Virus record (IMG/VR): IMGVR_UViG_3300032291_001375 | Coordinates: 1 to 32,693 of that record | Source of the DNA: a virus | Length of the DNA: 32,693 bases | Direction: 5' to 3' (one strand) | Shown here: one piece after another, positions 1 to 32,693 of the stretch | Numbering within the stretch: position 1 is the stretch's first letter | How the letters are laid out: every line of letters begins with the position of its first letter | Notes under the pieces: generated by a model | Told to the model about the DNA's origin: nothing | Databases searched by the model: none | Seen by the model: the letters and a program-made list of their open reading frames with translations, nothing else | Made by a program: the position numbers and the translations under genes

Positions 1-13
1 AATTCTTGAACGT
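1..13. repeat. Terminal 13-bp duplication (circular contig overlap)
   Basis: Bases 1-13 (AATTCTTGAACGT) are identical to bases 32681-32693. The reading frame of the gene at the right edge continues exactly through this repeat into the open frame at the left edge. This is what a circular or circularly permuted molecule looks like when linearised with a small overlap. At 13 bp it is too short, and too well placed inside a gene, to be a convincing functional terminal repeat. Confidence 0.85.
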
Positions 14-254
14 AGCAAAAGCAAAGATGATTGTGTTTGTTCGTACCAATGATGACCAAATACTTTTGGTTGGTGCAGGCGAAGGCTCACAGCTGACCGC
101 AGGTACTGTTCAATCGGGTGCGCAAAAGGCAGATTTGATGGGTTATCAGGTTACAACTATTGCAGAAGAACTTGCTCCTGCTGTACACCTTGAGCCATTC
201 ACCACTGTGCCTTTCGATAACTTTCCAGGCATTACGGTAAGCCCTGCTTACTAA
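1..254 (+). CDS. Conserved phage structural protein, 3' part (continues from 32392)
   Basis: This is the C-terminal part of a gene that starts at 32392 and crosses the circle junction. Joined through the 13-bp overlap, it encodes 180 residues. This part includes the stretch NVAKAKMIVFVRTNDDQ and a glycine-rich GAGEGSQLTAGT segment, and ends at TAA 252-254. An apparent TTG start at position 6 is an artefact of the cut. The family recurs beside the capsid gene in Bacteroidota phages. Its position between capsid and portal suggests a virion protein, perhaps tail-tube or head-tail related, but I cannot assign the role from sequence. Confidence 0.85.
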   Translation, partial: FLNVAKAKMIVFVRTNDDQILLVGAGEGSQLTAGTVQSGAQKADLMGYQVTTIAEELAPAVHLEPFTTVPFDNFPGITVSPAY

Positions 255-284
255 GATTGTTTTCCGTTGTGTTCTTGTTGTATT

Positions 285-315
285 AAAGGGGGCAGGTTTA
301 CACTTGCCCCTTTTT
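285..315 (+). terminator. Hairpin terminator between two structural genes
   Basis: AAAGGGGGCA (285-294) pairs with TGCCCCTTT (304 onward) around a loop of about 10 nt, with one G-T wobble. The 3' arm runs into a T5 tract. It lies just after the stop at 254 and before the ATG at 328. It probably terminates only part of the transcription, because portal and lysis genes follow on the same strand without another obvious promoter. Confidence 0.7.
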
Positions 316-327
316 CAAATAAAGTCA

Positions 328-717
328 ATGATCTATCTTCAAACAAATACACCAGGCCAACAAGTGTTTTTATCACTTGACGAAGCACGGCAATACTTTG
401 CCACGCCATTCACGAACTACCTTTTAATCTTAACGCACGAAGAGAATAGCACTACGGGCAATGACCTTGCACAGGTTGCTACTATTGTTAACGAGAACGT
501 GCGCATAACGGAACTTGAAATTACAACGGTTGGCCTTACATTAGCAGGCAGATACAGGTATGAAGTATACGGACAAAATTCTGCAAGCAATACTGACCCG
601 ACAAGCGGTCTTGTTATTGGTTTGTGTCAGCGTGGATATGCTGTATTGAATCAGAATACAACGTGGTTTGATGTGCCTGTAGTAACCATACCAAATGACA
701 TCATCTATGAACCATAA
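328..717 (+). CDS. Conserved phage protein, probable virion component
   Basis: About 129 residues beginning MIYLQTNTPGQQVFLSLDEA. I chose the ATG at 328 over an in-frame TTG at 304, because the TTG lies inside the terminator hairpin and the protein reads naturally from MIYL. The core (YLLILTHEENSTTGNDL, then GRYRYEVYGQNSASN) predicts a beta-sandwich and has no signal peptide or membrane segment. Genes of this type lie between capsid and portal in many Bacteroidota phages, which suggests a head-tail interface or head-decoration role; the function is not established. The last 23 nt overlap the portal gene, indicating coupled translation. Confidence 0.75.
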   Translation: MIYLQTNTPGQQVFLSLDEARQYFATPFTNYLLILTHEENSTTGNDLAQVATIVNENVRITELEITTVGLTLAGRYRYEVYGQNSASNTDPTSGLVIGLCQRGYAVLNQNTTWFDVPVVTIPNDIIYEP

Positions 718-2635
718 CGAATCGAATATAGTATCACTGAAGCTTAGCGAGTATGTTGCTAAGAGCGATGCGGAAAAAGTAGACCGCAAAGGTTGGGTAA
801 ACTACGGAGATGCAAATGACTTTCCACAATACCTGCGCGACCTTGCGCATGAATCACCCGTACATGGTAGTTTGGTTGTTGCCATTGGTGACATGATAGC
901 AGGTAAAGGCATTCAGTCCGAGCAATATCAGGCAGAACTTGACGCACTCAACATCGATAGTTTAACGTATGCATGTGCGCATGACTTGAAGTTATTTGGT
1001 GGTTTCTACATCGAAGTGATTTGGAGCAATGACCGCACGGTGATATCAAAGCTAAATGCGATACCATTCGAAGAATGTCGCATTGCGGTGAATCAGGATG
1101 ACGATAGCGAGATAGGAATCTTCCATAGCTACGATTGGAGCAACACACGCAAGAAAAGAAACACGCCTGAGTTCATTCCCAAGTATAACTACTTGACACG
1201 TGAAGCAGAACCACGCCAAATCTATTGGTGCTTTACCTACACCGGTTCGGATGTGTACCCACGCCCCGACTACTGGAGCGCGATTAACTACATCGAGTTA
1301 GACAAGCAGATTTCAATCTTCCATATCAACCAAATAAGCAACGGTCTTTTCCCATCGACCATTATCAACTTCTACAACGGGCAGGCAACGCCCGAGCAGA
1401 AGCAGCAGATGATGATGGATTGGGAGAACAAGATGTCGGGCGCACGTAACGCAGGTAAGGTGGTGATGTTCTTTAACGAGCGCGATCAACCAAAGACCGA
1501 GGTTACACCATTCCCCGTTAACGATGCGGACAAGCAGTATCAATTGATGAATGATACGGCAACGCAGAAGATTATTACTGCGCATCGTGTTACTACACCA
1601 CTTCTATTTGGTATTCGCGAGAACACAGGTTTTGGTTCGAACAAAGATGAAATGGCAACGGGCTTAGAGATATTCAACAACCAAGTGATTGAGCCGTATC
1701 AAAACAAAATCAACTACAGCCTTGAGGAACTACTAAGCAATCAAATGCCAGGTGTGACCTTTGAGATTATACCAAACACCCCACTTGCAATTGAGCAGGC
1801 AGAAGCTATCGTAGATGCAACAGGTGGTGCTACGGCCGATGTTGCTGCAACAGCCTTGAATGGTGCGCAGATTAGTTCACTCGTTGACATCGTGATGCAA
1901 AGTTCAGCAGGTGCTGTGCCTGTGTCCAGTGCAAAGGCAATCGTGCAAGCTGCATTCCCAACGCTACCTGCCACAACTATTGATGCAATCTTTGCAGATG
2001 TTGTTAGCGGTTCACTGCAACCGACTGAAGTCATCATGGGTGACGAAAAAAAAAAAGATGATAGCACAGTAGGCGATGCGCTTATCGCATTAGGCGAAGA
2101 CTGGAAAGAAGAATGGTTGCTCATTGATGCCTACAACGCAGATGAAGAAATCGAACACGAATTTGCGGTGCGCACAGGGGCGGCACGACCTGCGGCAAAG
2201 AGCGAACAAGACGCGATTATCGATGGCAAATACTTTATTACACGTTATGTGTACGCAGGTAGTTTTACCCATGATAATATGCGCCCATTCTGCAAGAAGA
2301 TGGTGGAAGCAGGTAAGCTATATCGCAAAGAAGACATTGTGTCGATGGAGAACGTAGCGGTTAATCCCGGATGGGGACCAGAGGGCGCAGACACATACGA
2401 CATTTGGTTTTACAAAGGTGGTGGAAACTGCAAACATTTTTGGGAGAAGCGTGTGTATGTAGATGCAAAGGGCGCAAAGATTAATCCTAACGACCCTGAT
2501 GCAAAGCGAATAGCTGTTGCACTTGCTGAGCGCATGGGTTATAAAGTGCGAAACAATTCACTTGTTGCAAAGCTTCCTGAGGACATGCCTTATAACGGCT
2601 TTCTTCCAACAAATCCTATTTACGGCAATCAATAA
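695..2635 (+). CDS. Portal protein with C-terminal extension domain
   Basis: 646 residues. Residues 1 to about 400 have portal features: a conserved N-terminal GWVNYGDANDFPQYL, an FGGFYIEVIW core strand, HINQISNGLFPSTIINF, and the HRVTTPLLFGI loop followed by a helical clip region. The portal forms the dodecameric vertex through which DNA enters and leaves and to which terminase and tail dock. A charged linker (DEKKKDD, residues about 450-456) follows, and then a domain of about 190 residues with FCKKMVEAGKLYRKEDI and a GWGPEGADTYDIW motif before a C-H-W cluster. This second domain could be a MuF-like minor head domain, but that is inference. The linker is encoded by an A11 tract, where slippage in either direction gives a stop within six codons. 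ATG 707 is an alternative start. Confidence 0.88.
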   Translation: MTSSMNHNESNIVSLKLSEYVAKSDAEKVDRKGWVNYGDANDFPQYLRDLAHESPVHGSLVVAIGDMIAGKGIQSEQYQAELDALNIDSLTYACAHDLKLFGGFYIEVIWSNDRTVISKLNAIPFEECRIAVNQDDDSEIGIFHSYDWSNTRKKRNTPEFIPKYNYLTREAEPRQIYWCFTYTGSDVYPRPDYWSAINYIELDKQISIFHINQISNGLFPSTIINFYNGQATPEQKQQMMMDWENKMSGARNAGKVVMFFNERDQPKTEVTPFPVNDADKQYQLMNDTATQKIITAHRVTTPLLFGIRENTGFGSNKDEMATGLEIFNNQVIEPYQNKINYSLEELLSNQMPGVTFEIIPNTPLAIEQAEAIVDATGGATADVAATALNGAQISSLVDIVMQSSAGAVPVSSAKAIVQAAFPTLPATTIDAIFADVVSGSLQPTEVIMGDEKKKDDSTVGDALIALGEDWKEEWLLIDAYNADEEIEHEFAVRTGAARPAAKSEQDAIIDGKYFITRYVYAGSFTHDNMRPFCKKMVEAGKLYRKEDIVSMENVAVNPGWGPEGADTYDIWFYKGGGNCKHFWEKRVYVDAKGAKINPNDPDAKRIAVALAERMGYKVRNNSLVAKLPEDMPYNGFLPTNPIYGNQ

Positions 2636-2643
2636 TTACAACT

Positions 2644-3213
2644 ATGGCAGAGGTACTACTAATATCAGAGAACTACATCAAAAAATACACAGCCGTAAAT
2701 GGTAGTGTTGACCCTAACTTGCTTTATCCATCAGTCTATTTGGCGCAGGATAAATGGCTGCTTCCCTTTTTGGGAACTAATCTGCTGAACAAGATTAAGG
2801 ATGATGTAGTCAACAACACAATCACAGGCAACTATCAAGTATTACTTGAGGATTACATTCAAAAGTGTTTGCTTTGGTGGGTGATGGTTGATGTAACGCC
2901 TAACCTGTGCTATCGCATGGACAACGGCACGCTTGTGCAGCGTCAATCAGAAGACACTATACCTGTTTCGGATGTGGTCATGAAGGACATGATAGATCGC
3001 GCACGGCAGAATGCGGAACACTACACCACATTGCTTGTCGATTACCTGTGCGCTAACTCAAGTTTGTTCCCTGAATACTCAACAAGCACTTGGCCTGAGC
3101 GTTCACCACGCACGGATGTGACCAACACGCTTAACTACCAGTTCAGCACTGGCAACACATCAACATCTTTTCGTCCTACCTACTCTCGTAATATCATTAA
3201 TCGTATACCATGA
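2644..3213 (+). CDS. Head-tail connector-like protein
   Basis: 189 residues starting MAEVLLISENYIKKYTAVNG. A helical N-terminal half contains the pattern PSVYLAQDKWLLPFLGTNLL, and the C-terminal tail is rich in Ser, Thr and Arg. Small helical proteins of this size just after the portal usually are head-completion or connector proteins that bind the portal ring. The pattern recalls the DUF6712-type proteins of Bacteroidota phages, a family assignment from memory. It starts 8 nt after the portal stop. Its TGA overlaps the next ATG as ATGA, so the three genes probably form one translational unit. Confidence 0.65.
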   Translation: MAEVLLISENYIKKYTAVNGSVDPNLLYPSVYLAQDKWLLPFLGTNLLNKIKDDVVNNTITGNYQVLLEDYIQKCLLWWVMVDVTPNLCYRMDNGTLVQRQSEDTIPVSDVVMKDMIDRARQNAEHYTTLLVDYLCANSSLFPEYSTSTWPERSPRTDVTNTLNYQFSTGNTSTSFRPTYSRNIINRIP

Positions 3214-3332
3214 GTGATAAGAAGACACTGAAACAAGATTACACCGAGCGTTTGCGCAAGTATGAGCGCGAGCTGCAACTAAAACTCAGAGCCAATGGCA
3301 AACAAGAAGGAACAACCACAGCAAAAAAGTAA
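3210..3332 (+). CDS. Small charged protein, 40 residues
   Basis: The open frame begins MSDKKTLKQDYTERLRKYER and ends with a lysine-rich TTTAKK. Its ATG overlaps the TGA of the connector gene (ATGA), and its end overlaps the start of the next gene by 38 nt, a spacing typical of real genes in this phage. It is predicted to be one long charged helix, possibly a coiled coil. I recognise no family. The context between connector and lysis genes gives no strong hint of function. Confidence 0.55.
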   Translation: MSDKKTLKQDYTERLRKYERELQLKLRANGKQEGTTTAKK

Positions 3333-3705
3333 CACGTTAAAGTCACTGCGCTACAAGTTGCAGTTGATAGATGGCTTGTGGTCAATACCACTTGCCTTCT
3401 TAGTGTTTGCGATTTCAGGCACGATATCCGTTGCCTATTTCAACGATGCAATCATAAGCACCGAATACATCCAGTATATTGTATTGGCTGCACTTGTTAT
3501 GGTCTTTGCAAACTTCGTGGTTTTTTTGGGCATTAGATTCAATTTTCGGGCACTTCAACGCGAGATATACAACAAGGAAGTCAAGTATGAAATAAACACC
3601 TATCTATCGACATGGCAAAAGGTTGTGTTATACCTGCTCTTATATGCGTTCTACTTTGCTGCCTACCTGTACATCTTACACATGCTGATGACGGTTACTG
3701 CGTAA
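3295..3705 (+). CDS. Membrane protein upstream of endolysin, possible holin
   Basis: 136 residues with three or four hydrophobic segments, at about 28-50 (LWSIPLAFLVFAISGTI), 60-82 (IVLAALVMVFANFVVFLGI) and 112-134 (VVLYLLLYAFYFAAYLYIL). The N-terminus is basic (MANKKEQPQQK). Its place directly before a CHAP endolysin makes a holin or other lysis membrane protein plausible, but there is no motif to prove it. The last 94 nt are shared in another frame with the endolysin gene, so its final transmembrane helix and the endolysin signal peptide are encoded by the same DNA. Confidence 0.7.
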   Translation: MANKKEQPQQKSNTLKSLRYKLQLIDGLWSIPLAFLVFAISGTISVAYFNDAIISTEYIQYIVLAALVMVFANFVVFLGIRFNFRALQREIYNKEVKYEINTYLSTWQKVVLYLLLYAFYFAAYLYILHMLMTVTA

Positions 3706-4187
3706 GGGCAACCGCTGCATCGTTTGTTGGTGTAAGGGAAAAGGGCGGCAACAATATGGGCTTTAATGACAAGGCTCTTCTTGTGCTTATGAAGCAACAA
3801 GGTTGGAAACCCGGCTATGCATGGTGCAGTTTCTTTGTTATGGCTATGCTTGACGAGTGCGGCATACCTCACACCATCACAGGTTGGTCACCGACCGCAT
3901 ACAACCGCAATGATGTCATTTACACGGATGGTAAATTCGTTAAGTCGTTTAGTGATAGTGATGCACTGGTGATGACATTAAGCTACAATTCATTTAAGGG
4001 CAAGAGATACAAGGGCATCGGTCACACGGGCATCGTGGACAAGGTGGCTAAGTATTCAGTGCGCACCATTGAAGGCAACACCAATGACCAGGGGATGCGT
4101 GATAGTCGTACACGCGATGGAGTGTATTACAAGATTCGTCCACTATCTAAAAATCTACACATAACGCGATGGAAGAAAACAAGCTAA
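3612..4187 (+). CDS. CHAP-domain endolysin with N-terminal signal peptide
   Basis: 191 residues. Residues 1-25 form a signal peptide: basic start (MAK), hydrophobic core IPALICVLLCCL, and a likely cleavage after THA. The catalytic part starts near FVGVREKGGNNMGF and carries a CHAP arrangement: Cys72 in YAWCSFF, His138 in GIGHTGIV, and Glu154/Asn156 in TIEGNTN. Such enzymes cleave peptidoglycan stem peptides or amide bonds. A signal peptide means export by the host Sec system, as in SAR or secreted endolysins, so the holin need not release the enzyme. ATG 3612 is the only usable start before the catalytic domain, which forces the 94-nt overlap with the upstream membrane protein. The 3' end overlaps the next gene by 19 nt. 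Confidence 0.85.
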   Translation: MAKGCVIPALICVLLCCLPVHLTHADDGYCVRATAASFVGVREKGGNNMGFNDKALLVLMKQQGWKPGYAWCSFFVMAMLDECGIPHTITGWSPTAYNRNDVIYTDGKFVKSFSDSDALVMTLSYNSFKGKRYKGIGHTGIVDKVAKYSVRTIEGNTNDQGMRDSRTRDGVYYKIRPLSKNLHITRWKKTS

Positions 4188-4585
4188 GAAGCACTGTACT
4201 AATCGCAGCGGTTGCAGCGGTTGTGCTAATCATGATTATTGTTGGCGTGCGGTCATGCAAAGAGAAGGAAGACCCTGCGGTTGACCGGTTAAGGTCTATC
4301 AACGATTCACTCTATGATGTGATTCAGCAGAACAATGAAAAGACCGATTCACTTTTCATCAAGATTGATTCACTCAACATCCATCAAGACACTATCATCC
4401 AACAGCAACAAATCACCAATGAAATTTACCGCAATGAAACTTACAACATTCTTTCTTCTTCTCCTTCTAATGCCACTGCTCAGTTTCGCGCAACGCTCAA
4501 AAAGTCGGATAGCCTACTCAAAGCAGGATTTTACACCCGAACTTACAACTTACGATCTGCAACTTTTCAATCTCAACTACAATAG
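4169..4585 (+). CDS. Inner-membrane spanin-like protein (Rz-like)
   Basis: 138 residues: a short cytosolic N-terminus, one transmembrane segment at about 9-27 (VLIAAVAAVVLIMIIVGV), then a long Gln/Asn/Asp-rich helical region with coiled-coil character (SINDSLYDVIQQ). This N-in, C-out layout behind an endolysin is that of Rz-type inner-membrane spanins, which help disrupt the outer membrane at the last step of lysis. Rz proteins diverge too much for a motif-based call, so the assignment rests on topology and position. The 3' third overlaps the next gene in a different frame, as in classical nested Rz/Rz1 pairs. Confidence 0.55.
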   Translation: MEENKLRSTVLIAAVAAVVLIMIIVGVRSCKEKEDPAVDRLRSINDSLYDVIQQNNEKTDSLFIKIDSLNIHQDTIIQQQQITNEIYRNETYNILSSSPSNATAQFRATLKKSDSLLKAGFYTRTYNLRSATFQSQLQ

Positions 4586-4874
4586 CATGATGTATTGGTA
4601 CGGCACGGCTATGGAAATAGATAGCTTGTATCAACTTGAACGGTTAAAGACTACCTATTACGCTAAAATCACAGGCATTCAGGCGCAGAGTTATGAAACA
4701 TTGGCTGAAATCTACGCTAACAAGCAGGCTATTGAAAAGGCTATTGCGACTGAGAAGGACAACGAAATAAAGGAATTGAAAAAGAAGAACAGGCGGTTAA
4801 TAATTACTAACACAGCACTCACTTTAGGTATCACAGCGGTAGCAGTTTCTACTATATATTTTACAATCTTTTAG
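4434..4874 (+). CDS. Secreted membrane protein nested in the spanin-like gene
   Basis: 146 residues from ATG 4434, chosen because it gives a clean signal peptide, MKLTTFFLLLLLMPLLSFAQ. An in-frame ATG at 4419 would add five residues, and longer starts are unlikely. The middle is helical and charged (QAIEKAIATEKDNEIKELKK), and the protein ends in a transmembrane helix (TALTLGITAVAVSTIYFTIF). The first 152 nt overlap the Rz-like gene in another frame. The nested position suggests an outer spanin partner, but there is no lipobox cysteine, and the C-terminal membrane helix is more like a one-piece spanin. The role is therefore open. Confidence 0.6.
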   Translation: MKLTTFFLLLLLMPLLSFAQRSKSRIAYSKQDFTPELTTYDLQLFNLNYNSMMYWYGTAMEIDSLYQLERLKTTYYAKITGIQAQSYETLAEIYANKQAIEKAIATEKDNEIKELKKKNRRLIITNTALTLGITAVAVSTIYFTIF

Positions 4875-4876
4875 TC

Positions 4877-5203
4877 ATGGATTTTCAACCGAGGGATTTA
4901 ATCACAATAATTGGTGGAGCAGTGTCACTCACTGGCTTGTACTACGCACTTAAGCGCGATGTGGTCAAAGTATCAAGTGCATTAGGCAAAGTCGAATCAT
5001 ATCACAAAAGAGAAGTTACTATGCTATCCGAATCAATCAAAGATACCAAGGATGAGTTTAACACCAAACTCAACACCATGAAAGAAGAACAAAACAAAGC
5101 CATTGATAAGCTTGAAAAAAAGATTGATGTGATTGCGTCACAAAACTTGAGCATCAGCACCAATCTTGCGGAGTTAGCCGGGTACATCCGTGGCACTAAA
5201 TAA
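4877..5203 (+). CDS. Membrane-anchored coiled-coil protein, holin- or XhlA-like
   Basis: 108 residues. A weak transmembrane segment at about 9-25 (ITIIGGAVSLTGLYYAL) is followed by a long Lys/Glu-rich heptad region (SIKDTKDEFNTKLNTMKEEQ) to about residue 95. This one-helix-plus-coiled-coil layout occurs in small phage lysis proteins near endolysins. It starts 2 nt after the previous stop and lies 6 nt before the phosphoesterase gene. The lysis role is inferred from position only. Confidence 0.6.
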   Translation: MDFQPRDLITIIGGAVSLTGLYYALKRDVVKVSSALGKVESYHKREVTMLSESIKDTKDEFNTKLNTMKEEQNKAIDKLEKKIDVIASQNLSISTNLAELAGYIRGTK

Positions 5204-5209
5204 CACTAC

Positions 5210-6250
5210 ATGCAGGGTCAACATGCGGAGATTTACAAAGAGATACATGCAGGCACAGGAAGTATAGCAGAGCGCATCCGTGCGGCTATGGTTAAGCATG
5301 GCATCACAATGCAATACAGGTCATTTGAGCGATTGTATTATGCATGGCGCAAGTATCATAGCTTGAAACAAAATGAGCCCGTTAAAACGCAGCCTAAAGG
5401 TAACCTGTCTAAGTTATCTGCCGACCTTAATCAGTTCAACAGTCTTCTTGCAGAGTTAGCACCTGAGACAAGTAACCCACTCGACCTTCCACCATCGCAG
5501 GAAAGCGACTACAAACCGTTCAAACTACCGACAAATCACAACGACATCCTGCTCTTGTCGGATATTCATGTGCCGTATCACAACATTCAAGCACTAACAC
5601 TTGCGCTGAAGTATGGACTGGAGCATGAAGTGAATACTATCCTGCTCAATGGTGACATCATAGACTTCTATGCTATTAGCAGATTTGAAAAAGACCCACG
5701 CAAGCGCAACTTCGGGCATGAGGTGTTAATGACACGGCAGTTTCTTGCAACGCTACGCAAGCTATTCCCTAATGCCGCGATCTATTACAAGTGTGGTAAT
5801 CACGATGTGCGGTACGACCACTATATCATGCGAAATGCTCCCGACCTGTTGGGTATGGATGAGTTCAACTTTGAATCATTGATGAAGCTTGACGAGTTAA
5901 ACATCACGTTTATTCCCGATAAGCAGATAATCCATGCCGGTAACTTGACCATTTTGCACGGGCATGAACTGGGTGCATCGGTATTCAGTCCTGTAAACAT
6001 CGCACGTGGTTTGTTCTTGCGTGCCAAATCCGATGCATTGTGCGGTCACCATCACCAGGCGAGTGAACATAGCGAGCCGAACATTAAAGGAAAGCTTACA
6101 ACTTGTTGGAGTGTGGCGTGCTTGTGCGAGTTGCACCCTGACTACATGCCCATCAACAAGCATCACCACGGGTTTGCACACGTTCGTGTAATGGATTCGG
6201 GCGAGTTTGAAGTGAGCAACTACCGAATAGTCAACGGAAAGATTCGTTAA
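5210..6250 (+). CDS. Calcineurin-like metallophosphoesterase
   Basis: 346 residues. The N-terminal 100 residues (helical, ERIRAAMVKHGITMQYRSFE) look like a small helix-turn-helix or targeting domain. Residues 110-345 hold the complete calcineurin-like metal-binding set: Asp118/His120 (SDIH), Asp149/Asp152 (NGDIIDFY), the GNHD box at 196-199, His250 or His252 (LHGHEL), and the GHHH box near 279-282. The family uses two metals to hydrolyse phosphomono- or phosphodiesters, including cyclic nucleotides and nucleic acid ends. The phage substrate is unknown. It is the last gene of the rightward operon and is followed at once by a terminator, so it may be a late or moron-like gene. The DNA-end or signalling role is not resolved. 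Confidence 0.88.
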   Translation: MQGQHAEIYKEIHAGTGSIAERIRAAMVKHGITMQYRSFERLYYAWRKYHSLKQNEPVKTQPKGNLSKLSADLNQFNSLLAELAPETSNPLDLPPSQESDYKPFKLPTNHNDILLLSDIHVPYHNIQALTLALKYGLEHEVNTILLNGDIIDFYAISRFEKDPRKRNFGHEVLMTRQFLATLRKLFPNAAIYYKCGNHDVRYDHYIMRNAPDLLGMDEFNFESLMKLDELNITFIPDKQIIHAGNLTILHGHELGASVFSPVNIARGLFLRAKSDALCGHHHQASEHSEPNIKGKLTTCWSVACLCELHPDYMPINKHHHGFAHVRVMDSGEFEVSNYRIVNGKIR

Positions 6251-6255
6251 AGAAA

Positions 6256-6279
6256 AAGCCCCCACCGTTGTGAGGGCTT
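6256..6279 (-). terminator. Shared terminator between convergent operons
   Basis: AAGCCC-C-CAC (6256-6265) pairs with GTG-A-GGGCTT (6270-6279) around the loop CGTT, giving a 10-bp stem with one mismatch. On the minus strand the stem is followed by a T-rich run (from AAAGAAAAA at 6249-6256 on the plus strand), so it works best for the leftward operon. Plus-strand transcripts of the phosphoesterase gene also meet the stem but with a poor U-tract. Confidence 0.7.
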
Positions 6280-6328
6280 GTTCAATCAATAACGAAAAAC
6301 AATGATGCGTATTATCACATAACCGTTG

Positions 6329-6336
6329 CAAATATA
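6329..6336 (-). promoter_or_regulatory. Candidate -7 element before the leftward terminator
   Basis: On the minus strand the sequence TATATTTGCAACG matches the Bacteroidota -7 motif TAnnTTTG and is extended by GCA, as often seen in that phylum. No TTG occurs at the proper 18-20 nt distance upstream (TTGs are at about 11 and 15), so the match is partial. It lies just past the stop of the last leftward gene and would give an RNA of about 70 nt ending at the hairpin at 6256-6279. Confidence 0.3.
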
Positions 6337-6339
6337 GAA

Positions 6340-6552
6340 CTATTCATCAAGCAAGTCGTAGACTATTTTTCCGAATTGCTCGTACAGGACTTCTAATGCA
6401 TCTTGCGTTGGCTCATCGTGATTGCCATACTTCACTTCATTACGCATCATATTCATGATGTCTTTTAGTGCATCCTTATAGCGTGCAGCGTTCAGTGTGT
6501 AGCTGTATTCTACCTCGTCTTCGGGTAGATTAAATGTTAGTGTTGCTTTCAT
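6340..6552 (-). CDS. Small conserved phage protein, 70 residues
   Basis: Starts MKATLTFNLPEDEVEYSYTL and continues as an acidic helical protein (KDIMNMMRNEVKYGNHDEPT). The opening MKATLTFNLPE followed by a helix recurs in small proteins of Bacteroidota phages of unknown function. It is the last gene of the leftward operon. Its start overlaps the preceding 35-residue gene by 23 nt. There is no signal peptide or membrane segment. Confidence 0.75.
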   Translation of the reverse strand: MKATLTFNLPEDEVEYSYTLNAARYKDALKDIMNMMRNEVKYGNHDEPTQDALEVLYEQFGKIVYDLLDE

Positions 6553-6637
6553 CTTGTTTTTTGATTTGGTTGCACAGGTCTCTTAACGAGATTGCTATTA
6601 TCCACAAAGGGATTGCTACAATTATTGCTGCTATCAT
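6530..6637 (-). CDS. Tiny single-pass membrane protein, 35 residues
   Basis: Reads MIAAIIVAIPLWIIAISLRD, then a polar tail CNQIKKQDESNTNI. Its ATG shares ATGA with the stop of the upstream gene (6634-6637) and its end overlaps the following gene, the same coupling used through this operon. One hydrophobic helix of about 17 residues with a charged C-terminus predicts insertion in the inner membrane. The function is unknown. Confidence 0.6.
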   Translation of the reverse strand: MIAAIIVAIPLWIIAISLRDLCNQIKKQDESNTNI

Positions 6638-6846
6638 ATTACTTGGGTTTTATTTGGTTGTCCAGTTTCACCATCCCTGTACCCATCATTGTATGAGTTG
6701 TGGATGTGGTTCATTTCAATTGTTTGCACTGCGTTCAGTAGCCCTTCCATTTCAGCCCATGTCATTTTGATAGCTTGACCTTTGAACCTGCGCTTGAGCG
6801 TTAGGTGCAGTCTGCGAATGGCTGTTTCTTTTTTCTCTTGTGTCAT
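6634..6846 (-). CDS. Small hypothetical protein, 70 residues
   Basis: Starts MTQEKKETAIRRLHLTLKRR and has a basic N-terminal helix, a central TWAEMEGLLNAVQTIE helix and a polar tail (NDGYRDGETGQ). I recognise no family. ATGA coupling to the downstream membrane protein supports real expression. The basic helix could bind nucleic acid, which is speculation. Confidence 0.65.
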   Translation of the reverse strand: MTQEKKETAIRRLHLTLKRRFKGQAIKMTWAEMEGLLNAVQTIEMNHIHNSYNDGYRDGETGQPNKTQVI

Positions 6847-6881
6847 TGTGTTTGATTTTAATTGTTTCGGTTATTCCTGAG

Positions 6882-7118
6882 TTAGCGGAAATTTTCTTCC
6901 GTATCTTTAATATAAGTTTCTAAGAAAGTTTGAAGTTCTGCTCTGCTAATATACTCTGGGTATCCTTTAGCGACTTTTCTATCTAAAAAATGATGTAGTG
7001 ATTTCAAACTTTCTTTTAATCCTAATACAATACCATCATTTACACAAGCACGAAAACTATCCGCTAACAAAGTATTAGCGTTATTGCCGTTTTGCTCTTC
7101 ATTTGAGTTTTGTGTCAT
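6882..7118 (-). CDS. Small hypothetical protein, 78 residues
   Basis: Starts MTQNSNEEQNGNNANTLLAD, with a polar disordered N-terminus of about 15 residues. Helices follow (VLGLKESLKSLHHFLDRKVA), then a short SRAELQTFLETYIKD segment. Its start shares ATGA with the upstream 47-residue gene at 7115-7118. The DNA is more AT-rich than its neighbours (for example 6940-7090), which may mark a recent acquisition. No function is assigned. Confidence 0.65.
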   Translation of the reverse strand: MTQNSNEEQNGNNANTLLADSFRACVNDGIVLGLKESLKSLHHFLDRKVAKGYPEYISRAELQTFLETYIKDTEENFR

Positions 7119-7258
7119 TGTGCTTGTCGGATAAATAGTTCTTGTTTGATTCTTATCAATGTCTTGTGAATAGCGTCCTTCTCTGCTGTGGTTTTACCAA
7201 CCATGCCCAGGTACTTGTGGCGAAGCAGCCGCAGCTCGTCATTGGTTAGGCTCATCAT
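7115..7258 (-). CDS. Small basic helical protein, 47 residues
   Basis: Two in-frame ATGs (7258 and 7255) give MMSLTNDELRLLRHKYLGMV followed by a helical basic C-terminus (IRIKQELFIRQAQ). It ends in ATGA overlap with the next gene, and its start overlaps the end of the upstream gene by 20 nt. It is below common length cut-offs but fits the operon pattern. No family is recognised. Confidence 0.55.
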   Translation of the reverse strand: MMSLTNDELRLLRHKYLGMVGKTTAEKDAIHKTLIRIKQELFIRQAQ

Positions 7259-7520
7259 TTCTTTTCGCTTCATACTTTGTCAATTTTAGTAGTTCGTTCT
7301 TCACATGCATGTAGTAAGCCTTCACGCTGTAGTATTCACCTGTGCCATCAAAGTCCTGCATAATCTCATCAGGTGCGTTGCTGATTGCCTCATCGACACA
7401 ATAGAGCGCAGCGTTAACTGCTTTAATATGCACCAGCGCAAGTTGCCCTAACTGCTCACCGCCTTCGACTATATCAAAATAGTTCGAGTACAGTTGCCAT
7501 GCTTTATCCTTTGCTTTCAT
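7239..7520 (-). CDS. Small conserved phage protein, 93 residues
   Basis: I chose ATG 7520 (MKAKDKAWQLYSNYFDIVEG) rather than an ATG at 7616, because 7616 would overlap the upstream gene by 113 nt while 7520 gives the 17-nt overlap usual here. The protein is mostly helical, with VNAALYCVDEAISNAPDEIM and a terminal VKNELLKLTKYE. Small proteins of this pattern are common in Bacteroidota phage early regions. The function is unknown. Confidence 0.65.
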   Translation of the reverse strand: MKAKDKAWQLYSNYFDIVEGGEQLGQLALVHIKAVNAALYCVDEAISNAPDEIMQDFDGTGEYYSVKAYYMHVKNELLKLTKYEAKRNDEPNQ

Positions 7521-7758
7521 CTTTGTAAGTTTGGTTGTAGTAACATGTTGCAGCGCGGTTATTCCATTTAGCAATAGTGCTTTGTTCGTCTGTGCGTCCT
7601 TCGCGGTAAGCTTCAAGAATCTGCTGCCGTTCCTGCTCTAAACATTCAATCATTTCCTGCATGAACTGCCTACCTCGTTGGGTGTGTTCATCAAACAATG
7701 AGTTAGCATAGCGTTGCGTTATTCTCATTGCTATTTGTAGTGCGGTTTTTCTACTCAT
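7504..7758 (-). CDS. Small helical protein, 84 residues
   Basis: Starts MSRKTALQIAMRITQRYANS and continues with a long charged helix (MIECLEQERQQILEAYREG) and a polar C-terminus. Its ATG shares ATGA with the stop of the exonuclease gene (7755-7758), so its translation is probably coupled to the recombination enzyme. That makes an accessory role in recombination or replication possible but unproven. Confidence 0.7.
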   Translation of the reverse strand: MSRKTALQIAMRITQRYANSLFDEHTQRGRQFMQEMIECLEQERQQILEAYREGRTDEQSTIAKWNNRAATCYYNQTYKDESKG

Positions 7759-8522
7759 AGTGCTAAGGTATTAAGGTATTCACGCCACATTGGTACACGC
7801 TCCTGAAGCTTTGCGATTGCTGCCTCATCAAACTCCACAACCTTTTCGTGTATGCGCTCCTGCACTGGTATGTCGTACACCCATTCGGTTCGGTGCGATT
7901 CTAAGTCTGCATCCGGGTAATCGCGCATGAACTGCTCCATGTCGTATATCATGTTGCGCTCAATGCTCTGTGCTTTCTTAATGAAGGTAGGGTCACCCTG
8001 TGGATCAATAAGATTCAGCCTGCGTGCCAATCGATACTTCTCATCGTTAATCATCTCGATGGGTGCATTGACAAGCACAAAGCAGAAGGTTGCAGTAGGT
8101 GCGCCCGTTAGCCACATATACGCCTGCCCCTGCCAGTAGTAGTCTTTGTTAAGGTCATCCTGTTTTGAATCCATGAAAGTGTGGATGCTCCAACTGCTTT
8201 TGATGTCGGGTACGTTCAAGCACTTGTCATTGTCATCGATTATGAGCAGGTCGGGCGTGCCTTTGACAAATTGGTTTTGGAACATCTGCTCATTCTTGAA
8301 CACGATTTGCTTGCGTTCCCTGCGCCACATATCGATGGCATCATTCTCAACTGCCAATCCTTTCTCAATGTACTTATTACTGATTTCTTTGTAGCGTTTG
8401 TACTTGTGCTGCACATAGACTTCCAGTAGTGCGCTCTTTGTTGTTTCGCTAAGACCTGTTTTGGTTCTTGCATCGGTCATCAACTTACCAAGTTGTGACG
8501 CTCTGAATAATACGTTTTCCAT
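7755..8522 (-). CDS. YqaJ/lambda-exonuclease-like recombination nuclease
   Basis: 255 residues with the PD-(D/E)XK layout of YqaJ-type viral exonucleases: IEKGLAVENDAIDMW (residues 52-66, first acidic helix), GTPDLLI with Asp91, PDIKSSW with Asp106 and Lys108, and YYWQGQAYMWLTG at 128-140. Enzymes of this family digest one strand of double-stranded DNA ends to give 3' overhangs. The annealing protein directly upstream (8554-9225) is the expected partner, together forming a Red-like recombination pair. The gene is coupled to the next small gene by ATGA. It lies within the leftward early operon. Confidence 0.82.
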   Translation of the reverse strand: MENVLFRASQLGKLMTDARTKTGLSETTKSALLEVYVQHKYKRYKEISNKYIEKGLAVENDAIDMWRRERKQIVFKNEQMFQNQFVKGTPDLLIIDDNDKCLNVPDIKSSWSIHTFMDSKQDDLNKDYYWQGQAYMWLTGAPTATFCFVLVNAPIEMINDEKYRLARRLNLIDPQGDPTFIKKAQSIERNMIYDMEQFMRDYPDADLESHRTEWVYDIPVQERIHEKVVEFDEAAIAKLQERVPMWREYLNTLAL

Positions 8523-8553
8523 TTGTTGTTGTTATTGATGGTCAAATATACAA

Positions 8554-9225
8554 TTATTCGCCAAGACCGTACTGGTCTTTTTTGGCATTCAGTTCATCAC
8601 CTACTTCAGCCAATACCTCAGGGCTGCAAGCCTTAAAGATTTTCATCAGCTGAGTGATGTCGGTTGCCTGCTGAATCAGTTCACGCACATACGCTACATC
8701 CTGCTCATGCCCACGACCAAGCGCACCTTTCAACTTGAATGGCTTGTAGGTATCCTTGTTCTTGCGATTCAAGTCACGACCGAACACCTTGCCTAATGAC
8801 AATGCTGCGTTTTTAAGGCACTCAGTCTTGAGTTTACCAAACGCCAAGTCCATAGCATTAGCTTTTTTGTTATCGGGGTTTAATGCCCATCTATTACGAT
8901 CGCTGCCAAACACATTGTCGGGTACTTTGTCAACCATGATAATAACCGATGCGGCACCGGTGCGTTTTAGTTCGTAGCCGCTAATGGGATGTATCACCAC
9001 TAACTCAAGTGATGCCTGGACTTCGTTAGCAAGTACCGCCCATTTAAAGTTCTCAGTACGCCAATGCCCAAAGAAGAGTTCGTCTAAGGTAGTTTCAACG
9101 TGACTAATGACTAAGGTCTGCGCCTTCTTGTCGGGTGTAGATTCAACTCCGAGTGGGTCTGGTTCTGCGTTGAGCATCTGCTGAAACTTCTGCAATGCTT
9201 CAAGATTGTCTTTGTGAAAATTCAT
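8554..9225 (-). CDS. Rad52-like single-strand annealing protein
   Basis: 223 residues. Residues about 50-140 have the Rad52/Sak-like core: HWRTENFKWAVLANEVQASL, then LELVVIHPISGYELKRTGAA, and a helix with KLKTECLKNAALSLGKVFGR. The C-terminus is helical and ends acidic (KKDQYGLGE). Such proteins coat single-stranded DNA and anneal complementary strands during phage recombination. The adjacent YqaJ-type exonuclease supports this. The family call is made from pattern memory; a RecT or Erf type is less likely because their signatures are absent. Confidence 0.65.
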   Translation of the reverse strand: MNFHKDNLEALQKFQQMLNAEPDPLGVESTPDKKAQTLVISHVETTLDELFFGHWRTENFKWAVLANEVQASLELVVIHPISGYELKRTGAASVIIMVDKVPDNVFGSDRNRWALNPDNKKANAMDLAFGKLKTECLKNAALSLGKVFGRDLNRKNKDTYKPFKLKGALGRGHEQDVAYVRELIQQATDITQLMKIFKACSPEVLAEVGDELNAKKDQYGLGE

Positions 9226-9249
9226 GTTATTGATTATTGATTGGTTTGC

Positions 9250-9354
9250 TTAGTGATTCATTAGGCAGTCATTCAGTTCTTGGCAGTAGCTTAGAACTGC
9301 GAAAATGATAATTGCGCCAATGATGTAACGAAGAATGGTAGATGCTTTTTTCAT
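9250..9354 (-). CDS. Tiny membrane protein, 34 residues
   Basis: Reads MKKASTILRYIIGAIIIFAV, then LSYCQELNDCLMNH. It has a basic N-terminus, one hydrophobic helix and a short polar tail with two cysteines. It is the first gene after the regulatory gap at 9355-9522 and is 24 nt from the annealing-protein gene. It resembles the 35-residue membrane protein at 6530-6637 only in layout. The function is unknown. Confidence 0.5.
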   Translation of the reverse strand: MKKASTILRYIIGAIIIFAVLSYCQELNDCLMNH

Positions 9355-9382
9355 GTGATAAGATTTATTGTTATTGATAGGG

Positions 9383-9510
9383 CGAAGATAGTGCAACTAC
9401 TTACACTCACCCTGTTAAAAATTGTTAAAATTGCAATCGGTTACAGATTGTAACCACCTCAACTATACCAACACGGGTATAAATGCAAGAAGATTACGCT
9501 CGTTTATACC
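9383..9510 (-). promoter_or_regulatory. Regulatory region between terminase and recombination genes
   Basis: This 168-nt gap (9355-9522) holds several signals. A minus-strand -7 element TATCTTCG lies at 9383-9390, without a good TTG at the right spacing. Two direct copies of TGTTAAAA lie at 9413-9420 and 9423-9430, exactly 10 nt apart. A perfect 7-3-7 palindrome GGTTACA-GAT-TGTAACC lies at 9439-9455. A longer inverted repeat has arms GGTATAAA (9476-9483) and TTTATACC (9503-9510). A promoter with operator sites for the recombination genes is the likely reading. The weak -33 box suggests it needs an activator. Confidence 0.5.
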
Positions 9511-9522
9511 TTCAAGGGTACA

Positions 9523-10821
9523 CTACGCCCACGAATAGCTACCGTAGTTCGGGAATAGTTCAAAGTACATGCGCATCATTATCGCATCTGCGTAGTCAGG
9601 TGACTTGCCATGCATGCGTGCTATCTCATCTTTGCTAATCACAGCAAGCTTGCCATCTGCTTCCGGTTGCCTGCGTCTTATCATGTCCAGTTCTTGCACA
9701 ATCACATCGCGAAACTGTGACACTTTGAAGATTACTTTGTTCTGCTCAATCAATTCTGCTAACTTGAAATAGCACTCTGCCTTTTGGTTGGTGAACTTAT
9801 CCGATTGCTTTGCACGCCCACCATTAAGGAAGCCGCGACACTTTAAGCTATCTACCACACCACCACCTACACCATCTTCATCGCAGATCACGTTGCTTAA
9901 TTTGATAGCATGCCTGTCGCATAGTTGGCGAATGGTAGCGACAACAGTTGTTATTGGTTGCTTACGCAGCTCGTGTATTTCCATTAACTGCAAACCATGC
10001 CACACGCATATCACACTACGGTCTTTGCCAAGGCGTGCGATGTCGGCACTGATAAACTTTTCACCTTTGGCATCCTCTTCCCGGAAGCAGCGCACAAGGT
10101 CATCGTATTGGTACAGGTTGTCTACGCTCTCGTCATACTCCCAATCTCCATACAACAACCTTCGTCTATCTATTTCGGGCAACCGTTCAAGTGTTTCAAT
10201 GTAGCTTTCAGGTAAGTGTGGGTTGTCCGTTGGCAGCGATGGTATAAACGCAAGGTGCTGCGCTAAATTATCTGCTTTGAATGGTGCGTAAAACTCATTG
10301 TAAAGCCATCCTTTGGACGGATTGCAGGTAAGTAGCATCTTCGGTTGTAAATCAAATTCGCGTAGCTTAAAACGAATGCGCGATTGCAATATGTCAATTG
10401 CCCTCTTTGATACCTGCGCAGCTTCATCCACATACGCATCAGTCAATTCAAGACCACCCAGTGCATGAAATTCAGGGTCACTTGGGTAAGCAAATAAATC
10501 CTTCAGGATTATCTCACTGCCATTGCTGAATGTGATAACGTGCGTCTGGTTGTTGATAGTGTAGTGTTCGTTGGGCGCAAGACCAAACATCTGCGCTACC
10601 TCAAAGAAAGTCTTTAGCGTGGTCTTCTTTAACGTGTCCAACTTGCTGCGACCTATCAAACCTCGCGTGCCGGGATACTTGAACCTGCGGCTTATTTGCC
10701 ACGCACATCCGATAAACGATTTTGATCCACCTGCTGCACCACCGAAAAGCACCACACGTGCCGGGTGTGAATTACCCAACACACGCAGTGCTTCGTTTTG
10801 TTTCGGCAGGTACTCAATCAT
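9523..10821 (-). CDS. terL: Terminase large subunit
   Basis: 432 residues with both terminase domains. The ATPase part has Walker A GGAAGGSKS (27-35), Walker B TDAYVDEAAQ with Asp132-Glu133, and the coupling motif LLTCNPSKGW (163-172). The RNase H-like nuclease part has Asp260 (ISADIARLGKDRSV), the acidic pair in ICDEDGVGGG (near 314-316), and Asp409/Asp412 (SPDYADAIMM). It pumps DNA into the prohead through the portal and cuts the concatemer. It is on the minus strand among replication genes, while the TerS-like gene and all head genes are on the plus strand. A tRNA-like gene ends 10 nt upstream of its ATG. Confidence 0.95.
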   Translation of the reverse strand: MIEYLPKQNEALRVLGNSHPARVVLFGGAAGGSKSFIGCAWQISRRFKYPGTRGLIGRSKLDTLKKTTLKTFFEVAQMFGLAPNEHYTINNQTHVITFSNGSEIILKDLFAYPSDPEFHALGGLELTDAYVDEAAQVSKRAIDILQSRIRFKLREFDLQPKMLLTCNPSKGWLYNEFYAPFKADNLAQHLAFIPSLPTDNPHLPESYIETLERLPEIDRRRLLYGDWEYDESVDNLYQYDDLVRCFREEDAKGEKFISADIARLGKDRSVICVWHGLQLMEIHELRKQPITTVVATIRQLCDRHAIKLSNVICDEDGVGGGVVDSLKCRGFLNGGRAKQSDKFTNQKAECYFKLAELIEQNKVIFKVSQFRDVIVQELDMIRRRQPEADGKLAVISKDEIARMHGKSPDYADAIMMRMYFELFPNYGSYSWA

Positions 10822-10830
10822 AATCTTTTG

Positions 10831-10921
10831 TAGTCAGGACAGGAATCGAACCTGTGATTGTGTTGAAATTCAAACTCAACATCTATCTGAACATTAGCGT
10901 CTACCATTTCGCCACCTGACT
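10831..10921 (-). tRNA. tRNA-like gene, class II, anticodon arm irregular
   Basis: On the minus strand a 7-bp acceptor stem (AGTCAGG with CCTGACT), a D-arm GCG-loop-CGC containing GGTAGA, and a perfect 5-bp T-arm (ACAGG-TTCGATT-CCTGT) are clear. Total length is 91 nt including the discriminator A, and no CCA is encoded. The middle does not fold normally. Reading TTCAGAT as the loop gives a Leu CAG anticodon and a class II variable arm (GTTGA/TCAAC), but the anticodon stem then has mismatches. Taking the TTGAG/TTCAA stem as the anticodon arm gives UGA but leaves a 17-nt insertion. It may be a degenerate Leu tRNA or a tRNA-like processing signal upstream of terL. Confidence 0.6.
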
Positions 10922-10929
10922 AATCCTTT

Positions 10930-11163
10930 TTAAAACGGCAAATCACCAGTGCCTTGTGAATCGTCTTCTTGTTGGCGTTGCTGCATCGGCTCGGACATCT
11001 TGCCCGAAAAGAACTTACCGCTCTTCCCTTCCTTAACCCATGCAGCCAGTCGCATCTTCTTGCCATTGACCATAATCTCACCTGTGTACTGTGGACCGTT
11101 GTTGGCTACGTTGTTGTTCTTGAATAGGGTGAACTGCCCCTCTTGCATTTGATAGTTACTCAT
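10930..11163 (-). CDS. SSB-like single-stranded DNA-binding protein
   Basis: 77 residues. The core GQFTLFKNNN, then YTGEIMVNGKKMRLAAWVKE and GKSGKFFSGK, matches a family of small OB-like phage proteins, and the protein ends in an acidic, Gln-rich tail with the terminal DLPF. That tail resembles the acidic tip (DDIPF) by which SSB recruits partner proteins. It lies among replication and recombination genes, consistent with binding single-stranded phage DNA. It is much shorter than bacterial SSB, so the annotation rests on the tail and core pattern. Confidence 0.65.
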   Translation of the reverse strand: MSNYQMQEGQFTLFKNNNVANNGPQYTGEIMVNGKKMRLAAWVKEGKSGKFFSGKMSEPMQQRQQEDDSQGTGDLPF

Positions 11164-11167
11164 TGTA

Positions 11168-11350
11168 TTAATTGTTAATTATTGCGATGTCATCGACCAT
11201 CAGTGCGATGGTTTTATTTCCGTTCAAATCGGTTGTTTCAATTATTTCGAACTGTTCAAGGTAGATGCTGTGGATGTCGATGAAGCCAATGAAGATTTCC
11301 ATCTCATCAGGATAATCAGCCAACCTATCAAACAATTCGCCTATTGTCAT
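11168..11350 (-). CDS. Small acidic hypothetical protein, 60 residues
   Basis: Starts MTIGELFDRLADYPDEMEIF and alternates short helices and strands, ending TIALMVDDIAIINN. The first 15 residues resemble the N-termini of small phage proteins with the pattern T-ELI-L-P-D. Its ATG shares ATGA with the stop of the upstream gene (11347-11350). No function can be given. Confidence 0.65.
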   Translation of the reverse strand: MTIGELFDRLADYPDEMEIFIGFIDIHSIYLEQFEIIETTDLNGNKTIALMVDDIAIINN

Positions 11351-11517
11351 AGCCTGTATTCATCTTTATCAGTGAGTAGTAAAAGCTCCTCAAAGATAAG
11401 ACGCATTGCCATATTATCACTCATTGCAGGACGCATGCTACGTTTAGCTGTTAACAAGAATAACTTGCGTAGTAGTTCGGTTTCGCGCTGCTTGTCGTAC
11501 TGCATGTTAGTATTCAT
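11347..11517 (-). CDS. Small helical protein, 56 residues
   Basis: I chose ATG 11517 (MNTNMQYDKQRETELLRKLF) because a start at 11628 would overlap the upstream gene by 122 nt and add an unlikely N-terminus. The protein is one or two charged helices ending LLLLTDKDEYRL. It overlaps the upstream gene by 11 nt and is coupled downstream by ATGA. No family is recognised. Confidence 0.6.
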   Translation of the reverse strand: MNTNMQYDKQRETELLRKLFLLTAKRSMRPAMSDNMAMRLIFEELLLLTDKDEYRL

Positions 11518-12193
11518 TTTGCTTGTTAATTTCTTCCATGTACCTTTCCTTGCGGTACTCGTTGAACTGGTAAGGTGTGTTCTTGTACACACGAAAGCGC
11601 ATATCGTTATTCCATTGCGGCAACGCATCGTATTCCTTCATCAACAATTGTTCAAATGCAGGTGGTGCAATGCGCTTTGCTTCTTGTGCCGGTGCTTCTT
11701 CAATCTTCAACTTGTCAGCTGTTTGCTGAATAGCCTCAAGCACCTGTGGGTGTTGGAACATTTCGTAGATGTTGTTGCTGCTTTGCTTTTCCAAATTAAT
11801 GCGTTCACTGATCGCTTGTCTTTTGGTCATGAACTTACGAATCCATTCAAAGAATATCTGCCCATCGATGCGGTTATACACTGGACCAAACTCACCCTTC
11901 ATTGCCATGCGAAAACAAACCTGCAGCTCATCTACTCGCAGATAGTAGTAATCTTCAAGCATTAACTCAGCTGTGAGCGCAAGTTGTTGTGCGTTCATCG
12001 GCTGTTGCAGGTTGAAGTATTGTTGGCACATATCCATCATTGCCACCATGATGTTGACCGTTGCCTGCTGATTTTTATCCTTCCGAATTTCAGCCAGCGT
12101 TGGTGATGTTTTCAGTGCCAAAATCTCGTGCAATTTCACTTCGGTATTGCTTGCGGAACTCTTCAAGTTCACTAATGCGCTTTGCTCTTTCAT
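11507..12193 (-). CDS. Replication-associated protein of unknown function
   Basis: 228 residues, mostly helical. The central part (LTAELMLEDYYYLRVDELQV, then GEFGPVYNRIDGQIFFEWIR) recurs in Bacteroidota phage and mobile-element proteins encoded right after replication initiators. A helicase-loader or primosome role is possible from position only. The ATG at 12193 gives a 104-nt overlap with the initiator gene, so the true start may be a later codon such as TTG 12118 or ATG 12049. The C-terminus is charged and probably disordered (EEAPAQEAKRIAPP). Confidence 0.65.
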   Translation of the reverse strand: MKEQSALVNLKSSASNTEVKLHEILALKTSPTLAEIRKDKNQQATVNIMVAMMDMCQQYFNLQQPMNAQQLALTAELMLEDYYYLRVDELQVCFRMAMKGEFGPVYNRIDGQIFFEWIRKFMTKRQAISERINLEKQSSNNIYEMFQHPQVLEAIQQTADKLKIEEAPAQEAKRIAPPAFEQLLMKEYDALPQWNNDMRFRVYKNTPYQFNEYRKERYMEEINKQNEY

Positions 12194-12875
12194 CTTGAAT
12201 TATGTTTTTTGAGTTATTTGAGTTGTCAAATTTAGAGTTATTTACCATCCAGTTGCGAGCGGATGCTTTCCAATCCTTCATCGGATTGCGACCTTGCTTC
12301 CATCCATTGGCTTCGTAGTAGTTAAAAAATTTCGCGGCCTCGGTGTTTATTTTTTCATCAGTCCACTGCATGTGCTTTTGTACTGAATACTCACCCATGA
12401 AATTGTAAACATCATTTTCGTTTGGGGGTGCGAATGCACTACTATTGTTTCTTGGTTTCTTTGTTTCTTGGTTTCTTTGTTTATCTATAGGGGCAGTGGT
12501 GGTATCAATGCTGTGGTCAATGCCGTTGCTATGCTGTATCAATGCCGTATCCAATGCCGTATGCAATGCCGTGGCTTTTTTGCTACGGCATATTGAGATT
12601 AAAGTGCTGCTATATTGGTTCTTAGATTCTTTGATGATTTCAATGAATCCCCACTTGCTCAAATCGCCAAGTGCTGCAAGATAGGTTCGCTTGTTGCCAA
12701 TGTGCAGACCTTCCATTGTTGCATACGTAGGTAACCCAAACTGCTCTTTCCAACCAAGTCGGTTGTTCAGTTCAATGATCCACATGAACAAAGCAGTGTG
12801 CTGGCACTTCACCTCTGAATGCTCAAAGGAAAAATCAAACCACTTCCGGGAAAGGTCATAACCGTTATTTTTCAT
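12090..12875 (-). CDS. Phage replication initiator (winged-helix, O/DnaD-like)
   Basis: 261 residues from ATG 12875 (MKNNGYDLSRKWFDFSFEHS). An ATG at 12899 would overlap the upstream gene more. Residues about 1-100 look like a replication-type winged helix (ALFMWIIELNNRLGW, then GNKRTYLAALGDLSKWGFIE). A low-complexity middle (TALHTALDTALIQHS, then Gln/Asn/Lys) is encoded by an iteron array. The C-terminal domain has AAKFFNYYEANGWKQGRNPM and DWKASARNW, seen in Bacteroidota replication proteins. It probably binds the origin and loads the host helicase. Having the origin inside the initiator gene parallels lambda O. It overlaps the gene downstream by 104 nt. Confidence 0.75.
   Translation of the reverse strand: MKNNGYDLSRKWFDFSFEHSEVKCQHTALFMWIIELNNRLGWKEQFGLPTYATMEGLHIGNKRTYLAALGDLSKWGFIEIIKESKNQYSSTLISICRSKKATALHTALDTALIQHSNGIDHSIDTTTAPIDKQRNQETKKPRNNSSAFAPPNENDVYNFMGEYSVQKHMQWTDEKINTEAAKFFNYYEANGWKQGRNPMKDWKASARNWMVNNSKFDNSNNSKNIIQDERAKRISELEEFRKQYRSEIARDFGTENITNAG
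12447..12592. other. Candidate replication origin: iterons plus T-rich repeat
   Basis: Six copies of CAATGC(C/T)GT or a one-mismatch variant start at 12506, 12518, 12529, 12540, 12552 and 12564, spaced 11-12 bp, about one helical turn. An inverted copy ACGGCAT at 12585-12591 can pair with the last iteron. Just to one side, the 16-bp unit GTTTCTTGGTTTCTTT occurs twice in tandem (12447-12478), giving a strongly strand-asymmetric pyrimidine tract suited to unwinding. Iterons plus a neighbouring asymmetric tract inside an initiator gene is the lambda-type origin layout. Confidence 0.7.
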
Positions 12876-13080
12876 CGAGTAATTTTTGAAGATGTTCAAT
12901 CATGCGGTTCACTTCATAATCAGTCATTGAAATATATACACCTTCACCATCTGAATCACGATATGCTGACATGAAAATAGCGCCATTGATTCTTGAAAAT
13001 TGAACAAAACATTTTGAACGCATGTCACGAAAACGTGGCGGATTAGTTTCCACTATTGATCTACCTGAATCACGATACAT
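12865..13080 (-). CDS. Small hypothetical protein, 71 residues
   Basis: Starts MYRDSGRSIVETNPPRFRDM. A central strand-rich part (KCFVQFSRINGAIFMSAYRD) precedes a helical C-terminus (EVNRMIEHLQKLLDEK). It is the first gene after the structured leader and promoter at 13.1-13.2 kb, so it is the likely direct target of any leader control. It overlaps the replication initiator by 11 nt. Its function is unknown; a regulatory or replication accessory role is possible. Confidence 0.65.
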   Translation of the reverse strand: MYRDSGRSIVETNPPRFRDMRSKCFVQFSRINGAIFMSAYRDSDGEGVYISMTDYEVNRMIEHLQKLLDEK

Positions 13081-13082
13081 AA

Positions 13083-13181
13083 ACTAAATACCCACCATTA
13101 CACACAAAGGCAACCCAGCGCACGAAAGTGCTATGGCAATGCGGTAATGATGGGATTTAAAATGTTTTTCATCTGGGTTGC
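13083..13181 (-). ncRNA. Structured 5' leader with pseudoknot-like pairing
   Basis: The minus-strand RNA from the promoter at 13186-13215 has two crossing helices. P1 pairs GCAACCCAG (13181-13173) with CTGGGTTGC (13118-13110), 9 bp. P2 pairs CCCATCATTAC (13154-13144) with GTAATGGTGGG (13101-13091), 11 bp with one U-G wobble. Between them is a small hairpin GCAC-TTTC-GTGC (13131-13120). The order P1-P2-P1'-P2' is that of a pseudoknot, or of two mutually exclusive folds. The wobble pairs only on the minus strand (it is a C-A mismatch on the plus strand), matching the promoter direction. The P2 3' arm ends 10 nt before the ATG at 13080. Confidence 0.6.
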
Positions 13182-13185
13182 ATGG

Positions 13186-13215
13186 CAAAGATAGTCAAAC
13201 TATCTCTACTTCCAA
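13186..13215 (-). promoter_or_regulatory. Internal leftward promoter with overlapping palindrome
   Basis: On the minus strand, TTG (13215-13213), a 19-nt spacer and TATCTTTG (13193-13186) match the Bacteroidota consensus exactly. The perfect 7-3-7 palindrome AGATAGT-CAA-ACTATCT at 13189-13205 covers the -7 box and part of the spacer, a natural operator position. It would drive the 71-residue gene, the replication initiator and genes beyond, and create the structured leader at 13083-13181. Confidence 0.7.
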
Positions 13216-13649
13216 ATAATTGTTGCGATCATAAACCCGATTAGCAATCCTGCGCCAAGTATCAACAGCATCTTGCTATTGGTAGTGTCGCATTCAGGCT
13301 CAGCGTTTACGGACATGGGCGCAGGTGCCGGTGCTTTGCGGATGGGTTTGATGGTTAATTGACCAGCTGTCTTATAAAAGTTGCGCTTTTCTTTACGTTT
13401 TGAGTTTTTGTGCTTTCGTATATGCACCATTACAGTCAAAACATTTTCTAATACTTGTTCAGTAAGAGTAACATCAGTCCATGTGGCTATGCTATTCTTG
13501 CTTTTAATGCAGTTGCATTGGTGTAACGCCACAAATAGATTTGAATCTACGTTATACTTTTCGCGCATAACTCTGTGATTAAAGACTTTTGTGTCAAAGC
13601 ATTCTTTTATGCATTGTACATACTTAAATTTGGTTTTATCTCTTAACAT
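13206..13649 (-). CDS. DNA-binding-like protein with C-terminal membrane anchor
   Basis: 147 residues. The N-terminal 80 residues are helical and basic (KFKYVQCIKECFDTKVFNHR) and may form a winged helix. A Lys/Arg cluster (HKNSKRKEKRNF) and a Pro/Ala linker (RKAPAPAPMSV) follow, and the protein ends in one transmembrane helix (MLLILGAGLLIGFMIATIIW). This tail-anchored layout could tether DNA or a replication complex to the membrane, which is inference. It overlaps the nuclease gene upstream by 7 nt, and its 3' end contains the -33 box of the internal promoter. No family is recognised. Confidence 0.6.
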   Translation of the reverse strand: MLRDKTKFKYVQCIKECFDTKVFNHRVMREKYNVDSNLFVALHQCNCIKSKNSIATWTDVTLTEQVLENVLTVMVHIRKHKNSKRKEKRNFYKTAGQLTIKPIRKAPAPAPMSVNAEPECDTTNSKMLLILGAGLLIGFMIATIIWK

Positions 13650-14014
13650 TCTAAGTATTTTTTAATTGTTATTGTGAATTCTTCAAATGACCTGCACACT
13701 TTCACGCAGAATCCTGCGTTTATCAGTTGTGCGTGAACGATTTTCTGCGTGTCTGAAAGTTTACCTTTCTCCGTTTTCATTTCGATGAACAGTGAATGGT
13801 ATCCAGATGATGCCATGCATATCATCAGGTCGGGCATGCCAGGCATTGCACCTTCTGCCTTCAAGATGCTCCAGCGTTTAGCACGTTGCACAGGTGTACC
13901 GCCAATGAATACCCCGTTGGGAAAGGAAGCGATCAATGTGCGAGGGAAGGAATACCTGAACCACTCAACACATCGCTGCTGCATTTTGCTTTCGTCATGC
14001 TTCATTCGCTCCAA
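13643..14014 (-). CDS. VRR-NUC domain nuclease
   Basis: 123 residues, the length of stand-alone phage VRR-NUC proteins. Motifs: ASFPNGVFIGG (near residues 29-39), GMPDLMICM with Asp62, LFIEMKTEKGKLSDTQ with Glu78, Lys80 and Gln90, and a C-terminal helix-strand (INAGFCVKVCRSFEEF). The fold is PD-(D/E)XK; phage members act as structure-specific or Holliday-junction-resolving enzymes. Its presence beside replication genes fits processing of branched replication and recombination intermediates before packaging. ATG 14014 is used; the Met at residue 4 is an alternative start. Confidence 0.82.
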   Translation of the reverse strand: MERMKHDESKMQQRCVEWFRYSFPRTLIASFPNGVFIGGTPVQRAKRWSILKAEGAMPGMPDLMICMASSGYHSLFIEMKTEKGKLSDTQKIVHAQLINAGFCVKVCRSFEEFTITIKKYLEC

Positions 14015-14418
14015 AGTTTAGTAGTTGCCCAAAAGTTTGATACATAGTTAGCATCGGTCTTGATGTTGATGGTGGGTATGTTATTGCGCAGGTGGTTATA
14101 TTCCCAAAAGCTAAGTTTGCTTACCTCGTAATCGAAGCCAATGCGATGACCGCAATACTGGATGGTGGGGTATTCAACCGCAACGCTAAAGTTGACGATG
14201 TAGTTAAAGCCGTTTAGCGTAACCAAATAGGCATTGTGCAACTCTTGCCCATCCTCGTCCACGATGACCTGCCTATCGGGCTGATATACGTTTTTTACCC
14301 ATTCGTACATGACGCCTACACTTACCCGTAATTGGTTGCGCATAACGTGAAATGGAAGCTTGTTGATGTTGCGCCTGATGTAGGCTACCTGCTTTGCTGT
14401 GGGGTGTTGTATGTTCAT
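14002..14418 (-). CDS. Helix-turn-helix-containing hypothetical protein
   Basis: 138 residues. Residues 8-42 (KQVAYIRRNINKLPFHVMRN, then QLRVSVGVMYEWVKN) look like a helix-turn-helix. The rest is strand-rich (NAYLVTLNGFNYIVNFSVAV) and ends IKTDANYVSNFW. It could be a DNA-binding regulator or a replication accessory. It overlaps the nuclease gene by 13 nt and shares ATGA with the upstream gene (14415-14418). Confidence 0.6.
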   Translation of the reverse strand: MNIQHPTAKQVAYIRRNINKLPFHVMRNQLRVSVGVMYEWVKNVYQPDRQVIVDEDGQELHNAYLVTLNGFNYIVNFSVAVEYPTIQYCGHRIGFDYEVSKLSFWEYNHLRNNIPTINIKTDANYVSNFWATTKLWSE

Positions 14419-14636
14419 TGTTCACCTCCGTATGTTTCGTTGTAGTATTCTTCTGCAACCTCATCAAAGCATAGAATTCTATCGCTTTGATATGCGATAG
14501 TAATCTGCTCCCTCTCCATTGCTTTGGCGTGGTCTTTTAATTCTTTATACAAAAGATGCTCATCCTTTGTCAACCGCAATAATCCATTTATTAAAAGATT
14601 ATTTAGTAACCACTGTACTGCTGTTTGTTTACTCAT
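14415..14636 (-). CDS. Small conserved phage protein, 73 residues
   Basis: Starts MSKQTAVQWLLNNLLINGLL and ends FDEVAEEYYNETYGGEQ. The combination of a K-QTAV-WL start, a central AKAMEREQI helix and a final EYYNETY is seen in small proteins of many Bacteroidota phages. No function is known. It is coupled both upstream (8-nt overlap) and downstream (ATGA). Confidence 0.75.
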   Translation of the reverse strand: MSKQTAVQWLLNNLLINGLLRLTKDEHLLYKELKDHAKAMEREQITIAYQSDRILCFDEVAEEYYNETYGGEQ

Positions 14637-14865
14637 CGCCTTCGTGTTTTATAGTTATTGAATTAATGACTTCGCACAGGGGCAACTCAAGCACTTCGCT
14701 GAGATTCATCAGCTGCCGTAGCTTGATGCTGCCCGGGTCAACACACCAGTTGTGCAAGGTCTTTTTGACTATGGGTGTGTTGCTTCTTTGCATAGCACGA
14801 AGGAGGGCAGCCTTACTGCCCACCGTGCGTGCAATCAATCCGTTTAATTGATTGGTTTGTCTCAT
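14629..14865 (-). CDS. Small helix-turn-helix regulator
   Basis: 78 residues with an XRE-like layout: LNGLIARTVGSKAALLRAMQ, a turn with TPIVKKTLHNWC, and a second helical part SIKLRQLMNLSEVLELPLCE. The fit to the XRE motif is partial. It is the only protein here that resembles a Cro-type regulator, and it lies three genes from the divergent promoters. It could bind the repeats at 15465-15570 or the 7-3-7 palindromes, which is untested. ATGA coupling links it to the upstream gene. Confidence 0.6.
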   Translation of the reverse strand: MRQTNQLNGLIARTVGSKAALLRAMQRSNTPIVKKTLHNWCVDPGSIKLRQLMNLSEVLELPLCEVINSITIKHEGDE

Positions 14866-15191
14866 AGTTTAGGTTTTAAATCAGGGTTAACAGCGTAGAA
14901 CACTTCGCGGTGGGCTTCGCTAAACATGTGCATGAATACAGATTCATCAATAGCCCTATAACGCTTATCGCGCATATCGATTTCAAGTCGTGCTTGCACC
15001 TGTATTGAATCATCGTATTTACGAGTTTCAATCTGCTTGTTGGTGCTGTAACTTAAAACGGTAGTTAATACCATGTCCGCAGACATGCAGCAGTAGATAT
15101 CGCCAAAATTTCCGCAAGTGTAGAAAAAAGGCAATGTGATTTGGGTTGTTTCGTTTACCACTGGGTGGTAGTTGTTTACTTCGATTGTCAT
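14862..15191 (-). CDS. Early hypothetical protein, 109 residues
   Basis: Strand-rich protein starting MTIEVNNYHPVVNETTQITL with CGNFGDIYCCMSADM and an acidic RLEIDMRDKRYRAID segment. It is the second gene behind the leftward promoter, so it is expected to be expressed very early; such genes often encode host-takeover or regulatory proteins. No family is recognised. It shares ATGA with the downstream HTH gene. Confidence 0.65.
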   Translation of the reverse strand: MTIEVNNYHPVVNETTQITLPFFYTCGNFGDIYCCMSADMVLTTVLSYSTNKQIETRKYDDSIQVQARLEIDMRDKRYRAIDESVFMHMFSEAHREVFYAVNPDLKPKL

Positions 15192-15203
15192 CTTAGTTGG
15201 TTT

Positions 15204-15458
15204 TTATTGTTGATTAAAAAAGTGTTCAGTGATTGCTTCGCGCATGGCGGTTTCAAGTTCATCCTGCAACTTGACAAAATTGCTCAACCCAATGCATTCG
15301 GTTAAGTTCAAATTACCGCAGTACAATTCGTAATTGTAGCGGTAATCAAACTCAGATGGATTGTCGTAGTCCGCTTCGCGGTAGTAAGGCGCATACTCAA
15401 CGCGAATGGTGAGCGTGATTGGGATGATACTTGCTTCGTGTTCAAAAGTGAAATACAT
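15204..15458 (-). CDS. First leftward early protein, 84 residues
   Basis: Starts MYFTFEHEASIIPITLTIRV, followed by an aromatic, acidic stretch (APYYREADYDNPSEFDYRYN) and a C-terminal helix (LQDELETAMREAITEHFF). It is very acidic, like some early anti-host or DNA-mimic proteins, but that is speculation. It is the promoter-proximal gene of the leftward operon. Its leader of about 36 nt contains the rightward promoter. Confidence 0.65.
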   Translation of the reverse strand: MYFTFEHEASIIPITLTIRVEYAPYYREADYDNPSEFDYRYNYELYCGNLNLTECIGLSNFVKLQDELETAMREAITEHFFNQQ

Positions 15459-15464
15459 GGGTTA

Positions 15465-15493
15465 TTGATTTAAATAGTTATTGATTACCTTTG
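15465..15493 (+). promoter_or_regulatory. Rightward promoter
   Basis: TTG (15465-15467), an 18-nt spacer and TACCTTTG (15486-15493) match the Bacteroidota consensus. Transcription should start near 15500 and run into the sigma-like gene and the late operon. The elements lie inside the leader of the leftward transcript and overlap the footprint of the leftward promoter. Confidence 0.65.
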
Positions 15494-15500
15494 TTGGGTA

Positions 15501-15530
15501 CAAATCTACACTAAAGTTTCAATGGTGCAA
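15501..15530 (-). promoter_or_regulatory. Leftward early promoter
   Basis: On the minus strand, TTG (15530-15528), a 19-nt spacer and TAGATTTG (15508-15501) match the Bacteroidota consensus exactly. The start should be near 15494, about 36 nt before the ATG at 15458. Upstream (15546-15566) are tandem TTGTTAAA boxes 10 nt apart, similar in core to the TGTTAAAA pair at 9413-9430, perhaps regulator sites. Confidence 0.75.
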
Positions 15531-15657
15531 CTTTTTACCTGTAAAATTTAACAACCTTTAACAAATCGACTGCGTTAGTTACAACATAAAAAAGCACTAC
15601 AACGCATGGCTTGACAAGGCTACAAGGCTTGCTCACGATAAATGTAAAGGAAGTGAT

Positions 15658-16110
15658 TTGCTACATGAAGTATTAGCACGTTTGATGGATAGACCAGAGC
15701 AGGATGTGCAAGACATCGTGTGCCGTGGCAAGGTGGAGCAATATGTAAACCGTGCATTGTGGTTATCATGGCACAGCAACCGCAGCGACTACGCGATTAA
15801 GTACCGAAAGTATTACGAGTTGCATACCGAGAAAGGCGCAGAAGACACAAAGCAGGACGAAACATGGATAGGTGCATTCATCGATGGTGAGTATTTGTAC
15901 AGCGCGATAGGTCGCATGCATGAATTCGATGCAATCCTGCTGCGACTATACAGCAAACCCGATTTTAATTACAAAGAACTGAGCGCGACTACAGGCATAC
16001 CATACCCCTATCTGCGCACAGCCATACACAGAGCATTAAAAAAGATTAGAACATATGTTGAACTTCAACGTGCCGCTGCACATTCAAAGAGAGAGGCTAG
16101 CGATTTGTAA
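15658..16110 (+). CDS. Sigma-factor-like transcription regulator
   Basis: 150 residues from TTG 15658, the first standard start in this frame. The C-terminal part (ILLRLYSKPDFNYKELSATT, then YLRTAIHRALKKIRTYVE) is a sigma region 4-like helix-turn-helix. The N-terminal part (LLHEVLARLMDRPEQDV) is the end of a region 2-like helix bundle. The frame stays open upstream to 15562 and encodes the missing helix (KKHYNAWLDKATRLAHDK). The real protein therefore probably begins at ATA 15586, giving 174 residues. As first gene of the rightward operon it may redirect host polymerase to late genes. It overlaps the next gene by 56 nt. Confidence 0.75.
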   Translation: MLHEVLARLMDRPEQDVQDIVCRGKVEQYVNRALWLSWHSNRSDYAIKYRKYYELHTEKGAEDTKQDETWIGAFIDGEYLYSAIGRMHEFDAILLRLYSKPDFNYKELSATTGIPYPYLRTAIHRALKKIRTYVELQRAAAHSKREASDL

Positions 16111-16504
16111 AAAGTGCAAGTTCTTTAAGTCAGTTACGCAGTCATGCGGCACACTTATCGTGGGCAACACTGTAGATCCTGAAGAGAACAGCGTAACTCA
16201 CTACAAAGAGAAGATAAAGTTGTGCGGTTGCATTATGCCCATAAAGACCATGTTCCGATTTGCATCATGCCCGGCACATAAATGGTTTGCACTTGACTGG
16301 AAGCAGGAAGAGATTGCCGAACTGAACGAATTTATACTGCGCATTTACAAGGCGAATAAGATTGAACCGCAGGATTTGCAGCAGTTATACAAGTGGGCAA
16401 CTAAAATGACAGGCGTGCATCAGCAACCATCAGGATGTGCATCGTGCATACGCGATTTGATAAACGAGTTTCGCAGGCAGCTAAACAAAATAGATAGCAA
16501 GTAA
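16055..16504 (+). CDS. Cysteine-rich, probably zinc-binding protein
   Basis: 149 residues. Cysteines at 18, 21, 31, 57, 59 and 72 (CKKC, SCG, CGC, SCPAHKW) fit one or two zinc sites. The C-terminus is helical with a second CASC motif. Small proteins with this N-terminal pattern (RERLAICKKCKFF) follow sigma-like genes in Bacteroidota phages. A role in transcription control or DNA binding is plausible but not shown. Its first 56 nt overlap the sigma-like gene. Confidence 0.7.
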   Translation: MLNFNVPLHIQRERLAICKKCKFFKSVTQSCGTLIVGNTVDPEENSVTHYKEKIKLCGCIMPIKTMFRFASCPAHKWFALDWKQEEIAELNEFILRIYKANKIEPQDLQQLYKWATKMTGVHQQPSGCASCIRDLINEFRRQLNKIDSK

Positions 16505-16528
16505 TTTGTAAACATCAAAATAACAATC

Positions 16529-16819
16529 ATGGGACTGCAAAAAGGAATGACCAACAACCCGAATGGTAGACCATTAGGAAGCTTGAACAAGAAGACGCTT
16601 GAGTGGGATGAGTTCGGCTGCACATTCGTAGCCGAGGCACTACCAAAAGTAGCCGCATTCATTAACGAGTGCATGGATAGCAAAGACGAAGACTTGAAGT
16701 TTAAGGCAGCAGGTCTAACACTGGATGTGCTTGAATACTTCAAACCAAAACAGGCACGTGTGACGATGGCTGGCGATTCAAAAGCGCCGGTGGTTATCAA
16801 CGTGCATTCAGACCTGTAA
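16529..16819 (+). CDS. Terminase small-subunit-like DNA-binding protein
   Basis: 96 residues. The N-terminus has GMTNNPNGRPLGSLNKKT, the basic AT-hook-like PNGRP motif that begins many phage small terminase proteins. A helical core (EALPKVAAFINECMDSKD) follows, and a short C-terminus ends VVINVHSDL. TerS binds the packaging site and recruits TerL. It is first in the morphogenesis genes on the plus strand, about 5.7 kb from terL, which is on the opposite strand. The short length makes the call moderate. Confidence 0.6.
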   Translation: MGLQKGMTNNPNGRPLGSLNKKTLEWDEFGCTFVAEALPKVAAFINECMDSKDEDLKFKAAGLTLDVLEYFKPKQARVTMAGDSKAPVVINVHSDL

Positions 16820-16853
16820 CAAAAACGAATCAAAAACTACAATAACACACAAC

Positions 16854-17453
16854 ATGAAGTTAAAGCTAAACATAGCAGCCAATGCCAAAGGTGTATCACT
16901 TGCGAAATACATCGACTACCAAAACGCGGTCGATAAGGTTGAGCAGGTGCATATCATCACTGGCAAGAGTAGCGAAAGCATAAGGCTACTACAGGCGAGC
17001 ATCATTGACGAAATCATCATGCAGTTCGAAGCAGCCATTAAGTTAGGCAGTAATGACTTTGAACGGAAGGTGCGTGCTAACGCGATTGAGTTAGGCTTTA
17101 TCCCGAACCTGCAAGAGATGACCTTTGGTGAGTACGTTGACTTGGATAGCGCATGCACCAACCTGTACCAAAATGGTAAGGTGAATGGTGAGGCTGCGCT
17201 GAAGATGATGTGCATACTATACCGACCCATCAAAGCAAAGTTTGGCAACTACTACGACATTGAGCCGTACAAGACTGAGGCAAAGCGCAAGTATGCAGAT
17301 GCTGTGAAGGAGTTAACGCTTGACCATGTACTGAACGTACTGCTTTTTTTTTCGACTTTAGAAATCGAGCTGTACAACAGTTCCCTAGAATATTTGGCAA
17401 AGGAGATAACGGAGATAGTGAAGGAGATGACAGCGGAACACCAGACGGCTTAG
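16854..17453 (+). CDS. Tail assembly chaperone-like protein (short form)
   Basis: 199 residues, helical, with GFIPNLQEMTFGEYVDLDSA and MMCILYRPIKAKFGNYYDIE, a pattern found in Bacteroidota phages. Near its end the codons CTT TTT TTT TCG contain a T9 run (17344-17352), and the -1 frame is open from 17324 to 17617. A -1 slip at T TTT TTT (17345-17351) would give a fusion of 166 plus 88 residues. This is the G/GT arrangement of tail assembly chaperones, which coat the tape measure during tail assembly. Unusually, it lies about 8 kb upstream of the tape measure instead of directly before it. Confidence 0.65.
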   Translation: MKLKLNIAANAKGVSLAKYIDYQNAVDKVEQVHIITGKSSESIRLLQASIIDEIIMQFEAAIKLGSNDFERKVRANAIELGFIPNLQEMTFGEYVDLDSACTNLYQNGKVNGEAALKMMCILYRPIKAKFGNYYDIEPYKTEAKRKYADAVKELTLDHVLNVLLFFSTLEIELYNSSLEYLAKEITEIVKEMTAEHQTA

Positions 17454-17617
17454 AAGTTTATGGATGGTTTCACATCATTGAGAGTTTAGCGGACAGGGAC
17501 ATAACGAAGTTTGATGCGGTAACCGAGCGCAACGCATTTGAAGTATTTACGCACTTGACATATCTCGCAGACTATGTGTATGTGCAGAAAGTAGAAATGA
17601 AAAAAAGGAATAGATGA
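17345..17617 (+). CDS. -1 frameshift extension of the tail chaperone (GT-like)
   Basis: This open frame has no start codon of its own in the relevant region. It encodes an acidic linker (GKGDNGDSEGDDSGTPDG) followed by a folded-looking helical domain (EVYGWFHIIESLADRDITKF, then FEVFTHLTYLADYVYVQKVE). Its TGA at 17615-17617 shares ATGA with the next gene, the coupling used throughout this genome, which strongly suggests it is translated. Without it a 160-nt gap would remain. The expected route is -1 slippage at 17345-17351, producing a fusion of about 254 residues in minor amount. Confidence 0.7.
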   Translation, partial: FFFDFRNRAVQQFPRIFGKGDNGDSEGDDSGTPDGLEVYGWFHIIESLADRDITKFDAVTERNAFEVFTHLTYLADYVYVQKVEMKKRNR

Positions 17618-20373
17618 CAAGTTACAACTATAGTTACAACGTACTTATCAATCGACTTGAGGCATTTGCAGCAGGTCACTTTTTGATACGCAGGTTCACG
17701 CATGGGCAGATTGACATGAGCGACCAATTGCAGGACGATCAATATCCGTTCATGCACGTTACGCCCGATACGATTGAGCCGGTGCCAGGCGCAATGAACT
17801 TTGGTTTTCACATCATGTTTGCGGACATACCACGCGACAAAGAATACAAGGCAGAGTACCAACGCGAGGTAATTAGTGATTGCATACGATTAGGGCAAGA
17901 CTTAATTGCTGAAGTGAAGAATGGACTTGAGTTGTTTGGCTTCGATGTTCAGCTTCTTGAAACGCCCACCTTTGAGCCGTTCATGGAAGAGCAGAAGAAC
18001 ACGGTTACGGGTGTTGCCTTTACATTGAAGCTTTCAGTGCCGTGGGATTGGTCAGCCTGCGACATACCTGCGATATGGTCAGTTGGTGGTGCAAGTGGTA
18101 CAGGTGGTGAAGGCACAGGCTACGGCATAACGCTACGCACCAATGGTGTTGACAACGTGGTGCAAACGCTGCTTGACTTAGTTGAAGGCACGAACATAAC
18201 CATCACGGACAATGGCAATGGGTCGGTAACAATCGATTCAATAGGTGGTGGCGTAACTGATTTTGTAAGTACCGCATACAACGCCAACCATACAACTGCA
18301 ACAGGCAACCAATATGTAGTTGGTGATAGGGTATGGTACAACGGCAACGTGTACCAATGCATTGCCAACAATGATGCAATCATACCAACCAACACAACGT
18401 ATTGGACACTTGTTGGTGCAGGTTACAGGTTGCGTCAAACACCTGTAGATTGGAATGCAACGAGCGGTGACTATCAAATACTGAACAAGCCAACCATAAC
18501 CACACCTGTAAATGCGGATTGGAATGCATCGAGCGGATTGGCGCAGATATTAAACAAGCCAACCATTCCCGCAGCGCAAGTAAATAGTGATTGGAATGCG
18601 GTTAGTGGTGTTGCTGAAATCTTGAATAAACCAACCATTCCTGCTGCCCAAGTCAACTCGGATTGGAACAGCGTGAGTGGTGTGTCTGAGATATTAAACA
18701 AGCCAACTATTCCTGCTGCGCAGATTCAGTCTGATTGGAATCAGAGCAACAACGCAGCACTTGACTTCATTAAGAACAAGCCAACCATACCAACTACACT
18801 TGACAGCTTAACGGATGTGAACACGCCTGCACCAACAAACGGGCAGGTACTAACTTACAATACAAGCACAGGTCAATGGATAGCATCTACACCTTCGGGC
18901 GGTGGCGGTGGCACGGTAAATAGCGTTGCACTTTCAATGCCTGCGCCTGCAAATCCTGCATTCAGCGTGGCAGGTTCACCCGTGACCAATACAGGCACAC
19001 TTGCTGTTTCGGCAAATGGTACTATAGACCAATACGTAGACGGCACAGGCGCACTTCGCACAATGCCTTCAACGAGTGGTGGCGGCTCATCAGTTAGCTA
19101 CTATCTCAATGGCTCAATCAATCAAGGAGTAATAGGCGGCAGCACCTACTACCAAATGAGCAAGACGGCTGTATTTGGTGCAGGCACGGATTTTACACGA
19201 ACTAATGCAGCAGGCAATGGATTAATCGCGCAGTTCATCACGGATGCAAACGACCCTAATGTGTTACTTGTGCCGGGTGGAAACTTCAACCTTGAACTTT
19301 ATTTTAGTGCGTCATCGAGTGGTGGCTCGCCTTCATTCTATGTTGAGTTGTATAAGTATGATGGTGCAACATTCACCCTTTTGGCTACCGATGTTGCAAC
19401 ACCTGAAGGCATAACGCAAGGCACGGTTATCGATGCGTATTTCACGGCTCTTGCAGTACCGCCAACCACAATGGCGTTAACCGATAGATTGGCGTTGCGT
19501 GTGTTTGTTACCACTTCAGGTCGCACTCTTAAACTGCATACTGAAAATTCGCATCTATCTCAAGTAATAACAACACTCAGCACGGGCGTTAATGCGCTTA
19601 ATGGCTTAACTGCACAAGTTCAAAATTTCGCAGTAGGAACGGCAGGAGCTGACTTTGGTATTAGTTCGGTTGGTTCAACACATACATTCAACCTACCAAC
19701 TGCAAGTGCGGCAAATCGTGGCTTGCTTTCAACAACGGATTGGGCTGCGTTCAATGGCAAGCAAAACAACATCGGACTAACTACGGTGGGAAATGCACTC
19801 GCTACGCTTACCAATCCTAATGCAATAACCTTCCTTCGCGTGAATGCCGATAACTCGGTTACCGCCCGAACGCCCGCACAAGTTTTAACCGATTTGGGGG
19901 TGAGCGCGAACATTATACTCAATCGAAACTTCGCGGACACATCGCTCACGGGAACGACTGCCAACACAATAATTTTCACCGTGCTGATTCCCGCCAATAC
20001 ACTTCAGGCGAATGATTGGATTAACTTTAAAACATTCGTGCGAGTTAACACCTCGTCATCGACTATTAAAGTTTATCTAAACACCACGCCAACGATACCA
20101 ACGCTCTCGCCTGTTACCATAGGTGATTTATCCCTCGCGCTCAATTCGGGAGGACTTTATGAGAGGAACTGGATGATTCCAACATCGGGAGTTAGCGGTA
20201 GCATTAAATCATTCCAAGGTGCCGCGCTTTCGGCTTTCACACCAGCCAATAACGCTATTTCATCAGCCACGATAAATACAACGGTGGATCAATACATAGT
20301 GTTTGCGGCTCAGAATAACACCACAGGTACTACCTTTATTACTAACGGGAATATTATACAATTAACACGATGA
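17614..20373 (+). CDS. Long fiber-like structural protein with tail-completion-like N-terminus
   Basis: 919 residues. Residues 1-150 form a distinct domain (YNVLINRLEAFAAGHFLIRR, then FTHGQIDMSDQLQDDQYPF) ending in SVPWDWSACDIP; it may attach to the tail. A Gly/Thr linker follows, then about 60 residues of carbohydrate-binding-like sequence (YVVGDRVWYNGNVYQCIAN). Next are five repeats of DWN-x-SG-x-ILNKPTIP (about residues 279-398), jelly-roll-like domains, and a C-terminal tip (from about 760) that probably binds the host. Coiled or triple-stranded repeats suit a trimeric fiber. The stop overlaps the next ATG. The tip DNA differs from the rest in codon choice (more GCC, TCG, CCC). Confidence 0.75.
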   Translation: MTSYNYSYNVLINRLEAFAAGHFLIRRFTHGQIDMSDQLQDDQYPFMHVTPDTIEPVPGAMNFGFHIMFADIPRDKEYKAEYQREVISDCIRLGQDLIAEVKNGLELFGFDVQLLETPTFEPFMEEQKNTVTGVAFTLKLSVPWDWSACDIPAIWSVGGASGTGGEGTGYGITLRTNGVDNVVQTLLDLVEGTNITITDNGNGSVTIDSIGGGVTDFVSTAYNANHTTATGNQYVVGDRVWYNGNVYQCIANNDAIIPTNTTYWTLVGAGYRLRQTPVDWNATSGDYQILNKPTITTPVNADWNASSGLAQILNKPTIPAAQVNSDWNAVSGVAEILNKPTIPAAQVNSDWNSVSGVSEILNKPTIPAAQIQSDWNQSNNAALDFIKNKPTIPTTLDSLTDVNTPAPTNGQVLTYNTSTGQWIASTPSGGGGGTVNSVALSMPAPANPAFSVAGSPVTNTGTLAVSANGTIDQYVDGTGALRTMPSTSGGGSSVSYYLNGSINQGVIGGSTYYQMSKTAVFGAGTDFTRTNAAGNGLIAQFITDANDPNVLLVPGGNFNLELYFSASSSGGSPSFYVELYKYDGATFTLLATDVATPEGITQGTVIDAYFTALAVPPTTMALTDRLALRVFVTTSGRTLKLHTENSHLSQVITTLSTGVNALNGLTAQVQNFAVGTAGADFGISSVGSTHTFNLPTASAANRGLLSTTDWAAFNGKQNNIGLTTVGNALATLTNPNAITFLRVNADNSVTARTPAQVLTDLGVSANIILNRNFADTSLTGTTANTIIFTVLIPANTLQANDWINFKTFVRVNTSSSTIKVYLNTTPTIPTLSPVTIGDLSLALNSGGLYERNWMIPTSGVSGSIKSFQGAALSAFTPANNAISSATINTTVDQYIVFAAQNNTTGTTFITNGNIIQLTR
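18448..18807 (+). repeat. Five tandem repeats of 69-72 bp in the fiber gene
   Basis: Units start at 18448, 18517, 18589, 18661 and 18733 with GATTGGAA and contain AACAAGCCAACCAT or a close variant. Each encodes 23-24 residues of the form DWN-x(2)-SG-x(3)-ILNKPTIPAAQ. The central three are nearly identical, so unequal recombination could change fiber length between isolates. Confidence 0.85.
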
Positions 20374-20630
20374 GAGATATACAATCTTTGGACATTTGGA
20401 GCGCAGGCGAAACAAAGACAGCCGTATGCATCCGACTTTACATCAGCTACGATGACCTATCAACAAGAGCCGCTTTTCAATACTCGCTATGCGATGTTGA
20501 TGGTGTTACCATTTACGAAGGGCAAATACTTATTGAAGGTCAAACCTATTTGGATTGGGGCAGTAGTGGTGATTCAAACAATGAAGCATACACCATTGCG
20601 GCAGCACAATTGAACATCACGCTTGCGTAA
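20370..20630 (+). CDS. Small protein following the fiber gene
   Basis: 86 residues starting MRDIQSLDIWSAGETKTAVC, strand-rich with TIYEGQILIEGQTYLDWGSS and an Asn/Ala C-terminus. Overlapping stop-start codons on both sides (ATGA at 20370, TAATG at 20628) tie it to fiber and tail-completion genes. It may be a fiber chaperone or a small tail component. No family is recognised. Confidence 0.65.
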   Translation: MRDIQSLDIWSAGETKTAVCIRLYISYDDLSTRAAFQYSLCDVDGVTIYEGQILIEGQTYLDWGSSGDSNNEAYTIAAAQLNITLA

Positions 20631-21160
20631 TGGCAGATGCTTTTGAAGATATACTAAACGAGTACGCAGTCGCAGTCATAGAACGTGCGCAATCTAACCT
20701 GCGCATCAAACGAAGGGTGCGTGGTAAGATGGTGAATCGTTTTGCTTCAGGTACGTTGTCAAAATCGCTCTACTACAATCTCAAGTTTAGATACAACAAG
20801 CCCACGCTTGACTTCACCGTGTCTAATGACCAAGCAGGCAAGTATGCGGATGTGATTGAATATGGGCGCAGACCTTACCCGGGGCAACCTAACAAACGCC
20901 CACCTGTTAAGGCCATTGAGGACTGGATAAGATTAAAGCCGTTGAAGCTGCGAAATAATCAGGGGCAATTTATTAAGTCAACTGATGACACCATTAGAGC
21001 TGCAGCATTACGCATCGCAATCAACATTGGTGAGCGAGGCATTGAAGGAATCAACTACTACCAAGAAGCAATCAATGATACTTGGGATGAATATAAGGAC
21101 AAGTTGATTGAAGGTTATGTAAAAGGAATAGAAACACGATTACTATTAAATAAACGATAA
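20630..21160 (+). CDS. HK97 gp10-like tail completion protein
   Basis: 176 residues. The middle has DFTVSNDQAGKYADVIEYGR, then RPYPGQPNKRPPVKAIEDWI, the pattern of HK97 gp10-like and related tail completion proteins, where an E-x-G-R segment follows a small beta-barrel. Helices at both ends are basic (SNLRIKRRVRGKMVNRF). Such proteins close the head-tail joint in siphoviruses. Its position away from the portal is unusual but fits the rearranged order here. The stop overlaps the next start. Confidence 0.65.
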   Translation: MADAFEDILNEYAVAVIERAQSNLRIKRRVRGKMVNRFASGTLSKSLYYNLKFRYNKPTLDFTVSNDQAGKYADVIEYGRRPYPGQPNKRPPVKAIEDWIRLKPLKLRNNQGQFIKSTDDTIRAAALRIAINIGERGIEGINYYQEAINDTWDEYKDKLIEGYVKGIETRLLLNKR

Positions 21161-22446
21161 TGGCAATAACAATAGAAGACCAGCCGTACACATGGGCGGT
21201 GCGAGGGCAGAAGCTAATGATAGTTGCAACGAGTGATGAAACTGCACAGGTTGGTTTTAAGTATGGCGTCGAGGTAGACATAGATGGTGTATTGTACAAC
21301 TTCTATTTGAGTGCTGCTCCTGATGATAGGTTATACTTTGACATGCAGCCGCTTCTTGACACGATGCGCAATACTGAGCCGCAGAACTTTCACTTTGCCA
21401 CCGATGATACGCAAGATGATTTGAGCAAATTAAGTTTGACCTTTACACTTAGCGAATGGTGGTTGGTAGATGGTGTGTTTACGCTCAATGCAGGTAGCGA
21501 GGTAAGCGGTGATGAAGCTTTAGCAATAAACGGCTACTTCCAAGTAATCGATGGCTACAAACCGAATGTAGAAACAGGTAGCCAAAAAGTGAAACAATCG
21601 CTCACAAGCACATCATCGTATGTAATGAGCGACCGAAACAACAACACTTCGCCATTTTATCTTAGCCAAACATGGAGCTTTGGTGACGCTATTAATAGCA
21701 TTTGGATTCCTGTGCTTGAGAAAGACTATGGTGTGTTGTCGATACCCGGCAATGATACCTATCTAAGCAACAACGTAGCAACTCAATTCCGCATTACTAT
21801 ATTCAGTTCAGCAGGTGCGCCAACGAGCCAAACCATTGCGCTCAATGGATACGATATTGAGAACCTACCTGTGTACCCTGCAAACCTTAACGACTGGACA
21901 GGGCTAACTGTTGCCCCTTCGTTATTTCCTAACTGGCGATGTTACACTGTTGGCATACTTAACGCTGCAAATGGTAGTGTGAGTGAAACCTACATCTTCT
22001 ACAACACGCACGACTACGGGCAGAGCGACTGCAATTGGGATAACATCAGACTTGGATGGGTTAATTCGCGTGGTGGTTGGGACTATTTCAACTTCACCAA
22101 GAAGTCAGAAACAACAAATGAGATTGAGCGCAAGCAGTACCGCAAGGTTTTATTCAATGGCAGCCCAACCATATTCAGCCCAAACGACAGGTCATTACTA
22201 CAACGCCAGAACTTAGCGCAACAAGTAATAACCATTACATCGGACTACATCACCGAAGGCGAGTTTCAGCTACTACGATCGTTGCTCGTAAGCAATCAAG
22301 TTACATGGCTAACTGAAGAAGCAGGTACGCCTGTTGAAGTACCTGTGAACATAGAAGACACAAGCTTTGTGGAAAAGAAGAATCGTGACGGCAAGCAGTA
22401 CAACGTAACTTTGAGAATGCGCCTATCAAACCCATACTGGACATAA
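21160..22446 (+). CDS. Tail-tip protein, distal-tail-like
   Basis: 428 residues, mainly beta strands. Recognisable blocks include YNFYLSAAPDDRLYFDMQPL, CNWDNIRLGWVNSRGGWDYF near residues 285-305, and a C-terminal RNGKQYN-like strand pattern (KNRDGKQYNVTLRMRLSNPY). The GWVNSRGGWDYFNF block recurs in Bacteroidota phage tail proteins encoded before large tail-tip proteins. By position it is a candidate distal tail (Dit-like) protein at the tail end. The exact role is inferred from gene order. Confidence 0.6.
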   Translation: MAITIEDQPYTWAVRGQKLMIVATSDETAQVGFKYGVEVDIDGVLYNFYLSAAPDDRLYFDMQPLLDTMRNTEPQNFHFATDDTQDDLSKLSLTFTLSEWWLVDGVFTLNAGSEVSGDEALAINGYFQVIDGYKPNVETGSQKVKQSLTSTSSYVMSDRNNNTSPFYLSQTWSFGDAINSIWIPVLEKDYGVLSIPGNDTYLSNNVATQFRITIFSSAGAPTSQTIALNGYDIENLPVYPANLNDWTGLTVAPSLFPNWRCYTVGILNAANGSVSETYIFYNTHDYGQSDCNWDNIRLGWVNSRGGWDYFNFTKKSETTNEIERKQYRKVLFNGSPTIFSPNDRSLLQRQNLAQQVITITSDYITEGEFQLLRSLLVSNQVTWLTEEAGTPVEVPVNIEDTSFVEKKNRDGKQYNVTLRMRLSNPYWT

Positions 22447-22447
22447 C

Positions 22448-25400
22448 ATGAACGGAGAAGTACAACTAATAGTCAACAGTGAAGTACCTACAGCGATTGC
22501 GAGTATATCAAACAATCCTATATACATAGGCATTGGTTCGCTATCAAGATTGATTGTGACGAGCAGTGATGAAGTGGCTGCATTGACCACAGGTGATTCG
22601 CTTACCATCTTCAACGCAATAGGTCAAAGTGTTGTTAAAACACTAAACTCAAACCCTGTTATTGATTCACCAGTGCCAGGTCAAACACGATTGAACTTTG
22701 CAGGCACATGGGCGCAAGATTATTCAGCAGCTGCAGGTGGTTACTTCATGTTGGGTGTTGGTGGTGAATACTACTTAGACCTTTTTGAAAACGAAAGCAT
22801 ATCGCAGAACTGGAAGTTTCAAGACCTTAACAGCTTTACTGCGCAAGGTGCATTCACTCGCGAGTTTAGAGTGCCTTATAGTGCAACTAATCAACTTGCA
22901 CTGGGTGCATTGTTTGATGTGAACGTAGAAGCAGGCTCATCGAATTATTTCCATTACAAGTTACCTGCTGAGATTCGCGTTGATACGCTACCCATCGCTA
23001 CAGGTTATGTGCGTGTACGCAAGATATACAAGCAGCAGAACCGCATTAACGAGGTTGAGTTAGCCTTCTATGCTGAAACACCCGACCTTGTGCGCAACAT
23101 TGGCGAGAAGAAGCTGAGTGATTTGGATGCGCTTAGTGCGCTTAATGAAACCGTTGGGTATGATAACGTGACAACTCCAAGTGCGGAGCGTATATGGACG
23201 ATTTTAGATCGCGGTCAAAGATGGAGTGAGAATGGTGAAACCAATACACGCACATTACAAGACCCGAACACGCCCGTGTTTGCTGCTGACCTAACGCCTG
23301 CACTTTGTTGGGAATACCTGTTCAACAACATTATCAAAGAAGCAGGTTTTGAATTGGTGGGCGGTACACTGCAAAGCATACTAAGCCAATACTGGATGCC
23401 GTGGTGCAACTCTCGATTCTTGCAAGGTAGTGATACCAATGGTGGCTTTGCTTTTCGTGCTGCATTAAGTGCATCAACACCTGTTGCCTTTAACACGATA
23501 CCATTTGATAACGAGTTATTTGATAACAACGGTGACTATAACCCTGCAACGTACACCTTCACCGCACCTGTAAGCGGTCGATACTTTTTCAACTTTAACC
23601 TACAAGTGGTCATCACTGGTGCAAGTGCAAGGATATTTGTACAAGCGATTAAGAATGTGGTGAACAGCTACCCAATAATCGATGTGCAATTTTTTACAGG
23701 TACAAGCCAATGGGTATTTAATGATTCGCAACTACTTGAGGCAGGTGATACGCTAACGTGGTATTGCTATAAGCAAGGTGTAGGCACTGCTGCATTTGAT
23801 GCAGGAAGCACGGTTGGTTTGCAAGTTGCCAATTTGAACTATAGCCAGTCTATTACATACAGCGCAAACGCACCCGACATGAAGCAAATTGACTTTGTAA
23901 CGGATGTGATTAAGATGCACAACTGCGCGATTGTAGCGGACAGGGCAGTGCCAAGTAAAATCTACATCGTGCCTCAGAATAGCTACTTAGGCAGCGGCAA
24001 TGTCTTAGACTGGACAAGCAAGCTTGATATTTCCAAGGATGTCACCATAGGAAGCACAACGGATTTGCAAAAGGGAAAGTTTCAGTTTACCTACACGGCA
24101 GGTGAAGACTTTTTGAGCAAAGTATATAGGAATGTAGAACGTGTGTATGGTGACTATGAGGCGGTAGGTTATACCATCAACCCGGATACAGCACCAAGTG
24201 ACTTCGCCATAGGTGACCAAAAGATTACACTTGTTACACGCAGCACGCCATCGGGAGTTGTGAATGGCAATGGCTATGTGATGCCTATGTTCTTAAATGA
24301 TTCAGTGCAGTTCGTTGCCCCTGGTCCTCGTTGTTTGTACGAGGCAGGTTCAGTAGATGTGCAATTGTATGATGATAGCACGACAACGGTTGTCAATACC
24401 AACGTGCCTGTGTTAAACAATTACAGCGCAGTATATCCATCGATTTACGACTATGACTTAAACTGGGCACCTGAAGTGCCACCACATCCGATTGAGGCGA
24501 ATCCGTACAACAACTTATTCAATTTGCATTGGCGCACCTACATGAATGCACTTTATAGTCCTGAGGCACGCATGATGGAAGCATCTTTTGCGTTATCGCT
24601 CAAAGACATTCTTACGTTTCAGTTCAGCGACAAGATTTGGATACAGGATAGCTATTGGCGCATCATTGAGATAAGTGATTACAAGGTGGGCGATGTGGAA
24701 AGCACAAAGGTTAAATTGCTCAAGTTCTTGGAAGATACCGAGGACTGCTCGGCTACACCTTCAACCATTTCTTTTAATGGCGAGGTGAACTTTGTTGATG
24801 CCAACTATGACCCTGTTGATCCATCACAAGACTGTTGCACTCGTTATGGCTACACATGGGATGAAGCTACCGCTGTGTGTTGGGCTTTTGTGCCAACGGG
24901 TGATAGACCTAACTCACCCACATCAGGCAGTTCGACCAATCCTGCACCACGCGAAAACAAAGCGCAGGCACGCAATGCGGCTATCATCAATTCGGTTATT
25001 TCAGGTGACAACGTGGTAATTGAGAATGGCAACCAAAACACGTTAGCCGTTGGTGAGCGTTTGGAGTTGACCAAGAATGTCAATGGTAGCAATTTATTAG
25101 GTAAAAATGTTACGACGAATCTTCCGGGCATGCACATTGGCGGGGGCTACAGAGCGGGCAACCCTGCAACAACTGAAGACGGATGGGCGCAGTTCGGTCA
25201 GTTTGCTTTGCATCGCTATCCAACCATTACCGCATCAGGGCAAGTTTCAAATCTTTTCATTGAAGGCATCACAGGTGAATACATAGACATGCCCGATGAT
25301 ACGCTATGGAGTTGCATGCTTAACGTGACCATCAAAGATGCAACAGGGGCAAGTGTGACAAGGCTTCTACACTTTACACTGGAGAAGGTGGGCGGTGTTG

Positions 25401-25588
25401 CAAGTGCGAGTGCTATCACAACCATAAGCACGATAGGTGCAATAGGTGCAAACGTGTTCACATTTGGAATAGATACAGCAACCAATCCTGATGAGCATCG
25501 CATAAATGTCACTTTCACAGGCGGCACTTATCCTGATGCTTTCATCATCAACACATCATTGCAATACCAACAAAACAAAACAGCATAA
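22448..25588 (+). CDS. Large tail-tip/baseplate hub-like protein
   Basis: 1046 residues. Residues about 105-230 carry YYLDLFENESISQNWKFQDL, AFTREFRVPYSATNQ, and LPIATGYVRVRKIYKQQNRI, typical of the large tail-associated protein of Bacteroidota siphoviruses. The middle is strand-rich (a jelly-roll-like part at about 330-470). After about residue 765 there is a cysteine-containing linker (DCCTRYGYTWDEATAVCW), then a Ser/Pro hinge and a right-handed repeat-like stretch (GDNVVIENGNQNTLAVGE). A C-terminal beta domain, possibly receptor-binding, ends the protein. It starts 1 nt after the previous stop. Confidence 0.65.
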   Translation: MNGEVQLIVNSEVPTAIASISNNPIYIGIGSLSRLIVTSSDEVAALTTGDSLTIFNAIGQSVVKTLNSNPVIDSPVPGQTRLNFAGTWAQDYSAAAGGYFMLGVGGEYYLDLFENESISQNWKFQDLNSFTAQGAFTREFRVPYSATNQLALGALFDVNVEAGSSNYFHYKLPAEIRVDTLPIATGYVRVRKIYKQQNRINEVELAFYAETPDLVRNIGEKKLSDLDALSALNETVGYDNVTTPSAERIWTILDRGQRWSENGETNTRTLQDPNTPVFAADLTPALCWEYLFNNIIKEAGFELVGGTLQSILSQYWMPWCNSRFLQGSDTNGGFAFRAALSASTPVAFNTIPFDNELFDNNGDYNPATYTFTAPVSGRYFFNFNLQVVITGASARIFVQAIKNVVNSYPIIDVQFFTGTSQWVFNDSQLLEAGDTLTWYCYKQGVGTAAFDAGSTVGLQVANLNYSQSITYSANAPDMKQIDFVTDVIKMHNCAIVADRAVPSKIYIVPQNSYLGSGNVLDWTSKLDISKDVTIGSTTDLQKGKFQFTYTAGEDFLSKVYRNVERVYGDYEAVGYTINPDTAPSDFAIGDQKITLVTRSTPSGVVNGNGYVMPMFLNDSVQFVAPGPRCLYEAGSVDVQLYDDSTTTVVNTNVPVLNNYSAVYPSIYDYDLNWAPEVPPHPIEANPYNNLFNLHWRTYMNALYSPEARMMEASFALSLKDILTFQFSDKIWIQDSYWRIIEISDYKVGDVESTKVKLLKFLEDTEDCSATPSTISFNGEVNFVDANYDPVDPSQDCCTRYGYTWDEATAVCWAFVPTGDRPNSPTSGSSTNPAPRENKAQARNAAIINSVISGDNVVIENGNQNTLAVGERLELTKNVNGSNLLGKNVTTNLPGMHIGGGYRAGNPATTEDGWAQFGQFALHRYPTITASGQVSNLFIEGITGEYIDMPDDTLWSCMLNVTIKDATGASVTRLLHFTLEKVGGVASASAITTISTIGAIGANVFTFGIDTATNPDEHRINVTFTGGTYPDAFIINTSLQYQQNKTA

Positions 25589-25761
25589 TGGAATCAATTA
25601 AAAACACAATGCGCTATCTTCAGTTAGGCATCAAAGCAAATCCAACACACAACTATTCGCTGCGCAAGTGGCAACGTGTGCTTTGGTATGCAACGCTGTA
25701 TGTGTGGCGCACCTTCTTGTTTTTCGGACTTATCTATTTACTATCTAAACTTATTTACTAA
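25588..25761 (+). CDS. 57-residue membrane protein before the tape measure
   Basis: Starts MESIKNTMRYLQLGIKANPT, is basic and aromatic in the middle (RKWQRVLWYATLYVW), and ends in a hydrophobic segment FLFFGLIYLLSKLIY. It has TAATG overlaps with both neighbours (25586-25590 and 25759-25763), so it is very probably translated. A membrane-active peptide beside the tape measure could help DNA injection or be a minor tail component. It is too short for usual gene finders. Confidence 0.7.
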   Translation: MESIKNTMRYLQLGIKANPTHNYSLRKWQRVLWYATLYVWRTFLFFGLIYLLSKLIY

Positions 25762-27821
25762 TGGCAGAGCCTATTGTTCGGAGTTTCGTGATCGACACCA
25801 GTGAGAGCGAGCAAAATCTTAAGGAGTTAAATACTACAATCAATGCAACTGATGCTGCAATCAATAAAGGTGCGCAGGCATTTGACAACGTAGCCGTTGC
25901 ACAAGAAGAGGTTGTTGTATCGAGCAAGTCATTGAAGGCGCAGCTGCGTGACCTTCAGGCGCAGTTAGCCAATACCGAACCCGACAGCGCGAAGTATCGT
26001 GAGTTATCACAGGCAGCAGGGGAACTTAAAGACAAGATTCAGGATGCAGCACAGGCAGTAGGCACACAGGCAGGTGGTGCATTTGAAAGGGTGAGCGGTT
26101 CACTTGGACTGGTGACATCGCGTATTGCAAACCTTGACTTTGAAGGTGCGGCAGAAGGTGCAAAGCTACTTGCTCAAAACATTACGCAGATTAAGCCGGG
26201 TGATATCACCAAAGGTATACAAGGCATAGGTAGTGCGCTTGGCTCAGTTGGTAAGGCGTTACTTACTAACCCAATCTTCTTGATAGGTGCAGCCATTGCA
26301 GCTGCTATCGTGTATGCAGATGAATTGTTATCGCTCATCGATGGGGTAACGGATGCTGAAACAAAGGCACTGGATGTGCAAAAGGAACGTGCTGCATTAG
26401 CGAAAGAGCAAGTAGATGCAATCGGTGCGCAGGAAGAATCGTTGAAGCGTCAAGGCTTAACCGAAAAAGAGATTACTGCGCTAAAGTTGCAGGCATTAGA
26501 TACTGCCATACTTGAACAACAAGCAGTAGTTGAAACCACACGCATACAGGCAGAGGGGCAAATAAAAGCAGCCGAGCGAAATGCGCAATATCTCAAGACC
26601 TTTCTTGACTTTGTAACCTTTCCACAGCGCAAGCTTGCTGAGTTCTTTGAAGGCTTTGTCAATGGATCAATAGACATCCTAAACAAGTTAGGGCTGGGCA
26701 TTGAAAAGATTAATGTATCAGGTGTATTTGAAGATGTAAACAACTTTATTGTAAAGCAGGTATTCGACCCTGCGGCTGAACGCAAGAATCAAGAACAAAT
26801 CGTAAAGGATGCTGAGAAGTCATTGGTTGCATTAACTAACCAACGCGATGGAATACTCAATGCGCAGGATGCAAAGGAAAGAGCAGCCGCACAAAAGGCA
26901 GCGGATGACAAAGCAAAAGCGGCAAAGGATGCAGCAGATGCACAGCTAAAGGCTGAACAAGAAGTGAGCGACCTGCTCAATCAGTTGTACGAAGAAAATC
27001 TCAAAGAGTTTGAAGATGCTGAAAAGCAAAAGACCGCAGCAGCAGAAGCCGAGGCAGAAAAGCGTAAGAAGGCAGAAGAAGAATACGATGCAGCTATAAC
27101 CGCACTGCGTGCCGAGCAGGATGCAGCCAACCTAACGCAAGACCAAAAGGATGTCATTGCAATTGACAACAAGTATTTGGACTTGCGTGAAAAGGCAATT
27201 GCCGCAGGTGAAAGCACACTTGAAGTTGATGCCGCATACAAGGCAGCGTTAGAAGCACAGGAGCAACAATCGGCAGAAAGAAGAAAGGCAAACGAACAAG
27301 CGGTACAAGATGCAAAGTTGCAACTTACATCGGATGCATTAGGTGCAATCAATGGACTTGTTGCTGCATTTGCCAAAGGTGATGAGAAGCGTGCAAAGCA
27401 GGCATTTAAAATTCAAAAGGCAGTTAGCATAGCGCAGGCAACAGTTGACACGTACAAAGGTGCAAACGCTATTTTTGCCGCTGCTGCTGCTAACCCATCG
27501 ACAATCCTTTTTCCTGCGCAGCCATTTATTGCGGCAGGTACGGCTATAGCCGCAGGTATTGCCAACGTAGCGACAATTGCACAACAGCAGTTTCAAGGTG
27601 GTTCAGCAAGTGGTGGTGGTGGAAATGAAAACCCACCAAGCTTGCCAGGTGGTGGTGGTGGTGACACAGGTTCTCAGCCTGCTCAGTTTAACCCACTCGC
27701 ATCATCATTCCTGCAGGATAGACCAGAGCAGTTAACGCCACGTGCCTATGTATTGGCAGGTGATGTCGCAAGCCAACAAGAAGTGCGCACTAAAGTGGAA
27801 GACCTATCACGAATCGGATAA
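25761..27821 (+). CDS. Tape measure protein
   Basis: 686 residues, overwhelmingly helical. N-terminal half: charged coiled coil (SLKAQLRDLQAQLANTEPDS), a Gly-rich part, and one hydrophobic helix at about 167-186 (LLTNPIFLIGAAIAAAIVYA). Second half: Ala/Lys/Glu coiled coil (residues about 350-530), then a Gly/Ser-rich hinge with PSLPGGGGGD and a C-terminal AYVLAGDVASQQEVRTK. This layout sets tail length and is delivered with the DNA. At about 1.5 A per residue a tail near 100 nm would be expected. It makes a siphovirus morphology likely. Confidence 0.85.
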   Translation: MAEPIVRSFVIDTSESEQNLKELNTTINATDAAINKGAQAFDNVAVAQEEVVVSSKSLKAQLRDLQAQLANTEPDSAKYRELSQAAGELKDKIQDAAQAVGTQAGGAFERVSGSLGLVTSRIANLDFEGAAEGAKLLAQNITQIKPGDITKGIQGIGSALGSVGKALLTNPIFLIGAAIAAAIVYADELLSLIDGVTDAETKALDVQKERAALAKEQVDAIGAQEESLKRQGLTEKEITALKLQALDTAILEQQAVVETTRIQAEGQIKAAERNAQYLKTFLDFVTFPQRKLAEFFEGFVNGSIDILNKLGLGIEKINVSGVFEDVNNFIVKQVFDPAAERKNQEQIVKDAEKSLVALTNQRDGILNAQDAKERAAAQKAADDKAKAAKDAADAQLKAEQEVSDLLNQLYEENLKEFEDAEKQKTAAAEAEAEKRKKAEEEYDAAITALRAEQDAANLTQDQKDVIAIDNKYLDLREKAIAAGESTLEVDAAYKAALEAQEQQSAERRKANEQAVQDAKLQLTSDALGAINGLVAAFAKGDEKRAKQAFKIQKAVSIAQATVDTYKGANAIFAAAAANPSTILFPAQPFIAAGTAIAAGIANVATIAQQQFQGGSASGGGGNENPPSLPGGGGGDTGSQPAQFNPLASSFLQDRPEQLTPRAYVLAGDVASQQEVRTKVEDLSRIG

Positions 27822-27840
27822 TTAAAACTAAATTTGTAAC

Positions 27841-28437
27841 ATGGAAAAGAGAAAAGTAGTTAAGTGTGTAATAGACGAAGAAGGTCGTTTAGGCATTACG
27901 GCGATGGGCTTAGTTGATAGCCCTGCAATCGAAGAAAACTGGATTGCGCTAAGCAAGATGCAACTCGCGAAAGTGGATGAGGAACGTAGGATGCTATATG
28001 GTCCAGCACTCATACCCGACAAAGAGATACTGCGCTATGACGAGAAGGGCGAACCTTACTATGTCTACTTTGAAAAGGCAACAGTTAGCGCAATCGCACA
28101 TCAGTTCTTTAAAAAGAATCTGCAACACACGACTAATCTGCAACACGAGATACCTGTAACCGGTGTGACCGTGGTTGAATCATGGGTGAAAGAAGGCAAG
28201 ATGGACAAATCAATACAACTTGGATTGCCTGAGTTGCCCGATGGTACCTGGTTCATTGGCACAAAGGTGGACGAAGACCATGTGTGGGAAGATGTGAAAG
28301 AAGGCAAGGTGCGTGGCTATAGCATTGAAGGATTCTTTAACGAGGTGGGTGTGTCGATGAGTGGTGTTAAGAATTACGAGGCTGAGTTGGTGCATGAACT
28401 TGACCAACTATTGAGCAATGTAAACCCCAACAAATGA
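27841..28437 (+). CDS. Prohead protease, XkdF-like
   Basis: 198 residues. Landmarks are GLVDSPAIEENWIAL, YGPALIPDKEILRYDEKGEP, a WVKEGKMDKSIQLGL block, and PDGTWFIGTKVDEDHVWEDV followed by GKVRGYSIEGFF. This matches the XkdF-type putative serine proteases that mature the capsid. The conserved Ser in GYSIEG may be catalytic, by family analogy. The upstream TAAATTTG (27829-27836) resembles a -7 box but lies only 4 nt from the ATG. It is coupled by ATGA to the subtilase gene, before scaffold and capsid. Confidence 0.75.
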   Translation: MEKRKVVKCVIDEEGRLGITAMGLVDSPAIEENWIALSKMQLAKVDEERRMLYGPALIPDKEILRYDEKGEPYYVYFEKATVSAIAHQFFKKNLQHTTNLQHEIPVTGVTVVESWVKEGKMDKSIQLGLPELPDGTWFIGTKVDEDHVWEDVKEGKVRGYSIEGFFNEVGVSMSGVKNYEAELVHELDQLLSNVNPNK

Positions 28438-30497
28438 AAATAAATGCTGTTAAGTTCAAAGACAAAAAGTCCTTTGACAAGAACAAGAACAAGCCGAATG
28501 TTCGTGCGGTGCATGAGCCGTTTGGCATTATCGTGTTTGAAGATGATAAGCCAGTCACTCCTGATTCTTCCAAAGTATCGCAGGCATATCAGGTAGATGG
28601 TGCAGTAGACAACATACCTACGGGTCTTGCTATCCTTGTTGCTCCTGATTTGGGCGCAGCACAGGCATATTTGCAAAGCATGAAGGTAGTCGTTACTGAA
28701 ACCTTCCCGTTAACCAACACGCTATTCGTAGAAGTACCTGCCTTTGCCTCGTTTGATGAGTTCTATGCTGCGCTAATGAACACCAAATTATTTACGAGTG
28801 TAGAGCCTGACTACATCCAACCATTTGAAGTGAATGGTGATGCGTATACCTACGATGGACAATGGCACTTGCCGAACCTTAAAGCAAAAGAAGCATGGGG
28901 GTTGATTGATGGTGCTGCCTATGGTGAAGTGGCTGTGTTAGATATTGCCTGTGATGTTGACCATGAAGACTTGCAGGGCATGATTAGTAGCACATCATGG
29001 AACTGCGTAACGGATGCGGCTGATGTTCGCCCCGTGAGCGAGTTTGAAAGACACGGCACACCATGTTCAGGATTGATTTGTGCGGCAACGGACAACAACG
29101 TAGGGGTTTCCTCTTTGGGCAACAACAAACTGAAGGTTCAATTTCTGCACATTGGCTATGGATCAACAGCAGGTGGAAGCTTTGGCACATCAGATACCAT
29201 TGTTACACGGGCAATCAACAAGGCAATTGCTAATCCTAACTGCGTTGCTGTGTCGATGTCGTGGGGTGGTGGCGGTTCTTCAAGCTACCCACTATTTCAA
29301 AACGCAATGACAGCCGCAAAGACCTTTGGTCGTGGTGGAAAAGGCATTCCACTTTTTGCAAGTAGCGGAAACCAGAACAATCCTAACTTCACACAAGCAC
29401 CTGCTATCTATCCGATGGTGCATGCCGTTGGTGCATCAACGCAAACAAACTTGCGTGCATCATTTAGTAACTATGGACCAAAGACATTTGCTGCAACGCC
29501 CGGCACAGGATGCCCAACAACTGACCGCATGGGTGCATTTGGCTACAACGCAACAAGCAACTACACCAACTTCAGTGGCACATCTTGTTCATGCCCCGTT
29601 ATGGCTGCAATTGCAGGTAGCGTAATTCTTGCCAATCCTGCACTAACCGAAGCACAAGTATCGGATGTGATGCGTCAAGCTGCGCGAAAGACAGGCGGTT
29701 ATGTATACGATGCAAATGGCAAGAGTGCAGAACTTGGTTATGGTGTAATCGACATGTTTAGTGCGGTGACTATTGCAAAGAGTTTAGATGGTGGTAACCC
29801 AGTACCTGTGCCAACACCTGAGTTTAACCTGTTTGGTACAATCAGCACACCTGCAAATGCGGTTCAAGGCACAAGCATCAGCATCGTGTATTCAGTCAAC
29901 ATCGATAGACTATACACGAAAGATGTAACGACAACCGTGCAACTTACGTTCACGCGACCCGATGGTACAAAGTTCATCTTTTACACCGGTGATGTGACCA
30001 TACCTGCAGGTCAATTGGTAGCGACTATGACAACGCCATTTGGTTTGCCTAACAACGTAACAGGTAATTCTCAATTCTCACTGACCATCGACCCAAACAT
30101 GGTGATACTTGAGTTTAATGAGAATGATAACACCATAAGCACAGGCACGACCATTACCGCACTCAATCCACCAACGACAGGTGTAGATGCAGAAGTGAAG
30201 ATTAATAGCTTCACATGGCTTGACGCGAATCGTGTGCGTATCAACTACACCGTATTCAATCGCGGCAGTGTTGCCATAACAAGTTGGAAAGGGATATTCG
30301 GCTTTGAGGGTGCTGCACTTGGCACATGGAATAGAGCAGATAGAATTGCAGTAGGTAGTAGCATGTCATTTGGTAGCGTGATGTACTTGAATGGACTAAC
30401 GATGCCACGCAACTTTACCATTTCAATCGTTGCGGTTAATGGCTCACCCGATGCAGTAAGCAGCAACAACACTTCAACTATTTTGGTGACGCGATAA
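28434..30497 (+). CDS. Subtilisin-like serine protease in the head operon
   Basis: 687 residues. N-terminal residues about 60-130 look like an I9-type propeptide (SFDEFYAALMNTKLFTSVEP). The catalytic domain (about 150-450) has Asp170 in VAVLDIACDVDHEDL, His207 in RHGTPCSG, oxyanion Asn313 in ASSGNQNN, and Ser384 in NFSGTSCSCPVMAA, a full S8 set. After a Pro-rich hinge (NPVPVPTPEF) two Ig-like or CARDB-like domains follow (LEFNENDNTI, then DANRVRINYTVFNRGSVAI). There is no signal peptide. It is coupled by ATGA to the prohead protease. It could be a virion-borne host-surface protease or a capsid-maturation enzyme. Confidence 0.85.
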   Translation: MKINAVKFKDKKSFDKNKNKPNVRAVHEPFGIIVFEDDKPVTPDSSKVSQAYQVDGAVDNIPTGLAILVAPDLGAAQAYLQSMKVVVTETFPLTNTLFVEVPAFASFDEFYAALMNTKLFTSVEPDYIQPFEVNGDAYTYDGQWHLPNLKAKEAWGLIDGAAYGEVAVLDIACDVDHEDLQGMISSTSWNCVTDAADVRPVSEFERHGTPCSGLICAATDNNVGVSSLGNNKLKVQFLHIGYGSTAGGSFGTSDTIVTRAINKAIANPNCVAVSMSWGGGGSSSYPLFQNAMTAAKTFGRGGKGIPLFASSGNQNNPNFTQAPAIYPMVHAVGASTQTNLRASFSNYGPKTFAATPGTGCPTTDRMGAFGYNATSNYTNFSGTSCSCPVMAAIAGSVILANPALTEAQVSDVMRQAARKTGGYVYDANGKSAELGYGVIDMFSAVTIAKSLDGGNPVPVPTPEFNLFGTISTPANAVQGTSISIVYSVNIDRLYTKDVTTTVQLTFTRPDGTKFIFYTGDVTIPAGQLVATMTTPFGLPNNVTGNSQFSLTIDPNMVILEFNENDNTISTGTTITALNPPTTGVDAEVKINSFTWLDANRVRINYTVFNRGSVAITSWKGIFGFEGAALGTWNRADRIAVGSSMSFGSVMYLNGLTMPRNFTISIVAVNGSPDAVSSNNTSTILVTR

Positions 30498-30511
30498 TTT
30501 TGTTATCTTCG
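30483..30511 (+). promoter_or_regulatory. Promoter after the subtilase gene
   Basis: TTG (30483-30485), an 18-nt spacer and TATCTTCG (30504-30511), extended by CATCG, resemble the Bacteroidota consensus (one mismatch in the -7). It lies across the end of the subtilase gene (stop at 30497). Transcription would begin near 30518 and meet the terminator at 30561-30588 after about 70 nt. Confidence 0.5.
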
Positions 30512-30517
30512 CATCGT

Positions 30518-30588
30518 GGTGACACATTGAATAGTATTTAGGTTAGAGTATTTAAAAAGAAAGCCCCAAACGAGGGGCTTCTTTTTTT
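30518..30588 (+). ncRNA. Candidate small RNA of about 70 nt
   Basis: A promoter-like sequence ends at 30511 and a strong terminator ends at 30588, with no open frame of useful length between. That leaves a short untranslated RNA as the only product, unless the terminator is read through toward the scaffold and capsid genes. The transcript would end in the AAGCCCC/GGGGCTT hairpin. No known RNA family is recognised. Confidence 0.35.
30561..30588 (+). terminator. Strong bidirectional intrinsic terminator
   Basis: AAGCCCC (30561-30567) pairs with GGGGCTT (30574-30580) around the loop AAACGA, followed by C and T7 (30582-30588). The A-rich sequence on the left side also gives a U-tract for minus-strand transcripts. 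It closes the tail-protease operon and the minus-strand ribbon-helix-helix gene. Confidence 0.85.
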
Positions 30589-30605
30589 AACCAAAACAAT
30601 AACCA

Positions 30606-30737
30606 CTACAAAATACAAGCACGAACGTAATCGGCTATATTCATCTTAGATGCTTTTGCACTTTTAACTACAGCCTTGTATTGCTTCTCGGTCAATCGTG
30701 CTGATACTTTTTTCGCAAGTGTGTCTGCTGCTTTCAT
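30606..30737 (-). CDS. Ribbon-helix-helix DNA-binding protein, 43 residues
   Basis: Starts MKAADTLAKKVSARLTEKQY and ends SKMNIADYVRACIL. The strand VSARLTEKQY, followed by a helix, then a MNIADYVRACI helix, is the Arc/MetJ-type pattern of RHH regulators. It is the only minus-strand gene in the late region. It has its own promoter at 30762-30791 and ends at the bidirectional terminator. An inverted repeat (30777-30784 and 30820-30827) between it and the scaffold start is a candidate binding site, so it may control itself and the capsid genes. Confidence 0.7.
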   Translation of the reverse strand: MKAADTLAKKVSARLTEKQYKAVVKSAKASKMNIADYVRACIL

Positions 30738-30761
30738 AAATAAAGGTATTTAATTACCCCG

Positions 30762-30791
30762 CTAAGATAAAACAAATGTTGGATGTAACAA
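30762..30791 (-). promoter_or_regulatory. Promoter of the ribbon-helix-helix gene
   Basis: On the minus strand, TTG (30791-30789), a 19-nt spacer and TATCTTAG (30769-30762) match the consensus with one mismatch (A for T in TTTG). The predicted start is about 20-25 nt from the ATG at 30737. Confidence 0.6.
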
Positions 30792-30827
30792 AACAGGCTG
30801 ATTTCTACAATAGCCAAATATCCAACA
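30777..30827. repeat. Inverted repeat TGTTGGAT/ATCCAACA, candidate operator
   Basis: TGTTGGAT (30777-30784) and its exact complement ATCCAACA (30820-30827) are 35 nt apart. The left arm lies in the spacer of the RHH promoter, and the right arm ends directly before the ATG of the scaffold-like gene at 30828. The spacing suits looping or two separate RHH sites. Confidence 0.5.
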
Positions 30828-31418
30828 ATGTCAAACATCAAAGAACAAATCAAATCCGTATTCAACAAGTACGGCATTGACCCTTCAAGTGTTGGTATCA
30901 AGTTCGAAGAAGAAGCACCTGCGGCAGCTGAATTGAAGTTCGCAGTAGAAGGCACTTTGAGCGATGGTACTAAAATCTATTCTACCGCAAACGAGTGGGT
31001 AGTAGGCGTAGACATCTACACTCAAGACGCAGAAGGCAATCCAGTACCTGTGCCTGCGGGTGAATACATCCTTGAGGATGGTGTCACCAAAGTAGTAGTA
31101 GGCGAAGATGGTCTAATTGCTGAAATCGAACGCGAAGAGCAATCAACCGAAATGAGCAGCGAAGACCTCGTTGCCGTAATTGGTCAATTGTCTGAGCGCA
31201 TCGCAGCACTTGAAACCGAAAAGACTGAGCTTGCTGCTGCGGTTGAAACTGCAAAGAGCGAAGCACAGGCTGCTAAGACTGAACTCGCTTCAGTTAAAAA
31301 AGCACCGGCTGTACCTTCAGTTAAGTCACAAGAATTTAAAAAGAATGCTCAACCCGTGGTTGCATCGAATGGTAACTCATTCAGCGACTTCATGGAAAGC
31401 ATCCGTTCAAAAAAGTAA
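30828..31418 (+). CDS. Scaffold-like protein upstream of the capsid
   Basis: 196 residues. An N-terminal helix (MSNIKEQIKSVFNKYGID) is followed by a small beta domain (TLSDGTKIYSTANEWVVGVD, up to about residue 100), then a long coiled coil (LSERIAALETEKTELAAAVE) to about 160. A basic C-terminus ends FSDFMESIRSKK. A coiled coil with a basic tail just before the capsid gene is the standard layout of scaffolding proteins, whose tail binds the capsid shell. It is probably a substrate of the upstream prohead protease. Confidence 0.7.
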   Translation: MSNIKEQIKSVFNKYGIDPSSVGIKFEEEAPAAAELKFAVEGTLSDGTKIYSTANEWVVGVDIYTQDAEGNPVPVPAGEYILEDGVTKVVVGEDGLIAEIEREEQSTEMSSEDLVAVIGQLSERIAALETEKTELAAAVETAKSEAQAAKTELASVKKAPAVPSVKSQEFKKNAQPVVASNGNSFSDFMESIRSKK

Positions 31419-31448
31419 ATTAATTCACCTCATAAATTTTATTTAAAA

Positions 31449-32345
31449 ATGCCAACAACAACTTCACTCACCACCACCTATGCAGGTGAATTAGCTGGTG
31501 AAATCGTAGCAAAGGCACTCTTGTCAAACGTATCTGCACAGTACGTGACAATGAAGCCTAACGTACCTTACAAATCAGTAGTACGTAAAATTGATGACAC
31601 TGTAACATTTGCCGCAGGCACTTGTGATTTCACGCCAACAGGCACGATCACTTTGACTGAGCGCATCTTGACTTTGGAAGAATTCCAAGTTCAACGCCAA
31701 ATCTGCAAGAAGGATTTCTTCATTGACTGGACAACTGCTGATGTAATGTCAGGTCGTGTAAACACACAAATCCAAGACGCTATCATTGGTCGCTTGGTTG
31801 GTGGTATTGCTGCTGCTAACGAGACCATCATGTGGTCAGGTGTTAACGCAACTGCAGGTCAGTACGATGGTTTTGAAACTTTGATTAAGGCAGGTGGTTC
31901 AGGTGCTGTATCTGCAGGTTCAGGCGCATTGAACGACACTAACATCATCGCTACCATTTGGGATGTAATCAACACTGCTCCTGCTGCCGTAAAAGGTGCT
32001 GCTGAAAAGCCTGCACTTTACATGGGACAGGCTGCATGGGAAGCTTACATGCAAGCGCAAATTGCTGATGGCAATGGTTGGTACTTGACAGGTGGACCAG
32101 AGGTTAATCGTCGTTTCGTAGGAATGTACGAAATCTATGTGTGTCCAGGAATGACTGCAAACAACATCATCTTCTCTCAGCCAAGCAACTTGATGCTCGG
32201 TACATGGCAAGAGAACCAAATGAACGAAGTGTTCATCTTGGACATGCAGAACTTGGATGGTTCACAAAACGTTCGTTACGGTGCGCGTTTCTATCTCGGA
32301 GCGCAAATCGCGGTGGCTGAAGATATCACCTACTGGGGAGCATAA
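31449..32345 (+). CDS. Major capsid protein
   Basis: 298 residues, a typical size for an HK97-fold capsid protein. Landmarks are an N-terminal arm (LTTTYAGELAGEIVAKALLS), a loop-like strand pair (SVVRKIDDTVTFAAGTCDF), the spine-helix candidate around TQIQDAIIGRLVGGIAAANE, and late beta strands (NVRYGARFYLGAQIAVAEDI). It lies directly after the scaffold-like gene and before a hairpin terminator, consistent with high separate expression. No cross-linking or long cleaved N-terminal domain is evident; scaffolding is provided by the separate upstream protein. Confidence 0.85.
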   Translation: MPTTTSLTTTYAGELAGEIVAKALLSNVSAQYVTMKPNVPYKSVVRKIDDTVTFAAGTCDFTPTGTITLTERILTLEEFQVQRQICKKDFFIDWTTADVMSGRVNTQIQDAIIGRLVGGIAAANETIMWSGVNATAGQYDGFETLIKAGGSGAVSAGSGALNDTNIIATIWDVINTAPAAVKGAAEKPALYMGQAAWEAYMQAQIADGNGWYLTGGPEVNRRFVGMYEIYVCPGMTANNIIFSQPSNLMLGTWQENQMNEVFILDMQNLDGSQNVRYGARFYLGAQIAVAEDITYWGA

Positions 32346-32354
32346 TTAATAATC

Positions 32355-32378
32355 AAGGGGGTGTAACAGCCCCCTTTT
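32355..32378 (+). terminator. Hairpin after the capsid gene
   Basis: AAGGGGG (32355-32361) pairs with CCCCCTT (32370-32376) around an 8-nt loop, followed by more T. It lies between the capsid stop and the next ATG (32392). With the hairpin at 285-315 it brackets the neighbouring structural gene and may lower transcription stepwise after the capsid gene. Confidence 0.75.
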
Positions 32379-32391
32379 AAAACTATACAAA

Positions 32392-32693
32392 ATGGCTTGT
32401 GAATTAACCACAGGATTTACGCTCGGATGCCTTGAAGGTATCGGAGGTGTTAAAGAAGTATTGATTGCTAACTACGCAGACTTCGAAACAGGTATTACCT
32501 ATGGTGGTACTGATGGCGAAGTAGATGGATTGCCAACGGCAACTATCTATCGTTACGTTCCTTTCCGTAACTCAGGTTCATACATTGAAACAGTAAACAA
32601 AAACTTGGAAACAGGTACATTGTTTTTCTCTCAAGAAGTTGGATGGACTTTCGGTAAGTTGAACCAAGACATGCGCAACGAATTCTTGAACGT
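32392..32693 (+). CDS. Conserved phage structural protein, 5' part (continues at 1)
   Basis: First 100 codons of the 180-residue protein completed at 1-254. It begins MACELTTGFTLGCLEGIGGV and includes SGSYIETVNKNLETGTLFFS and WTFGKLNQDMRNEFLNVAKA. The MAC-L-TG-T-C-GG start followed by N-GT-FF-QE recurs in proteins encoded after the capsid gene in Bacteroidota phages. The start has A-rich sequence upstream and no Shine-Dalgarno. A structural or tail-tube-like role is inferred from position. Confidence 0.85.
   Translation, partial: MACELTTGFTLGCLEGIGGVKEVLIANYADFETGITYGGTDGEVDGLPTATIYRYVPFRNSGSYIETVNKNLETGTLFFSQEVGWTFGKLNQDMRNEFLN

Follow-up and report, generated by a model that had tools for sequence, protein, structure and literature searches.

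Two long RNA helices cross in the leader that precedes the replication genes of the phage analysed here, so that the loop of a terminator-like hairpin is paired to the 5′ segment of the same transcript. This strongly covarying and apparently undescribed RNA architecture adds to what is known of phage gene control. It recurs in phages of a major environmental phylum, the Bacteroidetes, whose members mostly do without Shine–Dalgarno-based initiation. We regard the existence of an RNA element with crossing helices as virtually certain, and it is very probably a cis-acting leader of replication or early operons. As the main mechanism we propose attenuation, in which the leader would gate read-through into the replication genes (probability about 0.5). 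The leader probably sets the amount of replication-gene product. Cultured carriers make the element directly testable (Flavobacterium 11b, tooticki and elemo; Polaribacter Danklef and Freya; Olleya Harreka).

The window, that is, the whole 32,693-nt stretch of DNA that was analysed, is a phage record from IMG/VR, and its terminase shares 48% identity with the terminase of Flavobacterium phage 11b. On its minus strand, a 125-nt gap lies between a membrane-protein gene (13649–13206) and an ORF of 71 amino acids. The features of this locus are listed below in the direction of transcription.

13186–13216, minus strand: promoter of the Bacteroidetes sigma-A type, TTTG-N19-TATCTTTG, by sequence match
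13189–13205, no strand assigned: 7-3-7 palindrome AGATAGT-TTG-ACTATCT, a putative DNA operator overlapping the −7 box; arms covary
13173–13181, minus strand: P1 5′ arm GCAACCCAG, its start predicted at +1; covariation, 7/9 pairs with double changes
13155–13172, minus strand: L1, an A/U-rich conserved loop, AUGAAAAACAUUUUAAAU; leader alignment
13144–13154, minus strand: P2a 5′ arm CCCAUCAUUAC; covariation
13140–13143, minus strand: P2b 5′ arm CGCA; 4/4 pairs intact in 71/71 leaders
13120–13131, minus strand: P3 hairpin GCAC-UUUC-GUGC; double changes in 4/4 pairs
13110–13118, minus strand: P1 3′ arm CUGGGUUGC, within the P2 loop; covariation
13103–13106, minus strand: P2b 3′ arm UGUG, set apart from P2a by a bulged U (13102); covariation
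13091–13101, minus strand: P2a 3′ arm GUAAUGGUGGG; covariation
13081–13090, minus strand: U-rich linker UAUUUAGUUU up to the start codon, a weak U-run; from sequence
12865–13080, minus strand: ORF of 71 amino acids, the first gene past the leader; one of nine unrelated groups found at that place
12090–12899, minus strand: putative replication-initiator gene (P0003), with homologues in Polaribacter Danklef phages

The TTTG-N19-TATCTTTG layout is that of the primary promoter of Bacteroidetes (PMC7366714). Because the TAnnTTTG box spans −12 to −5 in Flavobacterium psychrophilum (PMC9723704), the predicted +1 is 13181, the first G of the P1 5′ arm. The spacing of 4 nt from the −7 box to P1 recurs in type-A relatives. 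At least 6 of the 7 arm positions of the operator palindrome are complementary in 58 of 70 type-A leaders, and its arms change jointly (for example AGATAGT/ACTATCT and ATATAGT/ACTATAT). Some relatives have lost the palindrome and retain promoter and leader (e.g. L048, L109, L122); there, an extra gene has apparently been inserted upstream.

Three helical parts make up the leader RNA: P1, of 9 bp; P2, which crosses P1 and in which a bulged U separates 11 bp from a further 4 bp; and the small hairpin P3. Written as DNA, the arms are GCAACCCAG/CTGGGTTGC for P1 and CCCATCATTAC/GTAATGGTGGG for P2, the latter with one U–G pair. The parts follow one another from 5′ to 3′ as listed, with UUGCCAUA between P2b and P3, a G between P3 and the P1 3′ arm, and CUU between the latter and UGUG; the pseudoknot spans about 90 nt. 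The promoter, the palindrome, the 9- and 11-bp crossing helices, the 4-bp hairpin and the U–G pair had all been described in a sequence-only reading of this DNA and are present, as is the 10-nt distance that it gave from the end of the P2 3′ arm to the ATG at 13080. Its 11 bp of P2 stand as well, although it overlooked that the helix continues by 4 bp (CGCA/TGTG) past the bulged U. Neither strand of the 32.7-kb window contains a better crossing-helix pair: this one has −38.6 kcal/mol, three shuffled windows give at most −36.0, and 0 of 100 shuffles of its 400-nt region reach its value. The leader RNA is also more stable than its shuffles (z = −2.6).

Three protein searches of viral contigs yielded 160 loci, 120 of which carry the leader, in 82 unique stretches. 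Seventy-one of these leaders could be parsed, and 51 of them are structurally distinct. P1 is fully paired (9/9) in 65 of the 71 and shifted by one register in the other 6; P2a (11/11) and P2b (4/4) are complete in all 71. The covariation counts are based on an alignment of 49 sequences (A1), in which 99.5% of cells contain standard pairs and double changes occur at 18 of 28 pairs (P1 7/9, P2 7/15, P3 4/4). Double-change cells number 209, as against 58 in shuffles and 1–33 in slid controls. Both crossing helices are therefore preserved through compensatory changes in related phages, the decisive result of a check that the sequence-only reading had proposed. Among the distinct leaders, the arm pairs comprise 1091 Watson–Crick, 128 G–U and 0 A–C combinations. 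As an A–C combination here would be a G–U pair in the opposite strand, this ratio places the selection on the sense RNA, in agreement with the earlier claim that the pairing is selected as minus-strand RNA, and it rules out that an antisense RNA or a DNA palindrome is what is selected. No full-consensus antisense promoter was found near the leader on the opposing strand. A slippery run in L1 raised the option of programmed frameshifting, which was rejected since the run is not conserved.

P1 is the most variable part of the element, with a mean identity of 57–63% in its arms and 12 variants among the 51 leaders; the loops are conserved (L1 85%, J2/3 96%). Judged by these sequence identities, the loops appear to be what is recognised, and P1 resembles a private code.

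The same architecture recurs without sequence similarity. In a Pedobacter prophage whose initiator is 41% identical, the sequence is unrelated and the arm order is the same: GGTTGTCAGC, AATATTATCCCTACAGACC, a GTGC–GCAC hairpin, GCTGACAACC, GGTCTGTAGGGATAATATT and ATG. A generic crossing-helix scan, run without a sequence model upstream of homologous or analogous genes, matched in viral contigs (L146, L148, L151–L153, L233 and L239), in prophages of Sphingobacteriaceae genomes (L248, L253 and L242), in Flavobacterium phage 11b and Polaribacter Danklef, in Flavobacterium elemoE and tooticki-type phages, in Polaribacter Freya and in Olleya Harreka. In Polaribacter P12002L, the element immediately precedes a gene annotated as a primosomal protein. 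A refined scan added elemoA, and Cellulophaga phi13:2/phi19:3 can be read by eye as the same architecture. Scanning gave no convincing element in Bacteroides LoVEphage, Cellulophaga phi10:1 or Flavobacterium 6H. Searching phage records at the nucleotide level with the window locus returned zero matches. So did a sequence-based model (R1) in 395 Bacteroidota genomes, a result that carries no information because leader sequences diverge and the search had no positive control.

In a shuffle test of 19 representatives, 17 beat 100 of 100 region shuffles and the other two beat 98–99; having been picked as best hits, they make this test optimistic when taken alone. Independent support for the distant elements therefore comes from their repeated position beside a TAnnTTTG-like box and, in most cases, before replication genes. 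By eye, several short-loop members have the P1 3′ arm inside the apical P2 loop, which is closed by a P2b of 3–4 bp (GAG/CTC, GGC/GCC) together with an internal loop, for instance GAGTA/GAAA or GGA/AAA. An AAARACAUUY-like motif ends L1 in most distant types. Three genomes (tooticki, the Pedobacter prophage and L066) contain two copies, always with differing P1 sequences. In L066, the two type-A leaders (3–112 and 2347–2455) are 2.3 kb apart; the first has a TTTTTTT run after P2 and is missing the small-ORF AUG. Leader-like crossing helices were also seen in Riemerella phage RAP44 (minus strand of L287, near 30550), where the operon that follows includes an anti-repressor gene and not a replication gene; P1 can be extended there to TGTTAAACCATCGTG/CACGATGGTTTAACA, and P2 is AGGCGTAAG/CTTACGCCT.

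The 8 nt after P2 are 71% U in the 17 representatives that were found without a U criterion. The tail reads TTTTTTTT in P12002L, UAUUUAGU (a weak U-run) in the window's type and ACTCAATT, without a U-run, in the first Pedobacter prophage element. In most of the distant relatives, P2 is followed by a strong U-run and thereby looks like an intrinsic terminator, one with its loop base-paired to the transcript's own 5′ segment; the earlier reading missed this point. A simple short-loop terminator scan returned none at the window leader, its 3–8 nt loop limit excluding such a design. The start codon follows closely: P2 ends 9–17 nt before the AUG in 71/71 type-A leaders, and across types the pseudoknot ends 6–27 nt before it. 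In P12002L, the start codon lies only a few nucleotides past the U-run. A second promoter would not fit in between, so transcription of the downstream operon has to pass through the element.

When the RNA is cut just before the P2 3′ arm, P1 is present in the minimum-energy nested fold of 19/19 representatives (complete in 17), and when the full RNA is folded in the same way, P2 is preferred in 17/19. This suggests that during transcription P1 should form first and P2 afterwards. Nested folding models cannot show whether the two helices persist together, and because their arms do not overlap, a true pseudoknot is possible. The mutually exclusive switch envisaged in the sequence-only reading thus holds in part: P1 comes first and P2 replaces it in nested folding, but the helices share no arm and could coexist.

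For the attenuation mechanism, we infer that the 5′ end of the replication-operon mRNA is a conserved cis-acting pseudoknot and that transcription begins at the first P1 nucleotide. In the nascent RNA, P1 would form first and join the extreme 5′ end to the future loop segment of P2. P2 would then form around P1, and the long hairpin together with the U-rich RNA would act as an intrinsic terminator with a loop anchored to the transcript's 5′ end. How far RNA polymerase reads through into the replication genes would depend on the balance of the P1-held state against the completed P2. In phages with a gap of 6–12 nt to the AUG, the same balance would also set start-codon accessibility, and a DNA-binding repressor at the palindrome would add control at the promoter level. 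The two helices, the strand under selection, the recurrence of the element, its position and its U-rich tails are observed; termination, control of read-through and any trans-acting factor belong to the proposed model. The attenuator reading is weakened by the poor U-run of the window's own type (UAUUUAGUUU) and by its absence from one Pedobacter prophage element. The P1 sequence diversifies but stays complementary (51 leaders show 12 variants, and in each of the three two-copy genomes the copies differ), so a terminated leader RNA could conceivably act in trans, by pairing with the loop exposed in a nascent leader that has an identical code, much as the loops of plasmid antisense systems do. 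We consider this very improbable; if true, it would make replication control dependent on copy number and co-infecting phages incompatible wherever their codes agree.

The main rival to attenuation, especially for the window's own type, is translational control, which is on balance unlikely but deserves serious weight. Here, the pseudoknot 6–27 nt before the AUG would block or position the 30S subunit, perhaps stabilised by a phage or ribosomal protein, as by gp32 at the T4 gene 32 leader. The uniform 9–17 nt between P2 and the AUG in type A, the window U-run that is too weak for a strong terminator, and the higher identity of the loops than of the P1 arms, as expected for a binding site, are in its favour. 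However, the AUG is more than 20 nt away in L253 and Danklef, a ribosome site that only has to be unstructured does not call for anything as specific as a U-run immediately behind P2, and the first gene is not a constant regulator. Another rival, an improbable one, would couple the leader to a small peptide: a 13-codon ORF in the window (13129–13172, MKNILNPIITALP, pattern MKxxLNPxxTALP) begins in L1, and a ribosome on it would cover the P2 5′ arm and keep both P1 and P2 from forming, so that the switch would sense translation. All 71 type-A leaders have its ATGAAA start, and about 60 encode exactly 13 codons despite frame-shifting indels. Yet some type-A members preserve neither the frame nor the peptide, one L066 copy has no AUG, P2 constrains the ORF nucleotides anyway, and the leaders of Harreka, elemoE, P12002L and 11b lack the ORF. 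Being frequent in type A and absent from most other types, it is at most accessory.

Two further explanations concern the transcript itself. P1 could lock the mRNA 5′ end from +1 against 5′-end-dependent decay, and the 4-nt spacing from box to P1 in type A does put the predicted +1 at P1 (PMC9723704). In other types, however, P1 starts about 10–28 nt past the box; a locked 5′ end is therefore not general, and this role has little probability. Slimmer still is the chance that promoter, pseudoknot and terminator make a trans-acting RNA of about 100 nt, to which the adjacent gene is incidental. The combination of promoter, structure and U-run is the layout of a bacterial sRNA, and the high variability of P1 would suit one, but in unrelated phages the element is consistently followed, after 6–27 nt, by the gene that opens an early or replication operon, with no room for a separate promoter.

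That the leader stands just before replication genes, as the earlier reading had proposed, is borne out. The predicted structure of the putative initiator has an N-terminal fold weakly like winged-helix proteins, without significant matches. The first gene after the type-A leader belongs to nine unrelated groups, the leader staying in place as the gene changes; these groups include initiator-like proteins, DUF6291, DUF1376, a GIY-YIG protein and a DNA methylase. Pfam assigns the first genes to DUF6291, DUF1376, GIY-YIG, DNA methylase or nothing, and none to SSB. This makes autoregulation by the product of the first gene, one of the functions suggested earlier, unlikely. The 71-aa ORF of the window carries a repeated YRDS motif (MYRDSG...SAYRDSDGEG) and has few close relatives in viral contigs.

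The earlier statement that no described family has this layout agrees with Rfam 15, which gave no gathering-threshold match in the window or in ten loci carrying other types; relaxing the threshold to E ≤ 10 added nothing but spurious snoRNA matches to the opposite strand. A literature search, with coverage of subscription journals and preprints mostly missing, returned no description of such an element. An HDV-like ribozyme, for which P1.1, P4 and the catalytic C in J4/2 would be expected, was rejected: there is no HDV match at E ≤ 10, only CUU separates P1′ and P2′, and the predicted +1 coincides with the would-be cleavage site. Other known ribozymes and riboswitches were dismissed for want of an Rfam match. 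Intrinsic-terminator attenuators (leader-peptide, antisense or riboswitch) likewise combine a promoter, a terminator-like stem with a U-run and a controlled operon, and a stem and U-run between promoter and first gene are found in most distant types. The competing helix differs: it overlaps the terminator stem in those systems, whereas P1 pairs the terminator loop with the 5′ segment of the transcript and shares no arm with P2, so P1 is not a classical antiterminator. The HK022 put RNA is also a short structured RNA that starts early phage transcripts, and its two stem-loops modify RNA polymerase (PMC9378689); they are consecutive and do not cross, unlike the helices described here. The STAXI motif is a pseudoknot RNA near genes for DNA-handling proteins (PMC2864571), but it occurs as tandem repeats of two or three pseudoknots, in contrast to the single copies with promoter and terminator-like P2 seen here.

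The nearest functional analogue is the T4/RB69 gene 32 leader, in which a pseudoknot also lies in the mRNA leader of a phage replication gene, upstream of the start codon (PMC535899). There, a pseudoknot of about 28 nt is followed by an unstructured, UUAAA-rich stretch of more than 40 nt and by the SSB gene (PMC535899). Here, the pseudoknot (about 90 nt in the window) is 6–27 nt from the AUG and is followed by a U-run and a variable gene. Of the features compared, an H-type leader pseudoknot is shared, in the form of covarying crossing helices, and two are lacking: the gap in all type-A leaders is 9–17 nt in place of the long unstructured stretch, and Pfam detects no SSB among the nine first-gene groups. 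In L096 (1570–1857) and four relatives (L113, L121, L129 and L135), a GIY-YIG nuclease ORF directly follows the leader, which recalls T4, where the gene 32 pseudoknot has the GIY-YIG endonuclease SegG as its neighbour (PMC535899). In L003, L006, L058 and L076, the usual first gene after the leader is replaced by a gene with a DNA methylase domain.
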